Shown one piece after another: positions 1 through 64,000 of a stretch of DNA of 64,000 nt. Position numbers and translations under genes: made by a program. Source of the stretch: Desulfobacterales bacterium (GTDB taxonomy: Bacteria > Desulfobacterota > Desulfobacteria > Desulfobacterales > JAHEIW01); NCBI GenBank assembly GCA_030066985.1, contig JASJAN010000034.1, positions 1 through 64,000 of the forward strand, read 5' to 3'. The notes under the pieces were generated by a model that was not told the origin of the DNA, ran no database searches, and was given only the letters and a program-made list of their open reading frames with translations. Every line of letters begins with the position of its first letter. Within the stretch, counting starts at the first letter, position 1.

Positions 1-368
1 TAGGTGACGTGTTCGACTTTTTCTTGCTCGGGTTCCGGCACATAATGAATCGCAGTCTTATTCTTGTTTTGGGCCAGATGCCGATCGACGCAATTGTAGC
101 TGGCGTTTATTTTACCGCCCTTGAACCACTTCCAGCAGGGCGCATCGCTGGTATCCAGGATTTCATCCCAGTATTCATACCAGTCGAGAAGATCGGCATA
201 TTCTTTGAAGCAATTGGGAAAATTGTCCAGGCTAAAGCGCTCATAGACGCCTTCATCGCTCATATTGGCCTGGGCAATAAACTTAACAGAAGGTTTGATA
301 AGCTCTTCTTCACCCCAGTGGACCGCAATTTCAGCTTCAGAAGTTTCGACGACTTCTTTTTCTGCCAT
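1..368 (-). CDS. acsA: Acetyl-CoA synthetase (AMP-forming), N-terminal part, runs off the window
   Basis: Reading the minus strand from the ATG at 368 gives about 122 residues with no stop before the window edge. The translation contains the N-terminal signature of acetate-CoA ligases: a WDEILD stretch followed by PCWKWFKGGKINASYNCVDR, which is the conserved approach to the adenylation core. The enzyme makes acetyl-CoA from acetate, ATP and CoA in the cytoplasm; acetate activation fits a complete-oxidising or syntrophic sulfate reducer. A purine-rich GGGGGA lies a few bases upstream of the ATG. The first 25 residues are acidic and not distinctive. The rest of the gene, including the ATP-binding and lysine motifs, lies outside the window, so the exact specificity (acetate versus another short acid) is inferred. 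Confidence 0.85.
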   Translation of the reverse strand, partial: MAEKEVVETSEAEIAVHWGEEELIKPSVKFIAQANMSDEGVYERFSLDNFPNCFKEYADLLDWYEYWDEILDTSDAPCWKWFKGGKINASYNCVDRHLAQNKNKTAIHYVPEPEQEKVEHVT

Positions 369-742
369 AATATCCCCCTTTCTTTGACAGTTTTACATCA
401 AAATGGTCTTAAAGTGTTTGAATAATGATGATAAATTTGGGTTCGGCTATACAGCATTTAGAAATGAATATAATTTATTTTATATGTTAAATTGTAATTT
501 ATTTATAAATTATAAATTTTATTCATTATTTGATGGGTTGGGCTTGATTATAAAATTTTAATGTTTTTACATCTTTTTTTAGGTGCTTGTCAACATGATT
601 TTTGTTCATTTTACATATTTTTTTACGAGGTCAGTTTCACCGCTTGAGACCTGCTATTCAGCCGTCATATCCGTGACCCATTTGGAAGAGGCGCGACCAC
701 TCCAGTCTTGCATTTGACAGCGGCTATGGTTATCTTTAAGTC
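369..742. other. Intergenic region, AT-rich, no gene seen
   Basis: This 374-base stretch separates the divergent acs and ClpX-like genes, so promoters for both are expected here. Positions about 440-600 are strongly AT-rich. I see no RNA gene, no convincing -35/-10 pair and no long inverted repeat. Confidence 0.5.
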
Positions 743-2494
743 ATGAAATCACATGATGAAAAAATTCCGGACCCAAAGGAATTAGAGAAAGAAATCGGCG
801 AGTTTTTGTCAAAAAAATACGGCCAAAACGTCAAAATTGTCACACCGGTGGTTTTGCCCGAGGAAAATGCTGTCGATACGGTTAAACCGACTCCCAAACG
901 CAAAAAGGAAATCAATTTTGATTTGAAGCCCGAGGAGCTAATCGCCTATCTGGATCAGTTTGTCGTCAAACAGGACAGTGCCAAAGCGATTCTGGCTACC
1001 AAAATCTGTACCCATTTTAATCGCATCCGGCGCTCTCGGGAAGGCCAGGAACCCACTGAAAACGCATCCAAGGTGGGCAACATCAAAAACAATGTCCTGA
1101 TGATCGGGCCCACCGGCGTGGGCAAGACGTATATTATCAAGTTAATCGCTGCTAAAATCGGCGTTCCCTTTGTAAAGGGTGATGCCACCAAGTTTAGCGA
1201 AACCGGCTATGTCGGCGGTGATGTTGAAGACCTGGTGCGCGACCTGGTGCGCGAAGCCGATGATGATATCGAACTGGCAGAGTGCGGCATCATTTATATA
1301 GATGAAATTGATAAAATTGCTTCCAGCCGCAACCTGATCGGCGCCGACGTCTCGCGCACCGGTGTGCAACGCGCGTTGCTCAAACCCATGGAAGAAACGG
1401 AGGTGGACCTGAAGGTGCCCCATGATCCCATTTCCATGATTCAGGAGATTGAACGGTTCCGCAAAACCGGCAAGCGCGAAAAACAATCGGTCAATACCGC
1501 CAATATTTTGTTTATTATGAGCGGCGCCTTTACGGATCTGGCACCGATCATTCAAAAACGCCTCACCCAGCAGGAAATAGGATTCGGTGCGCGCATCGAA
1601 CGCCCTCGGGAACAGTTTGACATATTCGCCCAGGTAAGATCCGAGGATCTCATTCAGTTTGGATTTGAAACCGAATTTGTCGGGCGTTTGCCGGTGCGGG
1701 CGGTGTTTGAGCATTTAACCGAAAAAGATCTATACGATATCCTAAAGAATCCCAACAATCCGATTATTCTAGGCAAAAAACTGGATTATGCGGCATATGA
1801 TATCGAGATCAAATTTGAGGATCAGGTGTTGCACATGCTGGCCCAACAGGCCTATTCCGAAAATACGGGTGCCAGAGGCCTGGTGAGCGCCGTTGAAAAA
1901 GCGCTGCTCAAATTTGAAAAAAAGTTACCGTCGACACAGATCAAAAAATTTCCAGCCACGTTGGATTTGGTTAACGATCCGGAATCATCGATTGAAAAAC
2001 TCTCCCAGACCGATGATGCCCGTTTTGATGATATTTTTAAGCGCCTGGTACGGGAGGAACAGCAGCGCATCAAACAATACCTGGATGTAAATAGGGCGCA
2101 CCTTGAAAAAAAACACAATCTGACCATGACACCTTCACGGGTCGACATCATCGCCCGCGCTTACGCCAAAAATATTATGGACATTGAAAATGTCGTCAAA
2201 CGCATTAAGACCCACTATGATGACATCAAAAAAATGGAACTGTATTTTTTTAAAAATCATGATATGAACATTGTCCTTGAAGAAGATGCGATCGATTTTA
2301 TTATGGAACAAGTCGTTCAAGCACCGATCGATCTGCAAGAAGTGTATAAAAAGGTTGACATGGACTTTAAACACGGGCTCAAACTGGCCCGTGAGAAAAC
2401 CGGTCGCAGCCGCTTTTTTATCACCCGTCAAGCCCTGCTGGACCCCGAAGCCTATATCAGCCAAATGATCCAGAGTGAATTCGAAGATCACTGA
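743..2494 (+). CDS. ClpX-like AAA+ unfoldase lacking the zinc-binding domain, with a C-terminal extension
   Basis: A 583-residue AAA+ ATPase of the ClpX/HslU group. Walker A GPTGVGKT is near residue 121, Walker B IIYIDEID near 184, and the sensor-2 TGARG near 375. The core reads closely as ClpX, including VGRLPV and the IGFG loop near residue 279 that in ClpX docks on ClpP. It lacks the four-cysteine zinc domain found at the ClpX N-terminus; residues 1-60 are charged and without cysteines. After the ClpX-like core (about residue 395) there is an extra region of roughly 190 residues, partly helical and lysine/glutamate-rich, that ordinary ClpX does not have. The ATG at 743 has no obvious Shine-Dalgarno. 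Likely role: substrate unfolding, possibly feeding a ClpP-type peptidase encoded elsewhere. The partner and substrates are unknown. Confidence 0.85.
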   Translation: MKSHDEKIPDPKELEKEIGEFLSKKYGQNVKIVTPVVLPEENAVDTVKPTPKRKKEINFDLKPEELIAYLDQFVVKQDSAKAILATKICTHFNRIRRSREGQEPTENASKVGNIKNNVLMIGPTGVGKTYIIKLIAAKIGVPFVKGDATKFSETGYVGGDVEDLVRDLVREADDDIELAECGIIYIDEIDKIASSRNLIGADVSRTGVQRALLKPMEETEVDLKVPHDPISMIQEIERFRKTGKREKQSVNTANILFIMSGAFTDLAPIIQKRLTQQEIGFGARIERPREQFDIFAQVRSEDLIQFGFETEFVGRLPVRAVFEHLTEKDLYDILKNPNNPIILGKKLDYAAYDIEIKFEDQVLHMLAQQAYSENTGARGLVSAVEKALLKFEKKLPSTQIKKFPATLDLVNDPESSIEKLSQTDDARFDDIFKRLVREEQQRIKQYLDVNRAHLEKKHNLTMTPSRVDIIARAYAKNIMDIENVVKRIKTHYDDIKKMELYFFKNHDMNIVLEEDAIDFIMEQVVQAPIDLQEVYKKVDMDFKHGLKLAREKTGRSRFFITRQALLDPEAYISQMIQSEFEDH

Positions 2495-2579
2495 ACAAAT
2501 CGAAAAACCGAGGAACGCTTCGGGCAAAAACGGCCATGCCCAACTGACCCAAACCCCTATCGTTTGAAAGCGAATACCG

Positions 2580-3770
2580 ATGATTGGAATATCCAAACTT
2601 TACTGTGGCACGGTGGAACCCTCTGATGCGCTGCGTTACGGACGCCATTCGGGCAAACTACCGTCCCATCTGCTGCAATTTTCTAAAGACAAGCGACCGG
2701 TGGTCGTCTGGAACGCAACCCAGCGCTGCAATCTCAAATGCGTGCACTGTTACGCCCATGCCAAAGCATTGGCAAATGATAATGAACTGAGCACAAGCGA
2801 AGGCAAGGAGCTCATTGATGATCTGGCGCAATATGGCGCACCGGTTATACTTTTTTCCGGCGGTGAGCCGCTGGTGCGCAAAGACCTGCCCGAGTTGGCC
2901 GGTTATGCGGTCGACAAAGGCATGCGGGCGGTGATTTCGACCAATGGCACCCTGATCAGCGCCAAGATGGCGCGCACCCTAAAACGGATTGGCTTGTCCT
3001 ATGTCGGCATCAGTCTGGACGGTATGCAGGAGATCAACGACCGCTTTCGAGGTGTCAGCGGCGCTTTTGAATCTGCTATGGGCGGTATTAAAAACTGCCA
3101 GGATGCCGGCATCAAAGTAGGGCTGCGCTTTACGATCAACAAGTTTAATGTTGATGAAATTCCCCATATATTTCATCTGATCGAAGAAATGGACATCCCC
3201 CGGGTGTGTTTCTACCACCTGGTTTATGCCGGCCGCGGCAGCGAATTGGTCAAAGAAGACCTGACTCATGAGGCAACCCGTTCTGCGGTGGATCTGATTA
3301 TCGACGAAACCAAGCGCCTGCATGACATCGGAAAACCCAAAGAGGTGTTGACCGTCGATAACCATGCCGACGGGCCTTACATTTATTTAAGGCTTCGCAA
3401 AGAAGATCCGCAACGGGCCAAGGATGTTTTGGAACTGCTGCAGTGGAATGAAGGCAATAACTCCGGTCGCGGTATCGGCTGTGTCAGCTGGGACGGCGAG
3501 GTCCATCCGGATCAATTCTGGCGCCATTGCAGTCTGGGCAACGTGCGCCAAAAAGCATTTTCTGAAATCTGGGCCGATCTGTCAAACCCGCTGCTGGAAA
3601 AACTCAAGGAAAAGAAAAAGCATGTCAAAGGCCGCTGCGCGGATTGCCGCTGGCTGGATATCTGCGGCGGCAATTTTAGAGTGCGCGCGGAAGCCACTAC
3701 CGGGGATTTGTGGTCCCCGGACCCGGCGTGCTATTTGACCGACGAGGAAATCGGCTTGACAGACAAGTAG
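2580..3770 (+). CDS. ahbC: AhbC, 12,18-didecarboxysirohaem deacetylase (radical SAM)
   Basis: A 396-residue radical SAM enzyme of the alternative haem pathway used by sulfate reducers and archaea. It removes the two acetate side chains of didecarboxysirohaem to give Fe-coproporphyrin III. The radical SAM cluster CNLKCVHC lies near residue 50. A GGEP motif near 97 fits SAM binding. A second cysteine set begins at CADCRWLDICGG near residue 353, with a further Cys in DPACYL. The N-terminus MIGISKLYCGTVEPSDALRY is typical of the family and supports the ATG at 2580. It is upstream of hemB and ahbD on the same strand, so the three form one pathway cluster. It is told apart from AhbD by this N-terminus and by its C-terminal cysteine spacing. 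Confidence 0.9.
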   Translation: MIGISKLYCGTVEPSDALRYGRHSGKLPSHLLQFSKDKRPVVVWNATQRCNLKCVHCYAHAKALANDNELSTSEGKELIDDLAQYGAPVILFSGGEPLVRKDLPELAGYAVDKGMRAVISTNGTLISAKMARTLKRIGLSYVGISLDGMQEINDRFRGVSGAFESAMGGIKNCQDAGIKVGLRFTINKFNVDEIPHIFHLIEEMDIPRVCFYHLVYAGRGSELVKEDLTHEATRSAVDLIIDETKRLHDIGKPKEVLTVDNHADGPYIYLRLRKEDPQRAKDVLELLQWNEGNNSGRGIGCVSWDGEVHPDQFWRHCSLGNVRQKAFSEIWADLSNPLLEKLKEKKKHVKGRCADCRWLDICGGNFRVRAEATTGDLWSPDPACYLTDEEIGLTDK

Positions 3771-3820
3771 TCTGAAAAATTCTGGCTTCTGGCCGCCGAT
3801 TAAAAATTGGTGGCAGTGTT

Positions 3821-3882
3821 CAGGTGTCAGCCCGTCTAGCCAACCCTGAAACCTGACACCTGACACCCGAAACCTGATACAA
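3821..3882. repeat. Intergenic short repeat with inverted arms (GGTGTCAG / CTGACACC)
   Basis: CAGGTGTCAG at 3821-3830 is the exact reverse complement of CTGACACCTG at 3853-3862. The right side continues as degenerate repeats of CCTGACACC and CCTGAAACC. Such intergenic filler recurs in this window (see 25741, 57880 and 62100). It may act as a weak hairpin between ahbC and hemB. Confidence 0.6.
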
Positions 3883-3936
3883 GACCGGGGACCAGCCTAA
3901 TATACCCGTAACTGCAATCCAAAACGAGGAGAATAG

Positions 3937-4911
3937 ATGCTGTTTCCAGACTATAGGCCCAGGCGCCTGCGGCGAAACGAAGCTTTTCGCCGCATGATTC
4001 GTGAAACCCACCTGATGGTCGACGATCTTATCCTACCTCTGTTTGCGATTAACGGCCGCAATGTTCGCAACCCCATTGAATCCATGCCCGGACATTTTCA
4101 GCTGTCTATTGATCAGTTGATTAAGACCGCGACTTCAGCTCACAAACTGGGGATACCCGCGATCATGCTTTTTGGCATACCGGATGCCAAGGATCCACTC
4201 GCAACCCGTGCGTATGCTGCTGACGGCATCGTTCAGAAAGCCACGCGGGCTCTCAAGGACAAGCTGCCGGAGCTGGTGGTCATCACCGATGTGTGCCTGT
4301 GCCAGTATACCGACCACGGCCATTGCGGTGTCGTGGAAGGGCACACTGTTGACAATGATGCCAGTCTGGATCTTCTGGCCCAAACGGCATTGTCGCATGC
4401 CAAAGCCGGTGCCGATATGGTGGCCCCTTCGGATATGATGGATGGCCGTGTGGCCGAAATTCGCAATATACTTGATGAAAATGATTTTAGCCAAATACCA
4501 ATTATGTCATATGCCGCCAAGTACTGCTCGGCGTATTACGGTCCCTTCCGAAGCGCCGCGGATTCAGCCCCGCAATTTGGCGATCGGCGCACCTATCAGT
4601 TGGACCCGGCCAATGCGGTTGAAGCCATCCGCGAGGTTTCGATGGACGTGGAAGAAGGTGCGGATATCGTCATGGTAAAACCGGCACTGGCGTATTTGGA
4701 TATTATTTGCCGGGTTAGAGAAGAATTTGATTTGCCGGTGGCGGCCTACAATGTCAGCGGCGAGTTTGCGATGATAAAAGCAGCTGAAAAAATGGGCTGG
4801 ATCGACGGCCCCAAAGTGATGTTGGAAACATTGACCGCCATGAAACGCGCCGGCGCTGATATGATTTTGACTTATTTTGCGATGGATGCTGCCAAAGTGC
4901 TTAACCCTTAA
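3937..4911 (+). CDS. hemB: Porphobilinogen synthase (delta-aminolaevulinate dehydratase)
   Basis: A 324-residue HemB that condenses two 5-aminolaevulinate molecules to porphobilinogen in the cytoplasm. The zinc-type cysteine motif [14 protein letters not shown] is near residues 117-131. The two active-site lysines are seen in YAAKY (about 194) and MVKPALAY (about 247, the Schiff-base lysine). Length matches the family. The ATG at 3937 follows a good GAGGAG ribosome site. It lies between ahbC and ahbD, so early and late steps of haem synthesis are encoded together. Confidence 0.97.
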
Positions 4912-4921
4912 CAATGGACTG

Positions 4922-6013
4922 ATGATGAACGCAAAGCCCCCCCACCCGCATACCGGAAAAAAAAAGAACGAGTTGCGCCTGGTTGCCTGGGAAACAACCC
5001 GCAATTGTAATTTGGCTTGTGTCCACTGCCGGGCGTCGGCTGACATGGGACCTCACGAGGGCGAATTGGGCACTGAAGAGGCCCTGCGTCTGTTGGATCA
5101 GATTGCTGAAGTCGCCAAACCGATCATCATTCTAACCGGCGGCGAGCCTTTGCTGCGCTCCGACATTTTTGATTTGGCCCGCCATGGCACCGAGCTGGGT
5201 TTGCGCATGGTGATGGCGCTAAACGGCACCCTGGTTACTGAAAAAATAGCCCGCCAATTGGTCGACTCGGGTATTCAACGCATCAGTGTCAGTTTAGACG
5301 GTTCGAACGCTGAAACCCATGATCGTTTTCGGCAGGTTAAAGGCGCTTTCGAAGGCACCCTGCGAGGCATCGAGCTCATTAAAAACGCCGGCCTGGAATT
5401 TCAAATCAACACCACCATCACCAAGACCAACCTTGATCAGATCCCGGCCATCCAGGATCTGGCTGTTGAAGTGGGTGCCGTGGCGCATCATATTTTTTTA
5501 CTGGTTCCCACCGGTCGCGGCAAATATATTGTTGATCAGGCGATCGATGCCGCCGAATATGAGCGCACCCTGAACTGGTTCTATGATCAGAGAGCCACGA
5601 CACCGCTGCAGCTAAAAGCCACTTGTGCGCCCCATTATTATCGTATTCTCAGACAGCGTGCCAAAGAAGAAGGCATCTCCGTTAACTTTGAAACCCATGG
5701 ACTCGATGCGGTTACCCGCGGATGTTTGGGCGGCATTGGTTTTTGCTTTATCTCCCATCAGGGAATCGTTCAACCCTGCGGCTATCTGGATTTAAATTGC
5801 GGTGATGTGCGACAGATATCCTTTGCTGACATATGGAATCAATCGGATATCTTTTTGGAGTTGCGCGATTACGATAAGTTGAAAGGAAAATGCGGGCCCT
5901 GTGAATATAAACGTGTCTGCGGTGGCTGCCGTGCGCGGGCCTACGAGGCGACCGGCGATTTCATGCGCGAAGAGCCGCTTTGCAGTTACGAGCCCCGTTC
6001 GAAAAAGGGTTAA
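4922..6013 (+). CDS. ahbD: AhbD, haem synthase (Fe-coproporphyrin III decarboxylase, radical SAM)
   Basis: A radical SAM protein of about 363 residues that converts the two propionates of Fe-coproporphyrin III to vinyl groups, the last step of the alternative haem pathway. CNLACVHC near residue 29 binds the radical SAM cluster; GGEPLLR follows. The C-terminal CGPCEYKRVCGGCRARAYEA plus a later Cys is the SPASM-like auxiliary cluster expected for AhbD. An open frame extends upstream into hemB, but the ATG at 4922 (or 4925) just after the hemB stop gives a natural start; no strong Shine-Dalgarno is visible. The short spacing suggests co-transcription with hemB. Confidence 0.9.
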   Translation: MMNAKPPHPHTGKKKNELRLVAWETTRNCNLACVHCRASADMGPHEGELGTEEALRLLDQIAEVAKPIIILTGGEPLLRSDIFDLARHGTELGLRMVMALNGTLVTEKIARQLVDSGIQRISVSLDGSNAETHDRFRQVKGAFEGTLRGIELIKNAGLEFQINTTITKTNLDQIPAIQDLAVEVGAVAHHIFLLVPTGRGKYIVDQAIDAAEYERTLNWFYDQRATTPLQLKATCAPHYYRILRQRAKEEGISVNFETHGLDAVTRGCLGGIGFCFISHQGIVQPCGYLDLNCGDVRQISFADIWNQSDIFLELRDYDKLKGKCGPCEYKRVCGGCRARAYEATGDFMREEPLCSYEPRSKKG

Positions 6014-6228
6014 ACCCAAAACACCTCCCAATTACCCCTTTGGCGTTAGGCTTCTCCTTTTCACTGGCAGACACCTCTCCAAATTTTAGCTGGCGCCTGA
6101 AAACTGTTGACCCTGTCTGACAGTTTGGTATCATTTTTAAAGACACCGCCGGCAATATGCGGTTGTAATAAACGGATGAAATCTTCAACGGTTTAGACCA
6201 CCACGATAAACCCCATTGCAGAGGCCAT

Positions 6229-6834
6229 ATGAAAATTCAATCGTTAATGATTGCGGATCCCATCACCATTGGTCCCCACGCATCGGTCAGTGAGGCCATT
6301 GAGCTGATGAAAGCCAACTCTATTCGGCATCTGCCGGTGGTGACCAGCGGCAATCGGCTCGAAGGTTTCCTGACACTGGCCGATTTAAAGCAGGGCCTGA
6401 TCCCATCGATGCTGGGTGATGTCTCTTTGGATGATTTGATGATTAAAAATCCGATTACCGTCAGCCCCGATGATGATATCGAATTGGCAGCCATGTTGAT
6501 ATACAATCACAAAATCGGCGGGATGCCGGTTGTCAATGAAGGGCAGTTGGTGGGAATCGTAACCGCCACAGACATGCTGCGCGCCTTTATCGACATGATG
6601 GGCATTTTATCGACCACTTCGCGCATCGATGTGATTTTAGGCGATCAGCCCGCCACCTTTAAAAGGGCCATGCAGATCATCAACGACCAGGGCGGTGATA
6701 TTATCAGCGTTAGTATGACACCCCAGCAGAAAAGCAAACGGGTTTATTATTTTCGTTTGTCCGCCTGCAAAACGGATGTAATCGAAAAGGCATTGTCCAA
6801 GGAAGGGTTTGAAGTCCTGGCGGCAATGGATTAA
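6229..6834 (+). CDS. Tandem CBS domain protein with C-terminal ACT-like domain (AcuB-like)
   Basis: A 201-residue cytoplasmic protein. Two CBS motifs occupy roughly residues 1-58 and 68-125 (IADPITIG...RHLPVV and IKNPITVSPDDD...IGGMPVV). Residues about 132-200 look like an ACT domain (RIDVILGD...GGDIISVSM). This is the arrangement of AcuB-like proteins, which sense adenine nucleotides or other small ligands. The target is not evident from the sequence. It stands alone, about 215 bases after ahbD and facing a gene on the other strand. Confidence 0.85.
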   Translation: MKIQSLMIADPITIGPHASVSEAIELMKANSIRHLPVVTSGNRLEGFLTLADLKQGLIPSMLGDVSLDDLMIKNPITVSPDDDIELAAMLIYNHKIGGMPVVNEGQLVGIVTATDMLRAFIDMMGILSTTSRIDVILGDQPATFKRAMQIINDQGGDIISVSMTPQQKSKRVYYFRLSACKTDVIEKALSKEGFEVLAAMD

Positions 6835-6910
6835 CCGTCAGTTTAGAATTCGGTTTGCGTTTTCTGCAGAAAATTGAATCCGCGCGTTTAGACACTCACC
6901 GGTTTGATTC

Positions 6911-7657
6911 TCAAATATGGTATTTTTCAGCCTCACGCCATTTGCGCTCGATTTCTCTGGCGACTGCCGCTTTTAGATCGACACATTCGATCACGGTCAC
7001 CGGCTTGCGATCCATGGTATCCAACGAGGCGCTAACCATCCAGCAGCGCCCGTTAAAAAATACGTATCGGTCGTGCAGCATGACATGGCGCCGAATTTCA
7101 ACGTCCGGGCAATTGGAACAAAAGCTTCGTAAGAAACCATCAAATCCATCGGCTATCGATGTAGGCTCTCGGCTGGTGAGTAATCGCAGAGGATGTTTAA
7201 CATTTTCGAGGCATTCAAAAGTGGTATTGCCAAACTGCGTGTCTACCAGAGTCACCGCTGTTTTGGCGACACTAAAAAATTTTTTGGCTTCGGAAACGTT
7301 TTTAAGATGATAATTTTTAGCCTCGGCCATTTGGACTGGTTTTTCATCTTTTGATAACAAAAGCTGCAGCTTTTTTAGCTGCGGTTTCATTTGCTCGTCA
7401 AAAACGTTGCTTTCCCAGGTAGAATTTAAAATCCGTTGGTCGCAACGCTGCACCAGATCTTGCAATAATTTTGACAGCAACTGTCGATGCGTATGTCGGT
7501 CATGGCGAACCAGATCATTGGCCAGTTTGACATGATTGAGATTGACACCCAGATAGTCAACATCGACATTGTACTGGTTGCAGAGATCTTCCAGTTCATA
7601 ATTGCCGTAATATTCTTTTATGGCATCTGTAAGAATTTCAATAGCTTTTGTACCCAT
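6911..7657 (-). CDS. Orphan protein: EAD-like adaptor domain plus PLD-like C-terminal domain (putative conflict effector)
   Basis: A 248-residue cytoplasmic protein with no signal or membrane segment. Residues 1-75 resemble the effector-associated (EAD, death-like) domains: LEDLCNQYNVDVDYLG, then KLANDLVRHDR and a helical LLSKLLQDLVQR. Residues about 125-248 resemble a phospholipase-D-like fold of the kind that ends in HDR-aromatic...GASL; here HDRYVFFNGR starts at His195, followed by MVSASLDT. Only this one H-x-R motif is seen, so catalysis, if any, would need a dimer or is lost. EAD domains normally recruit effectors by pairing with matching EADs elsewhere in the genome. The assignment is from pattern recognition and not from a search. 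Two palindromes lie upstream of its start. It is a single gene between a CBS protein and comEC. Confidence 0.6.
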   Translation of the reverse strand: MGTKAIEILTDAIKEYYGNYELEDLCNQYNVDVDYLGVNLNHVKLANDLVRHDRHTHRQLLSKLLQDLVQRCDQRILNSTWESNVFDEQMKPQLKKLQLLLSKDEKPVQMAEAKNYHLKNVSEAKKFFSVAKTAVTLVDTQFGNTTFECLENVKHPLRLLTSREPTSIADGFDGFLRSFCSNCPDVEIRRHVMLHDRYVFFNGRCWMVSASLDTMDRKPVTVIECVDLKAAVAREIERKWREAEKYHI

Positions 7658-7985
7658 AACACCGATCCTTTCTAAATTTTACCTACGATCAGACCGACAT
7701 TGCAGACGGTCTGAATTCTATATCGGCATATAAAGCAAAAGCTTTATATTTTTAACAATATTCAGTCCCAAAGCTGTGACAACGAATTGAGCGCTTAACC
7801 TTCATCCATTGGCCTGTCGTCATGGGTGTATTGTTTTCAATGATGGGTTTGGGGACCCGGTATTTGAGATTGGCGATTGGGTATTTGAGGTTACAATGAA
7901 CAGAAATCTATAAGAAATCACTATTTCATTTTTTTTGCGAGTAACCAATAACGGATAACAAGTAACTGTCATTGGAGGAGGCGCC
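7658..7985. other. Intergenic region between comEC and the EAD/PLD-like gene
   Basis: These 328 bases carry the upstream region of the minus-strand gene ending at 7657 and the downstream region of comEC. They hold two palindromes (7689-7714 and 7728-7749, listed separately) and, at about 7850-7965, degenerate short repeats such as GTATTTGAG...GGTATTTGAGG and AACCAATAACGGATAACAAG. No gene is seen. Confidence 0.5.
7689..7749. promoter_or_regulatory. Two palindromes upstream of the EAD/PLD-like gene
   Basis: TCAGACCG at 7689-7696 pairs exactly with CGGTCTGA at 7707-7714. ATATAAAGC at 7728-7736 pairs exactly with GCTTTATAT at 7741-7749, four-base loop. Both lie 32-92 bases upstream of the start at 7657, so they could be operators or hairpins in its leader; a role is inferred. 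Confidence 0.45.
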
Positions 7986-10601
7986 TCAAGGCGGGACATC
8001 CAATGATATGAAGGGTTTGACTGTCAAACCGTGTCCGTCGGTCCTGATTTGGATGGCACCATTGCGATCGGTGCGTAAAATGCGGCAGCCCATTTCTCGA
8101 TAGGCATCCGTTACAGTGGGATGCGGAAAGCGAAACCGGTTCTGCCAGCCCGCCGAGATGACGGCGATTTTGGGTTGGACAGCGGCTAAAAAAGGTGGCG
8201 AGCTCGACGAACGGCTCCCGTGATGGGGAACCAGCAGCACATCGCAGGCCAATTCAGAAGCTGCCAATTCGACCAGCTCTTTCTCGGCTTCAAGCATAAT
8301 ATCTCCCGGAAAAAGAAACGAGATGTTGCCAAATGATATTTTCAAAACCAGGGAATTGTTATTGGTGTTGCGCCATTTGTCTGAGACTTTGCGCGCCAAA
8401 AAATTGGTCGGCGGATACAAAAAGCAAAATTCCACCCCGTTGACCTTATGCCGGCGGTCCAGCTGCTTAAAATCCGGCACGGACAGCTGTTGGCGCTCAA
8501 TTACGTTGCGAAAGTGCCGATAACCCGCTGTGTTGCGGGTTTCACCGTTGGTCCAGATGTTTTTCACGTTAAAATGCTCGGCGATGTAAATTAAACCATT
8601 GAGGTGATCGCTGTTGGGGTGCGAGAGAACCAGCGTATCGATCGTGCGGATTTTCTTGCGCAATAAAAACGGTGCAATTACCCGCGCACCCATGTCAAAG
8701 GCCGTGTTGTCTGAAAAACCGCCGCCATCAATTAAGGCCGTATGACCGCCCGGCAGTTCCAAAAGGGCTGCGTTACCCTGCCCGACGTCTAAATAGGTGA
8801 TCCGCAGATCATCATCCCAATAGCGTTGGCCGATCCAGTAACCTGCATCGACAAGCAGCACCAGGACCACCCCCAAGCCGACAATGATGTATTTTTTCGA
8901 TGCAAAGCGGGCAGATAACCAGCTAAAAATCGCTTTCAGCCTTGTAAAAAAAAGATTTCTTTTGAACCGATCTAACCGGTGGTCATCAGCCGATGGGTCA
9001 GTCTCTGTAAATGCGCCCGACTGCAAATGGGGCTCGGGCGATGCGGGCTGGGGATATAAATGACGCAACAAGGCCCAGCCCAACAGATAATAGCAAATGA
9101 TCTCCAGCAGGCTGGGTGTGATGGTTTTAATGGCGGCAAACGGCAAATCAGCCACAAACCCAATCAGGGGCAAAACGATGTCCAGCACAAGTACGCAGAT
9201 TTTCACGCCGATCAAAGCCAGCTGGCTGCTAAACGGATATACAAAAAGGGCTAGCAAGCCGCAGGGGATCACCCCAAAGCCCACCAGCGGCACAAACATA
9301 AAATTGGCCAGCAATCCGATCAGCGAGATCTGATTGAAATAAAACATCACCAGCGGCAATGTGCCACAGATGGCAAATACAGATACCAGAAAGAAATCCA
9401 GCGCTTTACGGCCCATTTGATGGACCAACCCGTTTGCAGGACGGCTTTGGGCATCAGCTTTAGCCTGTTTGATGAGTGATACGCCGAAAAGAATCGACAG
9501 CACCGCCATAAAAGACAACTGAAACGAGATCGAAAAGAGAGAGGGTGGGTAAATGATCAGAATGATAAATGCCGCCAGCGCCAGGATATTGAGCGCATCG
9601 CGCTCGCGCTCGACTACGAAAGTGAGCAAAAACGCGCTCACCATGATGACCGCTCGCTGGGTTGAGGGCGACATCCCTGATATCAGTCCATAGCTGAAAA
9701 CCGGCAACAAGGAAAAGATAGCGGCGCCTTTACGGGTCCAGGCCCGCCAGAGCAATGGCGGCATGAAGCGCAAAAGCCGCTGAAAAAGGAAAAAAGCGAC
9801 GGTTGCCACGATGCCAATATGGAGACCCGATATGGCCAATAGATGCCCGACCCCGGCACGGTTAAATTGGTTGCGCAGCTGGGTCGATATGGCAGCGCGA
9901 TCACCTATGATCAGGGCTTTTAAGACAGCAGTCGATGGTTCCCGACCGGCAGAGTCGATAAGGGTCGCCATCGACCGGCGAGCTGTGGTGAGTTGATGGG
10001 ATAGATCCACGGCGACAGCTTTTTGTACCACCAGCAGCCGATCGCCCCGGGTATATGCCGTGCGACAGATACCCTTAAAGGCCATGTAGCGTTGGAAATT
10101 AAAACCACCCGGATTGTTGAAGTTTCGTGGCCGCCGCAGGCGGCTATGAAATACCACCCGATCCCCTTTGGCAATCGCAGGTCCCCGACCGCGCACCGTA
10201 ACCCGGACTCGACCGTGCACTGGATAGGTGGTTTTCTTGTATGCCAAGCTGTCGGCCCGCAAAACAAATCTTTGAAGATATTTGAATTCGCGTGGATGGC
10301 TCAACACCTCACCGCTGATCTGCCAGCGGGTTTCATCGGAATAAGAATCGATGTGATGGTTGGGCAAGCTGGGTGAAACCCAGGGTTGGATGGAGGCATA
10401 CCCCAGAGCGACAAAAAGAATAAGCGGTAACCAGCGGGTTGCTTTGCGGCGCCAGATATTGAACCCCGTTAACGCGGCGCTCAAAATAATGATGATGACA
10501 GCGCCAACGCTATAGCCTGCAAATTGAGGCCCCAGCGTAATGCCGCCCATCAACGCAAACACAAGGGCTGCGATGGGTCGTGAATAAACCTGCCCCGGCA
10601 T
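7986..10601 (-). CDS. comEC: ComEC/Rec2-family DNA internalisation protein
   Basis: An 871-residue inner-membrane protein. The N-terminus has membrane segments followed by a soluble DUF4131/OB-like part (about 80-190). The Competence domain, with many membrane helices, spans about 210-540 and includes HLLAISGLHIGIV. The C-terminal metallo-beta-lactamase-like domain begins at YLDVGQGNAALLELPGG (about 600) and has the metal motif SHPNSDHLNGL and later VPHHGSRSSSS. ComEC forms the channel for single-stranded DNA entering during transformation. No other competence genes are nearby. Full length for the family, so probably functional. Confidence 0.95.
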   Translation of the reverse strand: MPGQVYSRPIAALVFALMGGITLGPQFAGYSVGAVIIIILSAALTGFNIWRRKATRWLPLILFVALGYASIQPWVSPSLPNHHIDSYSDETRWQISGEVLSHPREFKYLQRFVLRADSLAYKKTTYPVHGRVRVTVRGRGPAIAKGDRVVFHSRLRRPRNFNNPGGFNFQRYMAFKGICRTAYTRGDRLLVVQKAVAVDLSHQLTTARRSMATLIDSAGREPSTAVLKALIIGDRAAISTQLRNQFNRAGVGHLLAISGLHIGIVATVAFFLFQRLLRFMPPLLWRAWTRKGAAIFSLLPVFSYGLISGMSPSTQRAVIMVSAFLLTFVVERERDALNILALAAFIILIIYPPSLFSISFQLSFMAVLSILFGVSLIKQAKADAQSRPANGLVHQMGRKALDFFLVSVFAICGTLPLVMFYFNQISLIGLLANFMFVPLVGFGVIPCGLLALFVYPFSSQLALIGVKICVLVLDIVLPLIGFVADLPFAAIKTITPSLLEIICYYLLGWALLRHLYPQPASPEPHLQSGAFTETDPSADDHRLDRFKRNLFFTRLKAIFSWLSARFASKKYIIVGLGVVLVLLVDAGYWIGQRYWDDDLRITYLDVGQGNAALLELPGGHTALIDGGGFSDNTAFDMGARVIAPFLLRKKIRTIDTLVLSHPNSDHLNGLIYIAEHFNVKNIWTNGETRNTAGYRHFRNVIERQQLSVPDFKQLDRRHKVNGVEFCFLYPPTNFLARKVSDKWRNTNNNSLVLKISFGNISFLFPGDIMLEAEKELVELAASELACDVLLVPHHGSRSSSSPPFLAAVQPKIAVISAGWQNRFRFPHPTVTDAYREMGCRILRTDRNGAIQIRTDGHGLTVKPFISLDVPP

Positions 10602-10994
10602 GGTTCTGTCCGTTGTCAGTTGTCGTTGGTTTGTTGTGCTTGTTTAAGTCAATCCCTATATATGAGGAATCGGGCGTTTGGGTTGCTGATACGCTGTTTG
10701 GTATATGTGCAAAATGGTTTTTCGTAAAACTGAATATCGGTATTAGCTGGGGCCAAAGGGTGTTTTTTTGCCAGACAAGATAATCTGCACCGTGCTGCTT
10801 AACGGCACCATTTCCCAACATTTATGGCGCGCGCACACGGCGGTGCCTGTAGGAAGCTGTTTAGCCGGTTGTGGGCGGGTACAGAGTCCTTATTGAAATT
10901 TTGGGTGCCGAATAGAAGCCCAATCAATAATTATCTGGTATCTTGTCCGCAAAATAATACCCTTTGGTCCCAGCGATCCAACCAGACCCAACAG
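10602..10994. other. Intergenic region between murA and comEC, nothing recognised
   Basis: In 393 bases I see no gene, RNA or strong hairpin. Open frames here have no coding character and no ribosome sites. It should contain the comEC promoter. Confidence 0.45.
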
Positions 10995-12245
10995 TTATTT
11001 AATGCGCTTAATGGCAGCGCCCAACTGGCTGAACTTTTTTTCAATGGTTTCATACCCGCGGTCCAGATGGTAAACGCGGTTGACTTCGGTCTGGCCTTCG
11101 GCTACCAGACCGGCCAGAATCAGAGAGGCGCTGGCCCTTAAATCGGTGGCCATGACCGGGGCTGCCGATAACCCGGACACACCTTTTACCATAGCCGTAT
11201 GGCCTGATATTTTTATATCCGCCCCCATGCGCTCTAGCTCGCTGACATGGATGAATCGGTTTTCAAAGATGGTTTCCGTAATCATGCTGGTCCCATTGGC
11301 AACACACATCAGCACCATGAACTGCGCCTGCATATCCGTTGGAAAGCCCGGGTAAGGCTGGGTTTCGACATCGACACTGGTAATTTCATCATTGCCGTGA
11401 ACATGAATGGTGTTTTCCTCAGTGCTAATCTTGACACCGGCACGTCGCAGTTTATGAATACTGGCGCGTACATGCTCCGGGTTACAATCGACCAGTGTCA
11501 CGTCACCGTGGGTCAACGCCGCGGCGATCATAAAGGTGCCCGTTTCAATGCGATCCGGGATGATCTTCACCGATACCGGCTTTAGAGAGGTTACCCCATT
11601 TATGGTCATCACGGCGGTGCCAGCGCCCTGGACATCAGCACCCATTTTAGTGAGCACTTCGGCCAGCGCCACAACCTCAGGCTCACGAGCGGCATTGCGT
11701 AAAACAGTGGTGCCCTCAGCTAAAACAGCCGCCATCATCAGGTTTTCGGTACCGGTGACCGTGACGGTATCAAAATAGATGTCTGCCCCTTTTAACTTTT
11801 TGGCTTCCGCGCGGACATAACCATGCTCCAGATGAATGTCAGCGCCCAGCTGAGCCAGTCCTTTTAAATGCAGATTGATCGGACGGGCTCCGATGGCACA
11901 TCCGCCCGGCAAAGAAACAGTGGCCTTTTGCAGGCGCGCCAGCATGGGGCCTAAAACCAGAATGGACGCCCGCATTTTTCGAACCAGGTCATAAGGCGCT
12001 TCGTAGCTGAGAATTCGACCGGTATCTACATGGACCGTATCACCGTGCCCCTCCGCGCGTGCTCCCAAATTGCATAGCAGCGCTTTAATACTTTCGATGT
12101 CCTGCAATTGAGGCACATTGGAATAGGTATTGGACCCTTCGGCCAGCAATGATGAGACCAGAATCGGCAGGGCTGCATTTTTAGCCCCACTGATCCGCAC
12201 CTGCCCTTTCAGCGAACGGCCGCCTTCAACAATAATCTTATCCAT
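10995..12245 (-). CDS. murA: UDP-N-acetylglucosamine 1-carboxyvinyltransferase
   Basis: A 416-residue MurA, the first committed enzyme of peptidoglycan synthesis, which transfers enolpyruvate from PEP to UDP-GlcNAc in the cytoplasm. The active-site cysteine that fosfomycin attacks is Cys116 in [18 protein letters not shown] near residue 22 (the substrate-binding lysine) and [10 protein letters not shown] are conserved. The ATG at 12245 is preceded by GAGGAG at a spacing of five; an in-frame TTG one codon upstream is less likely. Confidence 0.97.
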
Positions 12246-12287
12246 CAAATCTCCTCATCTTGGCGATTACAAGGATGGCATTTGTTA

Positions 12288-12382
12288 ACCACAAAGGCAC
12301 AAAGAGCACAAAAAAACAATTAAAATTCTATTTTAAAAATCTTTGTGAACTTTGTATCCTTGTATCTTTGAGTCTTTGTGGT
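12288..12382. repeat. Imperfect inverted repeat (ACCACAAAG ... CTTTGTGGT)
   Basis: ACCACAAAG at 12288-12296 pairs exactly with CTTTGTGGT at 12374-12382. The flanks inside are runs of CACAAAG-like and CTTTG-like words, giving a long imperfect stem upstream of murA. A related half, CCTTTGTGTCCTTCGTGGTG, lies at about 12654, between qrcD and the small protein gene. Confidence 0.65.
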
Positions 12383-12408
12383 GAAGTTTTTGCAATTCGA
12401 TAGAACAT

Positions 12409-12450
12409 AAAAAAAGCGCTCCCCTATTGGTTTGGGGGCAGCGCTTTTGG
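12409..12450 (-). terminator. Rho-independent terminator of the qrc operon
   Basis: On the minus strand AAAAGCGCTGCCCC pairs with GGGGAGCGCTTTTTTT, with a short loop and a T-run. It lies about 20 bases after the stop of the 52-residue gene and ends the ccs-qrc gene run. The A-run on the left arm means it could also work in the other direction. Confidence 0.85.
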
Positions 12451-12470
12451 AGATTTATCGGTATTTAATA

Positions 12471-12629
12471 TCAGTGGTGACTATCACCGTTGCCTTTTGC
12501 GGCTTTCAGGACTGCTTTGATAATACAATATGTCATACCCAGACCGATTATTGTCAGGGCATACCACAGCCCCCCATGAAAAACCATATGACTCGCATCC
12601 CAAATCCATTCAAAACTAAACGGAAACAT
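12471..12629 (-). CDS. Small membrane protein (52 residues) at the end of the qrc operon
   Basis: The ATG at 12629 follows GGAGG at six bases and the frame reaches a TGA at 12471. The protein starts MFPFSFEWIWDASHMVFHGG, has one likely membrane helix (about residues 19-41, LWYALTIIGLGMTYCIIKAV) and a charged, His-rich end. It sits between qrcD and the operon terminator, so it is probably made with the Qrc complex and may be a small subunit or assembly factor. A second ATG at 12633 is in another frame and stops after five codons. Function is not known to me. Confidence 0.75.
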   Translation of the reverse strand: MFPFSFEWIWDASHMVFHGGLWYALTIIGLGMTYCIIKAVLKAAKGNGDSHH

Positions 12630-12730
12630 ACATTTCCTCCATTTTTACTAAACCTTTGTGTCCTTCGTGGTGATATTTGTGCAACACAAACCACGGATTG
12701 TAAAGTCTGTCAGTTAAGCACCTAACAGCA

Positions 12731-14062
12731 CTATGACTCCGCCGGGCTCAATTCCGGTTCCGGTCCTGCAGCATCGGGCTCCGGCTCCGAGCTGGTTTCA
12801 GCAGTTGGTGCTGCAGGCTCGTCAATCGGGTTCAATTCCCTTTCCTGGGGAAAAATCGGCAAATAGCGGTACGATATTGAAATCATGATCACACCGTATG
12901 CCACCGGTAAAATAGTGGTGGCCACTTCCTGCCAGCTGGGCAGATAGGCAAACCAGTCTTCAAACGGCAGCACTGGAACAGCCAAGGTCTGCAGCACCAT
13001 TACCCAGCGGTTTAAGCTGACACCCACAACACCGCAAAATACGGCAATCCATAGCAACGCATTTATCCTGCGGAGCCTGGGGATAATTAAAATGATCGCC
13101 GGCACCAAACCGCCGATGACCAGCTCGGCAAAGAGAATCCAGAGACCGTACCACGAACCTGGGCTGGAGGTATAAAATTCCATAAAGGTGAAGCCTCTGG
13201 CGGGGGCGGTTTGCGTGGCCCACCAGATGGTGTCGATGGTTTTGGCAATCAGATAAGTAAATATCATCCAGCCGGATATTTTAGCCAGCAGGTCGATGAC
13301 GTTGTCTTTAACCAGCTTTTTGCGGGTTAAAGCTTCGGTGATTTTGGTAATAAAAATGGTAAAACAGGGGCCAAAAGCCGCAGCCGACCAGGTGAACAGA
13401 AAAAAGGTCCAGGGCCAGACTAAGATGTGTTCGCGAAAACCGAACGGACGCCCGAACATGACACCGGGCACACCGCCCAGCGAGCCCTGGTGAAAAAAGG
13501 ACAAAAAGGCGCCGGTGGCGGCAAACACAGCCATGATTTCATGCATGTTGTGACCCAGGTGATGAAAAAACGGTATTTTATCGAGCTTGCGGTTTTCCAG
13601 CACCATGGGAATATACTCGATGATCAGCACACCCAAGTAAGCAGAGAGACAGAATGCCACTTCAGTCAACATCGAATGCACATTGGCATGCCAGAAAATA
13701 AACCAGTTCCGCAGGGGTTGGCCGACATCGAAGCTCAGAATCAGCAAGGCCGAAGTGTAACAGATGACGCCGATGAGAACGGCATAGTTGATAATGTTTT
13801 TGAGTTCATCTTTACCGACCAGATATCGCAGAAAGCCGGTGAAAAAGGCACCGCCGCCCAGAGCGATGACCGCCAGGTCGGCCCAGATCCACAACGCAAA
13901 CCCGTAAGCGTTATTCATGTTGGTCTGGTTGAGTCCTTTTATAAAAACCAGCAGCATGGCAAAAACACCCCAGGCCAGAATCAGGCCATTGGCGCAAATC
14001 CACAAAGCAAATTGCCAGATCGGGCATCGTTTAAGCCCTTTGGGAATTAATGCAGCATCCAT
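12731..14062 (-). CDS. qrcD: QrcD, NrfD/PsrC-type quinone-interacting membrane subunit
   Basis: A 443-residue integral membrane protein with about ten helices, of the NrfD/PsrC family. It would bind menaquinone and accept electrons from the QrcB/QrcC periplasmic module. Characteristic elements are FHANVHSMLTEVAFCLSAYLG and the WFAYLPSWQE periplasmic turn. The last 40 residues are a Pro/Glu/Ala-rich cytoplasmic tail. It follows qrcC by 60 bases. The order cytochrome, molybdopterin-family protein, Fe-S protein, NrfD is that of the Qrc complex of Desulfovibrio vulgaris. Confidence 0.9.
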   Translation of the reverse strand: MDAALIPKGLKRCPIWQFALWICANGLILAWGVFAMLLVFIKGLNQTNMNNAYGFALWIWADLAVIALGGGAFFTGFLRYLVGKDELKNIINYAVLIGVICYTSALLILSFDVGQPLRNWFIFWHANVHSMLTEVAFCLSAYLGVLIIEYIPMVLENRKLDKIPFFHHLGHNMHEIMAVFAATGAFLSFFHQGSLGGVPGVMFGRPFGFREHILVWPWTFFLFTWSAAAFGPCFTIFITKITEALTRKKLVKDNVIDLLAKISGWMIFTYLIAKTIDTIWWATQTAPARGFTFMEFYTSSPGSWYGLWILFAELVIGGLVPAIILIIPRLRRINALLWIAVFCGVVGVSLNRWVMVLQTLAVPVLPFEDWFAYLPSWQEVATTILPVAYGVIMISISYRYLPIFPQERELNPIDEPAAPTAETSSEPEPDAAGPEPELSPAES

Positions 14063-14122
14063 AAGTTCCGTGCTCCTAAATGAAAATGATAGCTAAGATT
14101 AACATCTGCGTTTATAAAAGAT

Positions 14123-14929
14123 TTAGCTGTGTGCTTTACTTTTAAATTCACCCTCCAGGTAATTGTCACCGGATTTGCGAACCCATTCACGGCTGGTCAG
14201 ATAATAAATTTTGGTATTGGTGCCCAGACGTTCCAACAGGCGAAAGGCTTTGGGGTTCTTGGAATGGCCGTGGTGCGCCGGATCGGGCTTTGCCAACTGA
14301 TGAACTTTGTGGTCAGGGTTATTCAAATCACCAAAGGTGATAGCCCCTGACGGGCAGGCCTGGGTGCAAGCTGTCTGGTATTCATCCTCTTCGATCTCGC
14401 GGCGTCCCTCCACATAGGCCTGGTCCATGGCCAGCTGGTAACGATGTATACAGAAACTGCATTTTTCAACCACGCCTCGCATGCGCACCGATACGTTCGG
14501 GTTGAGCAGTTTCTCCATACCGTCTGGCCAGATCGGATCCCACCAGTTAAACTGGCGTACATGATAGGGGCAGGCCCCCATGCAATAGCGGCAACCAAAG
14601 CAACGCGGATAAATCTGGCTGACGATGCCGGTGGCCATATCATAGTCGGTGGCGGTCGCCGGACAAACCGACACACACGGTGAATGCCCTTCATGGCCTT
14701 CACAGTGCTGGCAGGGACGCGGTAGAAAACATTCTTCGTAATCCGGGAAGGATTTGCCGTTGTTTAGTTTGTATACGTGCATCCAGGAAACACTGAGCAT
14801 CTTGTCAGTTTCATCTTCGCGAAATGGAATGTTGTTTTCCGCATAACAGGCAACCATGCAGGCACCGCAGCCGGTGCACTTGTCCAGGTCGATCACCATT
14901 CCAAACTTTTTGCCTTCTACGTTTTTCAT
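14123..14929 (-). CDS. qrcC: QrcC, periplasmic multi-cluster iron-sulfur protein
   Basis: A 268-residue ferredoxin-like electron-transfer subunit (DmsB/PsrB group). Four cysteine sets are visible: CTGCGACMVAC near residue 20, CQHC...CVSVCPA near 75-95, CFGCRYCMGACP near 112, and CSFCIHR with CTQACPSG near 155-195. It would carry electrons between QrcB and QrcD. There is no signal peptide, so export probably depends on the Tat signal of QrcB. The ATG at 14929 sits after AGGGG; an in-frame GTG two codons upstream overlaps that site and is less likely. Confidence 0.9.
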   Translation of the reverse strand: MKNVEGKKFGMVIDLDKCTGCGACMVACYAENNIPFREDETDKMLSVSWMHVYKLNNGKSFPDYEECFLPRPCQHCEGHEGHSPCVSVCPATATDYDMATGIVSQIYPRCFGCRYCMGACPYHVRQFNWWDPIWPDGMEKLLNPNVSVRMRGVVEKCSFCIHRYQLAMDQAYVEGRREIEEDEYQTACTQACPSGAITFGDLNNPDHKVHQLAKPDPAHHGHSKNPKAFRLLERLGTNTKIYYLTSREWVRKSGDNYLEGEFKSKAHS

Positions 14930-14999
14930 CAGCACCCCTTGGTTTCGATAAAATTCCTTTTCTTAGAATCAATCAGTTTTCTAATTTTAAACATTCCAC

Positions 15000-17216
15000 T
15001 TAGGCTTTGGTGAGCTTAGCGCGTATGCCCCATGCGGCATTGTAGCCAGAAGCCGGGTCGTCTGCGGGGCCGCTCAACCGATTGTAATTGATCCCTTTGC
15101 CGGCCAAAAATCGGTTATCGGCTGTATGGCCAAGACCCCTCGGGACAGCGATGACACCGGGCATAATCCCATGGGTCAGACGAATTTTCACCTGGGCCGA
15201 CCCTTTGGGCGTCGTCAGAGTGGATAGCCGGCCCTCTGTCAGCCCCAGCTGCTTGGCTGTGGCCGGATTAATTTCCAGCAGCACATCATTGCCTATTAGA
15301 ATCGTGTCTTCCAGCGCTTTGATCATAAACGGCGGAGCGCCGGGTTTACCGTCGGCATTCAGTCGCATACTGTCAAATGGCACCAGTAGTAATGGGTAAC
15401 CGGCTTCGTCCCCTTCGGGCTTGACCGGTTCGTAGGCCGCCAATGTGCGGATATCAGCGTTGGTAAATTCAAATTTGGTCGAGTCGGTCTCAAAGGCTGT
15501 TGCCCATTGCGCACCACCAAAGCCCTCATCCAACCAAAAGCCGTTTTCAAGCAACCCATCCCAGCGATCGCCCAAGGTTTCTTCCAAACAGGCGTTGTAG
15601 TCATCCCATTCAAAAGCAGCGCCAACCGTATGACCCAGTTCTTTGGCCAGCTGAATGACGACATCGCCGGCATGGCGGGTGTTGTAACGCGGCTCGACAG
15701 CCGGCTGGGCCAAACTGATAATGGGCTTCGGAAACCCACTGGCCCCGACCACATCCTGATAGCGCTCCAAGAACATATGGTTGGGCAGCAGCATATCTGC
15801 CAGCTCGCTGGTTTCATCCATATAAGACGAAAAACTGACGACCAGCGGAATTTTTTCCAATGCTTTGGCAACTGCCGCCGTGTCCGGTAATGAAAATGCC
15901 GGATTGGCATCGGCGATAAAAAGCACCTGCAGCGGGGATTCAGCGCTGGCATTGACGACCTCCGGCAGTCGGTGCAGTAAGTATCTCGCATTGGGGTGGC
16001 GGTAAGTGCCGGCCCCATCAATACGGGGTTGCTGCAGGCCCTTAGCGGCAACCGCATCGATTTCCAGCTCAGGCCACTCAATGTAGTCAGGCTCGGGCAC
16101 CGCCCAGATACCACCGGGCTGGTTGATATTGCCTACCAGTGCATTTAGGGTGTGCACCGCCAAAAAGGTCTGTAAATCTCCGGGCAGATGCCCCTGCCCC
16201 TGGCCGCAAACTGCCAGGGGTTTGCGCGCAGCTGCAAAGTCTCTGGCAAGGGTTAGAATCGTGCCGGCACTAATGCCCGTTATCTTGGAGGCAATTTCCG
16301 GCGGAAATCCGTCAATGACCTGCTGAAAGCGGTCAGATAGCCCCGCTGTGTGGCCACTGACAAAATTCCGGTTGTACAGCTGCTCTTTGATGATCACATG
16401 GGTCAAGCCAAAAGCCAGCGCGCCCTCGGTACCGGGGTTGATCGAAATCCAGTGGTCGGCCTTGGCCGCTGTTTTGGACAGACGCGGCTCAATCTGATCC
16501 ATGCGACCGCCGGTCATGCGCAATGTTGATTTGGCTCGAAACATATAGCCGGGCGAGCCCCAGCCTTCAATCAGACCGCTGCCGAAACTGAGCACAAAGT
16601 CTGAATTTCCCAAATCAAATCCTGCCATGGAGCGTGTGCCCTGGGTCAGATACAACGCCAGCTCATAAGAATCCCACATGGATGGCATGCGCCAGAAGTT
16701 AGGTGAGCCGTAAACGCTCAAGAATCGGCTGAAAAGTGCCGGGATGGTTCCCCGATCGGATCCGGAAATCCATCCCACCTTATGGGCTGAGCCATCCGTG
16801 CGCAGCTGCCGCAATTGGGCCGCAATTTCGGTAATGGCATCTTTCCACGAAATATTCTGCCAGCGGCCGTCGACCTTTTTTAAGGGGGTGCGAATACGCG
16901 TTGGGCTATAGAGGAGTTGCGCACCGCTATTCCCCAGAGGACAAAGACCGCCATCGTTGACAGGATGACCTTCCAGGCCTTCAATTTTAATGACCCGTTC
17001 ATCTACTTTTTTCACCGAGATCCCACAGCCGCCAGGGCACAGGGTACAAGCAGAGGTTACCCGGTTGAGCGCACCTCTTGCCGGAATTGGTGTCCAGGGC
17101 CAATTCTGGCTCCAGATTGCAACGTCATCGGTGACTTTCCAGGGTAACGGAGACAACGCCGTACCGGCAGCACCGCCGAGAACAAAGGCCAAAAAACTTC
17201 TGCGATCTACTTTCAT
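15000..17216 (-). CDS. qrcB: QrcB, molybdopterin-oxidoreductase-family subunit of the Qrc complex
   Basis: A 738-residue protein of the DMSO-reductase superfamily. A twin-arginine signal DRRSFLAFVLGGAAGTALS opens the protein, so it is exported folded. The Fe-S cluster ligands are Cys57, Cys60, Cys64 and Cys92. In the characterised Qrc complex this subunit carries no molybdenum and only bridges the cytochrome and Fe-S subunits; this gene is assigned to that role from its operon. It lies 83 bases after qrcA. The closest alternative is the catalytic subunit of an ACIII (alternative complex III)-like enzyme, to which Qrc is related. Confidence 0.9.
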   Translation of the reverse strand: MKVDRRSFLAFVLGGAAGTALSPLPWKVTDDVAIWSQNWPWTPIPARGALNRVTSACTLCPGGCGISVKKVDERVIKIEGLEGHPVNDGGLCPLGNSGAQLLYSPTRIRTPLKKVDGRWQNISWKDAITEIAAQLRQLRTDGSAHKVGWISGSDRGTIPALFSRFLSVYGSPNFWRMPSMWDSYELALYLTQGTRSMAGFDLGNSDFVLSFGSGLIEGWGSPGYMFRAKSTLRMTGGRMDQIEPRLSKTAAKADHWISINPGTEGALAFGLTHVIIKEQLYNRNFVSGHTAGLSDRFQQVIDGFPPEIASKITGISAGTILTLARDFAAARKPLAVCGQGQGHLPGDLQTFLAVHTLNALVGNINQPGGIWAVPEPDYIEWPELEIDAVAAKGLQQPRIDGAGTYRHPNARYLLHRLPEVVNASAESPLQVLFIADANPAFSLPDTAAVAKALEKIPLVVSFSSYMDETSELADMLLPNHMFLERYQDVVGASGFPKPIISLAQPAVEPRYNTRHAGDVVIQLAKELGHTVGAAFEWDDYNACLEETLGDRWDGLLENGFWLDEGFGGAQWATAFETDSTKFEFTNADIRTLAAYEPVKPEGDEAGYPLLLVPFDSMRLNADGKPGAPPFMIKALEDTILIGNDVLLEINPATAKQLGLTEGRLSTLTTPKGSAQVKIRLTHGIMPGVIAVPRGLGHTADNRFLAGKGINYNRLSGPADDPASGYNAAWGIRAKLTKA

Positions 17217-17299
17217 TTAATTTTCCCTGCTAAGACAAGCATGTTAATAATTAGCAAACACAACCTGCTATCGATCGAAGATCCAGCAGCCACCACTGA

Positions 17300-18010
17300 T
17301 CAATGGTGGCACACAAAACAGCCCCCTCGATGGGTTTGAACGCTGTTTTGATTCACACCTTCCCGGCGGTGACACTCCGCACAATCATCCATTTTCATCC
17401 GATCCCAGGTATTGCGTTTGATACCGGAAATCCTTCTGCCCCAAATATCGATACTGTAACCGGATATGCGGTTTTCTTTATAAATCGGTAAGCTTTCCGA
17501 TTCCCCGATATGCCCGTGACAGACCACACAGTCAATTTCTCCCATTTTCACATGCGCTGCATGTGAGAAAAACACGTTCTGGGGTTGCCGCGAATAGATC
17601 AACCAAGGCACTTCCCGGTTATTGGCCACAAACTCATTGACAAAACGGGCTTCCTCGGGATCTTCGCCGTTGACCTCTTCATGGCATTCGATGCACTGGT
17701 CCAGTTTAGGGACGCCGTGATAGGAGCCGTCTTCTCTGAAAAAGTGACAGCTCTCGCAGCCATCTTCCACCAGCTCATTGTGCAAGACGTGGTTGAATTC
17801 AATCGGTTGATTCTTTTGGGAGTAAAGCAGCTTGGGGAAAACCACCCATCCGACAATCAGGCTGGCCGCCAACCCGAGAATAAAAAACAAAATAATGGGT
17901 CCGCCGGCGCCGCTGGCATCGGTTTCGCCGGAAGGGGCTATTTCAGGAGAGGGTGTTGAGGGTTGCTGATCATTTGCATTGGCCGCATTGGCTTGTTCCT
18001 CTTTTGTCAT
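17300..18010 (-). CDS. qrcA: QrcA, membrane-anchored multihaem cytochrome c
   Basis: A 236-residue protein with a long Pro/Ser/Ala N-terminal stretch, one membrane anchor (about 43-62, IILFFILGLAASLIVGWVVF) and a periplasmic haem domain. Five CXXCH motifs are seen: CESCH, CIECH, CVVCH, CAECH and CFVCH. It would take electrons from periplasmic type I cytochrome c3 and hydrogenase or formate dehydrogenase and pass them to QrcB. The Desulfovibrio protein is described as hexahaem; only five standard motifs are present here. The ATG at 18010 follows GGAG at five bases; a longer frame upstream lacks such a site. Confidence 0.88.
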   Translation of the reverse strand: MTKEEQANAANANDQQPSTPSPEIAPSGETDASGAGGPIILFFILGLAASLIVGWVVFPKLLYSQKNQPIEFNHVLHNELVEDGCESCHFFREDGSYHGVPKLDQCIECHEEVNGEDPEEARFVNEFVANNREVPWLIYSRQPQNVFFSHAAHVKMGEIDCVVCHGHIGESESLPIYKENRISGYSIDIWGRRISGIKRNTWDRMKMDDCAECHRREGVNQNSVQTHRGGCFVCHH

Positions 18011-18204
18011 AAACACTCCATGGTTATCTGGGTTGATAGAAACAAGTCTTGAAAACGATTGCCGCCTGGCACAAATAATTACCGGCAACAACCTGATAAT
18101 TTAAAATTTATACAATTACAGTGGGTTACACGATAAGCAGCTCGTCTTACATGCCAGCAAAGGTGACTGTATTACCTTAATTGGCGCGATTTTGTCAAGC
18201 AAAA

Positions 18205-19221
18205 TCATTGGCCAAAAGCCCCGTAACTGTGCAAACCGGGCAGCAAATTAACACCGAAATAGGTGAATAAAACCGCAGCAAACCCCACCAGCGACATATA
18301 GGCAATTCGCCGCCCTCGCCAGCCGCGCATCAAACGTGCATGCAGCAATGTGGCATAGATAAACCAGGTAATCAGAGACCATGTTTCTTTAGGGTCCCAC
18401 CCCCAGTATCGTCCCCAGGCGGAGTTGGCCCAAACGGCGCCGGTGATAATACCGATGGACAAAAACAGAAAACCAAAAAGGGTGACCTGGTAGCCGAGTT
18501 CATCCAAGATGGCCGGTTCAGGAAACACCCCCAGCAATCGATCTTTGGTGTCAGCCGGCATTCGCCGCGCCAGCAGGACGCCAATATAAAATATCAGGCA
18601 AAGCGGCAAAGCGATTATAATTGCCATGCCCCAATTTCCAACCAGCAGAACCCGGCTAAAAAGCAAGACAAAAACAAACAATGTCAAGGGCTTGGCGATA
18701 TCCAGCCAGGTAACTTCTTCCTCTTCACGTCCTTGTTTCATGAGATACATCGCGCCAATGCCAAAAGCGGTGGCAAAAGCGGCATATCCGATAAAACAGG
18801 TGATGACATGGGCGATCAGCCAGTTGCTTTTTAATGCCGGGATCAAAGGCTGAATTTCGCTGCTAATGCCGGTTTTTAAAGAAGCGTAAGCCATTGCCAG
18901 AAAGGCGAGCGGCATGGTAAATGCACCGATAATCCGATTGCCGGCCTTACGCTCGACCACCAGGTAAATCAATGCAATCGTCCAGGCAAAAAAGACCAGC
19001 GACTCATACAGGTTGGAAAACGGCGCATGACCGATTCCCATGCGGTATGATTCCACCCAGCGCAAAATGATACCAGCCGTATTGCCCATCAGACCTATAA
19101 TGGCCACCCAAGAGGCCAGCTTGCCGGCGGCGGGTCGTTTAAATACCCATGCAAATATGTATAGAAACCCGGCCAGTGCGTATACAAATGTAACAATTGA
19201 TAAAATGAGGGAACTGTTCAT
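18205..19221 (-). CDS. ccsA: CcsA/CcsB-type cytochrome c assembly protein, System II
   Basis: A 338-residue membrane protein with about eight helices. The tryptophan-rich haem-binding motif WGRYWGWDPKETWSLITWF lies near residue 267, and nearby His residues fit external haem ligands. With ResB it moves haem across the membrane and attaches it to CXXCH motifs in the periplasm. It is 65 bases downstream of resB and directly upstream of qrcA, which needs its activity. Confidence 0.93.
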   Translation of the reverse strand: MNSSLILSIVTFVYALAGFLYIFAWVFKRPAAGKLASWVAIIGLMGNTAGIILRWVESYRMGIGHAPFSNLYESLVFFAWTIALIYLVVERKAGNRIIGAFTMPLAFLAMAYASLKTGISSEIQPLIPALKSNWLIAHVITCFIGYAAFATAFGIGAMYLMKQGREEEEVTWLDIAKPLTLFVFVLLFSRVLLVGNWGMAIIIALPLCLIFYIGVLLARRMPADTKDRLLGVFPEPAILDELGYQVTLFGFLFLSIGIITGAVWANSAWGRYWGWDPKETWSLITWFIYATLLHARLMRGWRGRRIAYMSLVGFAAVLFTYFGVNLLPGLHSYGAFGQ

Positions 19222-19286
19222 GATTTTCCTCTAGCTGTCCATTTATGATTGTGATATGTCATCCATCCGATATGCAAGGGGCATGT

Positions 19287-20672
19287 CTATTTTCCAGGAG
19301 ATAGCTTCGCCAGTTGATCGGCTAGCTGCGCCACCTTTTTTTGCATCCCCATTTTGTTTTTATTGGAAGTTCCTGCAACCATCACTTGGTTTTCTGGATC
19401 CTGAGCTGTAATCTCAACACAGATTTGCTGATGAGACATAAAAAAGGTAATGTAAATTCCGATGATCATCAGAATAAATCCAATATATACCACCCAGACA
19501 CCGGGATCTTTGCTCACCTGCAACCCGGTATAATACCGCGGCACAAAATCGGCGATGGCGATAAACACCTGCCCTTTTCGCATTTTATCGAAACTTGGAA
19601 ATTTTATCGGCAATGTTACCTCAACCGGATCGCCGTTCTGGGGTGCTAAGATCCCGATAAATGCCTCACCGATCTGATGGCCTTTAAATTCTGCATTGCG
19701 TGTAAATTGTTTTAAAGTAAATGTCCCCAAGTTTTCGGGTATCTCAACCACTGAACCAATTCCCGCCTTTTGATTGTAAATCATACCAGTGGTCTGACTG
19801 GTAAAATTTAAAATCACCTCTGTGGGTGCCAGGTTGCCGTAGCTGGCCTGAAAAAAGCTGATGCCTTCATAGCGCAAGGGGTCATTGACGATGATATCTT
19901 TTTGTTCGATGACTTTTCCGTCTTTAAGGATAGATAAACTGGAACGGAATTCTTTGGGAGCACCGGTATCATAGAATTCAACCTTAAAATCATCACAGCG
20001 AATTTCAAAACCCAGTGGCAGCATTTGATTGTTATGCCGCAACTGAATTGAATGCGCCGAATCACCGGGTGCCAGATTGATAAAACCTTCATAGCCGAAT
20101 ATGGACCCGATCAACCCACCAATCAACAGGACCACGACACTCAAATGGACAACGTATACCCCCAATCGCGTCAGGCGACCCTTTTCAGCGTAGATGGCAT
20201 GTCCCTTATCGGTGTCTTCAATACGATGATATTTGAAACGGCGAGAAATGATCGGCAGATAGCGGTCTTTTAGCAGTGTCGCGTCGCCAGCAGGGTTAAA
20301 TTCAGATTTGTTCTTGATTTGGCGGTAACGCGAAACGTTAAAGCGTGGATTGCGGGCAAAAATGATTTTCCACATCGCCTGCAATCGATCGATGGAACAG
20401 ACGATAATATTGACCACCAGTAATAAGATCAAGGCCCGAAACCACCAAGAATGGTACATATCGAACAGCCCCAGCAAAGAGAAAATCCGGTATAACACTT
20501 CACCAAAGGACTGCAGATAGGCTCCCGGCGCCTCATTTTGCGGAATCAGCGTTCCGATGATCGACGTCGCTGCCAGACTCAGCAGCAGGAAAATGGTCAG
20601 TTTAACAGAGGCAAACGCTTTCCATATGCGATCCATAGCAGAGAGATCAGCAGTGCTCTGCTCAGAACTCAT
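19287..20672 (-). CDS. resB: ResB-family cytochrome c biogenesis protein, System II
   Basis: A 461-residue ResB/Ccs1 protein. Three N-terminal helices are visible (SVKLTIFLLLSLAATSIIGT, a second near 75-95, and VVHLSVVVLLIGGLIGSIFG near 175), followed by a long periplasmic domain and a final helix near 405. It is the partner of CcsA. FFQASYG, typical for the family, is in the periplasmic domain. It opens the minus-strand ccs-qrc gene run; its promoter should lie in 20673-20830. Confidence 0.93.
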   Translation of the reverse strand: MSSEQSTADLSAMDRIWKAFASVKLTIFLLLSLAATSIIGTLIPQNEAPGAYLQSFGEVLYRIFSLLGLFDMYHSWWFRALILLLVVNIIVCSIDRLQAMWKIIFARNPRFNVSRYRQIKNKSEFNPAGDATLLKDRYLPIISRRFKYHRIEDTDKGHAIYAEKGRLTRLGVYVVHLSVVVLLIGGLIGSIFGYEGFINLAPGDSAHSIQLRHNNQMLPLGFEIRCDDFKVEFYDTGAPKEFRSSLSILKDGKVIEQKDIIVNDPLRYEGISFFQASYGNLAPTEVILNFTSQTTGMIYNQKAGIGSVVEIPENLGTFTLKQFTRNAEFKGHQIGEAFIGILAPQNGDPVEVTLPIKFPSFDKMRKGQVFIAIADFVPRYYTGLQVSKDPGVWVVYIGFILMIIGIYITFFMSHQQICVEITAQDPENQVMVAGTSNKNKMGMQKKVAQLADQLAKLSPGK

Positions 20673-21119
20673 GGTTGATCCTTTCCAGATAAAATTGAAA
20701 CTTTGTTCATAACAAATCGCGTCAAATCAGGCAACCATCAAAAAATCTTGCTTGATTTCAACATCTTCAAGAATTTATCCCTACAACAAGTCCCCTTTGA
20801 AAACATCGGGCTGTATTGAAAAGACCCTTAGAACATGCTAGATAAGGTAAAAACGTGTTGCCAATTCATCAGCGGTGTTTGAGAGGGGTGGCCCGGATTG
20901 ATTAATGGATTGGGATGATTGATGACTGGCCGACTGTGAACAAATGATGACCTCAAATTGCGCTGCAGACGCTGGGTTCAGGTACCGCACCCGTTTAGCT
21001 ATCCGAGGAAAATGCGGCAAAAAAATAGTCTTCTGACACCCGTTGCATGTGGCGGGCACACAGAAGACTATTTTACTTAAATAATTCGCTTCTTCGGCAG
21101 CGGCACGAATCAGCGCTGT
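20673..21119. other. Intergenic region between the basic wHTH gene and resB
   Basis: In 447 bases the only clear element is the terminator at 21022-21074. The remainder should contain the resB promoter. A 73-codon minus-strand frame at 20838-21059 runs through that terminator and is not believable as a gene. Confidence 0.5.
21022..21074 (-). terminator. Rho-independent terminator after the basic wHTH gene
   Basis: AAAATAGTCTTCTG at 21022-21035 pairs exactly with CAGAAGACTATTTT at 21061-21074 (14-base arms). On the minus strand the stem is followed by TTTTTTT, 46 bases after the stop at 21120. Confidence 0.9.
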
Positions 21120-21479
21120 TTATTTTTTGACATAGTGGCCGCGTGACTTCGCACGCACCATACGTTTTTTGGAAAGCTTATACAGAGCGTTACTCAACTG
21201 CCGGGAGTCAAGGCCGGTTCTCTTCTTCAATGTGGCAATGGTAGCCCCATTGGGACTGCGACGAATAACGCCATAGACCTTATCCAATACAGTCTTGCCC
21301 CGGGCAGTCGATGTTTTTCTGCGTGCGGCGGCTTTGCGAACGGTTTTCTTACGACTGGCCGGTGATGCCTTTTTTTTCGATTGAAGTTTGTCGACTTGTT
21401 TGCTAATTCGATCCAGCTGTTTTGACAGGCTGGTAAGAGATCTAGAGATTGTATTCAGTTGGGTTTTTATCCTCTTCAT
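21120..21479 (-). CDS. Small basic protein: coiled coil, Lys/Arg/Ala linker and winged-helix-like domain
   Basis: A 119-residue, very basic protein. Residues 1-35 form a likely coiled coil (TQLNTISRSLTSLSKQLDRI). Residues 36-62 are a Lys/Arg/Ala/Ser linker like the tails of histone H1-like bacterial proteins. Residues 64-119 resemble a small winged helix (VYGVIRRSPNGATIATLKKR...LDSRQLSNALYKLSKK). This points to a nucleoid or regulatory DNA-binding protein. It is monocistronic with its own terminator and diverges from the helicase gene. Confidence 0.7.
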   Translation of the reverse strand: MKRIKTQLNTISRSLTSLSKQLDRISKQVDKLQSKKKASPASRKKTVRKAAARRKTSTARGKTVLDKVYGVIRRSPNGATIATLKKRTGLDSRQLSNALYKLSKKRMVRAKSRGHYVKK

Positions 21480-21573
21480 TCTATTTGTCCCTCCATGTTG
21501 GAAGCATTTGTTTTGAAGATCAGCTACTTGAAGAGTAAGACATCATTGCTAAAAGTCAATATTAGGGAAGATA

Positions 21574-23514
21574 ATGGAGAAAAGACATATTGATTTCAAA
21601 AAACGATACGCCGAAGCGTTGAATCCAGACCAACTTGCTGCGGTCACCCATGCAGATGGGCCGCTGCTGGTTATTGCCGGTGCCGGTAGCGGAAAAACAA
21701 GAACACTGACATATCGAGCGGCCTATCTGGTAGAAAAGGGTGTATCGCCGTCAGCAATTCTTCTGTTGACCTTCACACGCAAAGCTTCCCAGGAGATGCT
21801 TCGCAGGGCATCGCAACTTCTCGACGAACGCTGTGGCAAAATTGCGGGTGGTACGTTTCACTCCTTTGCCAATACAACCCTACGCCAATATGCTTCCCAT
21901 ATGGGTTTGGATCCCGCCTTTGGCATATTAGACCGCAATGATTCGGAGAGTTTGATTGGTCTGCTGCGACAAGAACTGCGTCCGGCAACCCAGCAGCGAT
22001 CCTTTCCCAGGCGTAAAACCTTGGCAGATATTTTCAGCCGAGCCGTCAACAAAGCCTTGTCGCTCGAGGAGGTCGTTGAAACCGATTATCCGCATTTTGA
22101 ATCTCATTTGGAAACCATCAGCCGTCTTTATCAGCTGTTTAAAATTCGTAAACAGGAGCATCACTTCCTCGACTATGACGATTTACTTATTTACTTACAG
22201 CGACTATTGGCTGATTATCCAGATGCACTGGATCGCATTTCGGCACGCTACCATTATATTATGGTGGATGAATACCAGGACACCAATACCATTCAAGCAG
22301 AAATTCTATACCTTCTGACCCGCTCAAACCAAAATATTATGGTCGTCGGTGACGACGCCCAAAGCATTTATGCTTTCCGGGGAGCTAATTTCCGAAATAT
22401 CATCGACTTTCCGCAACGTTTTCCAGCCACCCGCATCGTATCCCTGGAAGAAAATTACCGCAGCAATCAGCCGATATTAACATTGACCAATACCATAATT
22501 GAAAGAGCCCGAGAAAAATTTACCAAAAATTTGTTCTCCCAAAAAAAGAATGGCGCCAGACCGGTTATGGTGAATGCCGAAGATGAATACAGCCAATCCC
22601 GCTTTATCATTAATCAGATCAAAGATCTTCAAAAACAAGGGGTGCCCATTAATGAGGTCGCCGTTTTGTTTCGCGCCAGTTTTCATTCCTTTGATCTTGA
22701 AATTGAATTGAGTCGTGAGGGCATAGCGTTTGTAAAGATGGGGGGTTTTAAATTTGTTGAGTCGGCGCATATTAAGGATGTCTTGGCCCATCTGCGCGTA
22801 ATGGCCAACGTTTATGACCGCATCAGCTGGTACCGAATATTGCTGCTGATCGAAAAGGTTGGCCCCAAGACCGCTCAAAAAATTTATGAAGCCACCCTGG
22901 CGGAAAAAGCGGGTTATACCGGCTTGCTTTCAGCTGAGGTCGCCTCTAGCAAAGGGCTCGAACGTTTGAAAAAACTCATATCAATATTAGATAGCGAGCC
23001 GATGACGGTCAGCGAAATGGGGGAAGCAATCATCGAATACTACATACCGATTTTAAAAGAGCGCTTTGATGACCACCCGCGTCGCGCAAGGGATTTGGAG
23101 CATCTGGTTGAAATAATGGAGCGTTACAAACGTCTGGATCTCTTTCTAACCGATATGGCCCTCGAACCGCCAAACACCAGTTTTGAGAATTCACTGTACG
23201 CTGACACGACGGGAGAGGACCGCTTGACGCTTTCAACGATTCATTCTGCCAAGGGGCTGGAGTGGCATACTGTTTTTATCATTTGGACGCTTGACGGCAG
23301 GTTCCCCTCGGTGCATTCATTGCACAAAGAAGAAGAACTGGAAGAAGAGCTGAGGCTGATGTATGTCGCCGCAACCCGTGCCAAAGACCATCTGTTTTTT
23401 ACCTATCCGAGCAATGTATACGACCGTAGTACAGGATTGATATTGAATCAGCCGTCCCGTTTTCTCGACGACATACCTGATGATATCCTTCAGAAGGAAT
23501 ATGAATACCGCTAA
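21574..23514 (+). CDS. UvrD/Rep/PcrA-type ATP-dependent 3'-5' DNA helicase
   Basis: A 646-residue superfamily 1A helicase. Walker A GAGSGKT is near residue 38, the Q motif NPDQLAAV near 17, motif II VDEYQDTN near 231, motif III GDDAQSIYAFRGA, motif IV ENYRSN, and motif VI LRLMYVAATRAKDHL near 590. It is about 70-80 residues shorter than E. coli UvrD and has a reduced C-terminus. Role: repair or replication-fork work; the exact UvrD, Rep or PcrA function cannot be told here. AGGGAAG precedes the ATG. Its stop overlaps by four bases the stop of the convergent gene. Confidence 0.93.
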   Translation: MEKRHIDFKKRYAEALNPDQLAAVTHADGPLLVIAGAGSGKTRTLTYRAAYLVEKGVSPSAILLLTFTRKASQEMLRRASQLLDERCGKIAGGTFHSFANTTLRQYASHMGLDPAFGILDRNDSESLIGLLRQELRPATQQRSFPRRKTLADIFSRAVNKALSLEEVVETDYPHFESHLETISRLYQLFKIRKQEHHFLDYDDLLIYLQRLLADYPDALDRISARYHYIMVDEYQDTNTIQAEILYLLTRSNQNIMVVGDDAQSIYAFRGANFRNIIDFPQRFPATRIVSLEENYRSNQPILTLTNTIIERAREKFTKNLFSQKKNGARPVMVNAEDEYSQSRFIINQIKDLQKQGVPINEVAVLFRASFHSFDLEIELSREGIAFVKMGGFKFVESAHIKDVLAHLRVMANVYDRISWYRILLLIEKVGPKTAQKIYEATLAEKAGYTGLLSAEVASSKGLERLKKLISILDSEPMTVSEMGEAIIEYYIPILKERFDDHPRRARDLEHLVEIMERYKRLDLFLTDMALEPPNTSFENSLYADTTGEDRLTLSTIHSAKGLEWHTVFIIWTLDGRFPSVHSLHKEEELEEELRLMYVAATRAKDHLFFTYPSNVYDRSTGLILNQPSRFLDDIPDDILQKEYEYR

Positions 23515-23753
23515 TCTTTAAAAAATCCCCACCAAACAAATACGACAAACCCCACGATAGACACGATTGCAATGAGGTAGCCCGCCCAGTCAAAGGGTCG
23601 TGTCGCAAACCCGAGCTTGTCTACCTCACCGAGTTTGGTCTTACACGATGGGCATTTGGTCGTATGCAGCGGCAAATGCGTGTAACATTCAGGACACTTT
23701 TTGGTCATGAATCCGGATCTGCCGGAGCGGCCGTAAGGGGCATCATCGTGCAT
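23511..23753 (-). CDS. Zinc-ribbon single-pass membrane protein
   Basis: An 80-residue protein. KKCPECYTHLPLHTTKCPSC gives two CPXC knuckles of a zinc ribbon, and residues about 56-76 form a membrane helix (WAGYLIAIVSIVGFVVFVWW). The ATG at 23753 follows AGGAG at seven bases, which favours it over the in-frame ATG at 23708. The last codon overlaps the end of the helicase gene tail to tail. Function unknown. Confidence 0.75.
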   Translation of the reverse strand: MHDDAPYGRSGRSGFMTKKCPECYTHLPLHTTKCPSCKTKLGEVDKLGFATRPFDWAGYLIAIVSIVGFVVFVWWGFFKD

Positions 23754-23833
23754 CTGGTTTCTCCTTTGTTACCTTCATTTTGCATGAGTTTTAATGCAAG
23801 ATTCAGGTATGACTGCTTAACCCACCAATCGTT

Positions 23834-25729
23834 TCAACTTTTCCAGAAGCCGTCTGCGATGACGATCTCGCTTTCCTCTTTGATGCGGTTCAACCAGGTT
23901 TCAACAGCTTTAAAAGATTTTTGCTGCAGCAGGCGGGCTTTTATATCAGACTTCTCTTTTTCAAATCCCTCTAAAGAGGGCTCTTTGCGGTCTTTGAATT
24001 TGATCACGTAAACGCCTTTTTGCCCTTTGATGGGCTCTTTATGAAACGCATCGCTGTCAGAAAGCTTAAAAGCCGCACCTGCGATTTCAGACTCATAGCC
24101 GATGCCCGGGATTGAATCATTTCGTTTAAACAATCCGGTGGTCTGAGCCTTCAAGTTGAGCTTGTCGGCGGCGGCCGTCAGAGTGGTATCGTTTTCAAGT
24201 TCCGTCAGGATAGACTGGGCTTGACGAAGCGCTTCGGCATCCTTTTTTTCTTTAATCAGATCCTTTTTAACTTCAGCTTCAACGTCATTGAGTTCGGGAA
24301 TCTGCGCCGGTCGCTTTTCAAGAGCTTCAATCAGATAATACCCGTTGCCCAGATCCTGAATTTCACTGACCTCATTGAGGGGCAGTTTAAAAGCCGCCTC
24401 TGCCAACTGCCTGGCATTTTGGGTCCCCGCAGGTCCTTTTTTCTGGGTGAAAAAATCAGTGTTGATCATTTTCAAACCGCGCTCTTTCGCAATATCGATA
24501 AACTGTTGACCTTCAAAAGTGGCATCAAAAACGGCCTCGGCCTCATCATAAGCCAGGTTTCTTGATCGGTCGGCTTTGAGTTTGTCTTCGATCTCTGTAC
24601 GGGCTTCATCCAAAGATTGAACGGTGGCCGGATTGACCTTCTCAACTTTAATGATATGCCAGCCAAAATCGGTGCGCACCGGCTCACTGATTTCACCGGC
24701 CTGCATGGAAAAAGCCTTATCCGAAAACGGCTTGACCATGTCCTGCCGACGAAATGTACCTAGGTCCCCACCTTTTGATTTGGTGGGGCCTTCTGAGTAT
24801 TCTGCGGCCAGTTCGGCAAAATCCTGACCGTCTCTGGCCAGTTTAAGAGCATCTTCGATTCTTTGACGGGCATCTTTGACTTGCTCAGGTGTGGCGTTCT
24901 GATCAACTCTCATTAATATGTGACGGGCTTGCACGGTTTGCGGGGTTCTAAATTTATCCAGATTGCTTTCATAGTAATCGGCAATATCTTCTTCTAAAAT
25001 CTTCAGCTTGTCCAAATAGTTTTGAGGATTTAGATACAGGTAGCGAATTTTTAATTCAGGATCGGTTTTATACTTTTCTTTGTTTGCTTCAAAATGGGAT
25101 TGGATCTCTTCTGCCGTCGGTTTTATATTTTTAATCTGCTGCGGTTCAATCAGAACATAGTCCAGATCGACTTCGGTATTGTTCCATTTGTACCACTGCT
25201 GCGCCTCGGTATCCGATACTTTGATATTGCCGGAAATAAAACCCTGCAGTTTGTTGATAACCATCGCTTCGCGTTGCTGCACCTCAAACGCTTCAGGCGT
25301 CAGTTGCGTGCGGCTGAGCATACTCAGATAGCGTTGATTATCAAAGACCCCGGCGGTTTGAAAAGCACCGATGCTACCGATGGATTGCGCCAGCTCATCA
25401 TCTGATACTTGGATGCTTAGTTTTTCGGCTGCCTGCAGCATCAAAGCCCTGTCAATTAGCTGATCTAAGGCCCGTTTTGGCAGTCCCAAGGTTTGGATCA
25501 ACTCATCATTGACATTGTTGCCGAATGACTGCCGCACCTGTTCAACAAGATTGGTGTAAGTGCTGCGGTAATCATCCAGGGTAATGATGCTCCCATTGAC
25601 TTCGGCTACCCGGCTGGAGCGACCGGAAGTATATTGTTGAACACCCCATGGAATAAAAACAACAATGATGGCTGCCAGCAAAAATTTAATGATCCAGCTG
25701 CTGGCATGTTTGCGCATTAAACTTAACAT
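23834..25729 (-). CDS. ppiD: PpiD/SurA-like periplasmic foldase (parvulin-type peptidyl-prolyl isomerase)
   Basis: A 631-residue protein with the PpiD layout: one N-terminal anchor (about 12-30, [19 protein letters not shown]), a SurA-like N-terminal chaperone part (about 38-200), and a parvulin domain (about 265-365, from [10 protein letters not shown] to [10 protein letters not shown]). A second, degenerate parvulin-like region follows (about 430-630). It would help newly exported proteins fold on the periplasmic face of the inner membrane. Length agrees with PpiD (about 620). Confidence 0.9.
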
Positions 25730-25740
25730 TGAATTTTTCT

Positions 25741-25862
25741 CCTCGTGGGTTCAGAGTTCCCCGTTCAACGTTCAAGGTTATGCTAAGACTGAACCCCTAA
25801 ACCCTGCTTGCCGCGGCAAAGCTTGCGAAAGCGAAGTCGGGAACCTATGAACCTTTGTTAAC
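25741..25862. repeat. Intergenic degenerate repeat (GTTCAAC / GAACC words)
   Basis: Upstream of ppiD the sequence is built from GTTCAGAG, GTTCAACGTTCAAGGTT, CTGAACCC, GGAACC and GAACC words, an imperfect inverted repeat. It belongs to the same class of intergenic filler as at 3821 and 57880. Confidence 0.4.
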
Positions 25863-25902
25863 AAAAAATACCATGAAATTATAAAAGAAGGGAAGCACAA
25901 AA

Positions 25903-26145
25903 TTAGGAAATAAAGGTTAATGGGCTTTCCTGCTTGTCTATTTTGGTCCCAACTGTCTCAGAGCAATAAGCGCACAAATATTCGTATTTATCGCCTTCGG
26001 GCAAGACCAGCAGAAGCCTTTTGCGAACCGGTACGGACTGCTTGCATTTAGGGCAATAGAGCTCGGTGGCGTCAAACTCCTTGTAGACATCTGCCGCGCC
26101 GGGTTCACCCGTGACACCCCCTGGCGGTATGGCTTGTCGCTTCAT
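25903..26145 (-). CDS. Small zinc-ribbon protein
   Basis: An 80-residue protein with ELYCPKCKQ near residue 30 and YLCAYCSE near 58, so two C-X2-C pairs that probably bind zinc. The N-terminus is Gly/Pro-rich. No membrane segment. Function unknown. Confidence 0.65.
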   Translation of the reverse strand: MKRQAIPPGGVTGEPGAADVYKEFDATELYCPKCKQSVPVRKRLLLVLPEGDKYEYLCAYCSETVGTKIDKQESPLTFIS

Positions 26146-26343
26146 TCCATTTTCCCGGTAGATTCATTCCATCACCTGCAGACGTGCGTGATTTAACCAT
26201 CTGCAGCACTCATATAACCATTTAATAATATTTATTATTTCAAATTTTGTCAACCCATCGTCTGCGCGATTCAATTAACACCAAACAGTATCGCAGACGC
26301 CGACCGAATAGCGCCAACGCGCCCGATTCGTTAAATATAACTG

Positions 26344-26372
26344 TTGACACCTAAAAATTCAAATGCTAAATA
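26344..26372 (+). promoter_or_regulatory. Sigma-70 promoter of tRNA-Ala
   Basis: TTGACA at 26344-26349, a 17-base spacer, then TAAATA at 26367-26372, with the tRNA starting 14 bases further on. Confidence 0.75.
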
Positions 26373-26385
26373 ATTTCGCTCATGT

Positions 26386-26461
26386 GGGGCTGTAGCTCAG
26401 CTGGGAGAGCGCATGACTGGCAGTCATGAGGTCGTCGGTTCGATCCCGATCAGCTCCACCA
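26386..26461 (+). tRNA. tRNA-Ala (anticodon GGC)
   Basis: A 76-base cloverleaf with CCA encoded. Acceptor GGGGCTG pairs with CAGCTCC, anticodon stem CATGA/TCATG encloses loop CTGGCAG (anticodon GGC), and the T arm is GTCGG-TTCGATC-CCGAT. A decayed integrase gene begins right after it, so its 3' end is the likely attachment site of an old integrative element. Confidence 0.97.
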
Positions 26462-26494
26462 TTTTTTTTTATAAAAAAACAGTGGGTTACATGA

Positions 26495-27415
26495 CTACTG
26501 TTGGCTGCAGATTTTGAGGAAGGCCGGATTTTTCAGAATTAGTGACATAAAATTTGAGGTTGTCAATCCATAATGCAATTTGACAGCCTCTTTTTCATAC
26601 TCTTGGCTTAAATGAGCATATCGCATCGTAGTCTTAATATTTGAGTGTCCCAATATTTCCTATAGGGCCTTCAAGCTTCCCCCACGCATAACAAAATGGC
26701 TCACAAATGTGTGCCTCAGAGTGTGAAGATTCGCATCCACTATCCCAGTATGCTTCAGCGCAGCATTATATGCCGTCTTGACATCTTTAATGCGGTTGCC
26801 CTGATATACGAAAACATACTCAAATGTGAATCCCGGTTTTTTGCGGATAGTCCTTAATAGCTCTGCAAGTGTGCTAGTAATTGGCACCTGTCGTTTTTCT
26901 TGCCCTTAATCTTGTCCAGATAGATCAACCCGTCCCTGATCTGTTTCCATTTAAGGCCTAAAATTTCCTTTTTGCGCAAACCGGTATTGATCGCACATTC
27001 CACAAAGTAGCGTAGATAGTCAGCATCCGACCTCTTCACGCTCCTGGCTTTTGAATTTTTAGCCGACAGATCAATCAACTGTCTTGAGCATTCAGCGAGA
27101 AGCCTGTCAATTTCATCTTTAAACAGATATCTTACGCGTTCATTATTTACCTTGAACACTAAACTTTGGCCCATTTCAAAGGGATTCTGTTTGATCATTT
27201 CCCATTCAACAGCTTTTACCAAGCATATGCCTTATACATGCCATACAGCGGTTCACAGAGGCGTCTGAGCGGTCTTTATTGTGCTTTGTAGGGGTTTGTG
27301 CCTAAGTCTATTGCGGAAAGCCTCGACGTCCACATACCTGATATTAAATAGCGGCTTATTTTCACCGAAATAGCCTTTGATAAATTCGATCAGGTATTTT
27401 TTAGATGGCGGATAC
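26495..27415 (-). pseudogene. Decayed tyrosine recombinase (integrase) beside tRNA-Ala
   Basis: Pieces of one phage-type integrase can be read across frames on the minus strand. From the N-terminal side: a SAM-like core-binding part (YFGENKPLFNIRYVDVEAFR), then in another frame DRSDASVNRCMACIRHML, then KAVEWEMIKQNPFEMG with the first catalytic region NTGLRKKEILGLKW, then after a further frameshift NLHTLRHTFVSHFVMRGG. An in-frame TAG at about 26669 interrupts the run where a CAG would continue as EILGHSNIKTTMRYAHLS, which carries the catalytic tyrosine. At least three frameshifts and one stop are present, and the N-terminus is missing at about 27415. It marks the start of an accessory region inserted at tRNA-Ala. 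Confidence 0.85.
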
Positions 27416-27419
27416 ACAA

Positions 27420-27760
27420 GGCAGAATCGTTTGATCTGAGAGAAGCTTTAATCCTTTTTGCTATTAGTCTTAAGATTTTATCCCCAATCATGTGCCCATA
27501 ATTGTCATTAATTTCCTTCAGATTATCAACATCAATAAAAATTAAAGATATTGGATGTAAATAGCGAGCTGATTTTTTAATCTCTCTATTATGCTAGTCG
27601 TAAAAATACCTTGAATTATATAAGCCGGTCAATGAGTCTTCTATTGTTAATCACTTCAATGCATTTATAATTTTCTCATGATCATCTAATGGGAATAATT
27701 TATTTATAACTCAGTTCTTTAACCCTTTCATTTACTTTTAGCAAGCCTGATAAAAGGAAG
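27420..27760 (-). pseudogene. GGDEF domain, N-terminal half, on the minus strand (broken)
   Basis: The minus strand encodes NERVKELSYK, then DDHEKIINALK, TIEDSLTGLYNSRYFYD and HPISLIFIDVDNLKEINDNY followed by GHMIGDKILRLIAKRIKASL and RSNDSA. This is the first half of a diguanylate cyclase domain and is interrupted by three stop codons. It aligns residue by residue with the DGC at 59130-60077 and breaks off exactly after the NDSA that precedes YRYGGEEF. The matching second half is on the plus strand from 29788 (see findings). RSND would be an RXXD inhibitory site. Confidence 0.8.
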
Positions 27761-27865
27761 ATATTGTTTAAGTTAAAGATTCTTAAGAAAAAGCCGATAA
27801 TTAACTAATCAAATATTTAGAATAATTTATTATTCCACTTCCATTGTGACCTTAGATTGTTACCG

Positions 27866-28390
27866 ATGATAATACCGTGTAAATCATGTGAATCCCGATT
27901 TCGATTAGACGACAGGCTTATCAAGCCCACCGGATCAAAAGTCAGGTGCTCAAATTGTGGCAAAATCTTTAAAGTCTTTAAGCCCAATACGGTTGAGAAA
28001 AGAAAATATCAGAGGATCAAAACACAAAATCTGATTTCCTACTTTTTACTCGATGAAAATGGAAAAATTATTTCTCAAGGCTTGGGTATCGCTATGGATA
28101 TTAGCAAGGGCGGGATACTACTCCAAACTGTGTATGCCATTGAATCAAGAGTAATTGCCTTAGCAGCGATTGATAGAGAGAAGAATCTTTTCAAAGTAAA
28201 AGGTAGATTAGCTTATTCGAAAAAGACATCTATTGGAACATATTTCTCCGGAATAAAGTTTATCGGTATGGAAAAGCATGTGACAAAATTTATCGCGAAT
28301 TTAGTAAAAGAATACAATTATAATGGAAATAATTTGTTTATTCGTTGGCACAACGAAGATCCGTCATCCATTCCTCACTATTTTACTTGA
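27866..28390 (+). CDS. PilZ-domain protein with N-terminal zinc ribbon
   Basis: About 174 residues. The N-terminus has an MJ0042-type zinc ribbon (IPCKSCESRF...VRCSNCGKIFKV). A PilZ domain follows from about residue 45: RKYQRIKTQNLISY carries the RXXXR c-di-GMP motif, and MDISKGGILL the D/N-X-S-X-X-G motif. It should bind c-di-GMP. The ATG at 27866 is chosen over an upstream in-frame TTG; no clear Shine-Dalgarno is visible. It lies inside the segment that appears inverted relative to the split GGDEF gene. Confidence 0.75.
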   Translation: MIIPCKSCESRFRLDDRLIKPTGSKVRCSNCGKIFKVFKPNTVEKRKYQRIKTQNLISYFLLDENGKIISQGLGIAMDISKGGILLQTVYAIESRVIALAAIDREKNLFKVKGRLAYSKKTSIGTYFSGIKFIGMEKHVTKFIANLVKEYNYNGNNLFIRWHNEDPSSIPHYFT

Positions 28391-28585
28391 CATGTTCTTT
28401 AATGACCAAGATGAAACGCATAGCCAAAATTATGTTTTTGGCTTTCTAAAGAAATTTATTAAACCGCCGATAGTGGAAATGGGAGACCATACAAATAATC
28501 TAATAATTTGATCATACGAAAACTTTTATAACATGCAAAGCAATCAATATGACTATTTCATTTCTTATCTTCAGGATGGATAATC

Positions 28586-29116
28586 ATGTTTCAAAAAAGT
28601 AAATTTAAGCCATGCGAAAATTGTCAACAACCTGTATTTCCTAAAGAAATTAATTGTCCTTATTGCGGTTCGCCGATTAAAAAAGATTTTCTTCCAAAAA
28701 TAGTAATAGGCCTATTGCTGTTAATTCTTTTGAGTACTTTGGCTATTCCGACAAAGGGCAAATTAGAAAAAGAAAGAAAAAGGATTGTGAGTGTTGGGGC
28801 TGCCACAGTTGATGTGAGTAATTGGGCAAAAAATAAAAACAAAAAAGCAATGTTGGATAAGATTGGAGAATTAGAAGGGAAAATCGTAGAACTGCATTTA
28901 CAGGTTTTTGTTGCTACCTATCTGTCAGACTATTTTGGAATAGTTACAGTGCCATCTGATGGAATACCTGGTACTTACCTAATGCTATATCCAAAAGATG
29001 GGACAGAGACTGCATTTTTAAATAATATAAAAGCAGGACAGACGATAAAAATAAGAGGAAAAGTTAATGGTACCTACCTAAAAAGGATTAAAATCGAACC
29101 TGCATTTTTGATTTGA
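28586..29116 (+). CDS. Zinc-ribbon, single-pass membrane protein with a possible OB-like exported domain
   Basis: A 176-residue protein. CENCQQPVFPKEINCPYCGS near residues 11-30 is a zinc ribbon; residues about 38-58 form a membrane helix (IVIGLLLLILLSTLAI). The C-terminal 100 residues (GKIVELHLQVFVAT...IRGKVNGTYLKRIKI) read like a small beta-barrel of the OB type. AGGATGG lies upstream of the ATG. AT-rich codon use matches the surrounding region. Function unknown. Confidence 0.65.
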   Translation: MFQKSKFKPCENCQQPVFPKEINCPYCGSPIKKDFLPKIVIGLLLLILLSTLAIPTKGKLEKERKRIVSVGAATVDVSNWAKNKNKKAMLDKIGELEGKIVELHLQVFVATYLSDYFGIVTVPSDGIPGTYLMLYPKDGTETAFLNNIKAGQTIKIRGKVNGTYLKRIKIEPAFLI

Positions 29117-29168
29117 AATTTTCATACTTTTTAAACTCAACGAAAATTTTAGAATCTCCTTGAAACAA

Positions 29169-29519
29169 TTAGCTATCCATTTTTTTCAGTATCGATAGCC
29201 CTACTAAATGATGCCCCCTGTGCTCTAGCATGTCCTGCTTCGTTATATGTTTAATCTCAGCCTTGTATAATCCAGAAGGAGCCGTGCCTTTGGGAGATAT
29301 AAAATCAGCCTCCACAATCTGGCCTACCTCGATCATTTTCAAAAAAGCAGAATTATCTTTTATCAAAAGCCCTGCACTTTTAGCAGTTACATTTATTACT
29401 CTGAATTGATAAATTGGTTGGCCGACGAACTTGATTTCAATACGATAATTTCTTAGTTTCGTTCGTCTGGGTTCGGATCGTCTTTCTTTATCGATTATAA
29501 CTTTCGAATCCATTTGCAT
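29169..29519 (-). CDS. PilZ-domain protein
   Basis: A 116-residue single-domain PilZ protein. KERRSEPRRTKLRNY holds the arginine-rich c-di-GMP motif and NVTAKSAGLL corresponds to the D/N-X-S-X-X-G motif, with Ala-Gly at its end. It should bind c-di-GMP. It is the second PilZ gene in this 3-kb stretch, on the opposite strand. Confidence 0.7.
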   Translation of the reverse strand: MQMDSKVIIDKERRSEPRRTKLRNYRIEIKFVGQPIYQFRVINVTAKSAGLLIKDNSAFLKMIEVGQIVEADFISPKGTAPSGLYKAEIKHITKQDMLEHRGHHLVGLSILKKMDS

Positions 29520-29661
29520 ATGACCCTGTCTCGATATTTTTCAGTTTCAAGCATTTAAAAGAAGTTTGCCATGCAAGTACTGATATATAGTGAGTATCTG
29601 CACTTTGGCAATTTTACAGATATGATACGAATATGGCAAACAGCATTTGAAAATTTGAGAG

Positions 29662-29683
29662 GGCAGAGCCTAGCGACTCTGCC
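29662..29683. terminator. Hairpin GGCAGAG / CTCTGCC
   Basis: Exact 7-base arms at 29662-29668 and 29677-29683, followed by TTTAAAT. It may be a terminator; which transcript it would end is unclear. Confidence 0.4.
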
Positions 29684-29787
29684 TTTAAATCCTTTCTAAT
29701 GTAAATTTCTAAGACTAACTATAAATTTATCACTGAGCAAATTGGCGTGGCTCGACTATCTGTAAATTCTGGGTTTTGACATCCCAT

Positions 29788-30093
29788 TATCGATTTGCAG
29801 GAGAAGAGTTTACTTTAACATTGTCAGAAACAACGGCAATTAAGGCTAAATTTGTAGCTTATAGAATATTATCTAAATTCGCAAATGAATCTTTTGTGGT
29901 CAATAAAATTAAAATATCAAAAGTTACTCTAAGCATTGGTATAGCTGGGAATCAGATGAATGAAGGAAATCAGCAATTTGTGCATCGTGCTGATTTAACG
30001 ATGTATGAAGTTAAACAAGAGGGGGGGAACCGTGTGACTGTCTCACCAGTTGCTAACGGGAAACCCTCCAGCGATCTAATAAGCTGTCAATAA
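29788..30093 (+). pseudogene. GGDEF domain, C-terminal half, on the plus strand (broken)
   Basis: About 100 codons read YRFAGEEFTLTLSETT...KVTLSIGIAG...FVHRADLTMYEVKQEGGNRV, which is the second half of a diguanylate cyclase domain beginning at the catalytic loop. The loop is AGEEF, where GG(D/E)EF is expected. No start or N-terminal half precedes it. Its first residues continue exactly where the minus-strand half ending at 27420 stops. Confidence 0.8.
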
Positions 30094-30159
30094 AACCGCG
30101 CGAATAGACATCCTTTCAATTTTGAAAGCTATAAATCGAGCGAATAGTTGGCCTCTTTA

Positions 30160-30193
30160 TTGCGTGTACTCTGTTACATAAAAATACACGCAA
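30160..30193. repeat. Inverted repeat with 9-base exact arms
   Basis: TTGCGTGTA and TACACGCAA, 16 bases apart. Could be a hairpin or a dimeric protein site. Confidence 0.5.
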
Positions 30194-30286
30194 ATGTCAA
30201 TCCCTGTTTAATGATTTTGTTTCTCCTTGAGATGAAATTGTCTTTTTTATTCTAAAGTTTGCTGTATTAAATCCGAAAATTGATAT

Positions 30287-30475
30287 ATGCCCCATAGAGA
30301 AGAAAGACCCGTTTCTGAAATCCACGAATACTTAATGCATTTGCGCTATAGACTTGCACTTTACCAATTAAATCGAATGACTCCACCGGCAAACCTTTTA
30401 ATTGAACTAAAAATGACTGAATGTATTTTAAAGATGCAAACATCCAGTGTTGATCGGATCAACATTGAAATTTAG
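30287..30475 (+). CDS. Possible small protein (62 residues)
   Basis: The frame encodes an amphipathic, helical-looking peptide with EIHEYLMHLRYRLALYQLNR. No Shine-Dalgarno and no family recognised. It may be spurious. Confidence 0.3.
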   Translation: MPHREERPVSEIHEYLMHLRYRLALYQLNRMTPPANLLIELKMTECILKMQTSSVDRINIEI

Positions 30476-31015
30476 AATTAAACTGCGGCTCTTTTACACC
30501 CCTGTTTGCAAAATCTTGCTCTCTTTATTGTCATATAAAAGGAAATGGTTTAGAAAGTGTGGGCTGCTTTGTCTCGTCTTCAAAAGTGCCTCCAATCGAA
30601 ACTTTGGTGGAAATTCTATCTCAAGTTTAACCTATATCCCGCCGATATTTGTACAAAAGCATTAATAATCTTTGAACGGCCAAAATTTAAAAGCAACAAA
30701 TAGGCCATACCAATTAGAAGTCACAGTACTTAAAATTTATATATCAATTGGTCAAATATCAGTACAGAGGGGAAAATTTGTTATCCCAGCTTTAAAAACA
30801 AATAAGAGAAATTGTACCGATAACTGGAATTTACAGAGAACACGTAGATACCATATAAATCATTATAGTCAGATATGATAAGTTTTCTCCATACGGTGCT
30901 GTCAATAGTCACTGCATTTCTTGTTTTAGTAGTTCTATGGTTATTGATGGACCGGTTTAGCTGATATAACAATCACTTTTTTTAACTTGAATTTTCTAAC
31001 AAACAAGGATTTGTT

Positions 31016-31183
31016 TTGAATACGCTGATGTATATCGGTGCTCTTTTTCTTCTTTTAGGCTGGACAGGCCTTCTAATAATTGGCTGGTCCTACAAATATG
31101 ATGACAAAAAAGATACGCTACACTACGAATGTTTTCCGAAAACCAACCCTGTTGACGCTGAAGAATCCGGCAATAAGGAATAA
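31016..31183 (+). CDS. Possible small membrane protein (55 residues)
   Basis: A TTG at 31016 lies six bases after AAGGA; an ATG four codons later is the alternative. The peptide has one strong membrane helix (MYIGALFLLLGWTGLLIIGW) followed by a charged tail ending in EESGNKE. The helix-then-hydrophilic-tail pattern supports coding. Function unknown. Confidence 0.45.
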   Translation: MNTLMYIGALFLLLGWTGLLIIGWSYKYDDKKDTLHYECFPKTNPVDAEESGNKE

Positions 31184-31292
31184 TAATGTTTATTTTTCAG
31201 ACTCTGGTTGATGTTAAGGATGGATGATTCGCCGACTCCATCCTTCAAATTACTCTAAACAAATTAGGTGCACAGAGGAGAATGAAAATAAG

Positions 31293-31508
31293 ATGGGACT
31301 TTCAAACGAAATAATTATCAGGCTCAAAGATGGTAGCGAGTTGGGTATTGTGAGCGACCGCCATGTTTTCTATGATGACTATAAGGGAATAGGGAATGAT
31401 TTTTTTATTGATTGGAAGGAGTTGTCCAGAGAGGCTCAGGAAAAATTAAAAAAAATGCTAAGCACAGTAGAAAAGATGGTGACCGAAACTATGGCTCTGG
31501 GAGGTTAA
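31293..31508 (+). CDS. Small hypothetical protein (71 residues)
   Basis: The frame reads MGLSNEIIIRLKDGSELGIV and ends in a helical, acidic C-terminus. GAGGAG is 12 bases upstream of the ATG at 31293. A longer frame from 31224 has a closer AAGGA but its extra 23 residues do not look like protein. Family not recognised. Confidence 0.45.
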   Translation: MGLSNEIIIRLKDGSELGIVSDRHVFYDDYKGIGNDFFIDWKELSREAQEKLKKMLSTVEKMVTETMALGG

Positions 31509-31783
31509 CCACGTCAATCGACCCAAATGAGATAGAAACCGTAAGTACCTTCTTATACTTCGGCCACCAGAAAATGGCACTGGTTTTATTTATATAATTA
31601 TAATATCGAATACTTATGTCGACTAATCCACATTTATACGAATATTTGGTGATTCAATCAACTGGCACATAAAAGTTGTGATTAAACACTAAAGATTTCC
31701 ACTAATAGCTCCGATAATAAAGAAGGGATAAATGTCAGGTTTCTTACATATTATGAAAATATAAATCTAAAGAGTCCTAAAAA

Positions 31784-32512
31784 ATGCCAACAATCTCTCT
31801 AATATTTAAAGATAAAATTTTAGCAAATTATCAAATCAGCAAAGGTGATACCTTACTCGTCGGCCGGAACAAAATTAATGATATTGTCATAGATAACCTT
31901 GCCGTTTCGAATCAACATGCCAAAATAGAATCAGATGGGACCGGATTTTTATATGTTGACCTCAATAGTGAAAACGGCTCATTTGTGGATGACCGGCTAA
32001 TCAAATCCTATTGGCTTAATGATGGTGACAAAATTTCAATCGCCAAGCATGACTTAAAATTCTCAAATCCAAAGATTGTCAAAGGAATTGAAAAACAATC
32101 AAATGCAATTAACAAAACGATGCAGATGGATACTAAAAAGTATCGAGAATTAATAAAAAAAAGTAAAGAGAAAATCGATGATGTTATTGTGTCGAACAAA
32201 AGCAATGCTAAAGAGTCCATTCAGCCGTCCTGTAAATTGACTTATTTATCTGAAAGGAAAAAAGACATAGAACTGAATGACAAGTCAGTTAGAATTGGAA
32301 AAGATCCGCAATCAGATATCCCGGTTAAAGGTTTTGCTATTGGCAAAACATCCGCAGTTATCAATAAATTGCCTGACGGCTGGTATATTAACTATGTTGA
32401 AGGGCTATCCAAACCGCGACTCAATAATAAACCGATCAAGAAATCTATTAAACTCGAGAAACTGGATATAATTTCAGTTGGTTCAACAAAACTTCAGTTT
32501 TTAATTACGTGA
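31784..32512 (+). CDS. FHA-domain protein (one canonical, one degenerate FHA domain)
   Basis: A 242-residue cytoplasmic protein. Residues about 15-95 form a canonical phosphothreonine-binding FHA domain (LVGRNKINDIVI, AVSNQHAKIE, SENGSFVDD). A charged linker (105-150) leads to a second FHA-like region from about residue 150 (VRIGKDPQSDIPV, then LNNKPIKKS), which lacks the SXXH element and so is probably degenerate. It lies 271 bases upstream of a Ser/Thr kinase gene, a natural partner. Confidence 0.85.
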   Translation: MPTISLIFKDKILANYQISKGDTLLVGRNKINDIVIDNLAVSNQHAKIESDGTGFLYVDLNSENGSFVDDRLIKSYWLNDGDKISIAKHDLKFSNPKIVKGIEKQSNAINKTMQMDTKKYRELIKKSKEKIDDVIVSNKSNAKESIQPSCKLTYLSERKKDIELNDKSVRIGKDPQSDIPVKGFAIGKTSAVINKLPDGWYINYVEGLSKPRLNNKPIKKSIKLEKLDIISVGSTKLQFLIT

Positions 32513-32783
32513 CTAAATTATATATAGAATATCAATATTTATAATATCATTAAGACCTTGCATGCACCCAGCTTCATCGCCTCTGATCCATACCTGCCTC
32601 GTTAAACTTTTTCCTTAAAAACATTTAATACGGATATTTAATCAAGTTTAAGTTAAGCACTCTAATGTTTAATATTTTGTATCAAGGATTTTAGGAAGTT
32701 ACCGATATTAATGTCAAGGCTACCCTTTTAATGGGATACAGCAGATCTATTGGAAACTTTGAGTCGGTTTCACGGATAAAGTA

Positions 32784-33674
32784 ATGACTACGATGGCGTC
32801 ATATAACTCCGATACTATAATCGGTAAGCAGATTGGAACCTCAATTATTTTAAAAGAATTGGCCAGGGGCAGTATGGCTGTTGTCTTTGTCGCTTTTCAA
32901 AAGACACTAAAACGCAGAATTGCGGTAAAAATCTTACCGAAATCATGTCTTACGAGTAAAAGTGCAGAGCTTTTTCAGAGAGAAGCAGAATCTGCTGCCA
33001 TATTGTCACACCCGAATATTATTCCAATTTACGAGGTCGGTGAAACCAAGGAATTTCTTTTTTTTACCATGCAACTAATCCAGGGTTTCTCGCTGACTCA
33101 ACTGTTGAACATTGCCAAAAAACAAGTATTGCCTTCTAAACGCTTAATTCCATTAAAACAGACGATTCAATTCGTTACCCAGATTCTGGATGCACTCAAC
33201 TATGCGCATCAGCAGGATATCATCCATCGAGACATTAAACCGGATAATATTTTAATTGAAAAACATGGTCACCGACCCATCATCACGGATTTTGGAGTTG
33301 CCAAAGTTCTGCGCGAAGAAAAGGAAGATCATTCTATGATGCTAGGGACTCCCTTATACATGGCACCGGAGCAAATTATTGGTGAAACAAGGGGTGCGCG
33401 CAGCGATATTTACGCCATCGGCATTATGCTTTTTCAGATGTTGGTGCCGAATCTTCCCTTACCCAAGTTTGATTCACCCGATGCGCTTTTAGAATATAAA
33501 TTGTTAAATAAAGAGGGTTTTTTCAAAAAAAAACCTTCCGAGCTTAATCCTTCACTAAGACAAGAACTGGATATAATTGTTGGCAAAGCAATCAAATATG
33601 AAGCTGAAAATAGGTATAATAATTGTCAGGAGTTTAAATCCGAGATCGAATGGTACCACCAAACGTATCTTTAA
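32784..33674 (+). CDS. Ser/Thr protein kinase (soluble, kinase domain only)
   Basis: A 296-residue Hanks-type kinase without membrane segment or sensor domain. The glycine loop is degenerate (ELARGSMAVVF). The VAIK-type lysine is in IAVKIL, the catalytic loop HRDIKPDN is near residue 148, DFG near 169 and the APE motif in MAPEQ near 193. All catalytic residues are present, so it should be active. The next gene starts 24 bases later. Likely substrates are the neighbouring FHA protein or the downstream proteins. ATG at 32784 or 32793. Confidence 0.92.
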   Translation: MTTMASYNSDTIIGKQIGTSIILKELARGSMAVVFVAFQKTLKRRIAVKILPKSCLTSKSAELFQREAESAAILSHPNIIPIYEVGETKEFLFFTMQLIQGFSLTQLLNIAKKQVLPSKRLIPLKQTIQFVTQILDALNYAHQQDIIHRDIKPDNILIEKHGHRPIITDFGVAKVLREEKEDHSMMLGTPLYMAPEQIIGETRGARSDIYAIGIMLFQMLVPNLPLPKFDSPDALLEYKLLNKEGFFKKKPSELNPSLRQELDIIVGKAIKYEAENRYNNCQEFKSEIEWYHQTYL

Positions 33675-33698
33675 TAGCAACACAGAGCTATCTATATT

Positions 33699-35966
33699 AT
33701 GACAGAATCAAAATTTCCGAATAAAATTTCTGAAAGAATCGGCAGAGCTTTTGCGATTATGTATAATCGTGCATCCATGTATAAAATCGATCACCAATTC
33801 ACGAAACAATCCATTCAGGAGGTTTTTGCAACCGTTTCTGAAGGCCTGAACTTTCTTTCGCCGGTATCCATTATACTTAATCGGGAAGATTTTTTTGTAG
33901 AGGAAGAACCCTTCGATAATCGGCTAAATACAGCCAGACTGGCTGCTCATTTCAAAAAATTGGGTATTCAATCAATATCATTTGAAAAAGGGGTGGCTGA
34001 GGCAGACCTGAAAAGCTTTGTTAAAATATTTGTTGATCCGACAAGTTTCCCAAAAGCATCATTAATGCAAAATGCACTGGCAGACATGTCAGTATCTAAA
34101 GTCAAAGTTAATCATGTTTTTTTAAAAAGAATGACGGCTGACGATGAAATTGTTTCAAAAGAAGATCTGAAGCAAAAGTCTAAGGATTCAGGCGACACAT
34201 CTTCCGATCAAATGTTCGGTGAAGTCTTAAATATGATGACCGAAAGTACTTTGATGGAAGAGATCGAAAAAACGTTTTCTTTGAAAAACTTAATTGAAGA
34301 TCCTATTAAACTTTCTAAAGATTTAATCAGTAAGGATTATGAAATAGCAAAGGACATTCAAGCACAATCCACTCAAAGTGTGCCTGTTCCGATTGATGGG
34401 CAAATTACCACTGGTGAACCTCTTGTCGAAGGTGGACCTGTTGTCTCTGGAGGACCTGTTATCGCTAATCAGATCGCACGCATCAGAGATGAAGCAATAA
34501 AAATACAAAAAAATGCTGGCGATACCAATCTTTCGGAGTTGGCTTATGCAGTCTCTGATATGCGCGATGAATTGATTAAAGGGATACAGACCCAAAAGAC
34601 TTTAGGTGTGATATATGAAAATGAAGAGCAAATTATAGATGAAGCAAATGCTCTTACAGACCAGGTCCTGATTCAACTGGTAAGAAGTGAATATCAAAAA
34701 GGTGAAATATCCGTTGAACGACTGGCTCAGATAATTCGGCGAATGCTTCCCGAGCCTACTGAGCTAAAGAGGCTGCTGCCTTTACTCAAAAACGCTTTGA
34801 ATGAGGAAGGCATGTCATCATCAGAATTTCTGGGCCTGTTGGATGCCCTTGGTAAAGAATTGAATGATGAAGAACTCACAAAGATTTTTCAAAAAAGTGC
34901 AGAGGAAATTGGTCTGGCCCCAGAGGATCTTATCCAAGAATTTAAAAAAGATCCTTCAAGTGCCGCTGAACTTATTTATTTGGCCGCGGAGCTTCGCAAG
35001 GGAACTGGTGATGATAAGATACTGACTGAATTGCTTGTCGACTATATCGAACGTATTGGGTCCAAGATCGTTTTGGATACGGTTAATCCAGGCGGTGATA
35101 CAAATGATAATCATATCAAAAAAGTCATTGCTAATGTAGAATCTGATATCGTCAGTAGATTAGACAAAAAAGGCATAGACGATGAAGTCTTAGAGGGCGT
35201 TCAGAAAAAACTAATGGCACGTATGGAGGAGTGCTTTAATAAGCTAAAAAAAGAATGGGAACTCCAGCAAAAATCGGCTACACCCGCTGAAATTATCGGG
35301 CAAACAACGATTTTCAAAATTTTAGAAGAAAGTGTCGATGAAGGCGATGAGTTGCACCATATTTTATCACGAGTGCGAAAAGACGTTCAAAACGGTGAGA
35401 TCGATGAAAATAATATTCGCCAAATATTTAAGAAAATTAAATGGATAAACAAAAAAAAGGCGACAAGGAAAAATCGCAAAGCCCTTCCGAGCGGAATTTT
35501 GACACATCAAAACACACTTTTATTCATCGAAAAAGAGATATCCCGTTCAAATCGATATGATACCCCATTTTCGGTCATCACATTTTCAATCATTAAGATA
35601 GTACCCAATCAACCGATTCCTATAGGCAAGCTCAGTGGACGGAAAATTAATCAGACCGTCATGGGTGAATTAATAAAAAGTCTAAGGAATGCGGATCTGA
35701 TTGGAATTTTAACTAAAAACATTCTGGTGGTTCTTCTTCCAATGACTGAAAAAGAGAATGCCAGAATTGCATTGCGAAGGCTCACAAAGTCTCTACATGA
35801 TGGACCAATTACAGTAAATGGGTTCGACTTAAAAGTCCAATTTGCCGGAGCGGTTACTTCTTTCGATGGTAATAGAACACCTGATCTGGATACCTTCCTT
35901 AAAGTTGTCGAAAATGACCACAATGAGTTGATAGTCCGTCTAAAGAATGTTCACGAATTATATTGA
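33699..35966 (+). CDS. Large signalling protein with a degenerate GGDEF-like C-terminus
   Basis: A 755-residue soluble protein. Residues 1-150 are a compact unrecognised domain (ISERIGRAFAIMYNRASMYK). The middle (about 240-560) is helical and acidic, with repeats such as LLPLLKNALNEEGMSSSEFL that suggest helical-repeat structure. Residues about 590-755 resemble a GGDEF domain in layout (HQNTLLFIEKEISRSNRYDT, then FSVITFSI, then NADLIGILTKNILVVLLPMT) but the GG(D/E)EF loop is absent, so it should not make c-di-GMP. It is packed between the kinase (24 bases) and the HDOD gene (21 bases) and is probably part of the same pathway. Confidence 0.65.
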   Translation: MTESKFPNKISERIGRAFAIMYNRASMYKIDHQFTKQSIQEVFATVSEGLNFLSPVSIILNREDFFVEEEPFDNRLNTARLAAHFKKLGIQSISFEKGVAEADLKSFVKIFVDPTSFPKASLMQNALADMSVSKVKVNHVFLKRMTADDEIVSKEDLKQKSKDSGDTSSDQMFGEVLNMMTESTLMEEIEKTFSLKNLIEDPIKLSKDLISKDYEIAKDIQAQSTQSVPVPIDGQITTGEPLVEGGPVVSGGPVIANQIARIRDEAIKIQKNAGDTNLSELAYAVSDMRDELIKGIQTQKTLGVIYENEEQIIDEANALTDQVLIQLVRSEYQKGEISVERLAQIIRRMLPEPTELKRLLPLLKNALNEEGMSSSEFLGLLDALGKELNDEELTKIFQKSAEEIGLAPEDLIQEFKKDPSSAAELIYLAAELRKGTGDDKILTELLVDYIERIGSKIVLDTVNPGGDTNDNHIKKVIANVESDIVSRLDKKGIDDEVLEGVQKKLMARMEECFNKLKKEWELQQKSATPAEIIGQTTIFKILEESVDEGDELHHILSRVRKDVQNGEIDENNIRQIFKKIKWINKKKATRKNRKALPSGILTHQNTLLFIEKEISRSNRYDTPFSVITFSIIKIVPNQPIPIGKLSGRKINQTVMGELIKSLRNADLIGILTKNILVVLLPMTEKENARIALRRLTKSLHDGPITVNGFDLKVQFAGAVTSFDGNRTPDLDTFLKVVENDHNELIVRLKNVHELY

Positions 35967-35987
35967 TTATTTGGAGGCAAAAAATCT

Positions 35988-37208
35988 ATGGGAACAATTC
36001 ACCTTAACGAGCTGAAACCCGGTATGGTGTTAGCCGATGAGGTCAGAGATCTTAGTGGCAAACTCCTTTTAGGGAAAGGTAAGACAATCCAACCAGAGCA
36101 TTTCAGGGTATTTAAGATCTGGGGTGTTACAGAGGTAAATATTTGTGGAGATAATGGTGACAAAAGAAATATTAAGCCTGATTATAATTCGGAACAGTAC
36201 AAAAAATCAAAAGAGATAACGCAACAGGTGTTTCGCCACAACGATTGTGATCACCCTGCAATCGAAGAGATATTTCGGATATCTGTTTTGTTCAGAACTG
36301 AATACAATTCCTTCAATTCCGACTCAGATTTAAGCTTAGATCAGAACATTACTTCAGAGAATTTTGATAAAGAAAAACTTATAAAATTTGCTTTGGAAGA
36401 TATAAATTTACCTGAAATGCCTTCAATAGTTATCGAGTTAAATGACGTCATCACCAATCCACGTTCAACAGCTGACGATATCGCTCAGGTTGTGCAAAAA
36501 AGCCCAAGTTTAACAGCAATGCTGCTTAAACTTGTTAATTCGACATTCTACAGTTTACAATCAAGAATAGACAAAATATCTTCGGCAGTAATCTTAATTG
36601 GCACAAAAGAGATTGCCGCGTTAGCTCTTGGCATAAGTATTCTTACCACTTTTAACAAAATCCCCAAAAAAATAGTAGATATGTTTCAGTTTTTAAAACA
36701 TAGCATCGCATGTGGTATAATATCTAGGATGTTGGCCACTCAAAAGGGCATTCCTCAAACGGAACAATTCTTTGTCTCGGGGCTTTTACACGACTTAGGT
36801 CGATTAATTTTGTACAGTAATTACCCAGAAGAATCTTGTCATATTTTAGGGTTGGCGAGGAATACGAATAAATTATTGCGTGAAGTAGAAGAAGATTTTA
36901 TGGGTTATGATCATGCTCATGTTGCAAAGCTTCTGATAAAACAGTGGAAACTTCCCATTTCGCTAGAAAACAATGTTTTTTATCATCACAATCCTTCCGA
37001 GGCTCCGCAGCCTATTACAGCAACACTAGTCCACTTGGCCGATATTATCACTAATGGTCTCGGGATCGGAACCAGCGGGGAGCTTTTTGCTCCTCCTTTG
37101 GATATAGATGCCTGGGACGAACTGGAGTTATCACCCACATGCTTTGATATTGCTATAAAACAGTCGATCCATCAGTTTTTTGCCTTAGAATCTATGTTGG
37201 AGAATTAG
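35988..37208 (+). CDS. HDOD-domain signalling protein
   Basis: A 406-residue protein. Residues 1-55 are the small N-terminal domain common in HD-GYP and HDOD proteins (LNELKPGMVLADEVRD...LLLGKG). The HDOD domain spans about 140-340: LPEMPSIVIELNDVI, SPSLTAMLLKLVNS, and an HD pair in SGLLHDLGRLIL near 265. HDOD proteins usually act in signalling without proven hydrolase activity. GGAGG precedes the ATG. Last gene of the kinase cluster. Confidence 0.88.
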   Translation: MGTIHLNELKPGMVLADEVRDLSGKLLLGKGKTIQPEHFRVFKIWGVTEVNICGDNGDKRNIKPDYNSEQYKKSKEITQQVFRHNDCDHPAIEEIFRISVLFRTEYNSFNSDSDLSLDQNITSENFDKEKLIKFALEDINLPEMPSIVIELNDVITNPRSTADDIAQVVQKSPSLTAMLLKLVNSTFYSLQSRIDKISSAVILIGTKEIAALALGISILTTFNKIPKKIVDMFQFLKHSIACGIISRMLATQKGIPQTEQFFVSGLLHDLGRLILYSNYPEESCHILGLARNTNKLLREVEEDFMGYDHAHVAKLLIKQWKLPISLENNVFYHHNPSEAPQPITATLVHLADIITNGLGIGTSGELFAPPLDIDAWDELELSPTCFDIAIKQSIHQFFALESMLEN

Positions 37209-37420
37209 AAGCCTTTTAAAGGAACATAAAACTAAAAAAGGCAATAAGCTTTTCAAAACCCCTCTTCCCAAGACCGCTTGCTTGGAACCGCCGCATTTTT
37301 TTATAGTGATCTGATCACATACCAAAATCGTATCCGGCTGTTAAGCTTGACATCAGCCATTGATTGGCATAAAAATCGGGTTCTATTTTATGTACCCGAA
37401 ACTGTCACACCGCTGGCATC

Positions 37421-37984
37421 ATGATGAATAAACGGTATATCGGATTTCTAGCATTTGCATCGATTGTAGGAATCGTTTTACTGCTGGTGATGGGTCCAAA
37501 TGATACGCAAAATCGGCCAAAGAACCAACAAACCATGCGGCCGACGGCGATGGAACGCTCACAAAATAGGCCGGTTCACTTGTATTTTGCGGATAAAGAC
37601 AGCCGATATCTTATGGCTGAAAATCGTGTTCTGAAAAGTCCGCAAGATCCTGAGTTTTTTGCCAGAAGTATCATAGATGCTTTGATCAAAGGCCCACAAC
37701 AGGGATTGGTGCGCACCCTTCCGGCGGCAACTGCCATCCGCGCGATTTTCGTGACACAGGAAGGCATCTGTTTTGTGGATCTTACTTTGACTGTGGCAGA
37801 TTACCACCCGGGCGGCATACATTCCGAATGGCTGACAATTTATTCGATTGTCAATTCACTGGTACTGAATGTACCGCAGATTAAGGCGGTTAAAATTTTG
37901 ATCAACGGCACGGAAGCTAAGACCCTTGCCGGGCATATAGATTTGCAGTTCCCGATAAAAGCGAATATGCTGTTAATAAGATGA
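37421..37984 (+). CDS. GerMN-domain protein, membrane-anchored
   Basis: A 187-residue protein with an N-terminal helix ([20 protein letters not shown]) and a GerMN domain from about residue 50 (VHLYFADKD...[14 protein letters not shown]...[10 protein letters not shown]...[15 protein letters not shown]). GerMN domains occur in exported cell-envelope proteins; a role in germination is not implied here. Its stop overlaps the start of the EF-G gene by four bases (ATGA), so the two are translationally coupled. Confidence 0.85.
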
Positions 37985-40014
37985 AGACAAACGCAAAAAT
38001 CGGAAATATCCGCAATATTGGTATTATCGCCCATATTGATGCCGGTAAAACGACTGTTACCGAACGGATTTTGTATTACACCGGTCGATCTCATAAAATC
38101 GGTGAAGTGCATGACGGTGAGGCCGTAATGGATTGGATGCCCGATGAACAGGAAAGAGGCATTACGATTACCTCTGCGGTGACCACCTGCCAGTGGCACA
38201 ATACCGAAATTCATATTATCGATACCCCCGGGCATGTTGATTTTACAATTGAGGTTGAACGCTCTTTACGGGTTCTGGATGGGGCGATCGGCGTCTTCAG
38301 TGCCGTTGAGGGGGTGGAACCCCAATCTGAAACCGTTTGGCGACAGGCAGATAAATACCAAGTGCCCAAAATGGCATTTATTAATAAAATGGATCGCATC
38401 GGTGCTGATTTTTTGGGGACCGTCAAAATGATCGAAGAGCGCCTAAAGGCTCATCCACTGATTTTACAACTGCCGGTGGGTTCGGAGGATAACTTCAAGG
38501 CGGTTATCGATCTGGTCCACATGAAGCAGATCATGTGGGATGACGACACACTCGGTGCAGAATTTGAGGAGCAGGAGATCCCAGCGGAAATGGCAGATAC
38601 AGCCGAAGAATACCGCGACAAACTGCTCGAGACGGTGGCAGAATTTGACGATGACATTATGGAAGCATATCTGGCGGAATCAGCCGTTGATACGGGCGCA
38701 TTGCTCGATGCCATCCGCAAGGCCACCATTGATATGAAGCTGGTTCCGCTGTTATGCGGTGCGGCCTTAAAAAATAAAGGCATTCAGCCGCTTCTGGATG
38801 CCATTACTCAGTTTCTGCCCAGCCCGATAGACATTCCGCCGATTGAAGGGATGCATCCCGAATCCGGTCAGGCCATTCAGTGCCACCCAAAAGATACCGA
38901 ACCGCTGGCGGCCCTCATCTTTAAGGTATCAATGATGGACGGCCGCAAATTATCCTATGTTCGCATCTACAGTGGCAAACTTAAGTCCGGCGGGGAGGTG
39001 TTTAATCCGGCTCGCAATGAAAAAGAAAAAATTGCTCGCATATTAAATATGCATGCGAATCGGCGGGAGCGGGTGAGCACAGCGGGTGCGGGCAGCATTG
39101 TCGGTATTGTCGGTCTAAAAGGCTCATCCACCGGAGAGACATTATGCGACCAAGATCATCCGCTATTGCTGGAGAAAATAGAGTTTTATGAACCCGTCAT
39201 ATCCATTGCGGTGGAACCCAAAACCCATGCAGATCAGGAAAAAATGGATACGGTTCTTGCCAAATTTATGGCGGAAGATCCGACATTGATTGTTCGCAAA
39301 GATGAAGACACCGGCCAAACGATTTTATCAGGGATGGGTGAATTGCACCTGGAGATCATTATCAGCCGGATGCTGCGTGAGTTTCACACCAATGTCAATG
39401 TCGGCAAGCCCCAAGTGGTATACCGAGAGACCATAGAAAAAGCGGCGACAGCCTCAACCATTTTTGATAAAGAAATTGCCGGGCAACGCCATTTCGCCGA
39501 AGTATCTGTCAGCATGACGCCATTGCCGCGCGGAACCGGCAACATGTTTGACGCCGCTATCTCAAGTGATATCTTGCCCGAGATGTTTATCGCAGCAGTT
39601 GAAAAAGGTGTCTGGGAATCTTTTGAAAGCGGGTCGATGATGGGATATCCGGTGGTGGATGTCGAGGTCAAACTCATCAAGGCCAATTATAAGGAATCTC
39701 TGGCAACTGAGCTGGCCTATACCGTCAGTGCCTCCATGGCCTGTAAGGACGCCATGAACTCGGGCAGTCCGTTTTTGTTGGAACCGATTATGACGGCCGA
39801 AATATTTGTGCCTGAAGCCTTTATTGGTGATGTCATCGGTGAATTGAACGCCCGGGGCGGTAAAATAGAGTCCATTGAACATAAAGGAGGGGCTCAGGTA
39901 ATCAATGCAACCGTTCCGCTTTCTCAAATGTTTGGTTACTCAACCAACCTGCGCTCAGCAACCCAGGGTCGGGGCACCTTTTCGATGCAGTTCTCCCATT
40001 TTGACCGCAATTAA
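37981..40014 (+). CDS. fusA: Elongation factor G (probably a second, non-str-operon copy)
   Basis: A 677-residue translational GTPase. G1 AHIDAGKTT is at residues 17-25, G2 RGITITSA, G3 DTPGHVDF and G4 NKMD. Domains II to V follow to the end. It drives translocation on the ribosome or ribosome recycling. It is not beside rpsL, rpsG or tuf but coupled to a GerMN gene, which suggests an EF-G2-type paralogue. The specialised role is inferred from context. Confidence 0.9.
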
Positions 40015-40059
40015 TGCCCACCGAAACTGAACCGCAAACCTTTCCGGATAAATACCCAG

Positions 40060-41481
40060 TTAACCTTTTTGATTTTTAAGCTGCTTGGCCACAATTTTTT
40101 TGAGCTTTTTTACGCGCTCCTCGATAGTGGACCGCCTTTCAGCATTCTGGGTATACTTCAATGCACGCCGATATTGAACAAGGGCTGTTTTGTAATCCAT
40201 CTTATGTGTATGATAGACGCCCAGGTAGTAATGGGCGTCGGCCAGGTTGCCCTGCTTGCCGAGGCTTTGTCCCAGAATGTAGTAAGCCTTGGTATAACGG
40301 GGATACTGTTCGATGACGCTTCTCAAGACAGGAGAGGCCTCATCATATAAGCCCATAGCCATATAAGTCTGACCGAGGTAAAGACTGCAATCCGCATCAT
40401 CCGGCATCATATTGCGGGCAGTTTTGAGCATTTTCAAGGATTGCTCCAATTGCCCGTCTAAATAGTAAACCCGGCCGACATCTCTTAGCATATAAGGATC
40501 AAACGCGCGCTTTTGCAATGCCTTTCTGAGATGTTTGATCGCTTCGCTTCTGCGGCCGACCCGGGCCAGGATGAGTCCGTAGCGATGATGCGCCATGGGA
40601 TCTTCGGGGTGTTTTTTGACCTGGGCTTCCAGATAAGTTAACACCAAATTTTCATCACCGTACTGCGCAATCAGATAGGTGTGCGCTCGCATGAAATCGT
40701 CAGGGTTCACTTGCGCCCCCGGCCGCTTGCCTTTGGGCGCACTGGCCAGTTGGGAATCCAGATAGGTGATGCGATCATCAATGGCGGGGTGCGTCCGCAT
40801 ATAAGTGGGAATATGTTCGGTGCTAAACCATTGTTTGGTTCGCATCTTTTTTAAAATTTTTAGCAAGCCGTTGCCGTCGTAACCGGCATCGTTCAGGTAG
40901 ATCAGTCCCAGCTGATCGGCCTGTATCTCGTTGTCGCGGCTATAGGACAGTTGGGCGGCCGCACTGGCCGCCTTGCTGCCCTGAGACACCGCCTGGCCGG
41001 CCTCTGCTCCGCCGGCAGCACCAATTAAAACACCGGCGGCCATGCCTGCCAGGGTGGCCCAGCCGATTTTTCGGGACATTTCGATTTTCTGCGAAATGTG
41101 ACGCGCATTCACATGGGCGATTTCATGTGCCAGAATACCTGCCAGCTCGTCCTCAGAGTCCATTGCTGCCACCAAGCCGCTGTTAATGAAGATGTAACCC
41201 GCCGGGATAGCGAATGCATTGTATGTATCAACATTGATGACATGAAATCTATATTTAAACAGAGGTTCTTCTATGACAGAAACGATCCGGTTGCCAACCT
41301 GGTTGACGTAGTCCACTATGACCGGATCGTCGATAATCTCAAAATGTCTGTAAATATACCGGACGATCGAGCGGGATATTTTCTCCTCTTCGCTGACAGT
41401 CAGACCGGAAGAAAGCTGCGTGCCCAGAGGTGCCAACAAGAAAATGGCGATGGAAAAGATGGATATGAGTTTTTGAAACAT
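40060..41481 (-). CDS. bepA: BepA-like periplasmic M48 metalloprotease with TPR repeats
   Basis: A 473-residue protein with a signal peptide (residues 1-28). The M48 zinc motif HEIAHVNARH is near residue 118 and the third ligand is in NEIQADQLG near 184. A glycine/alanine-rich loop separates them. Residues about 265-460 are TPR repeats (AHHRYGLILARVGRRSEAIK, DADCSLYLGQTYMAMGLYDE). In E. coli BepA assists or degrades stalled outer-membrane proteins at the BAM complex. All catalytic residues are present. Confidence 0.9.
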   Translation of the reverse strand: MFQKLISIFSIAIFLLAPLGTQLSSGLTVSEEEKISRSIVRYIYRHFEIIDDPVIVDYVNQVGNRIVSVIEEPLFKYRFHVINVDTYNAFAIPAGYIFINSGLVAAMDSEDELAGILAHEIAHVNARHISQKIEMSRKIGWATLAGMAAGVLIGAAGGAEAGQAVSQGSKAASAAAQLSYSRDNEIQADQLGLIYLNDAGYDGNGLLKILKKMRTKQWFSTEHIPTYMRTHPAIDDRITYLDSQLASAPKGKRPGAQVNPDDFMRAHTYLIAQYGDENLVLTYLEAQVKKHPEDPMAHHRYGLILARVGRRSEAIKHLRKALQKRAFDPYMLRDVGRVYYLDGQLEQSLKMLKTARNMMPDDADCSLYLGQTYMAMGLYDEASPVLRSVIEQYPRYTKAYYILGQSLGKQGNLADAHYYLGVYHTHKMDYKTALVQYRRALKYTQNAERRSTIEERVKKLKKIVAKQLKNQKG

Positions 41482-41805
41482 TTGATTTCTGATATGTCCG
41501 GTTAATAGGATTTGGGTATTATAGCATCTAAGTGGGTAAAAACAAGGCTCTCCGATCTATTGGCGTAAAACGAACTTGGCGCGATGGTGTACTGGCACGT
41601 TGGCGTGTTGTCATCAGATATCTGTTTTTTAACCTGCATTCCATACCGTAAATACGTTAACATACCAATATAAAATAAAAATTTAATAATTATAATCCTA
41701 CCTTGTTCATTGCTGAGCAATCATTTTAAATTGACTGACGGGTTCTCAATGGCATAGTTTAAAATTCTTTTCAAACCCCGCTTTTTATGTTAGAGCATCC
41801 GGATT
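41482..41805. other. Intergenic region between bepA and parA
   Basis: These 324 bases should hold the bepA and parA promoters. A weak sigma-70 candidate for parA is TTGACT at 41731-41736, 18 bases, TAGTTT at 41755-41760. No gene, parS-like palindrome or origin repeats are seen. Confidence 0.4.
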
Positions 41806-42579
41806 ATGGCTAAAATCATTTGTATCGCCAACCAGAAAGGGGGCGTCGGCAAAACCACAACCGCTGTTAACTTAGCGGCAGCCTTGGCCGTTTCGGAAAA
41901 AAAAACGTTGCTTATCGACTGTGACCCGCAGGCAAATGCCACTTCAGGCCTGGGTATTGATAGATCCCGACTTGAAAAAACGCTTTATCACGGTATGTTG
42001 GGTCGGGCAGGCGCCGCGAACTTGATCGTAGATAGTGAGATTGCCACCCTGAAAGTGATTCCTTCTGATGTGGAGTTGATCGGGTTTGAGGTTGAGATGA
42101 TGTCCAACCCCGACCGAGAAAAAGCCCTTAAAAATTTGATATCTGGCCTCAACCAGGCCTTTGACTACATTTTTCTCGACTGCCCCCCGTCCCTGAGCCT
42201 GTTGACAATTAATGCCCTCACAGCAGCGGATTCAGTGCTTATCCCGCTTCAGGCCGAATATTATGCCCTTGAAGGCCTGGGGCAACTTCTGAATACCGTC
42301 AATCGGATCAAGCGTAATCTAAACCCTGATTTAGACATTGCTGGAATATTATTAACCATGTTTGATAAACGTACCAATCTTGCCTACCAGGTCGCAGCAG
42401 AGGCCGAAAAATATTTTGAGGCATTGGTTTTTAAAACAATGGTTCCCCGCAACGTCCGTCTGAGCGAAGCGCCCAGTTTCGGCAAGCCCATTTTGCTTTA
42501 TGATGCGACGTCAGCTGGTGCCCAGAGCTATTTTGAATTAGCCAGAGAAATACTGGAAACAAACGGTATCCCCGATTAA
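41806..42579 (+). CDS. parA: ParA/Soj chromosome-partitioning ATPase
   Basis: A 257-residue ParA with the deviant Walker motif KGGVGKTT at residues 11-18, DCDPQANAT near 40 and LDCPPSLSLLT near 126. It binds DNA non-specifically in its ATP form and moves ParB-parS complexes. It lacks the N-terminal HTH of plasmid type Ia ParA, which is the chromosomal form. parB follows. Confidence 0.95.
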   Translation: MAKIICIANQKGGVGKTTTAVNLAAALAVSEKKTLLIDCDPQANATSGLGIDRSRLEKTLYHGMLGRAGAANLIVDSEIATLKVIPSDVELIGFEVEMMSNPDREKALKNLISGLNQAFDYIFLDCPPSLSLLTINALTAADSVLIPLQAEYYALEGLGQLLNTVNRIKRNLNPDLDIAGILLTMFDKRTNLAYQVAAEAEKYFEALVFKTMVPRNVRLSEAPSFGKPILLYDATSAGAQSYFELAREILETNGIPD

Positions 42580-42703
42580 ATTCGCGCCCAATCGGGTGTT
42601 ATTGGTTATTCGTTATTGGTTTAGGGGAAAGAACGGTTTTGTTTAGATTCATTCGATAAGCATTGACAAGTCCTTGTTAAAATTGAAGGTTGCTGGGGAA
42701 CAA

Positions 42704-43612
42704 ATGCAAAAGAAAAACGACATTACAAAGTCTACCGTTGGGACCGCCAAACGCAAAAAACAGGCTCTGGGAAGAGGCTTGGGGGCACTTATCCCGGATA
42801 TTGAAAAAGCAGCGGAACCTCCCAAGGATTTTTTTTACTGCGATATAGATCGGATTCAGCCCAACCGATATCAACCGCGACAGCAGTTTCCCGATGCCGA
42901 ATTAGAAGATCTAAGTCGATCGATAAAGGAGCAGGGTATCCTGCAACCGCTTTTGGTCCGGGAAGAAAATGATGGGTTTGAGCTGATAGCCGGGGAAAGA
43001 CGCTTGCGCGCAGCAAAAATGGCCGGTCTGACCCAGGTGCCGGTTATCATTAAGGTGATCGGTGAATCCAAATTGCTGGAATTGTCAATTGTTGAAAACA
43101 TTCAACGCGCCAACTTCAATCCCATCGAGGAAGCCGAAGCCTATCATCGGCTGATATCCGAATTTCACCTCACCCAGGATGAAGCTGCAACCCGGGTGGG
43201 AAAAAGCCGCTCGGCGGTTGCTAATTTTTTGCGCTTGCGGCAGCTACCCGATGCCATTAAAACCAGCATCCAGGAAGGCGCCCTCACAATGGGTCACGCC
43301 AGAGCACTGCTGGGGGCGACAAATTCCACCCAGCAGCTGACCGCATGGCGTGCCGTCCTAAAAAAGGGCTTATCCGTCAGGGAAACCGAAGATCTCGTTC
43401 GGGTATTAAAGGATGAAAAGAAAAAGCCAAAAGTGGGCAGGAAAAGCGCTGAGAATCACTATCTGCTGACCCTGGCTGAAGATCTTTCACGCCATCTGGG
43501 TACCAAAGTCACCATTAAGCGACGCGGCTTGAAAGGTAGAGTCGAAATTGAATTTTACAGTAATGATGATCTGGACCGTCTGATCAAAAACCTGCAGCAA
43601 ACCCCACGCTAG
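42704..43612 (+). CDS. parB: ParB chromosome-partitioning protein
   Basis: About 302 residues. A basic N-terminal peptide with GRGLGALIPD (the ParA-stimulating part) is followed by the CTP-binding ParB/Srx domain (RYQPRQQF, GERRLRAAKMAGL, VENIQRANFNPIEEA) and an HTH (LTQDEAATRVGKSRSAVANF). The C-terminal dimerisation segment ends in NDDLDRLIKNLQ. The ATG at 42704 is after GGGGA; an in-frame TTG ten codons upstream is less likely. No parS site is seen in the window. Confidence 0.95.
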   Translation: MQKKNDITKSTVGTAKRKKQALGRGLGALIPDIEKAAEPPKDFFYCDIDRIQPNRYQPRQQFPDAELEDLSRSIKEQGILQPLLVREENDGFELIAGERRLRAAKMAGLTQVPVIIKVIGESKLLELSIVENIQRANFNPIEEAEAYHRLISEFHLTQDEAATRVGKSRSAVANFLRLRQLPDAIKTSIQEGALTMGHARALLGATNSTQQLTAWRAVLKKGLSVRETEDLVRVLKDEKKKPKVGRKSAENHYLLTLAEDLSRHLGTKVTIKRRGLKGRVEIEFYSNDDLDRLIKNLQQTPR

Positions 43613-43637
43613 CCGCCTGCAAACATTGACGAGCTAA

Positions 43638-44159
43638 ATGTCACTTCATATTATCATTGATGGATATAATCTTATCCGGCAATCCGCATTCCTTAGCCGT
43701 TTGGATGAACGAGACATCCTGCTGGGCCGAGAAGCGCTTGTGGATATGCTGGCCACTTACCGCAAAATTAAGTCACATCCCATAACGGTGGTTTTTGATG
43801 GTCAAAACAGTCCGAATTTCTCAGAGCAACATTACCGGCAAAAAGGGATCTCGGTGCAGTTTTCACCCCGGGGAACATCGGCTGACGATGTGATCAAACG
43901 CATGGTGCGCAAACAACGCGAAAAAGCATTGGTGGTCAGCTCGGATCGCGACATCATCAATTTCGCTGCTTCCTGCGGTGCAGCTACCATTAGTTCACCG
44001 CAATTTGAGGCTAAGGTCGACATGGCAGCCCACCTGGACCACAAAGATGGAGAGACGGATGATTTCAGTGGCTGGACCCCCACAACTAAGAAAAAAGGGC
44101 CTGCCCGCCGATTGTCAAAAAAACAGCGACGACATCGCATGAAAATTAAAAAGCTTTGA
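43638..44159 (+). CDS. YacP/NYN-type RNase-like protein
   Basis: A 173-residue protein of the NYN (PIN-like) group. The acidic residues for metal binding are seen in IIDGYNLI, VVFDGQN, ADDVIKRMV and VVSSDRDI. The last 25 residues are very basic and may bind RNA. Related YacP/Rae1 proteins cut mRNA on the ribosome. It ends one base before the ispH-ubiA fusion, so the two are co-translated. Confidence 0.85.
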   Translation: MSLHIIIDGYNLIRQSAFLSRLDERDILLGREALVDMLATYRKIKSHPITVVFDGQNSPNFSEQHYRQKGISVQFSPRGTSADDVIKRMVRKQREKALVVSSDRDIINFAASCGAATISSPQFEAKVDMAAHLDHKDGETDDFSGWTPTTKKKGPARRLSKKQRRHRMKIKKL

Positions 44160-44160
44160 G

Positions 44161-45900
44161 ATGAAAATCGTAATCGCCAAAACATCCGGATTTTGCATGG
44201 GCGTCCGCCGCGCGGTTGAAATGGTGCTTGATGCGCCAGAAGAGCACCAGCACCCTATTTCAACCTTTGGCCCCTTGATTCACAATCCGCAGGTTTTAGA
44301 GATTTTAGCAGAAAAAGGCATATCCGCTTATGATGAGCCCCCACCGGAGGGCTCGGGAACCATGCTCATCCGGGCCCATGGCATACCGCCCCGGACAAAA
44401 GACCAACTTCAAGAGGTGGGTTTCAAGGTGATTGATGCGACCTGCCCGCGGGTAATCAGGGTGCAGACCATCATAAAAAAGCATGCCAGGAAAGGATTTG
44501 CTTCAATCATTGTCGGAGACAGAAACCATCCGGAAGTTGTTGGTTTGCGGGGTTACGGCGGAGACAAAAGTTATGTGGTTAAAAATATAGACGAACTAAA
44601 AGCCCTGCCTGAATTTGAAAATGCGATCATTGTCGCTCAAACGACGCTGAACACTCATTTATGGCAAGCGGTTAAAAACTGGGCCACAGACAGCCATTCG
44701 CACTATAAGGTGTTTGAGACCATTTGTGACTCCACCGAGCGCCGCCAGGCAGAAGTTCAGCGATTGGCTGAATCGGTAGATGCAGTCATTGTGGTGGGTG
44801 GTCGCAGCAGTGGAAATACAAAAAGATTGGTCGACATTGCCCGTCAGGCCGGCAAGCCCGCTTTTCATATCGAAAACGAGGAAGATCTTGCCGACCTTGA
44901 TCTACACAAATTGACAGACACCAGCCAGATCGGCATTACCGCCGGCGCTTCAACCCCCAACTGGGTGATTAAAAAAGTGTACCGGGCCCTGGAGGCGCTG
45001 CTTTTCAAACGCAAACAAGGCTGGCGGCGGGTGGCATTTGAAATTCAGCGGACACTGTTATTGACCAATGTGTATGTTGCCATTGGAGCCGGCGCCCTTT
45101 GCTATGCCTGTAACAAATTGCAGGGTATTTACCAGACCTTTCCCTATATTTTAATTTCCATGCTTTATGTCCAATCCATGCATATCCTTAATCACCTGAC
45201 CGATACCCGTGCCGATCGATATAATGACCCCAACCGGGCCAAATTTTACGATCGCCACAAAACCCTGTTGGCCGTATTGGCAGCGCTGTCAGGCGGCATC
45301 GGTCTGGTCATCGCTTCCAGCATCGGGATATTTCCGTTTTTGGCCTTGCTGATCATGAGCATATTGGGCCTTTCATACAACCTGAAGCTGATCCCTCCGT
45401 GGCTGACAGGCGCAAAATATCGCAGAATAAGAGATATCCCTGGTTCTAAAACGCTTCTAATTGCGATGGCCTGGGGAATTGTTACGGCAGTCCTGCCACC
45501 GTTGTCGAAATTCGGCACCCTCAATTGGATGAACGTGATGGTGGCGATATGGGCCATCGGCATTGTTTTTGTCAGAACCGCATTTTTTGACATACTCGAT
45601 ATGCAAGGTGATCGGTTGGTGGGCAAAGAGACCATACCGATTCTCCTGGGGGAGAAACGTTCGATGCGGCTCCTTAAAATAACTTTGCTGATCCTGATGG
45701 TGGCATTGGTCTTTTTAAGCGCTGCGCAGCTGACCTCGACATTAGGGTTTGCATTGGTGCTGTGCCCAATTTTCATTACCCTGACGATATTGGCCTATGA
45801 ACGGGCCCAAATGTTTCCAGGCATTCGACTCGAATTTTTACTTGAAACACAGTTTATTTTGGCCGGTGTGATTACGTATGTTTGGATGCGCATCACCTAA
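44161..45900 (+). CDS. ispH: IspH fused to a UbiA-family prenyltransferase
   Basis: A 579-residue two-domain protein. Residues 1-285 are a complete IspH (HMBPP reductase, last step of the MEP isoprenoid pathway): iron-sulfur ligands are Cys12 in GFCMGVRRA, Cys in DATCPRV near 96 and Cys in CDSTERRQ near 189, and the active-site HPEV is present. Residues about 300-579 form a UbiA-type membrane domain with eight or nine helices; its two Asp-rich motifs are NHLTDTRADRYND near 342 and DILDMQGD near 478. One chain would thus make IPP/DMAPP and carry a prenyl transferase that uses products of that pathway. There is no stop or frameshift between the parts. The acceptor of the transferase is unknown. 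Confidence 0.92.
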   Translation: MKIVIAKTSGFCMGVRRAVEMVLDAPEEHQHPISTFGPLIHNPQVLEILAEKGISAYDEPPPEGSGTMLIRAHGIPPRTKDQLQEVGFKVIDATCPRVIRVQTIIKKHARKGFASIIVGDRNHPEVVGLRGYGGDKSYVVKNIDELKALPEFENAIIVAQTTLNTHLWQAVKNWATDSHSHYKVFETICDSTERRQAEVQRLAESVDAVIVVGGRSSGNTKRLVDIARQAGKPAFHIENEEDLADLDLHKLTDTSQIGITAGASTPNWVIKKVYRALEALLFKRKQGWRRVAFEIQRTLLLTNVYVAIGAGALCYACNKLQGIYQTFPYILISMLYVQSMHILNHLTDTRADRYNDPNRAKFYDRHKTLLAVLAALSGGIGLVIASSIGIFPFLALLIMSILGLSYNLKLIPPWLTGAKYRRIRDIPGSKTLLIAMAWGIVTAVLPPLSKFGTLNWMNVMVAIWAIGIVFVRTAFFDILDMQGDRLVGKETIPILLGEKRSMRLLKITLLILMVALVFLSAAQLTSTLGFALVLCPIFITLTILAYERAQMFPGIRLEFLLETQFILAGVITYVWMRIT

Positions 45901-46046
45901 TACCTGAAATTTGCATGCAATATTTGGGTATTCGCTATGTCAAAGATACCCTTTAGGTTCATGGGTTGAGCCCGTTAACAGTTAGCCCGTTTGCCGGATT
46001 ATTAGATTTGGATGCAATCCTCATTTAACGGGCCAAACAGGCTAAA

Positions 46047-46063
46047 TCCCGCCATTGGCGGGA
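46047..46063. terminator. Hairpin between convergent genes (TCCCGCC / GGCGGGA)
   Basis: Exact 7-base arms with a three-base loop, between the 3' ends of the ispH fusion and plsY. No T-run follows, so it would be a weak or bidirectional terminator. Confidence 0.5.
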
Positions 46064-46083
46064 CAAACCGGATAGTAGAAAAT

Positions 46084-46713
46084 TCATCTGTCAGAGGGAT
46101 CTTTGCGCACTGTAAAAGGGGGTTCGGTGCCGGCCAAAAGTCTTTTAATGTTCTCGTGATGGCGCAACCATATCAGCAGCGCAAACACGCCTGCGGCGAT
46201 GGTCATAACCATTGAACCGGTGTCTGCCCAAATTGCTATTGGCAGTGCAACCGCGGCGCACAATGAGCCAACGGAAACCCGCCGGGCAACCCACAGTGCG
46301 ATGCAAAAAATGCCCAATGCAACCCATACTGCCGTCGGCGAAATCACGACAAAGCATCCGGCGGCGGTAGCCACCCCTTTGCCACCGCCACGAAACCTCA
46401 GATACACGGGAAAAAGATGACCTAAAAACGCGGCCAGCGCAACGGTTGCCAGATAACCGTCACCAGGTCCTTCGGCAGCACCCAAAGCGGAGCGTGCCAG
46501 CAAAACCGGCAAAGCGCCTTTTAAAACGTCTCCGATCAATGTTAAAAAACCGGGCAGGATCCCGGCCTCCCGAGTCACATTGGTGGCCCCGATGTTGCCG
46601 CTGCCTTTTCGCCGGATATCATCTCGGGCAAAAACACGGGTCAAAATCAGACCCCATGGTATGGATCCCAATAGATAGGCAAAAATGAGCAAACCGATGA
46701 AGCGGTTATTCAT
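46084..46713 (-). CDS. plsY: Acyl-phosphate glycerol-3-phosphate acyltransferase PlsY
   Basis: A 209-residue membrane enzyme that makes lysophosphatidate from acyl-phosphate and glycerol-3-phosphate. Its three conserved motifs are present: GSIPWGLI with RKGSGNIGATNV, LRFRGGGKGVATAAG, and the RHHENIKRLLAGTE region. Five or six helices. Length is normal. Confidence 0.95.
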   Translation of the reverse strand: MNNRFIGLLIFAYLLGSIPWGLILTRVFARDDIRRKGSGNIGATNVTREAGILPGFLTLIGDVLKGALPVLLARSALGAAEGPGDGYLATVALAAFLGHLFPVYLRFRGGGKGVATAAGCFVVISPTAVWVALGIFCIALWVARRVSVGSLCAAVALPIAIWADTGSMVMTIAAGVFALLIWLRHHENIKRLLAGTEPPFTVRKDPSDR

Positions 46714-46908
46714 TATTCAATACCCTGATATGATGTAATGATAGTTTGAAAGCGCTGTCGCTAATTGCCAACGGCGTTGCAAATCGCCGCATGCTGCGTT
46801 TTGTCGCAGATGTTGTGTTTATGTGATGTCTCTGCTAATCTATATCATTCATAACAACAAGATCAACAACCGTGGCATCCGGCAGAAAAATCGACCGTGC
46901 GATCGATC

Positions 46909-47184
46909 ATGGAACCCATTCACATACCCATTGAAGATGTGCTAGATTTGCATACGTTTCGACCCCGGGATATCCCCGACCTATTGCAGGAGTATTTTTC
47001 TGAATGTATTAAAGCGGGTATATTTTCTGTGCGCGTCATCCACGGCAAAGGCAAGGGTATTCAGAAAAGACAGGTGCATCAAATATTGGCAAAAAACCCG
47101 TCCGTCCGGCGATATTGTGACGCGCCCCCCGAGGCCGGCGGCTGGGGAGCAACATTGGTGGAGTTGCACCGCGCTGCAAAATAA
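46909..47184 (+). CDS. Small Smr-domain protein
   Basis: About 91 residues that form a single Smr (MutS2-related) domain: VLDLHTFRP near residue 12, then VRVIHGKGKGIQ and a final GGWGATLVEL. The Smr fold acts as a nicking nuclease on DNA or RNA in several families. The DLH and HGKG motifs are intact. The ATG at 46909 is preferred to the GTG at 46897. Confidence 0.85.
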   Translation: MEPIHIPIEDVLDLHTFRPRDIPDLLQEYFSECIKAGIFSVRVIHGKGKGIQKRQVHQILAKNPSVRRYCDAPPEAGGWGATLVELHRAAK

Positions 47185-47321
47185 TTTCTATAAGCGGTGA
47201 CCAAATAAAGGTTTGAGAAACGAAACATTTTTTTACAACCCACAGAGACATCACCATGTGACGCATTTGGTCGAAATTTTCGGATTATCAATCCCTCGAT
47301 CATCTGAACAGAGTCAAATAA

Positions 47322-48539
47322 ATGGAAATTGAATTTCAACGCAAAGTGGATCGGTATGTCGGCGCATTGATCTGCCGAATCTTTTCCCTTTTTCACCGCA
47401 AAAGCAAAGATGAGGATGACGGCTTTCAGCCTAAAAAGTTTCTGGTCATTTTGCTCTCCGAGATGGGAAGCCTGGTTCTGGCCTACCCCATGTTCCAGCA
47501 GATCAAACGGCGCTACCCTGGAGCTGAGCTCTACGGGCTTTTATTTGACAAAAACAAAGAGGTCTTATCGTTGCTCGATGTCACCTCGCCTGAAAAAATT
47601 ATAACCATCCGCGATACATCTTTTGGGGTCTTTGCGGTCGATTGCCTGCGTGCGCTCAGCCATATTCGTAAACTGAAGCTTGATGTTGTCATCGACTGTG
47701 AACTGTTTGCCAGGATCAGCAGCCTTTTTTCATTTTTAAGCAGTGCGCGGATTCGCGTCGGATTTCATCCGCACACCCAGGAAGGCCTGTATCGCGGCAG
47801 CTTCATCAATCGACCGGTATTGTTCAATCCCTACCATCATATGTCACGCCAATTTCTCAATTTGGTCTCCGCGATTGATTCGGTCAGCACCCCGACGGTC
47901 AAGCAATCTGCGGGACACAACAATTTGAAAGCACCGGTGATCGACTTTGCACAGGCTGAAATTCAAGCCATGCAGACGCAGCTGCAGACCGATTTTAAGG
48001 CCATAACCGGAAAAAAATTGGTTTTGATTTATCCGGGCGGTGGCATATTGCCCATCCGGGCCTGGCCGCGCAATTATTACAGCCAGGTTGCGGGCGAATT
48101 GATAAAAAAAGGCTATGCCGTGGGTATTGTCGGGCTGGCAGCGGACAAGGCACTGGCAGCCACGATTTTATCCGATTGCAATCATCCGGCCTGCATCGAT
48201 TTAACCGGGTATACCCGCACGGTGAAGGAATTGATGCTCATCTTTCAGTTTAGCGAACTGTTAATCACTAACGATGGTGGTCCGGGGCAGTTTGCCGCCC
48301 TGACACCGGTGCCGACCATCATATTTTACGGACCTGAAACCCCGGACCTTTATGGCCCGGCGGACGACAAGGCGACCCTGTTTTACAATCCCCTGCCCTG
48401 CTCACCCTGCCTCACAGCATATAACCATCGCAACTCCCCTTGCGATGGCGACAATCTGTGTTTAAAACAGATTCCACCGCAGCAGGTGCTCAAAAAAGCT
48501 TTGCAGATATTGGAAAAAGATTGGTCCGCCGGCGGTTAG
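47322..48539 (+). CDS. GT9-family glycosyltransferase (heptosyltransferase-like)
   Basis: A 405-residue protein of the ADP-heptose:LPS heptosyltransferase family. The N-terminal Rossmann part begins at KKFLVILLSEMGSLVLAYPM near residue 38; the nucleotide-sugar part has LVLIYPGGGILPIRAWP and later LITNDGGPGQFAA near 315. It probably adds a sugar to the LPS core or another glycan on the cytoplasmic face. Several cysteines near the end (CSPCLTAYNHRNSPC...CLKQI) are typical of a subset of this family. Confidence 0.85.
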   Translation: MEIEFQRKVDRYVGALICRIFSLFHRKSKDEDDGFQPKKFLVILLSEMGSLVLAYPMFQQIKRRYPGAELYGLLFDKNKEVLSLLDVTSPEKIITIRDTSFGVFAVDCLRALSHIRKLKLDVVIDCELFARISSLFSFLSSARIRVGFHPHTQEGLYRGSFINRPVLFNPYHHMSRQFLNLVSAIDSVSTPTVKQSAGHNNLKAPVIDFAQAEIQAMQTQLQTDFKAITGKKLVLIYPGGGILPIRAWPRNYYSQVAGELIKKGYAVGIVGLAADKALAATILSDCNHPACIDLTGYTRTVKELMLIFQFSELLITNDGGPGQFAALTPVPTIIFYGPETPDLYGPADDKATLFYNPLPCSPCLTAYNHRNSPCDGDNLCLKQIPPQQVLKKALQILEKDWSAGG

Positions 48540-48560
48540 GAAAACCAGGAGGCATTTGCA

Positions 48561-48866
48561 ATGTCAATTTTTGCTTTGCTCGGACTCATTTTGTTGCTGC
48601 TATCGATATCTTTACTGGTGTATCAAGGGATGACGGCGTTCATGAATATGGGCGCATCCGACGAATTCAGGTTTGAAAACATCACCTTTGTCGATATCCT
48701 GGATGTATCAACCGTTAAATGGCTTGAAGGGTTTTCCTCTGTATATGTTCAAAGCGTTGCTGAGACGCTGCTGAGCATGCCTTTAGCCATTTTGCTGTTT
48801 GCCGGCGCCATTATATTTTTTTTAATTCATGCATTCACCAGCGAAAAACGGTTGCGCAAAGCATAG
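48561..48866 (+). CDS. Small two-helix membrane protein
   Basis: A 101-residue protein with helices at about 4-24 (FALLGLILLLLSISLLVYQG) and 71-92 (MPLAILLFAGAIIFFLIHAF) and a soluble loop between. AGGAGG precedes the ATG, and it starts 21 bases after the glycosyltransferase, so probably the same transcript. Function unknown. Confidence 0.7.
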   Translation: MSIFALLGLILLLLSISLLVYQGMTAFMNMGASDEFRFENITFVDILDVSTVKWLEGFSSVYVQSVAETLLSMPLAILLFAGAIIFFLIHAFTSEKRLRKA

Positions 48867-48912
48867 TGCATGCAATTTTCTGCGCAGGCCGTCAAATCTC
48901 TCGTCGCAGTTG

Positions 48913-49479
48913 TCAGGGCATGCGAGTCGCCTGCTTGATGACAATGGGCTCTGCCGGCACATCTCTAAAGCGGCCGCGCGTAACCGTCTGAACTTTTGAG
49001 ATGCGATCGACAACATCCATTCCTTCCACCACTTGTCCAAATACCGCGTAGCCCCAGCCCTGAGAGGTTTTACCTTTGTAATTCAAAAAGTCATTGTTTT
49101 TGGTGTTAATAAAAAACTGGGCAGTGGCACTGTGCGGATTCGGTGTCCTGGCCATGGCAATGGTGCCGCGCTGGTTGAGCAATCCATTGGCGGCTTCGTT
49201 GCGAATCGCTGCCCGGGTTTCTTTTTGCTGCATATCCACCGTAAAACCACCCCCCTGAATCATGAAATTGGGGATCACGCGGTGAAATACTGTGTTGCTG
49301 TAAAATCCCGCATCCACATAAGCCAAAAAATTTTTAACGGTTTGCGGTGCCTTATTCGCATTCAGCTCAAGCACAATTTTTCCTTTGGAGGTTTCCAAGA
49401 CCACTTTGGGGTTTTCATCAGCAGCAGCGGTTAAGGTCATCAGCAAAACGGCAAAACCAACAATCAATAAACGTTTCAT
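48913..49479 (-). CDS. ppiA: Periplasmic cyclophilin-type peptidyl-prolyl isomerase
   Basis: A 188-residue protein with a signal peptide (residues 1-22, ending AAADE) and a cyclophilin domain: [16 protein letters not shown] near 65, RGTIAMART and SATAQFFIN, all conserved active-site elements. It catalyses proline isomerisation in exported proteins. The ATG at 49479 follows GGAGG; a longer in-frame start lies upstream but lacks such a site. Confidence 0.92.
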
Positions 49480-49895
49480 AACACCTCCTAGCAACTTTTC
49501 CATCTGTTCAGGTTGGTATACCCAAATATAACACCTGCCGGGATCATATACCCATAAATCGATGCATTCAATTAATTTCGCGTTAAATTTAAACCTGCAA
49601 AATAGGGTTTATTCGCCAAAGGCAACAAGGTCAGCTAAACCCGCACAAATAGCAATCATGATCACTGGCTAACACAACTGGGCAGCTATTGACCTTGGGC
49701 AAACAAATGGGCGCCGTATTCAGCTGCCAACAGCTAATAAATGCTGTTTTGAGTTGACCATTAGGAAAATTTTGCACTGCAGGATAGTTGTGCAAATTAA
49801 TAACTTACTGAAATTAAACAGATATTAGTTTGGCACAGTATCTGCAGACAGCAAAGATACGACAATTACACCCATAGGAGAAAGATGCTCTGCTC
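49480..49895. other. Intergenic region upstream of the stator-like cluster
   Basis: These 416 bases contain the ppiA ribosome site at one end and a sigma-54-like promoter at 49831 at the other. Between them I see no gene, RNA or strong hairpin. Confidence 0.45.
49831..49846 (+). promoter_or_regulatory. Sigma-54-like promoter upstream of the MotA-like cluster
   Basis: TGGCAC, five bases, then CTGC: one mismatch from TGGCAC-N5-TTGC, with GG and GC at the correct 12-base spacing. It lies 50 bases upstream of the first small MotA-like gene. The equivalent place before the second copy keeps TCTGCA but has lost TGGCAC. Confidence 0.55.
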
Positions 49896-50150
49896 ATGCG
49901 GATATTATTACCCATTGTCTGGTTGCTTATTTTCATCTTACCCGGATGCATCATTGCCGGTCCCGAAATCATCATGCAATTAGAAAACTTTCTACTGCTG
50001 GTGGTCAGCCTGCTGCTCAGCGCGTGTATCACCGTCCCGCTTAGGACTGTCAAAATCCTTCGTAAAATCTTCAACGCGGTTTTCAAGCAGAAGGAGATCA
50101 TTAATGATCGGTTGATAAGTGATTACGCTATTTCAAGCAAACGGCACTAG
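49896..50150 (+). CDS. Short MotA-like TM1-TM2 hairpin protein, tandem copy 1
   Basis: An 84-residue protein of two membrane helices (about 3-22, 29-48) followed by a short charged tail. It matches the first 80 residues of the full MotA-like protein at 50665: PxIVWLLIFI, SLLLSACITVPLRTVKILRK against TLLSALIAFPLKTFKDLFKS. It ends at NDRLISDYAISSKRH, before the third and fourth helices. The start at 49896 fits the alignment with copies 2 and 3; AGGAG is 14 bases upstream, rather far. The LPGC in helix 1 resembles a lipobox but is not kept in the other copies. Confidence 0.7.
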   Translation: MRILLPIVWLLIFILPGCIIAGPEIIMQLENFLLLVVSLLLSACITVPLRTVKILRKIFNAVFKQKEIINDRLISDYAISSKRH

Positions 50151-50277
50151 TCCAATTTCGAACATGATTTTCAATCGATAAAATCTTAAGCAACTGAAAT
50201 TATATAAAAAATATTTTTAATCCGTTTCTGCAAACTCATTGCGGATACGACAATTCAATCCATAGGAGGACAATTCT

Positions 50278-50535
50278 GTGATCAAGAAATTGCTTCTACC
50301 ACTCATCCTGTTGTTTTTTGTCACCCTGTCTACAAACATCGTCGAGAATGCCTCGATCATTATAAATCTTAAAAGTGGGTTGCTGGTGGCCTTCGGCATG
50401 CTGTTAAGTGCGTTTATTGCCGTAACGTTTAAAACCCTCAAGGACCTTTTCACAAGCCTCGGGGCGTATATTCAGCAGAAACAGGCCATGAATGAAAACC
50501 TGATCAGCGATTACCTGATTCGTGGTAAATCATAA
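50278..50535 (+). CDS. Short MotA-like TM1-TM2 hairpin protein, tandem copy 2
   Basis: An 85-residue protein that starts at a GTG eight bases after AGGAGG. It is clearly a paralogue of copy 1 and of the N-terminus of the 270-residue protein: KKLLLPLILLFFVTLS, SIIINLKSGLLVAFGMLLSA, then NENLISDYLIRGKS. The upstream leader is shared too: GATACGACAATT...CCATAGGAG occurs before both copies 1 and 2. Starts of the three copies are 382 and 387 bases apart, so the unit was duplicated with its leader. Confidence 0.75.
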   Translation: MIKKLLLPLILLFFVTLSTNIVENASIIINLKSGLLVAFGMLLSAFIAVTFKTLKDLFTSLGAYIQQKQAMNENLISDYLIRGKS

Positions 50536-50664
50536 TGGGGCATTGGCGGGCCTTAACTTGAATGGATAATTTGTTAACAACCGATATTATTATAAATTTA
50601 TTTTAAACGGGTCTGCTAGCCACATCAGAAATTGGTTTAATGAAATCCCTAAAAGGAGAATCCA

Positions 50665-51477
50665 GTGCTCAAGAAATTGTTGCTGCCCATTGGTCTGCTT
50701 TTGTTTATCATCATGTCAGAAAGCGTTATTGATGGCACCTCTATTATCATGAACTTAAAAAGCGCTCTGCTGGTGACAGTGGGCACGCTGTTAAGCGCCT
50801 TAATCGCCTTTCCTTTGAAAACCTTCAAAGACCTGTTTAAAAGTCTCATGGCGGTTCACCTGCGACAGGAGACCGATAACGAATCGCTGATCAAGGAACT
50901 TGAAAAGCTGGCACTGATCTGGCGCCGCCATGGACTGGTGGCCCTTGAACATGCCCGCACAGGAATTGAGAATGTTTTCTTGCAAAAGGGTATCGAACTG
51001 GTGGTTGACGGCTACGATCGCTATGAGATCCGCAATATCATGGAAAAGGACTATGAGCTTTATTTTTCCCGCAAAGAGTCACAGGTCAATATTTTAAACA
51101 CCCTTGCCAAGCTGGCCCCGGTGTTTGGCTTTGTGGGTACCATTTTGGGTCTGATTAACGTCTTAAACAGTATGCAAGATCCCACCATGATCGGAAAGGG
51201 CATGGCGCTGGCCTTGTTAACCACGCTCTACGGCATTTTGCTGGCCAATTTTCTTTTCTTTCCGCTAGCAAAAAAGCTGTCTGAATACACCAAGACCGAG
51301 GCAACCGTTCTAAATATTATATTAGAGGGCATCATGGATATCGCCGAGCAAAAAACCTCTAAATCCATTTCCCACAGGCTCAATTCCTATCTTGACGTCA
51401 ATCGCCTCAGCCGTATGCATAAGAAGAAAAAACGCCAACGGCAGGTGCGGCCCAAACCCCAAATGCAAATGCAGTAA
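50665..51477 (+). CDS. MotA/TolQ/ExbB-type proton-channel protein
   Basis: A 270-residue MotA-like stator protein. Helices 1-2 lie at about 4-22 and 33-53 (SALLVTVGTLLSALIAFPLK, typical for MotA), a cytoplasmic part of about 90 residues follows, then helices 3-4 (LAKLAPVFGFVGTILGLINV and MALALLTTLYGILLANFLFF). The C-terminus is basic with Gln/Pro. GTG start at 50665 after AAAAGGAGAA. The MotB-like gene begins nine bases after its stop. No flagellar genes are near, so it may power a flagellum encoded elsewhere or another ion-driven machine. Too short for the long-tailed ZorA protein of Zorya defence. Confidence 0.85.
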   Translation: MLKKLLLPIGLLLFIIMSESVIDGTSIIMNLKSALLVTVGTLLSALIAFPLKTFKDLFKSLMAVHLRQETDNESLIKELEKLALIWRRHGLVALEHARTGIENVFLQKGIELVVDGYDRYEIRNIMEKDYELYFSRKESQVNILNTLAKLAPVFGFVGTILGLINVLNSMQDPTMIGKGMALALLTTLYGILLANFLFFPLAKKLSEYTKTEATVLNIILEGIMDIAEQKTSKSISHRLNSYLDVNRLSRMHKKKKRQRQVRPKPQMQMQ

Positions 51478-51486
51478 TACCGCCAA

Positions 51487-52221
51487 ATGCGAGACAATCA
51501 CACAGCAGAATCAGACGGCAAAACACTTAAACGGCGGCTTGAGCTGTCTGAGCAAAGAAGATCGCTACTGCAAAAGCGACTTTCGTCATCGATCATTGAA
51601 GATGACACAACCCTGTGGAGTTATGTTGATCTGATCACGCTGCTGCTGGTTTTATTTATCCTGTTTTATTCCCATGCCATTTCCCGCAAAGCGACGGTAA
51701 AAAGGGATGCTGCAGTGTCCAAGCAGGCATCCCAGGCCCAAACGCAGGATGCCTCGTTGGAGCAGTTGCGCCGCCAGGTTATGCAAACCGTGCGCTCAAA
51801 AGATAAAAAGGATTTTGCAGTACGCTGGGATCAAAAGCGATTGGTATTGGTGCTGGGTGAAAAAATTGCCTTCAATGTAGGTGACGCCACCCTGCTTCCT
51901 GATTTTCAGCCCACGTTAAAGCAGATTGCCCGATTCATTTCATCCCAGCACGGCTATAAGGTCTCGGTGGCAGGTCATACGGACGATGTGCCCATTCACA
52001 CCCGGCAGTTTCCCACCAACTGGGAGCTGTCAGCGATTCGGGCCGTCAATGTGGCTAAGTTTCTGATCGATCATGGCGTCCATTCCCAACGACTTTCAAT
52101 CGAAGGGCATTCGGCCTACCGACCCATTCTTCCCAACAGCAGCGCCCAGAATCGACAAGCCAATCGTCGGGTCGAGATCACATTGATCAAAGAAAGAGAT
52201 GAGAAAACAAGGCAGCACTGA
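51487..52221 (+). CDS. MotB/OmpA-type stator partner
   Basis: A 244-residue protein. A single membrane helix with the proton-path aspartate is at about 39-56 (WSYVDLITLLLVLFILFY). A linker leads to an OmpA-like peptidoglycan-binding domain (about 115-240): VSVAGHTDDVPIHTRQFPTN, WELSAIRAVNVAKFL, GHSAYRP and NRRVEITL are all conserved. With the preceding protein it forms a MotAB-type stator. It ends in a TGA that is also the first three bases of a 79-bp inverted-repeat element. Confidence 0.88.
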   Translation: MRDNHTAESDGKTLKRRLELSEQRRSLLQKRLSSSIIEDDTTLWSYVDLITLLLVLFILFYSHAISRKATVKRDAAVSKQASQAQTQDASLEQLRRQVMQTVRSKDKKDFAVRWDQKRLVLVLGEKIAFNVGDATLLPDFQPTLKQIARFISSQHGYKVSVAGHTDDVPIHTRQFPTNWELSAIRAVNVAKFLIDHGVHSQRLSIEGHSAYRPILPNSSAQNRQANRRVEITLIKERDEKTRQH

Positions 52222-52297
52222 CCTGCCCCCCAAAAACTGATCCAGATTTTAAGTTAGAGTTATGGTAAATCTGGAAGCAAAAAAGGAGGGCAGGTCA
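52219..52297. mobile_element. 79-bp inverted-repeat element (MITE-like or solo IS end)
   Basis: TGACCTGCCCCCC at 52219-52231 and GGAGGGCAGGTCA at 52285-52297 are inverted copies with one mismatch. Inside, TCCAGATTT at 52241-52249 pairs exactly with AAATCTGGA at 52267-52275; the arms are placed symmetrically, nine bases apart on each side. The TGA...TCA ends resemble those of IS3-family elements. No transposase is present. It sits exactly at the stop codon of the MotB-like gene. Confidence 0.6.
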
Positions 52298-52663
52298 AGA
52301 ATGGGATGGGGTAAAGTCCCGGAGTGGCTTTTCTATAACAACAAAGGTAATCCTTTGGATCCAAGAAATCTTAGGCAGAGAATCCATTATAAGATATGCG
52401 AAAAAGCCAGGCTTAGGCGCGTCAGAATCCACGATTTAAGGCATTCCTATGCTACCATAAGAATTTCAGCAGGTCACAATATAGCTGATATATCCCGTCA
52501 GCTTGGTCATTCTTCGTATAAAATTACAGTTGATACATATTATTATTGGATTCCCGATCAGAATTCCAATGAAGTAGATGAACTAGACATGATCGGCAAA
52601 AACCGCAACAATCCGCAACCTATGCGCAACCAAAATATAAAGGATTCAGCTGCTTTTAGCTAA
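52262..52663 (+). pseudogene. Integrase C-terminal fragment beside tRNA-Phe
   Basis: A 133-codon frame reads as the C-terminal half of a tyrosine recombinase: WGKVPEWLFYNNKGNPLDPR, then HDLRHSYATIRISAGH, RQLGHSSYKITVDTYYYWIP. The HXXR, LGH and tyrosine elements are there, but the first catalytic arginine and all of the N-terminal domains are missing, so it cannot be active alone. It ends 15 bases from the 3' end of tRNA-Phe, a typical integration position. Confidence 0.85.
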
Positions 52664-52669
52664 ATCCTT
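52640..52669 (-). terminator. Hairpin between tRNA-Phe and the integrase fragment
   Basis: AAGGATTCAGCT at 52640-52651 pairs with AGCTAAATCCTT at 52658-52669 with one mismatch. On the minus strand it lies nine bases beyond the tRNA 3' end and is followed by TTATATTTT, so it probably ends the tRNA transcript. Confidence 0.6.
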
Positions 52670-52677
52670 AATATTAC

Positions 52678-52753
52678 TGGTGCCGAGGGACAGAATCGAA
52701 CTGCCGACACGGGGATTTTCAGTCCCCTGCTCTACCGACTGAGCTACCTCGGC
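52678..52753 (-). tRNA. tRNA-Phe (anticodon GAA)
   Basis: A 76-base cloverleaf with CCA encoded. Acceptor GCCGAGG pairs with CCTCGGC, anticodon stem GGGGA/TCCCC encloses loop CTGAAAA (anticodon GAA), T arm GGCAG-TTCGATT-CTGTC. Confidence 0.97.
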
Positions 52754-52795
52754 TCACTGAATCCTACTGATTTTAATGCTTAAATTAAAATGGAA

Positions 52796-52824
52796 TCTCT
52801 ATTAAATGCACCCTTCTTTGTCAA
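52796..52824 (-). promoter_or_regulatory. Likely sigma-70 promoter of tRNA-Phe
   Basis: On the minus strand TTGACA (52824-52819), a 17-base spacer and TAGAGA (52801-52796), about 42 bases before the tRNA. The -35 is perfect, the -10 weak. Confidence 0.45.
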
Positions 52825-52831
52825 GATCTTT

Positions 52832-53575
52832 TTAGCTCATATCACCAAATAGAAATTGAGCTAATGCGCAGGCCGCAATGGTTGCGGTTTCAGCGCGCAG
52901 GATCCGCGGGCCGAGGCCGGCGACCAGGCAGCCGGCTGCTCGCGCGGTTTCAATTTCGCCTTCGGTAAAGCCCCCTTCAGGACCTATAATCAGGAGAATA
53001 TCTCGCGGCGGTGGTTGCTGAGTGGAAGTTATCAATGTATTGAGGGTGGCATCTTCATTTTCATAAAAGACAATTTTAAGATGATCATCTTGATCAGCAC
53101 TCAAAACGTCTTTATAGGTCTTTATCTTGGATATTTGAGGCAATTTTGCTCTCTGGCATTGTTTTATGGATTCTTGGCTTATCTTCTGCCAGCGCTCGCG
53201 CCTTGAAGCCGAGCGCTTTGCCCCGGGCACAGGAACCGAGCGCTCGCAAGTAAAAGGAATCCAGTGAGAAATACCGAGCTCGCACAAGTGCCGCAACAGA
53301 CGGTCCATTTTTTTATCTTTTAACAGGGCCTGAGCCACACCAATATGAACTTGGGGCTCCCTTTTTCCAGAGCGTTTGTCGGTAATCTCCAATTCCACGC
53401 CATCAGTCAAAAATTGCTGAATAATCGCTTCGTATTCAAACCCTTCCCCGTCCACAAGGCAAATCTTGTTACCGGGCTTTAAACGCAGCACATTTTTGAT
53501 ATGGCGTGCTTCTGAGCCTTTTAGAAGAACAGGCTTTTTTATCAATGCAGCCGGTTTCAAATAAAAATAGCGCAT
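52832..53575 (-). CDS. rsmE: 16S rRNA m3U1498 methyltransferase RsmE
   Basis: A 247-residue SPOUT methyltransferase. An N-terminal PUA-like part (SEARHIKNVLRLKPGN near 22) is followed by the knotted SAM-binding domain with IGPEGGFTEGEI near 197 and LGPRILRAETATIAA near 220. It methylates N3 of U1498 in 16S rRNA. Normal length. Confidence 0.95.
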   Translation of the reverse strand: MRYFYLKPAALIKKPVLLKGSEARHIKNVLRLKPGNKICLVDGEGFEYEAIIQQFLTDGVELEITDKRSGKREPQVHIGVAQALLKDKKMDRLLRHLCELGISHWIPFTCERSVPVPGAKRSASRRERWQKISQESIKQCQRAKLPQISKIKTYKDVLSADQDDHLKIVFYENEDATLNTLITSTQQPPPRDILLIIGPEGGFTEGEIETARAAGCLVAGLGPRILRAETATIAACALAQFLFGDMS

Positions 53576-53832
53576 CCTTATTTATCCTCTGCTGACAGAA
53601 CCATTCGATATTAAAGGGTTTACTGGCAACAGCCAGGATCAAATCCCTTGACTTCCACTATACCATATGATAATTTTTTTTAAATATAATAATGATTTGG
53701 TGTAACCTATCTTTAAAAAACAGGTGACCACGCCCCCATGGTCTGCCTGCGCGGATTCGTACGCCGAAGGTGGATTGCGACCTTCTGTAGCGATTCGCTA
53801 CCAATAACCCTTTCTAGCCAACGGTGACAAAC

Positions 53833-54987
53833 ATGGTTGATAATGAGAACCAACCCCCTGAACAGGACAAACCGGAAAAAAAGCTGCGACTTGATCTGAG
53901 TGAGGCCATGCCCCACGGTTTTGATGAAGACGATGATGATATCATCGAGCTTAAGGATGAGGTCAGTTCCCCACCGCAGGCACCGGAAGTGGACGCTGAA
54001 CCACTTGCAGACACAGATCAGGATCTCGAATCTACGGAGCTGCCTGCTGTTGAGAATATCATCGATCTGGATGCCCTGGAAGATGACGACAGCGATCCGG
54101 AGAATGTGATTCGAATTTCTGATGATCTGACGTTTGAAGAAGAAGATGAAAGCGTCGAAGATATCCTGCCCATGGAAAAAGAGCCGGCCCGAAAAGCTGA
54201 TGGTCACAATGATGTGGTTGAGATCACCGAGTTCGATGATATTCTGTCCGAAGACACCAGCGATATGATGACCCTTTCGGACATCAGCGAAGAGCTGGAC
54301 ATAGAAGAAGTCGAGGAGGAAGATGAATTTCTGGAACTGATCGACGTTGATGAAGATGAAGAAACTGAGATTGACGACATTCCACAAGAAGTTATCCAAT
54401 TTGACGGCCCCGGGGTTGATATCGAAGATGTCGAATTAAAAGATTTTATCAGCGATTCTTTGGATGAAGAAATTCAAATTGATGAAGAATTTGATGATGA
54501 TCTTGTCAGCATGCTGGGTGTTGAATCTGGCGAAGAGATGGATATAGCTGAGCAGGCATCCTCGCAAGAGGATTTTGATTTTAGTATGGATTCCAGCGAT
54601 ATTTCTGAAAAAATTGACCAGCTGGACAACATTTTCTTTGACGACATGGAGTCAGAAACTGAACTGGAAGAAGAAGTCGAGCTGGAAGAAGAAGCGAGCG
54701 AAGCCTTTGAGCTCGATTCCGATGACACTGCGATGCAAATCGATGAAACCGAAGATATGGGTGTTAGCGGTGGAGAAGGCATCGATATGCCGCTGGCAGC
54801 CGGAGGGATGGCCGCTATGGCCGCCAGCCCCAACCAGATAGAAGAAACCATTGAACAGATCATCGAACGTAAATTTTCAGGTAAAATTGAATCCATGATC
54901 ACCCAGATCATTGAAAAAGCGGTTACCAAAGAAATTGAGAGTTTAAAAAAGATGCTTTTGGAAGAGGATCGCGACGAGGACCTTTAA
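53833..54987 (+). CDS. Very acidic protein of unknown function with a C-terminal helical segment
   Basis: About 384 residues, extremely rich in Asp and Glu (for example DEDDDDIIELKDE and EEEDESVEDI), with few positive charges. A Gly/Ala/Met patch (LAAGGMAAMAAS) near residue 325 separates the acidic part from a C-terminal segment IEETIEQIIERKFSGKIESM and a Lys/Glu-rich coil that may form a coiled coil. The acidic part is probably disordered. The ATG at 53833 is used; a GTG three codons earlier is possible, and neither has a Shine-Dalgarno. It is upstream of valS but separated by a terminator. I do not recognise the family. Confidence 0.65.
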   Translation: MVDNENQPPEQDKPEKKLRLDLSEAMPHGFDEDDDDIIELKDEVSSPPQAPEVDAEPLADTDQDLESTELPAVENIIDLDALEDDDSDPENVIRISDDLTFEEEDESVEDILPMEKEPARKADGHNDVVEITEFDDILSEDTSDMMTLSDISEELDIEEVEEEDEFLELIDVDEDEETEIDDIPQEVIQFDGPGVDIEDVELKDFISDSLDEEIQIDEEFDDDLVSMLGVESGEEMDIAEQASSQEDFDFSMDSSDISEKIDQLDNIFFDDMESETELEEEVELEEEASEAFELDSDDTAMQIDETEDMGVSGGEGIDMPLAAGGMAAMAASPNQIEETIEQIIERKFSGKIESMITQIIEKAVTKEIESLKKMLLEEDRDEDL

Positions 54988-55055
54988 CATTATTGGCTCA
55001 GACGGTCTGTGAGCCCAAAAAAAAACTACTCATTTAAAACCAACTGTGTTAATAG

Positions 55056-55089
55056 CAGGGGATTATTCACTAATCCTCTGTTTTATTTT
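55056..55089 (+). terminator. Rho-independent terminator after the acidic gene
   Basis: CAGGGGATTA at 55056-55065 pairs with TAATCCTCTG at 55071-55080 (one G-T pair), then TTTTATTTT. It lies about 70 bases after the stop and 120 bases before valS; it could also attenuate valS, but no T-box elements are seen. Confidence 0.7.
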
Positions 55090-55211
55090 GTAACCGCATC
55101 CAATCATTGGATGCATCTATTTTTGTATTGCAGCATCAGGCGCTGTTGAATCGGTTGATTGAATGGCGTCACTATTTTTATAGCGCCGTTAACGGAAGGA
55201 AAATCTAACCG

Positions 55212-57875
55212 ATGAGTTCGAATTTGCTCGAGAAGGCCTACACGCCCCATGAGGTTGAAAAACGGTGGTATCAATACTGGGAGGAGCACGATCTATTTGC
55301 TGCTGATGAAAAAAGCGCACAAAAAAGCTATTCTATCGTCATTCCGCCGCCGAATGTAACCGGTGTTCTGCATATGGGCCATGCCTTGAACAACACCCTG
55401 CAGGACATTCTGTGCCGCTACCGACGACTGCGCGGCGACAACGTGCTCTGGATGCCCGGGACAGACCATGCCGGAATCGCCACTCAAAACGTGGTTGAAA
55501 AAAAGCTGGCTGCCGAAAAAACGGATCGACACCAGCTGGGGCGCGAAAAATTTATCGCCGCCGTATGGGAGTGGCGCAAAAAGTATGGCGGTGAGATCAT
55601 CAACCAGTTAAAACGGCTGGGCGCATCCTGTGACTGGGATCGTGAGCGCTTTACCATGGATGAAGGCTTATCGCTTGCAGTGCGAAAAGTTTTTGTCGAT
55701 CTCTACGAGCAGGACTTGATATACCGCGGTAATTATATCATCAACTGGTGCCATCGCTGCCACACCGCACTGGCTGATCTTGAAGTCGAACACGAAGAAC
55801 GCGACGGGCACCTGTATCATATCCGCTATCCGTTTGCCGCAGGCAATGGCGCCATCGTAGTGGCCACCACCCGGCCCGAAACCATGCTCGGAGATACTGC
55901 GGTTGCTGTCCATCCGGATGACGATCGTTATCTGAATCTTCAATCCGAATCCGTTATCCTCCCGTTGATGGAAAGAGAAATACCGCTGATCAAAGACAGC
56001 TATGTAGACAAGTCATTTGGCACCGGTGGATTGAAAATCACACCGGCCCATGATCCCAACGACTTTGAAATCGCCATGCGCCACGACCTGCCCGCCATCA
56101 AGGTTATCGGCGATGACGGCAAGATGACCGCCGAAGCCGGCAAATTTGAGGGTCTGGATCGCTTTGACGCCCGCGAGGCCGTTATCGACGCTTTGAAGGA
56201 ACAAAAGTTGCTTGAAAATATCGAGCCCTATAAGCACAGTGTCGGTCATTGTTATCGCTGCCAGACAATGGTGGAGCCCAATCTTTCACGGCAATGGTTT
56301 GTTAAAGCCAAGCCCCTGGCCCGCAAGGCGATTGATGCGGTCAAAACCGGCAAGACCCGTATTATCCCGGACACCTGGGCCAAAACCTATTATGACTGGA
56401 TGGAAAATATCCGCGACTGGTGCATATCGCGCCAGATATGGTGGGGACATCAGATTCCGGCCTGGACCTGTGCAGACTGCAACGAGATCGTGGTTGCCAT
56501 GGAAGCGCCCCAATCCTGCCCACAATGCAGCAGTTCCAAACTGATACAGGAAACGGATGTGCTCGACACCTGGTTCAGTTCAGCTTTGTGGCCGTTTTCA
56601 ACAATGGGGTGGCCCGATAAGACGGCACTTTTAAAAACGTTTTACCCGACATCGGTTCTGGTCACCGCTTTTGACATCCTTTTCTTCTGGGTGGCACGGA
56701 TGATGATGATGGGTATTTACTTCATGAAAGACGTCCCTTTTGACGATGTTTATGTGCATGCACTGGTGCGGGATGAACACGGCAAAAAAATGAGCAAATC
56801 CACGGGTAACGTTATCGACCCGTTAACGGTCATCGAACAATACGGCACGGACGCCTTCCGCTTCACGTTAGCAGCATTTGCCGCCCAGGGCCGCGATGTC
56901 AAGATGTCTGAGAAGCGCATCGAGGGCTACCGCCATTTTGTCAACAAACTCTGGAACGCCGCTCGTTTTGCGCTGATGCATATCGATAGGCCCCACGAGA
57001 AGATCAACAGCGGTGCGCTATCACTACCGGATCGTTGGATTTTATCCCGTCTGAATGGGGTAACCAAGACCGTGTCTGAGGCGATCGATAGTTACCGCTT
57101 TAACGAAGCGGCCTCCGCAGTCTACAATTTTGTGTGGCATGAATTTTGTGATTGGTATCTTGAAGCCATCAAACCGGCCCTGTACGAAAAAGAGGGGCCT
57201 GAAAAACGGGCGACCACCCTGGGCGTCTTATGGCGCGTGATGCACGATACCTTGATCCTGCTGCACCCCTTTATGCCGTTTATCACCGAGGAAATCTGGC
57301 ACCATCTGCCTGGGACGCAGGACTCGATCATGAAAGCCGTTTTCCCGTCCGATCAGAAAGACCGTGACGCCATCGGTGCCGACCAAAAGGCTGAGGCGGA
57401 TATGAACCTGCTTATTGAGCTTATTTCAGCAATCCGCAATATCAGGGGGGAAATGAACATTTCGCCATCTAAAGCCCTGGCAGCGGTGGTTCAAACCCAG
57501 GATGCAAAAGTCAATGCGATAGTTGAACAGCAGCAGGAGTTGATTATCAATTTGGCCAGATTAACCGATTTGGAGGTCAATCAGAAGGCAAAAAAGCCAA
57601 AATCGTCGGCCACAGCCGTTATTGGAAATGCCACTATCTTTGTGCCCCTAGAGGGTATCATCGATTTTAACTTGGAAGCCCAGCGGCTTGACAAAGAAAT
57701 AAACAAACTCGCCAAAGAGCTGGCAACGGTCACCAAAAAGCTTGAAAATGAAAATTTTTTAAACAAAGCGCCGCAGGATGTCGTCGAACAGGTAAAGACC
57801 AAACATGAACACCTGCAAGAAAAGCAGCAAAAACTGGAGGCGCATTTAAACAGGATTAAAGATCTAGACACTTAA
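55212..57875 (+). CDS. valS: Valyl-tRNA synthetase
   Basis: An 887-residue class I synthetase that charges tRNA-Val. HIGH motif HMGH is at residues 54-57 in PPPNVTGVLHMGHAL; KMSKS is near 525 in GKKMSKSTGN. The editing CP1 domain has TTRPETMLGDTAVAVHPDD near 218. A C-terminal coiled coil (LDKEINKLAKELATVTKKLE) is the valine-enzyme arm. All typical. Confidence 0.98.
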   Translation: MSSNLLEKAYTPHEVEKRWYQYWEEHDLFAADEKSAQKSYSIVIPPPNVTGVLHMGHALNNTLQDILCRYRRLRGDNVLWMPGTDHAGIATQNVVEKKLAAEKTDRHQLGREKFIAAVWEWRKKYGGEIINQLKRLGASCDWDRERFTMDEGLSLAVRKVFVDLYEQDLIYRGNYIINWCHRCHTALADLEVEHEERDGHLYHIRYPFAAGNGAIVVATTRPETMLGDTAVAVHPDDDRYLNLQSESVILPLMEREIPLIKDSYVDKSFGTGGLKITPAHDPNDFEIAMRHDLPAIKVIGDDGKMTAEAGKFEGLDRFDAREAVIDALKEQKLLENIEPYKHSVGHCYRCQTMVEPNLSRQWFVKAKPLARKAIDAVKTGKTRIIPDTWAKTYYDWMENIRDWCISRQIWWGHQIPAWTCADCNEIVVAMEAPQSCPQCSSSKLIQETDVLDTWFSSALWPFSTMGWPDKTALLKTFYPTSVLVTAFDILFFWVARMMMMGIYFMKDVPFDDVYVHALVRDEHGKKMSKSTGNVIDPLTVIEQYGTDAFRFTLAAFAAQGRDVKMSEKRIEGYRHFVNKLWNAARFALMHIDRPHEKINSGALSLPDRWILSRLNGVTKTVSEAIDSYRFNEAASAVYNFVWHEFCDWYLEAIKPALYEKEGPEKRATTLGVLWRVMHDTLILLHPFMPFITEEIWHHLPGTQDSIMKAVFPSDQKDRDAIGADQKAEADMNLLIELISAIRNIRGEMNISPSKALAAVVQTQDAKVNAIVEQQQELIINLARLTDLEVNQKAKKPKSSATAVIGNATIFVPLEGIIDFNLEAQRLDKEINKLAKELATVTKKLENENFLNKAPQDVVEQVKTKHEHLQEKQQKLEAHLNRIKDLDT

Positions 57876-57882
57876 ACATCTG

Positions 57883-58001
57883 TTTTGCGTTGCGAGTATC
57901 GGGTTTCGCGCTGAATCTGAGATAATACGAATAAACATTGACAATATGTACCCCGCAACGCGCAACACGTAATTCGCAACCCGTAACACGCAACCCCGCC
58001 A
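57883..58001. repeat. Intergenic degenerate repeat between valS and the rhomboid gene
   Basis: The stretch 57955-58000 is built of near copies of CGCAACACG and CGCAACCCG; TTGCGTTGCGAG and GGGTTTCGCGC at about 57888-57912 are in inverted orientation. Probably a non-coding hairpin-forming repeat. Confidence 0.5.
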
Positions 58002-58973
58002 ATGATCCCTTTACGCGACACAACACCCACGCGCCATTTTCCGGTTGTCAACACGACGATCATCGCCATCAATATCGTGGTGTATTTTTTGCAGCTGGCG
58101 CAGGGCGATGAGATTAACCACTTCATTTACATATACGGCCTGGTGCCGGCGCGCTATTCACTTCCCCAGATTGCCGACTATTTTACATTTGGCCAGCAAG
58201 CATTTTCACTGCTGTCATTCATGTTTTTGCATGGCAGTTTCTGGCATATCCTGGGTAATATGTGGTCTCTTTATATCTTCGGTGATAACGTCGAAGACCA
58301 CCTCGGCCCCATCCGCTATGCAGTATTTTATTTGTTGTGCGGCGTTGCATCCGGGCTTTCACACCTGGTGTTGAACCTGCATTCGAATTTACCGACCATC
58401 GGCGCCAGCGGTGCGATCGCCGGCGTAATGGGAGCTTATTTTATTTTGCACCCTCGGTCAAAAATCCTAACCCTTATACCGATTATTTTTATCCCCTATT
58501 TTATCAATATCCCGGCCTTTATATTTTTGGGCTTATGGTTTCTGTTACAGTTTATCAATGCCGCCAGCAGCCAGGGTGTTGGGGGCGGCATCGCCTGGTG
58601 GGCTCATATTGGCGGTTTTATCTTCGGTCTTCTTTTTTTGAAGTTGTTCGATGCGCTGCCGGTTACGGATATGTCACGCCGCATCCGCCATTACACCACC
58701 AAGAAAAAAACACCTCGACTGCAGGTCATCCGTCCTGCGGCTTCCGGTAATGATCAGCACCTGTATGGCCTGATCAAGATTACGCCGCATGAGGCTGCAG
58801 CCGGCACCCGCAAACTGGTCAATATTCCACTGGGGTTCAAAAAGAGAATGTTCAATGTCAAGGTGCCGGCCGGCATTGCCAACGGGACGGTTTTGCGACT
58901 AAAGGGTTTGGGACAGCGCTACGGAACACAGGCAAAGGGGGATCTGTATCTAAAGGTCTTAATTGAGTCTTAG
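58002..58973 (+). CDS. Rhomboid-family intramembrane protease with a C-terminal DnaJ_C-like domain
   Basis: A 323-residue protein. Residues about 18-220 are a six-helix rhomboid: the catalytic serine is in GASGAIAGVMG near 136 and the catalytic histidine in AHIGGFIFG near 202; HGSFWHILGNMWSLYIFGD is the conserved loop. Residues about 250-323 (LIKITPHEAAAGTRKLVNIP, VKVPAGIANGTVLRLKGLGQ, GDLYLKVLI) look like the C-terminal substrate-binding domain of DnaJ/CbpA, on the cytoplasmic side. Both active residues are there, so it should be an active protease. The joined chaperone-like part may help present substrates (inference). Confidence 0.85.
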   Translation: MIPLRDTTPTRHFPVVNTTIIAINIVVYFLQLAQGDEINHFIYIYGLVPARYSLPQIADYFTFGQQAFSLLSFMFLHGSFWHILGNMWSLYIFGDNVEDHLGPIRYAVFYLLCGVASGLSHLVLNLHSNLPTIGASGAIAGVMGAYFILHPRSKILTLIPIIFIPYFINIPAFIFLGLWFLLQFINAASSQGVGGGIAWWAHIGGFIFGLLFLKLFDALPVTDMSRRIRHYTTKKKTPRLQVIRPAASGNDQHLYGLIKITPHEAAAGTRKLVNIPLGFKKRMFNVKVPAGIANGTVLRLKGLGQRYGTQAKGDLYLKVLIES

Positions 58974-59013
58974 ACGTTTATCATAGATAAGTGATCTAAG
59001 GTTGGAAGTGATT

Positions 59014-59096
59014 CTAAAGTGACTAAAGTTAAGGAGTTCCCTCATTTTAAATTTGAGTGCCGGTGCGAAGCCACACGATAACTTTAGTCACTTTAG
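59014..59096. terminator. Long perfect inverted repeat between convergent genes
   Basis: An 18-base arm, CTAAAGTGACTAAAGTTA at 59014-59031, pairs exactly with 59079-59096. Further CTTTAG and TTTTAGGC words follow. It separates the 3' ends of the rhomboid and response-regulator genes and probably stops both transcripts; it also resembles the other intergenic repeats in the window. Confidence 0.65.
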
Positions 59097-59129
59097 CTCA
59101 TTTTAGGCATTTTAGGCACTCTTTTTATG

Positions 59130-60077
59130 CTAAGCTTTGGCTTTGGACTGGACATGGGGTTCAGCCAGCAGGACCGTAACGCGGTTGCGCCCATTTTGTT
59201 TCGAAAAATACATCGCCTGGTCTGCTCGCCGAATAAAAGCGGATAGTTCTTCTTTAGGATAATACTGGGTCACCCCGATGCTGATGGTGATCTTTGCAGA
59301 TTGATCGGGCGTCGGTGTAAAGTTTTCAGCTTCCAGCGTTGAACGGATGCGCTGGGCAACTGTCTTGGCTTCGTCGCCATTGGTTTCCGGGAGGATCACC
59401 GTAAATTCCTCCCCACCGTAACGATACGCAGAGTCATTAATTCTCAAACATTCTTTGATAATCTGGCTAAAACGCACCAGGACCTTATCGCCTTCCAGAT
59501 GGCCATAGCTATCGTTAAACTTTTTGAAATTATCAATATCCAGCAGCAGCAAAGAAAGCGGATGTTTGTATCGGTTAAAGCGGTCCACTTCCAGCTCGAG
59601 CTGCGAATAGAATGATCTGGAATTGTAAAGCTTGGTCAGGCCGTCTGTTGTGGCAAGTTTTTGCAGCTTTTCCATCATCCGGGTACGTTCGGTACTCAAC
59701 TGACGCTCTTTGAGCACCCGTCTCATTCTGAGCAACAGCTCTTCAAGCCGCACCGGTTTGATGACAAAATCACTGGCGCCGATATTGATCGCTTCTTCAT
59801 AGGAATAGTCATCACTGTAACCCGTAACCACAATGACATCGGCACCGTTTTTTTGCTTGATGATCTTGGTCAGTTCAAGTCCCCCCATTCCCGGCAGTCG
59901 AATGTCGGTAATCACCACGGCGAAATCATTATTATCAACTAATTCAAGCGCTTCTTCAGCAGAGGCTGCTGCTGTGGGATCAAAGCCGGCGTTGGCAATA
60001 TACTCGTGTATCGTATTTCTGACGCTGGAATCGTCATCGACGATTAATACACGAACTTTTGATGTCTTTTTGGCCAT
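59130..60077 (-). CDS. Response regulator with GGDEF output domain (diguanylate cyclase)
   Basis: A 315-residue PleD/WspR-like protein. The receiver domain (1-125) has the acidic pair in VDDDSS near 14, the phospho-acceptor Asp58 in ITDIRLPGM and Lys near 108 in FVIKPVR. A short linker helix leads to a GGDEF domain (about 150-305) with active loop YRYGGEEF near 221 and the inhibitory RXXD site (RIND) five residues before it. It should make c-di-GMP when phosphorylated. No cognate kinase is adjacent. PilZ proteins at 27.9 and 29.2 kb are possible receivers. Confidence 0.93.
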   Translation of the reverse strand: MAKKTSKVRVLIVDDDSSVRNTIHEYIANAGFDPTAAASAEEALELVDNNDFAVVITDIRLPGMGGLELTKIIKQKNGADVIVVTGYSDDYSYEEAINIGASDFVIKPVRLEELLLRMRRVLKERQLSTERTRMMEKLQKLATTDGLTKLYNSRSFYSQLELEVDRFNRYKHPLSLLLLDIDNFKKFNDSYGHLEGDKVLVRFSQIIKECLRINDSAYRYGGEEFTVILPETNGDEAKTVAQRIRSTLEAENFTPTPDQSAKITISIGVTQYYPKEELSAFIRRADQAMYFSKQNGRNRVTVLLAEPHVQSKAKA

Positions 60078-60119
60078 GAGCGTAATGAAATTTCTACCTG
60101 ATCCGTCGGGGAGCCGGGG

Positions 60120-60149
60120 TTGACAGGATTTAATAAAAATTGATAGGTA
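60120..60149 (+). promoter_or_regulatory. Possible promoter of lepA
   Basis: TTGACA at 60120-60125, 18 bases, TAGGTA at 60144-60149. A perfect -35 but a weak -10, and about 140 bases before the lepA start. Confidence 0.3.
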
Positions 60150-60286
60150 AACGCTTTTATTTTGTGTATTATATTAATATATCCAGAAAGGCAATTTGTG
60201 TCAACTGACTTTTAGATTCTTCAACACTTTCAAGTGTCTAGCGATACCAAGATGCAGAAAGCCTTACAACTATTCAATCAAACAAG

Positions 60287-62083
60287 ATGCAATATATTAG
60301 AAATTTCAGCATTATCGCCCATATCGACCACGGCAAATCCACATTATCCGATCGGCTTATTCAGGCAGCGGATATGGTGTCCGATCGGGATTTTAAAAAC
60401 CAAATTCTCGATACCATGGATATTGAACGTGAGCGCGGCATTACAATCAAAAGCCAAACGATTTGCCTGCCCTACACCGCTGATGACCAACAATCCTATT
60501 TTTTAAATCTGATCGACACACCCGGTCATGTCGACTTTAGTTATGAAGTTTCACGAGCCCTGGCGGCCTGCGAGGGCGCACTGCTGTTGGTCGACGCCAG
60601 TCAGGGCGTCGAAGCCCAAACCCTGGCAAATCTGTACCTGGCCATGGAACATGATCTGGAAATTCTGCCGGTCATTAATAAAATTGATCTGCCATCGGCG
60701 GATATCGATCGAGTTAAAAAGCAGATCGAAGAGGACCTGGGGCTTGATCCGGAAGCTGCGCTCCTGGTCTCGGCCAAGCAGGGAATTGGCATCGAGCAGG
60801 TCTTTGAGGCGATAGTCAGAAAATTGCCGCCACCCGAAGGCAGTGTCGATGAGCCTTTGCAGGCGCTTATTTTTGATTCTCATTATGATTCCTATCGCGG
60901 TACCGTCGTTCATCTGCGTATCATTCACGGGCAGATCAAACCTGGAGATACCATCATTTTTAAATCCAACCAGGCGGCCTATCGTATCGAGGAAGTTGGC
61001 ATTTTTCAGCTAAAGCGCACCCCGCTAAAAACGCTTTCCGCCGGACAGGTGGGTTACATTATTGCCGGCATCAAAAAAATCAGTGACACCCGCTGCGGTG
61101 ATACCATCACCCACCAAGACCAGCCCTGCGAAGCGGCTTTGCCGGGTTTCAAAATGACAAAACCGGTGGTTTTTTCTTCCATCTACCCAACGGCATCGGA
61201 CGGTTATGAGGAGTTGGCGGTCGCTATGGAAAAACTGAGCCTGAACGATGCCGCCCTGGTTTACGATAAAGACAGCTCGGTGGCTCTGGGTTTTGGCTTC
61301 CGCTGCGGATTTTTAGGATTGTTGCATCTTGAAGTGGTCCAAGAAAGACTGGAGCGTGAATATGATCTATCCCTTATTTTGACTGCACCATCGGTTCAGT
61401 ACCAGCTCGTCATGAATGACGGTGCTGAGATTACCATCGACAATCCAGCTTACTATCCGGATCCGACCCGGATTGAAAAGACGCGCGAGCCCTATATTCG
61501 TGCCTCCATTATCATACCGGATCGCTATATGGGAGCGGTGATGAATCTGTGCCTTGAGCGCCGCGGCTTTAACAAGACCTATCACTACCTGATCAGTGAT
61601 CGCATGGAGATGATATTCGAAATGCCGCTAGCCGAGGTCATCTATGATTTTTACGATCGACTCAAGTCCATTACCCAGGGATACGGCTCCTTTGACTATG
61701 ATCTGCTGGATTATCGCGATACCGATCTGGTCAAATTGGATATTCTGATCAACGGTGAACGGGTGGATGCCTTATCGCAGCTGGTTCACAAAGACAATGC
61801 TGTCAGCAGAGCCCGCGCTGCCTGCGAAAAATTGCGCCAGGAAATACCAAAGCAAATGTTCAAAATCGCCATCCAGGGGGCAATCGGCGGAAACATTATT
61901 GCCCGCAAAACGGTTTCAGCCCTGCGAAAAGATGTCACCGCAAAATGTTATGGCGGCGATATTACGCGCAAGCGTAAATTGCTCGAAAAACAAAAAAAGG
62001 GCAAAAAGCGGATGAAAATGGTGGGTAAAGTAATGATCCCCCAGTCGGCGTTTTTGGCGGTTCTTAAGTCCGATTCGGATTAG
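60287..62083 (+). CDS. lepA: Elongation factor 4 (LepA)
   Basis: A 598-residue translational GTPase. G1 AHIDHGKST is at residues 11-19, with [15 protein letters not shown] and NKIDLPSAD following. The LepA-specific C-terminal domain is present (GGDITRKRKLLEKQKKGKKR near 560). It helps ribosome assembly or back-translocation. Normal length. Confidence 0.97.
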   Translation: MQYIRNFSIIAHIDHGKSTLSDRLIQAADMVSDRDFKNQILDTMDIERERGITIKSQTICLPYTADDQQSYFLNLIDTPGHVDFSYEVSRALAACEGALLLVDASQGVEAQTLANLYLAMEHDLEILPVINKIDLPSADIDRVKKQIEEDLGLDPEAALLVSAKQGIGIEQVFEAIVRKLPPPEGSVDEPLQALIFDSHYDSYRGTVVHLRIIHGQIKPGDTIIFKSNQAAYRIEEVGIFQLKRTPLKTLSAGQVGYIIAGIKKISDTRCGDTITHQDQPCEAALPGFKMTKPVVFSSIYPTASDGYEELAVAMEKLSLNDAALVYDKDSSVALGFGFRCGFLGLLHLEVVQERLEREYDLSLILTAPSVQYQLVMNDGAEITIDNPAYYPDPTRIEKTREPYIRASIIIPDRYMGAVMNLCLERRGFNKTYHYLISDRMEMIFEMPLAEVIYDFYDRLKSITQGYGSFDYDLLDYRDTDLVKLDILINGERVDALSQLVHKDNAVSRARAACEKLRQEIPKQMFKIAIQGAIGGNIIARKTVSALRKDVTAKCYGGDITRKRKLLEKQKKGKKRMKMVGKVMIPQSAFLAVLKSDSD

Positions 62084-62117
62084 TTCATCTCGGATTTCAG
62101 ATTGCGGATTGATCGGA

Positions 62118-62132
62118 CGGGGATAAACCCCG
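62118..62132. repeat. Hairpin/repeat CGGGG-ATAAA-CCCCG after lepA
   Basis: Exact 5-base arms inside GGACGGGGATAAACCCCGCC, about 35 bases after the lepA stop. This word is a common repeated intergenic sequence in many bacterial genomes; here it may also help end the lepA transcript. Confidence 0.5.
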
Positions 62133-62361
62133 CCCCTACATCTGCCCTCCTAACTAAAGCCTATGAGCTATTTGCCTGCTTGCTTCGGCGTAGCTCGGAA
62201 GAGCGTAGACGGGACACCTGAAACCTTTTTAATTGATCCCTAATATTTGACACTCTACTTCTATATAGGAATCGAAAATAAAATATTTTATAATTGGCAA
62301 TTATGCTTTATTGTATATCCAGTGGTTCATTTAAAATTTCGAAAGGATTAAAAAAAGATCC

Positions 62362-63657
62362 ATGGGTAAAACCGTTGCTGAAAAAATATTCGATTCGCAT
62401 CTGATCGACAAACCGTCTGATGACGTGCACGTGTTGAAATTGGACGCCGTCTTCTGCCATGAAATTACAACCCCAATGGCCATTACCGATCTGATCGCAC
62501 GGGGCAAAGACCGCGTTTTTGATCCCACAAAAATCAAAGCGGTCATCGACCACGTTACACCGGCCAAGGATTCGAAGACGGCCACCCAGGGCAAGATTCT
62601 AAGGGACTGGGCCCGACGTCACGAGATTCGCGATTTTTTCGATATCGGTCGTAACGGCATCTGTCATGCCCTGTTTCCGGAGCAGGGATTCGTGCGACCG
62701 GGATATACCATCATTATGGGTGATTCGCATACCTGCACCCACGGTGCTTTTGGCGCTTTTGCCGCCGGCGTGGGAACCACGGATCTGGAAGTGGGGATTT
62801 TAAAAGGCATCTGTGCCTTCAATTATCCCCAAACCATCAAAATTGACATTACGGGAAACCTGCCGGAAGGTGTTTTTGCCAAAGATGTGATTTTATCCAT
62901 CATCGGCCGTATTGGCGTGAATGGCGCCACCAATAAAGTAATTGAATTTAGCGGACCGGTGGTAACCGCAATGAGCATGGACTCGCGCATGACGCTGTGC
63001 AACATGGCAGTCGAAGCCGGCGCCACCTGCGGTATCTGCTACGCCGATCAAACCACTGTTGACTATTTATGGCCTTTTATTGAAAATGAGTACACGGATA
63101 AGAAAGCCGCCTTGAATGCCTTTAAGGCCTTTTGGCCGGATGCGGATGCCAGCTACGACAATGTCATTGAGCACGATGTATCGGATCTGCAGCCTTTGGT
63201 CACCGATGGGTTTAAGCCTGACAACGTCAAGCCAGTCAAAGAAATGGGTGCCACCGCCATTGATCAGATTTACATTGGATCCTGCACCAACGGCCGTATT
63301 GAGGATCTAAGAATTGCTGCCAAGGTTTTAAAAGGGCAAAAAATCAGTGACGATGTCCGCGGTATCGTATCGCCGGCCACCCCCACAATATTTCAACAGG
63401 CACTGGCCGAGGGCATCATTGGCATCTTTATGGATGCCGGTTTTTGTGTGACCAATCCGACCTGTGGTGCCTGTTTGGGCATGAGCAGCGGTGTTCTGGC
63501 AGAAGGCGAGGTGTGCGCTGCGACCACCAACCGCAATTTTAGCGGCCGCATGGGGAAAGGCGGCATGATTCACTTAATGAGCCCGGCCACCGCCGCGGCC
63601 TCCGCTATTGCTGGTAGGATCACCAATTCGCCGCTTTTTAGCGGAGGCAGTAAATAA
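62362..63657 (+). CDS. leuC: 3-isopropylmalate dehydratase, large subunit
   Basis: A 431-residue aconitase-superfamily protein. The 4Fe-4S ligands are the cysteines in YIGSCTNGR near 305 and NPTCGACLG near 367-372; GDSHTCTHGAFG is near 115. It is the shorter, archaeal-like form of LeuC (about 420-430 residues), paired with a separate small subunit. Homoaconitase or 2,3-dimethylmalate dehydratase activity cannot be excluded for this subgroup. The start of leuD follows. Confidence 0.9.
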   Translation: MGKTVAEKIFDSHLIDKPSDDVHVLKLDAVFCHEITTPMAITDLIARGKDRVFDPTKIKAVIDHVTPAKDSKTATQGKILRDWARRHEIRDFFDIGRNGICHALFPEQGFVRPGYTIIMGDSHTCTHGAFGAFAAGVGTTDLEVGILKGICAFNYPQTIKIDITGNLPEGVFAKDVILSIIGRIGVNGATNKVIEFSGPVVTAMSMDSRMTLCNMAVEAGATCGICYADQTTVDYLWPFIENEYTDKKAALNAFKAFWPDADASYDNVIEHDVSDLQPLVTDGFKPDNVKPVKEMGATAIDQIYIGSCTNGRIEDLRIAAKVLKGQKISDDVRGIVSPATPTIFQQALAEGIIGIFMDAGFCVTNPTCGACLGMSSGVLAEGEVCAATTNRNFSGRMGKGGMIHLMSPATAAASAIAGRITNSPLFSGGSK

Positions 63658-63666
63658 AAAAACGAC

Positions 63667-63730
63667 CACGAAAACACGAAATTTAAAAAGCACGAAAAAC
63701 ATCTTTCGTGTCTCCATATTTTCGTGCTTT
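63667..63730. repeat. Inverted repeat between leuC and leuD (CACGAAA / TTTCGTG)
   Basis: CACGAAAACACGAAA and, further on, TTTCGTGTCTCC...TTTTCGTG form an imperfect stem. The same style as the ACCACAAAG repeat at 12288. It separates two genes of one operon and so may reduce leuD expression. Confidence 0.55.
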
Positions 63731-63776
63731 GGGGGTTAAAAAAATGCATATTCTATCTGGAGGCATATAGTAAATC

Positions 63777-64000
63777 ATGGATACTGAGAAAAACTTCAGC
63801 GGCAAGGTTCTTTTCCTAGACCGCGCGGATATCAACACCGACGAAATCATTGCTGCAAAATATCTGACTGAAATTACCCGCACAGCATTGGGACCGCACC
63901 TCTTTGAAGATCTTAACCTGAAAGGCTTTCAGGGACAGGATGATATCAGCGGTAAAAATGTCATCATCACGCGGGCAAACTTTGGCTGCGGCTCGTCGCG
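63777..64000 (+). CDS. leuD: 3-isopropylmalate dehydratase, small subunit, N-terminal part
   Basis: From the ATG at 63777 the frame stays open to the window edge (about 74 residues). NTDEIIAAKYLTE and FGCGSSR are the conserved small-subunit motifs. GGAGG lies 13 bases upstream. With leuC it would form the isomerase of leucine biosynthesis. Confidence 0.9.
   Translation, partial: MDTEKNFSGKVLFLDRADINTDEIIAAKYLTEITRTALGPHLFEDLNLKGFQGQDDISGKNVIITRANFGCGSS

Follow-up and report, generated by a model that had tools for sequence, protein, structure and literature searches.

The locus lies on contig JASJAN010000034.1 of one uncultured Desulfobacterales bacterium (JAHEIW01), a relative of sulfate reducers, and was analysed in a window of 64,000 nucleotides, which is the whole stretch of DNA considered here. 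Four genes on the + strand are arranged in the order S1-S2-motA-motB. The first two are short open reading frames that encode only the TM1-TM2 hairpin of MotA, and the last two form an intact motA-motB pair.

49761..49775, + strand: possible enhancer-binding site (TTAGGAAAATTTTGC), related to TAGGCAAATTTTGC (L006, L007) and TAGGCAAATTTTTC (L008) upstream of motA
49831..49846, + strand: sigma54-like -24/-12 promoter TGGCACAGTATCTGCA (GG-N10-GC), 10/12 consensus positions
49876..49880, + strand: Shine-Dalgarno-like AGGAG of S1, a sequence match aligned with relatives
49896..50150, + strand: short copy 1 (S1), 84 aa, ATG start, MotA TM1-TM2 hairpin only; the ancestral start has changed to CTG (49890)
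50118..50150, + strand: end of S1 (SDYAISSKRH-stop), inferred junction of the duplication; its TAG stop is aligned to the CTAGGCAAATTTTGC box that relatives have ahead of motA
50151..50277, + strand: leader 2, second promoter/leader copy; -24 GG lost, Shine-Dalgarno-like sequence kept (CATAGGAGG)
50278..50535, + strand: short copy 2 (S2), 85 aa, MotA TM1-TM2 hairpin only; GTG start, like motA in relatives of the same genus
50506..50535, + strand: S2 tail (SDYLIRGKS-stop), inferred junction, the same as in S1
50536..50664, + strand: leader 3, the most diverged copy; no sigma54-like site above 7/12, two weak sigma70-like matches
50665..51477, + strand: motA, 270 aa, GTG start; four-helix stator subunit with cytoplasmic domain
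51487..52221, + strand: motB, 244 aa; N-terminal hydrophobic stretch with Asp (WSYVDLITLL) and OmpA-type peptidoglycan-binding domain

The motA product is a full member of the MotA/PomA/MotP group (PF01618; MotA5-MotB2 type) with its own MotB. It matches PF01618 (MotA_ExbB) in Pfam at 1.5e-28 and 99.5 bits, above the curated cut-off of 22.9, and a profile built from 37 MotA proteins matches PomA 8BRD at 2.7e-68 and also MotA structures. The four-helix plan of TM1-TM2, cytoplasmic domain, and TM3-TM4 is present, and P152 and P200, which we take to be the equivalents of E. coli P173 and P222, are invariant in 37 sequences. The AF2 model (mean pLDDT 82.1, with residues 1-30 lower at 56-65) places helices at residues 2-21, 27-48, 51-65, 72-98, 104-114, 119-168, 173-227, and 232-257. 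None of the NCBIfam equivalogs for MotA, PomA, and MotP is reached (the best, MotP, at 174.8 bits against a cut-off of 394), and by its sequence the protein is classed as a family member outside these named equivalogs.

MotB has both features of a stator partner, namely a membrane stretch with the conserved Asp (VDLITLL, taken from sequence reading) and an OmpA-like peptidoglycan-binding domain (PF00691 in Pfam, 1.1e-17, 64.6 bits). Its match to MotB_plug (2.3e-4, 21.1 bits) is below the cut-off of 24, and its best NCBIfam model, MotD, is also below cut-off. Zorya ZorA/ZorB and the Tol/Exb motors belong to the same MotA/TolQ/ExbB superfamily, and MotB matches ZorB models (best 1.5e-21). Unlike those systems, however, the MotA has no ZorA match, and against TolQ it scores 25 bits, where the cut-off is 221. 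Zorya, which calls for a ZorA match and ZorC/ZorD/ZorE partners, was rejected, as six neighbours are also without any PADLOC match. Flagellar, Tol, Exb, and Zorya partners are absent among the 11 neighbouring proteins scanned by Pfam (43.6-57.9 kb) and the six scanned by PADLOC.

S1 and S2 align to the N terminus of MotA with local scores of 133 and 189, where shuffled sequences average 29 and 30 (z 19.5 and 31; 0/500 shuffles reach either score), and share 42% and 53% amino-acid identity with it. The homology covers MotA residues 1-78, which comprise TM1, TM2, and the first cytoplasmic helix. Each copy stops within helix 72-98, the helix that opens the cytoplasmic domain, and both therefore lack TM3-TM4, which line the pore, and the region that generates torque. 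A Pfam scan of the two proteins gave no family above cut-off and no PF01618 match. Judged by sequence, they are derived MotA fragments and not members of the MotA family, being without TM3-TM4 and the cytoplasmic domain that PF01618 covers. Both hairpins are predicted to be N-in/C-in, with a positive-inside charge pattern, and AF2 models S2 as three helices (mean pLDDT 70.6, pTM 0.32). The LPGC of S1 raises a lipoprotein reading; a Pro at -2 is atypical for a lipoprotein site.

Several claims of the first-pass annotation were borne out by these results: the MotA/MotB pair headed by two TM1-TM2-only copies, the start-to-start spacing of 382 and 387 bases from S1 to S2 to motA, and the lack of motor partner genes nearby. 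Its statement that ribosome sites are kept holds in part. An AGGAG is retained ahead of all three starts, but alignment to S2 and relatives shows that the ancestral start of S1 is now CTG. The present ATG at 49896 is 15 nt from the AGGAG, and an out-of-frame ATG (49885) is 4 nt from it.

Origin of the short copies and the promoter region

S1 and S2 are very probably tandem partial duplications of the 5' end of motA, about its first third. A segment from upstream of the sigma54 promoter to approximately codon 78 would have been tandemly duplicated in a stand-alone motAB operon, and amplification of this unit would then have given two extra copies. In L006 and L007, which belong to the same genus, a PPIase gene (PF00160) is directly followed by motAB without short copies. 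The shared leader noted at first pass is indeed present in the window and is also found ahead of motA in relatives; leader 1 aligns to the motA leaders of L006 and L007 with scores of 96 and 79 and leader 2 with 77 and 48, against shuffle maxima of 35-42. The common C-terminal ends ('LISDY'), previously taken as a sign of maintenance, most plausibly mark the duplication junction. Placements of the clade of short copies are close (lnL -1493.1 as sister to all MotA of the genus, -1494.3 to L006 MotA, and -1494.6 to the window MotA), and a separate origin at the genus base fits worse (-1498.9). An assembly artefact is unlikely, as nucleotide identity among the copies is only 56-64% (127/225, 132/225, and 150/234). 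A viral-contig scan with S2 gave no relative that would indicate a phage or mobile origin.

A sigma54-like GG-N10-GC site, scored against the -24/-12 consensus, lies at most 252 bases upstream of motA in 42/42 testable orthologue loci at a score of at least 8/12 and in 40/42 at a score of at least 9/12, with 46/300 shuffled 450-mers reaching 8 and 10/300 reaching 9. In the window this conserved site precedes S1, 834 bp upstream of motA. The conservation of the element and its spacing in relatives predicts a sigma54-dependent operon, with RpoN binding as a candidate. The box at 49761..49775 is possibly an activator site, judging from related boxes 130 to 140 bases ahead of motA in L006, L007, and L008. 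The sigma54-like promoter has decayed in the later copies, and a consensus scan found no conserved site in leaders 2 and 3; an 8/12 match occurs within S2 at 50387. Five sigma70-like matches were found compared to 4.6 expected, two of them in leader 3 ahead of motA. The only terminator-like match on the + strand between 49500 and 52300 is weak and lies at the S1 start (49889-49902), and an Rfam scan (E up to 0.1) for structured RNA in the leaders gave only the tRNA. S1-S2-motA-motB is most likely a single transcript, a prediction made because only one sigma54-like promoter is well preserved and both copies lie downstream of it, ahead of motA. The leader 3 sigma70-like matches, the weak terminator-like match, and the 8/12 match within S2 count against it.

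Distribution and genome context

The hairpin copies are a lineage-specific duplication, found in one species among the genomes searched. A free hairpin upstream of motA occurs in 0/42 testable orthologue loci, which comprise 37 genomes out of the 40 others that carry the window type of motA plus L008-L010, L047, and L057; L058 was left out since its sequence begins inside motA. L047 and L057 have the sigma54-like site and no hairpin. In a search with S2 against 389 class-level genomes, 35 matches were obtained in 33 genomes, and besides S1 and S2 all 33 lie in frames of at least 241 aa. Against 395 phylum-level genomes there were six matches in four genomes, four of them, besides S1 and S2, in frames of 274-353 aa. 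PF20560 (MotA_N) gave 110 matches in 158 genomes, 109 of them in frames of at least 214 aa, in a survey that does not detect S1 and S2 themselves and that equally diverged hairpins would escape. The sole short frame, in G528 (73 aa), is a frame-broken MotA. A widespread family of stator accessories is thus rejected as far as these three surveys reach. Among the titles and abstract openings of the listed open-licence PMC papers on duplication, truncation, or fragments of MotA or the stator and on TM1/TM2, no description of hairpin-only MotA copies was found. The first-pass annotation had named a lone MotA gene without short copies in relatives as the mark of a chance duplication in decay. Searches by short protein and by gene order returned exactly this arrangement, with synteny lacking the copies in L006 and L007, and it shows rarity, not decay.

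A single flagellum can be served by two or more motAB sets, as in multi-stator systems. This genome is similar in having three motAB loci: the motAB of the window, a motAB on C20, and, on another contig (C46), a flagellar cluster that includes its own MotA and two MotB-like genes. It differs in that the extra motAB of the window is headed by two partial motA copies. As regards a possible flagellar stator function of this motAB, FliM is present in 33/41 genomes with this motA type versus 184/348 others (Fisher p 0.0007, kinship not corrected) and absent from 8/41, among them the 97% complete G020.

Conservation and possible role of the hairpins

Selection probably maintains the hairpins. They have been kept, with moderate support, as intact, hydrophobic, indel-free frames, and most MotA-specific residue constraint is relaxed, in S1 more than in S2. 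The rival reading, in which the copies are relics, chance partial tandem duplications that drift and are not yet broken, is one that we consider unlikely. On the branches of the short copies, a codon model gives a dN/dS of 0.62-0.72, above the 0.17-0.18 of MotA, and the one-omega model is rejected (2dlnL 11.0-11.5); omega=1 is not rejected for the short copies (2dlnL 0.9-2.6, four topologies). An S1 or S2 orthologue, which would give a direct measure of constraint, was not found among the searched genomes. The loss of the S1 start codon, the absence of the copies from relatives, and the decay of the promoter copies agree with drift, as does the retention of only 1/6 near-invariant hairpin residues in S1; S2 keeps 4/6 (F14, N30, S33, and G40), and the total of 5/12 is no better than average identity. 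Against drift, pairwise NG86 dN/dS between the short copies and three MotA genes of the genus is 0.30-0.53. Moreover, the 225-234 aligned coding bases have no indels, whereas the aligned leaders, of similar identity, carry 3, 5, and 13 gap events in 108, 123, and 97 bases. Both frames are open, and both TM cores are free of charged, H, N, and Q residues. Neutral simulation from a MotA consensus was scored jointly for an open frame, no such residues in the TM cores, and hydropathy of at least 2.4, with thresholds chosen after the sequences were seen and at a locus picked for its intact look. The joint chance was 0.02 at 0.2 substitutions per site, 0.0044 at 0.3 (45% amino-acid change; S2 has 47%), and 0.00095 at 0.45 (57%, as in S1). 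The earlier view that the copies are maintained and not decaying is partly supported by open frames and clean cores beyond neutral drift, but the dN/dS, although below 1, does not reject neutrality.

Open frames could also be kept if translation mattered and the product did not, with ribosomes on S1 and S2 shielding the transcript from Rho-type termination ahead of motAB or setting motAB expression. The long distance from the sigma54-like site to motA and the retained AGGAG sequences are in line with such translation cover, which is nevertheless unlikely: it accounts for neither the preserved hydrophobic cores nor the positive-inside pattern, and the two weak sigma70-like matches in leader 3 could provide motA with a promoter of its own. 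It is more improbable still that the hairpins have drifted from MotA binding and become new small membrane proteins with a role unrelated to the stator. Relaxed MotA-specific residues alongside retained TM character, in S1 especially, would suit that idea; yet the genes still stand at the head of motAB, and S2 retains its four near-invariant residues.

The best explanation overall, offered tentatively from the sequences, is that S1 and S2 are co-produced membrane hairpins by which the stator is perturbed or tuned. That they act on the stator itself is conceivable, with considerable doubt. Made with MotA from one transcript, the hairpins could take up places in the peripheral TM1-TM2 layer of the ring or, via TM1-TM2 neighbour contacts, trap MotA subunits during assembly, and the number or activity of these stators would be lowered or tuned. 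By themselves, they could form no channel and make no rotor contact. In the PomAB study (PMC10374538), TM1 and TM2 form the outer layer, where a TM1 touches the TM2 of the neighbouring subunit, and the authors propose that this peripheral layer may carry the plug-release signal. A very unlikely, more specific form is that S1 and S2 are built-in modifiers in the outer layer, giving a mixed ring with different plug release, ion leak, or recruitment.

Such a mixed ring, if it exists, would represent a rotary motor whose tuning comes from pieces of its own subunit expressed alongside it. Should the hairpins act on the stator, they would provide a natural test of the role that the peripheral TM1-TM2 layer plays in MotA. 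Otherwise, the locus would still be a clear example of how partial tandem duplication in a sigma54 operon may give rise to new small membrane-protein genes.

Gene content and distribution of the hairpin copies

The window is part of contig C34 in a 5.07-Mb genome (81 contigs, 97.8% complete), and the named MAGs that have a close motA carry the labels Desulfobacterales or Deltaproteobacteria. The first-pass annotation had described two copies of the MotA TM1-TM2 hairpin ahead of a stator-like MotA/MotB pair, and its account of the four ORFs agrees with an ORF and alignment check:

49896-50150, + strand, S1, first short copy (84 aa)
50278-50535, + strand, S2, second short copy (85 aa)
50665-51477, + strand, motA
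51487-52221, + strand, motB

The alignments of S1 to MotA residues 4-78 and of S2 to residues 1-78 contain no internal gaps. Past residue 78, where MotA continues, they have SDY plus a few residues in common. By sequence, the full-length protein is a clear MotA/PomA-family member (PF01618, 1.5e-28; profile match to PomA 8BRD, 2.7e-68), and the motB product carries an aspartate motif, read from its sequence, and an OmpA domain. An out-of-frame ATG located 4 nt past the Shine-Dalgarno-like AGGAG of S1 (49876-49880) opens a 32-codon frame overlapping S1 (49885-49983), which could compete with S1 translation. Directly 3' of motB and adjoining tRNA-Phe is a 133-aa C-terminal tyrosine-integrase fragment (52262-52753; PF00589, 6.7e-12), which suggests a decayed integration event at that tRNA.

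A survey of 389 genomes from the order matched the window MotA in 328; the 41 matching it at E up to 8.7e-49 were classed as having a motA of the window type. No hairpin-like match was found upstream of motA in any of 42 testable orthologue loci (1500 bases in 34 loci, fewer in eight, under 700 in three); as a positive control, the same test detects S1 and S2 in the window with 26 of 43 queries. A search with S2 recovered no other hairpin-only gene in 389 genomes at class level, which overlap heavily with those drawn from the order, and 395 at phylum level.

Origin and transcription of the duplicated unit

Two loci of same-genus relatives, L006 and L007, encode MotA proteins 86-87% and 83% identical to that of the window. 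Each has a minus-strand PPIase gene (PF00160; in L007 a fragment only, at the contig end) followed directly by motA-motB, and the interval contains no short copy. A motA of the window type was not found in the third same-genus genome (79% complete) or in the other two genomes of the family.

Leader 1, the DNA preceding S1, is orthologous to the L006 and L007 motA leaders by local alignment, scoring 96 and 79 (shuffle maxima 35 and 42). With the S1 tail included, leader 2 reaches 77 and 48 against the same two (maxima 36 and 38). The most diverged is leader 3, before motA, with the S2 tail, which reaches 50 against L006 (maximum 36) and 51 against leader 2 (maximum 39); its scores against L007 and leader 1 do not exceed chance. 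Before motA, the relatives have TAGGCAAATTTTGC, then TGGCATAGTATCTGCA or TGGCATAGTAACTGCA, and a degraded version of the first box, CACTAGTCCAATTT, sits at the S1 stop codon. From this we infer a duplicated unit bounded by a point just upstream of the TAGGCAAATTTTGC-type box and by roughly codon 78 of motA. With these ends, the C-terminal tails of both copies would come from leader DNA that is now translated in frame, and their shared 'LISDY' would be a single junction copied twice. The locus is a real, rare partial tandem duplication within a stator operon.

Sigma54-like sites were scored over 12 positions of the sigma54 consensus with fixed GG-N10-GC spacing. All 42 testable orthologue loci have a site of at least 8/12 upstream of motA, 56-252 bases before the start, and 40 have one of at least 9/12; among 300 shuffled 450-base controls, 46 reach 8 and 10 reach 9. 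L058, which starts inside motA, is outside this set. The 42 loci are not independent cases, because some are close relatives (L008 and L009 have nearly the same sequence). L009 (WTAW01000348.1) is labelled Candidatus Aminicenantes, and its bin is probably contaminated, since its motA matches that of L008 (Deltaproteobacteria) almost exactly at the N-terminus and has the same promoter.

In the window, a 10/12 site lies before S1 (49831-49846). The -24 GG is gone from leader 2, the consensus scan found no site in leader 3, and within the 450 bases preceding motA the top match with this spacing scores 8, inside S2 (50387). Since the intact site occurs only before S1, transcription of motAB most likely starts at the S1 promoter, in a single operon, as judged from these motifs. 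Leader 3 also has two weak sigma70-like matches and the S1 start one weak terminator-like match; such matches occur in the region at about chance frequency (5 promoters, 4.6 expected; 5 terminators, 2.7 expected).

Maintenance or decay of the short copies

In favour of maintenance, both short copies retain open frames with no indels in 225-234 coding bases, and the three leader pairs have 3, 5, and 13 gap events in 108, 123, and 97 aligned bases. Their TM cores are free of charged or strongly polar residues, and their charge pattern is N-in/C-in. Amino-acid change amounts to 47% in S2 (about 0.3 substitutions per site) and 57% in S1 (about 0.45). In a neutral simulation with thresholds picked after the sequences were seen, the joint chance of an open frame and clean, hydrophobic TM cores was 0.0044 at 0.3 substitutions per site, 0.00095 at 0.45, and 0.02 at 0.2; the first two values should not simply be multiplied, because the two copies may have a partly common history. 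Open frames by themselves are weak evidence of maintenance: with longer branches (two settings) the chance that both are open was 0.018 or 0.007, and with shorter branches (two settings) it was 0.048 or 0.13.

Against maintenance, a codon model gave omega of 0.62-0.72 on the S branches vs 0.17-0.18 for MotA. Equal omega was rejected (2dlnL 11.0-11.5), and omega = 1 on the S branches was not rejected under any of four topologies (2dlnL 2.6, 0.9, 1.9, 2.4). At six positions of the hairpin (G10, F14, N30, S33, G40, P50), conservation across 31 aligned rows is 90% or higher; S2 has F14, N30, S33, and G40, and S1 has P50 alone. S1 also has CTG at the position of the relatives' GTG start. Taken together, the evidence for and against maintenance indicates that S1 and S2 are likely selected to remain an intact hydrophobic hairpin, and that selection to remain MotA-like is weak, and weaker in S1.

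Flagellar context and possible role

Eight proteins scanned on contig C46 comprise FliG, FliF, a FliI-type ATPase, an FlgE-type protein, FliM, MotA, and two MotB-like proteins; the genes of the latter two adjoin one another after motA (L062:3863-5355, - strand). This flagellar-cluster motA has an 11/12 sigma54-like site 134 bases upstream (L062, minus strand, 6272), and the same genome has a further motAB on C20. Ten proteins near window-motAB orthologues in seven loci include a single flagellar one, the CheX-FliN protein of L010; the rest comprise enzymes, transporters, a TPR protein, a sigma factor, and regulators, among them a sigma54 activator in L070. FliM occurs in 33 of the 41 genomes with window-type motA (eight exceptions) and in 184 of the 348 others (p 0.0007, uncorrected for kinship). 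The window motAB likely has a flagellar stator role.

The window's genome also encodes two proteins of about 250 aa (C12, L064:7519-8283, +; C59, L065:8052-8792, +) with a FliG C-terminal domain at the C-terminus and an N-terminal match to the MotA cytoplasmic loop (MotA residues about 67-137). In NCBIfam they score best against the LIC10244 family model, far below its cut-off. From their domain matches they look like stator-loop/rotor-domain chimeras, and they and the S1/S2 hairpins are in a sense each other's complement.

The AF2 model of MotA (mean pLDDT 82, but 56-65 over residues 1-30) places helices at 2-21, 27-48, 51-65, and 72-98, then long helices at 119-168 and 173-227. By these predicted limits, each short copy spans TM1, TM2, and one short helix and ends within the first turns of the helix that follows. 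In PomAB, according to PMC10374538, TM1-TM2 form the peripheral layer, a resolved TM1 contacts the neighbour's TM2, and the plug-release signal is proposed to travel through the peripheral helices. A periplasmic-side ion path is proposed there between the TM1-TM2 linker or TM2 start and the neighbour's TM1, with PomA D31 and S34 named as lining it. By profile alignment to 8BRD, these correspond to MotA N30 and S33, both of which are present in S2 and neither in S1. A free hairpin would be unable to conduct ions or push FliG; co-made with MotA, it could compete at the TM1-TM2 neighbour interface.
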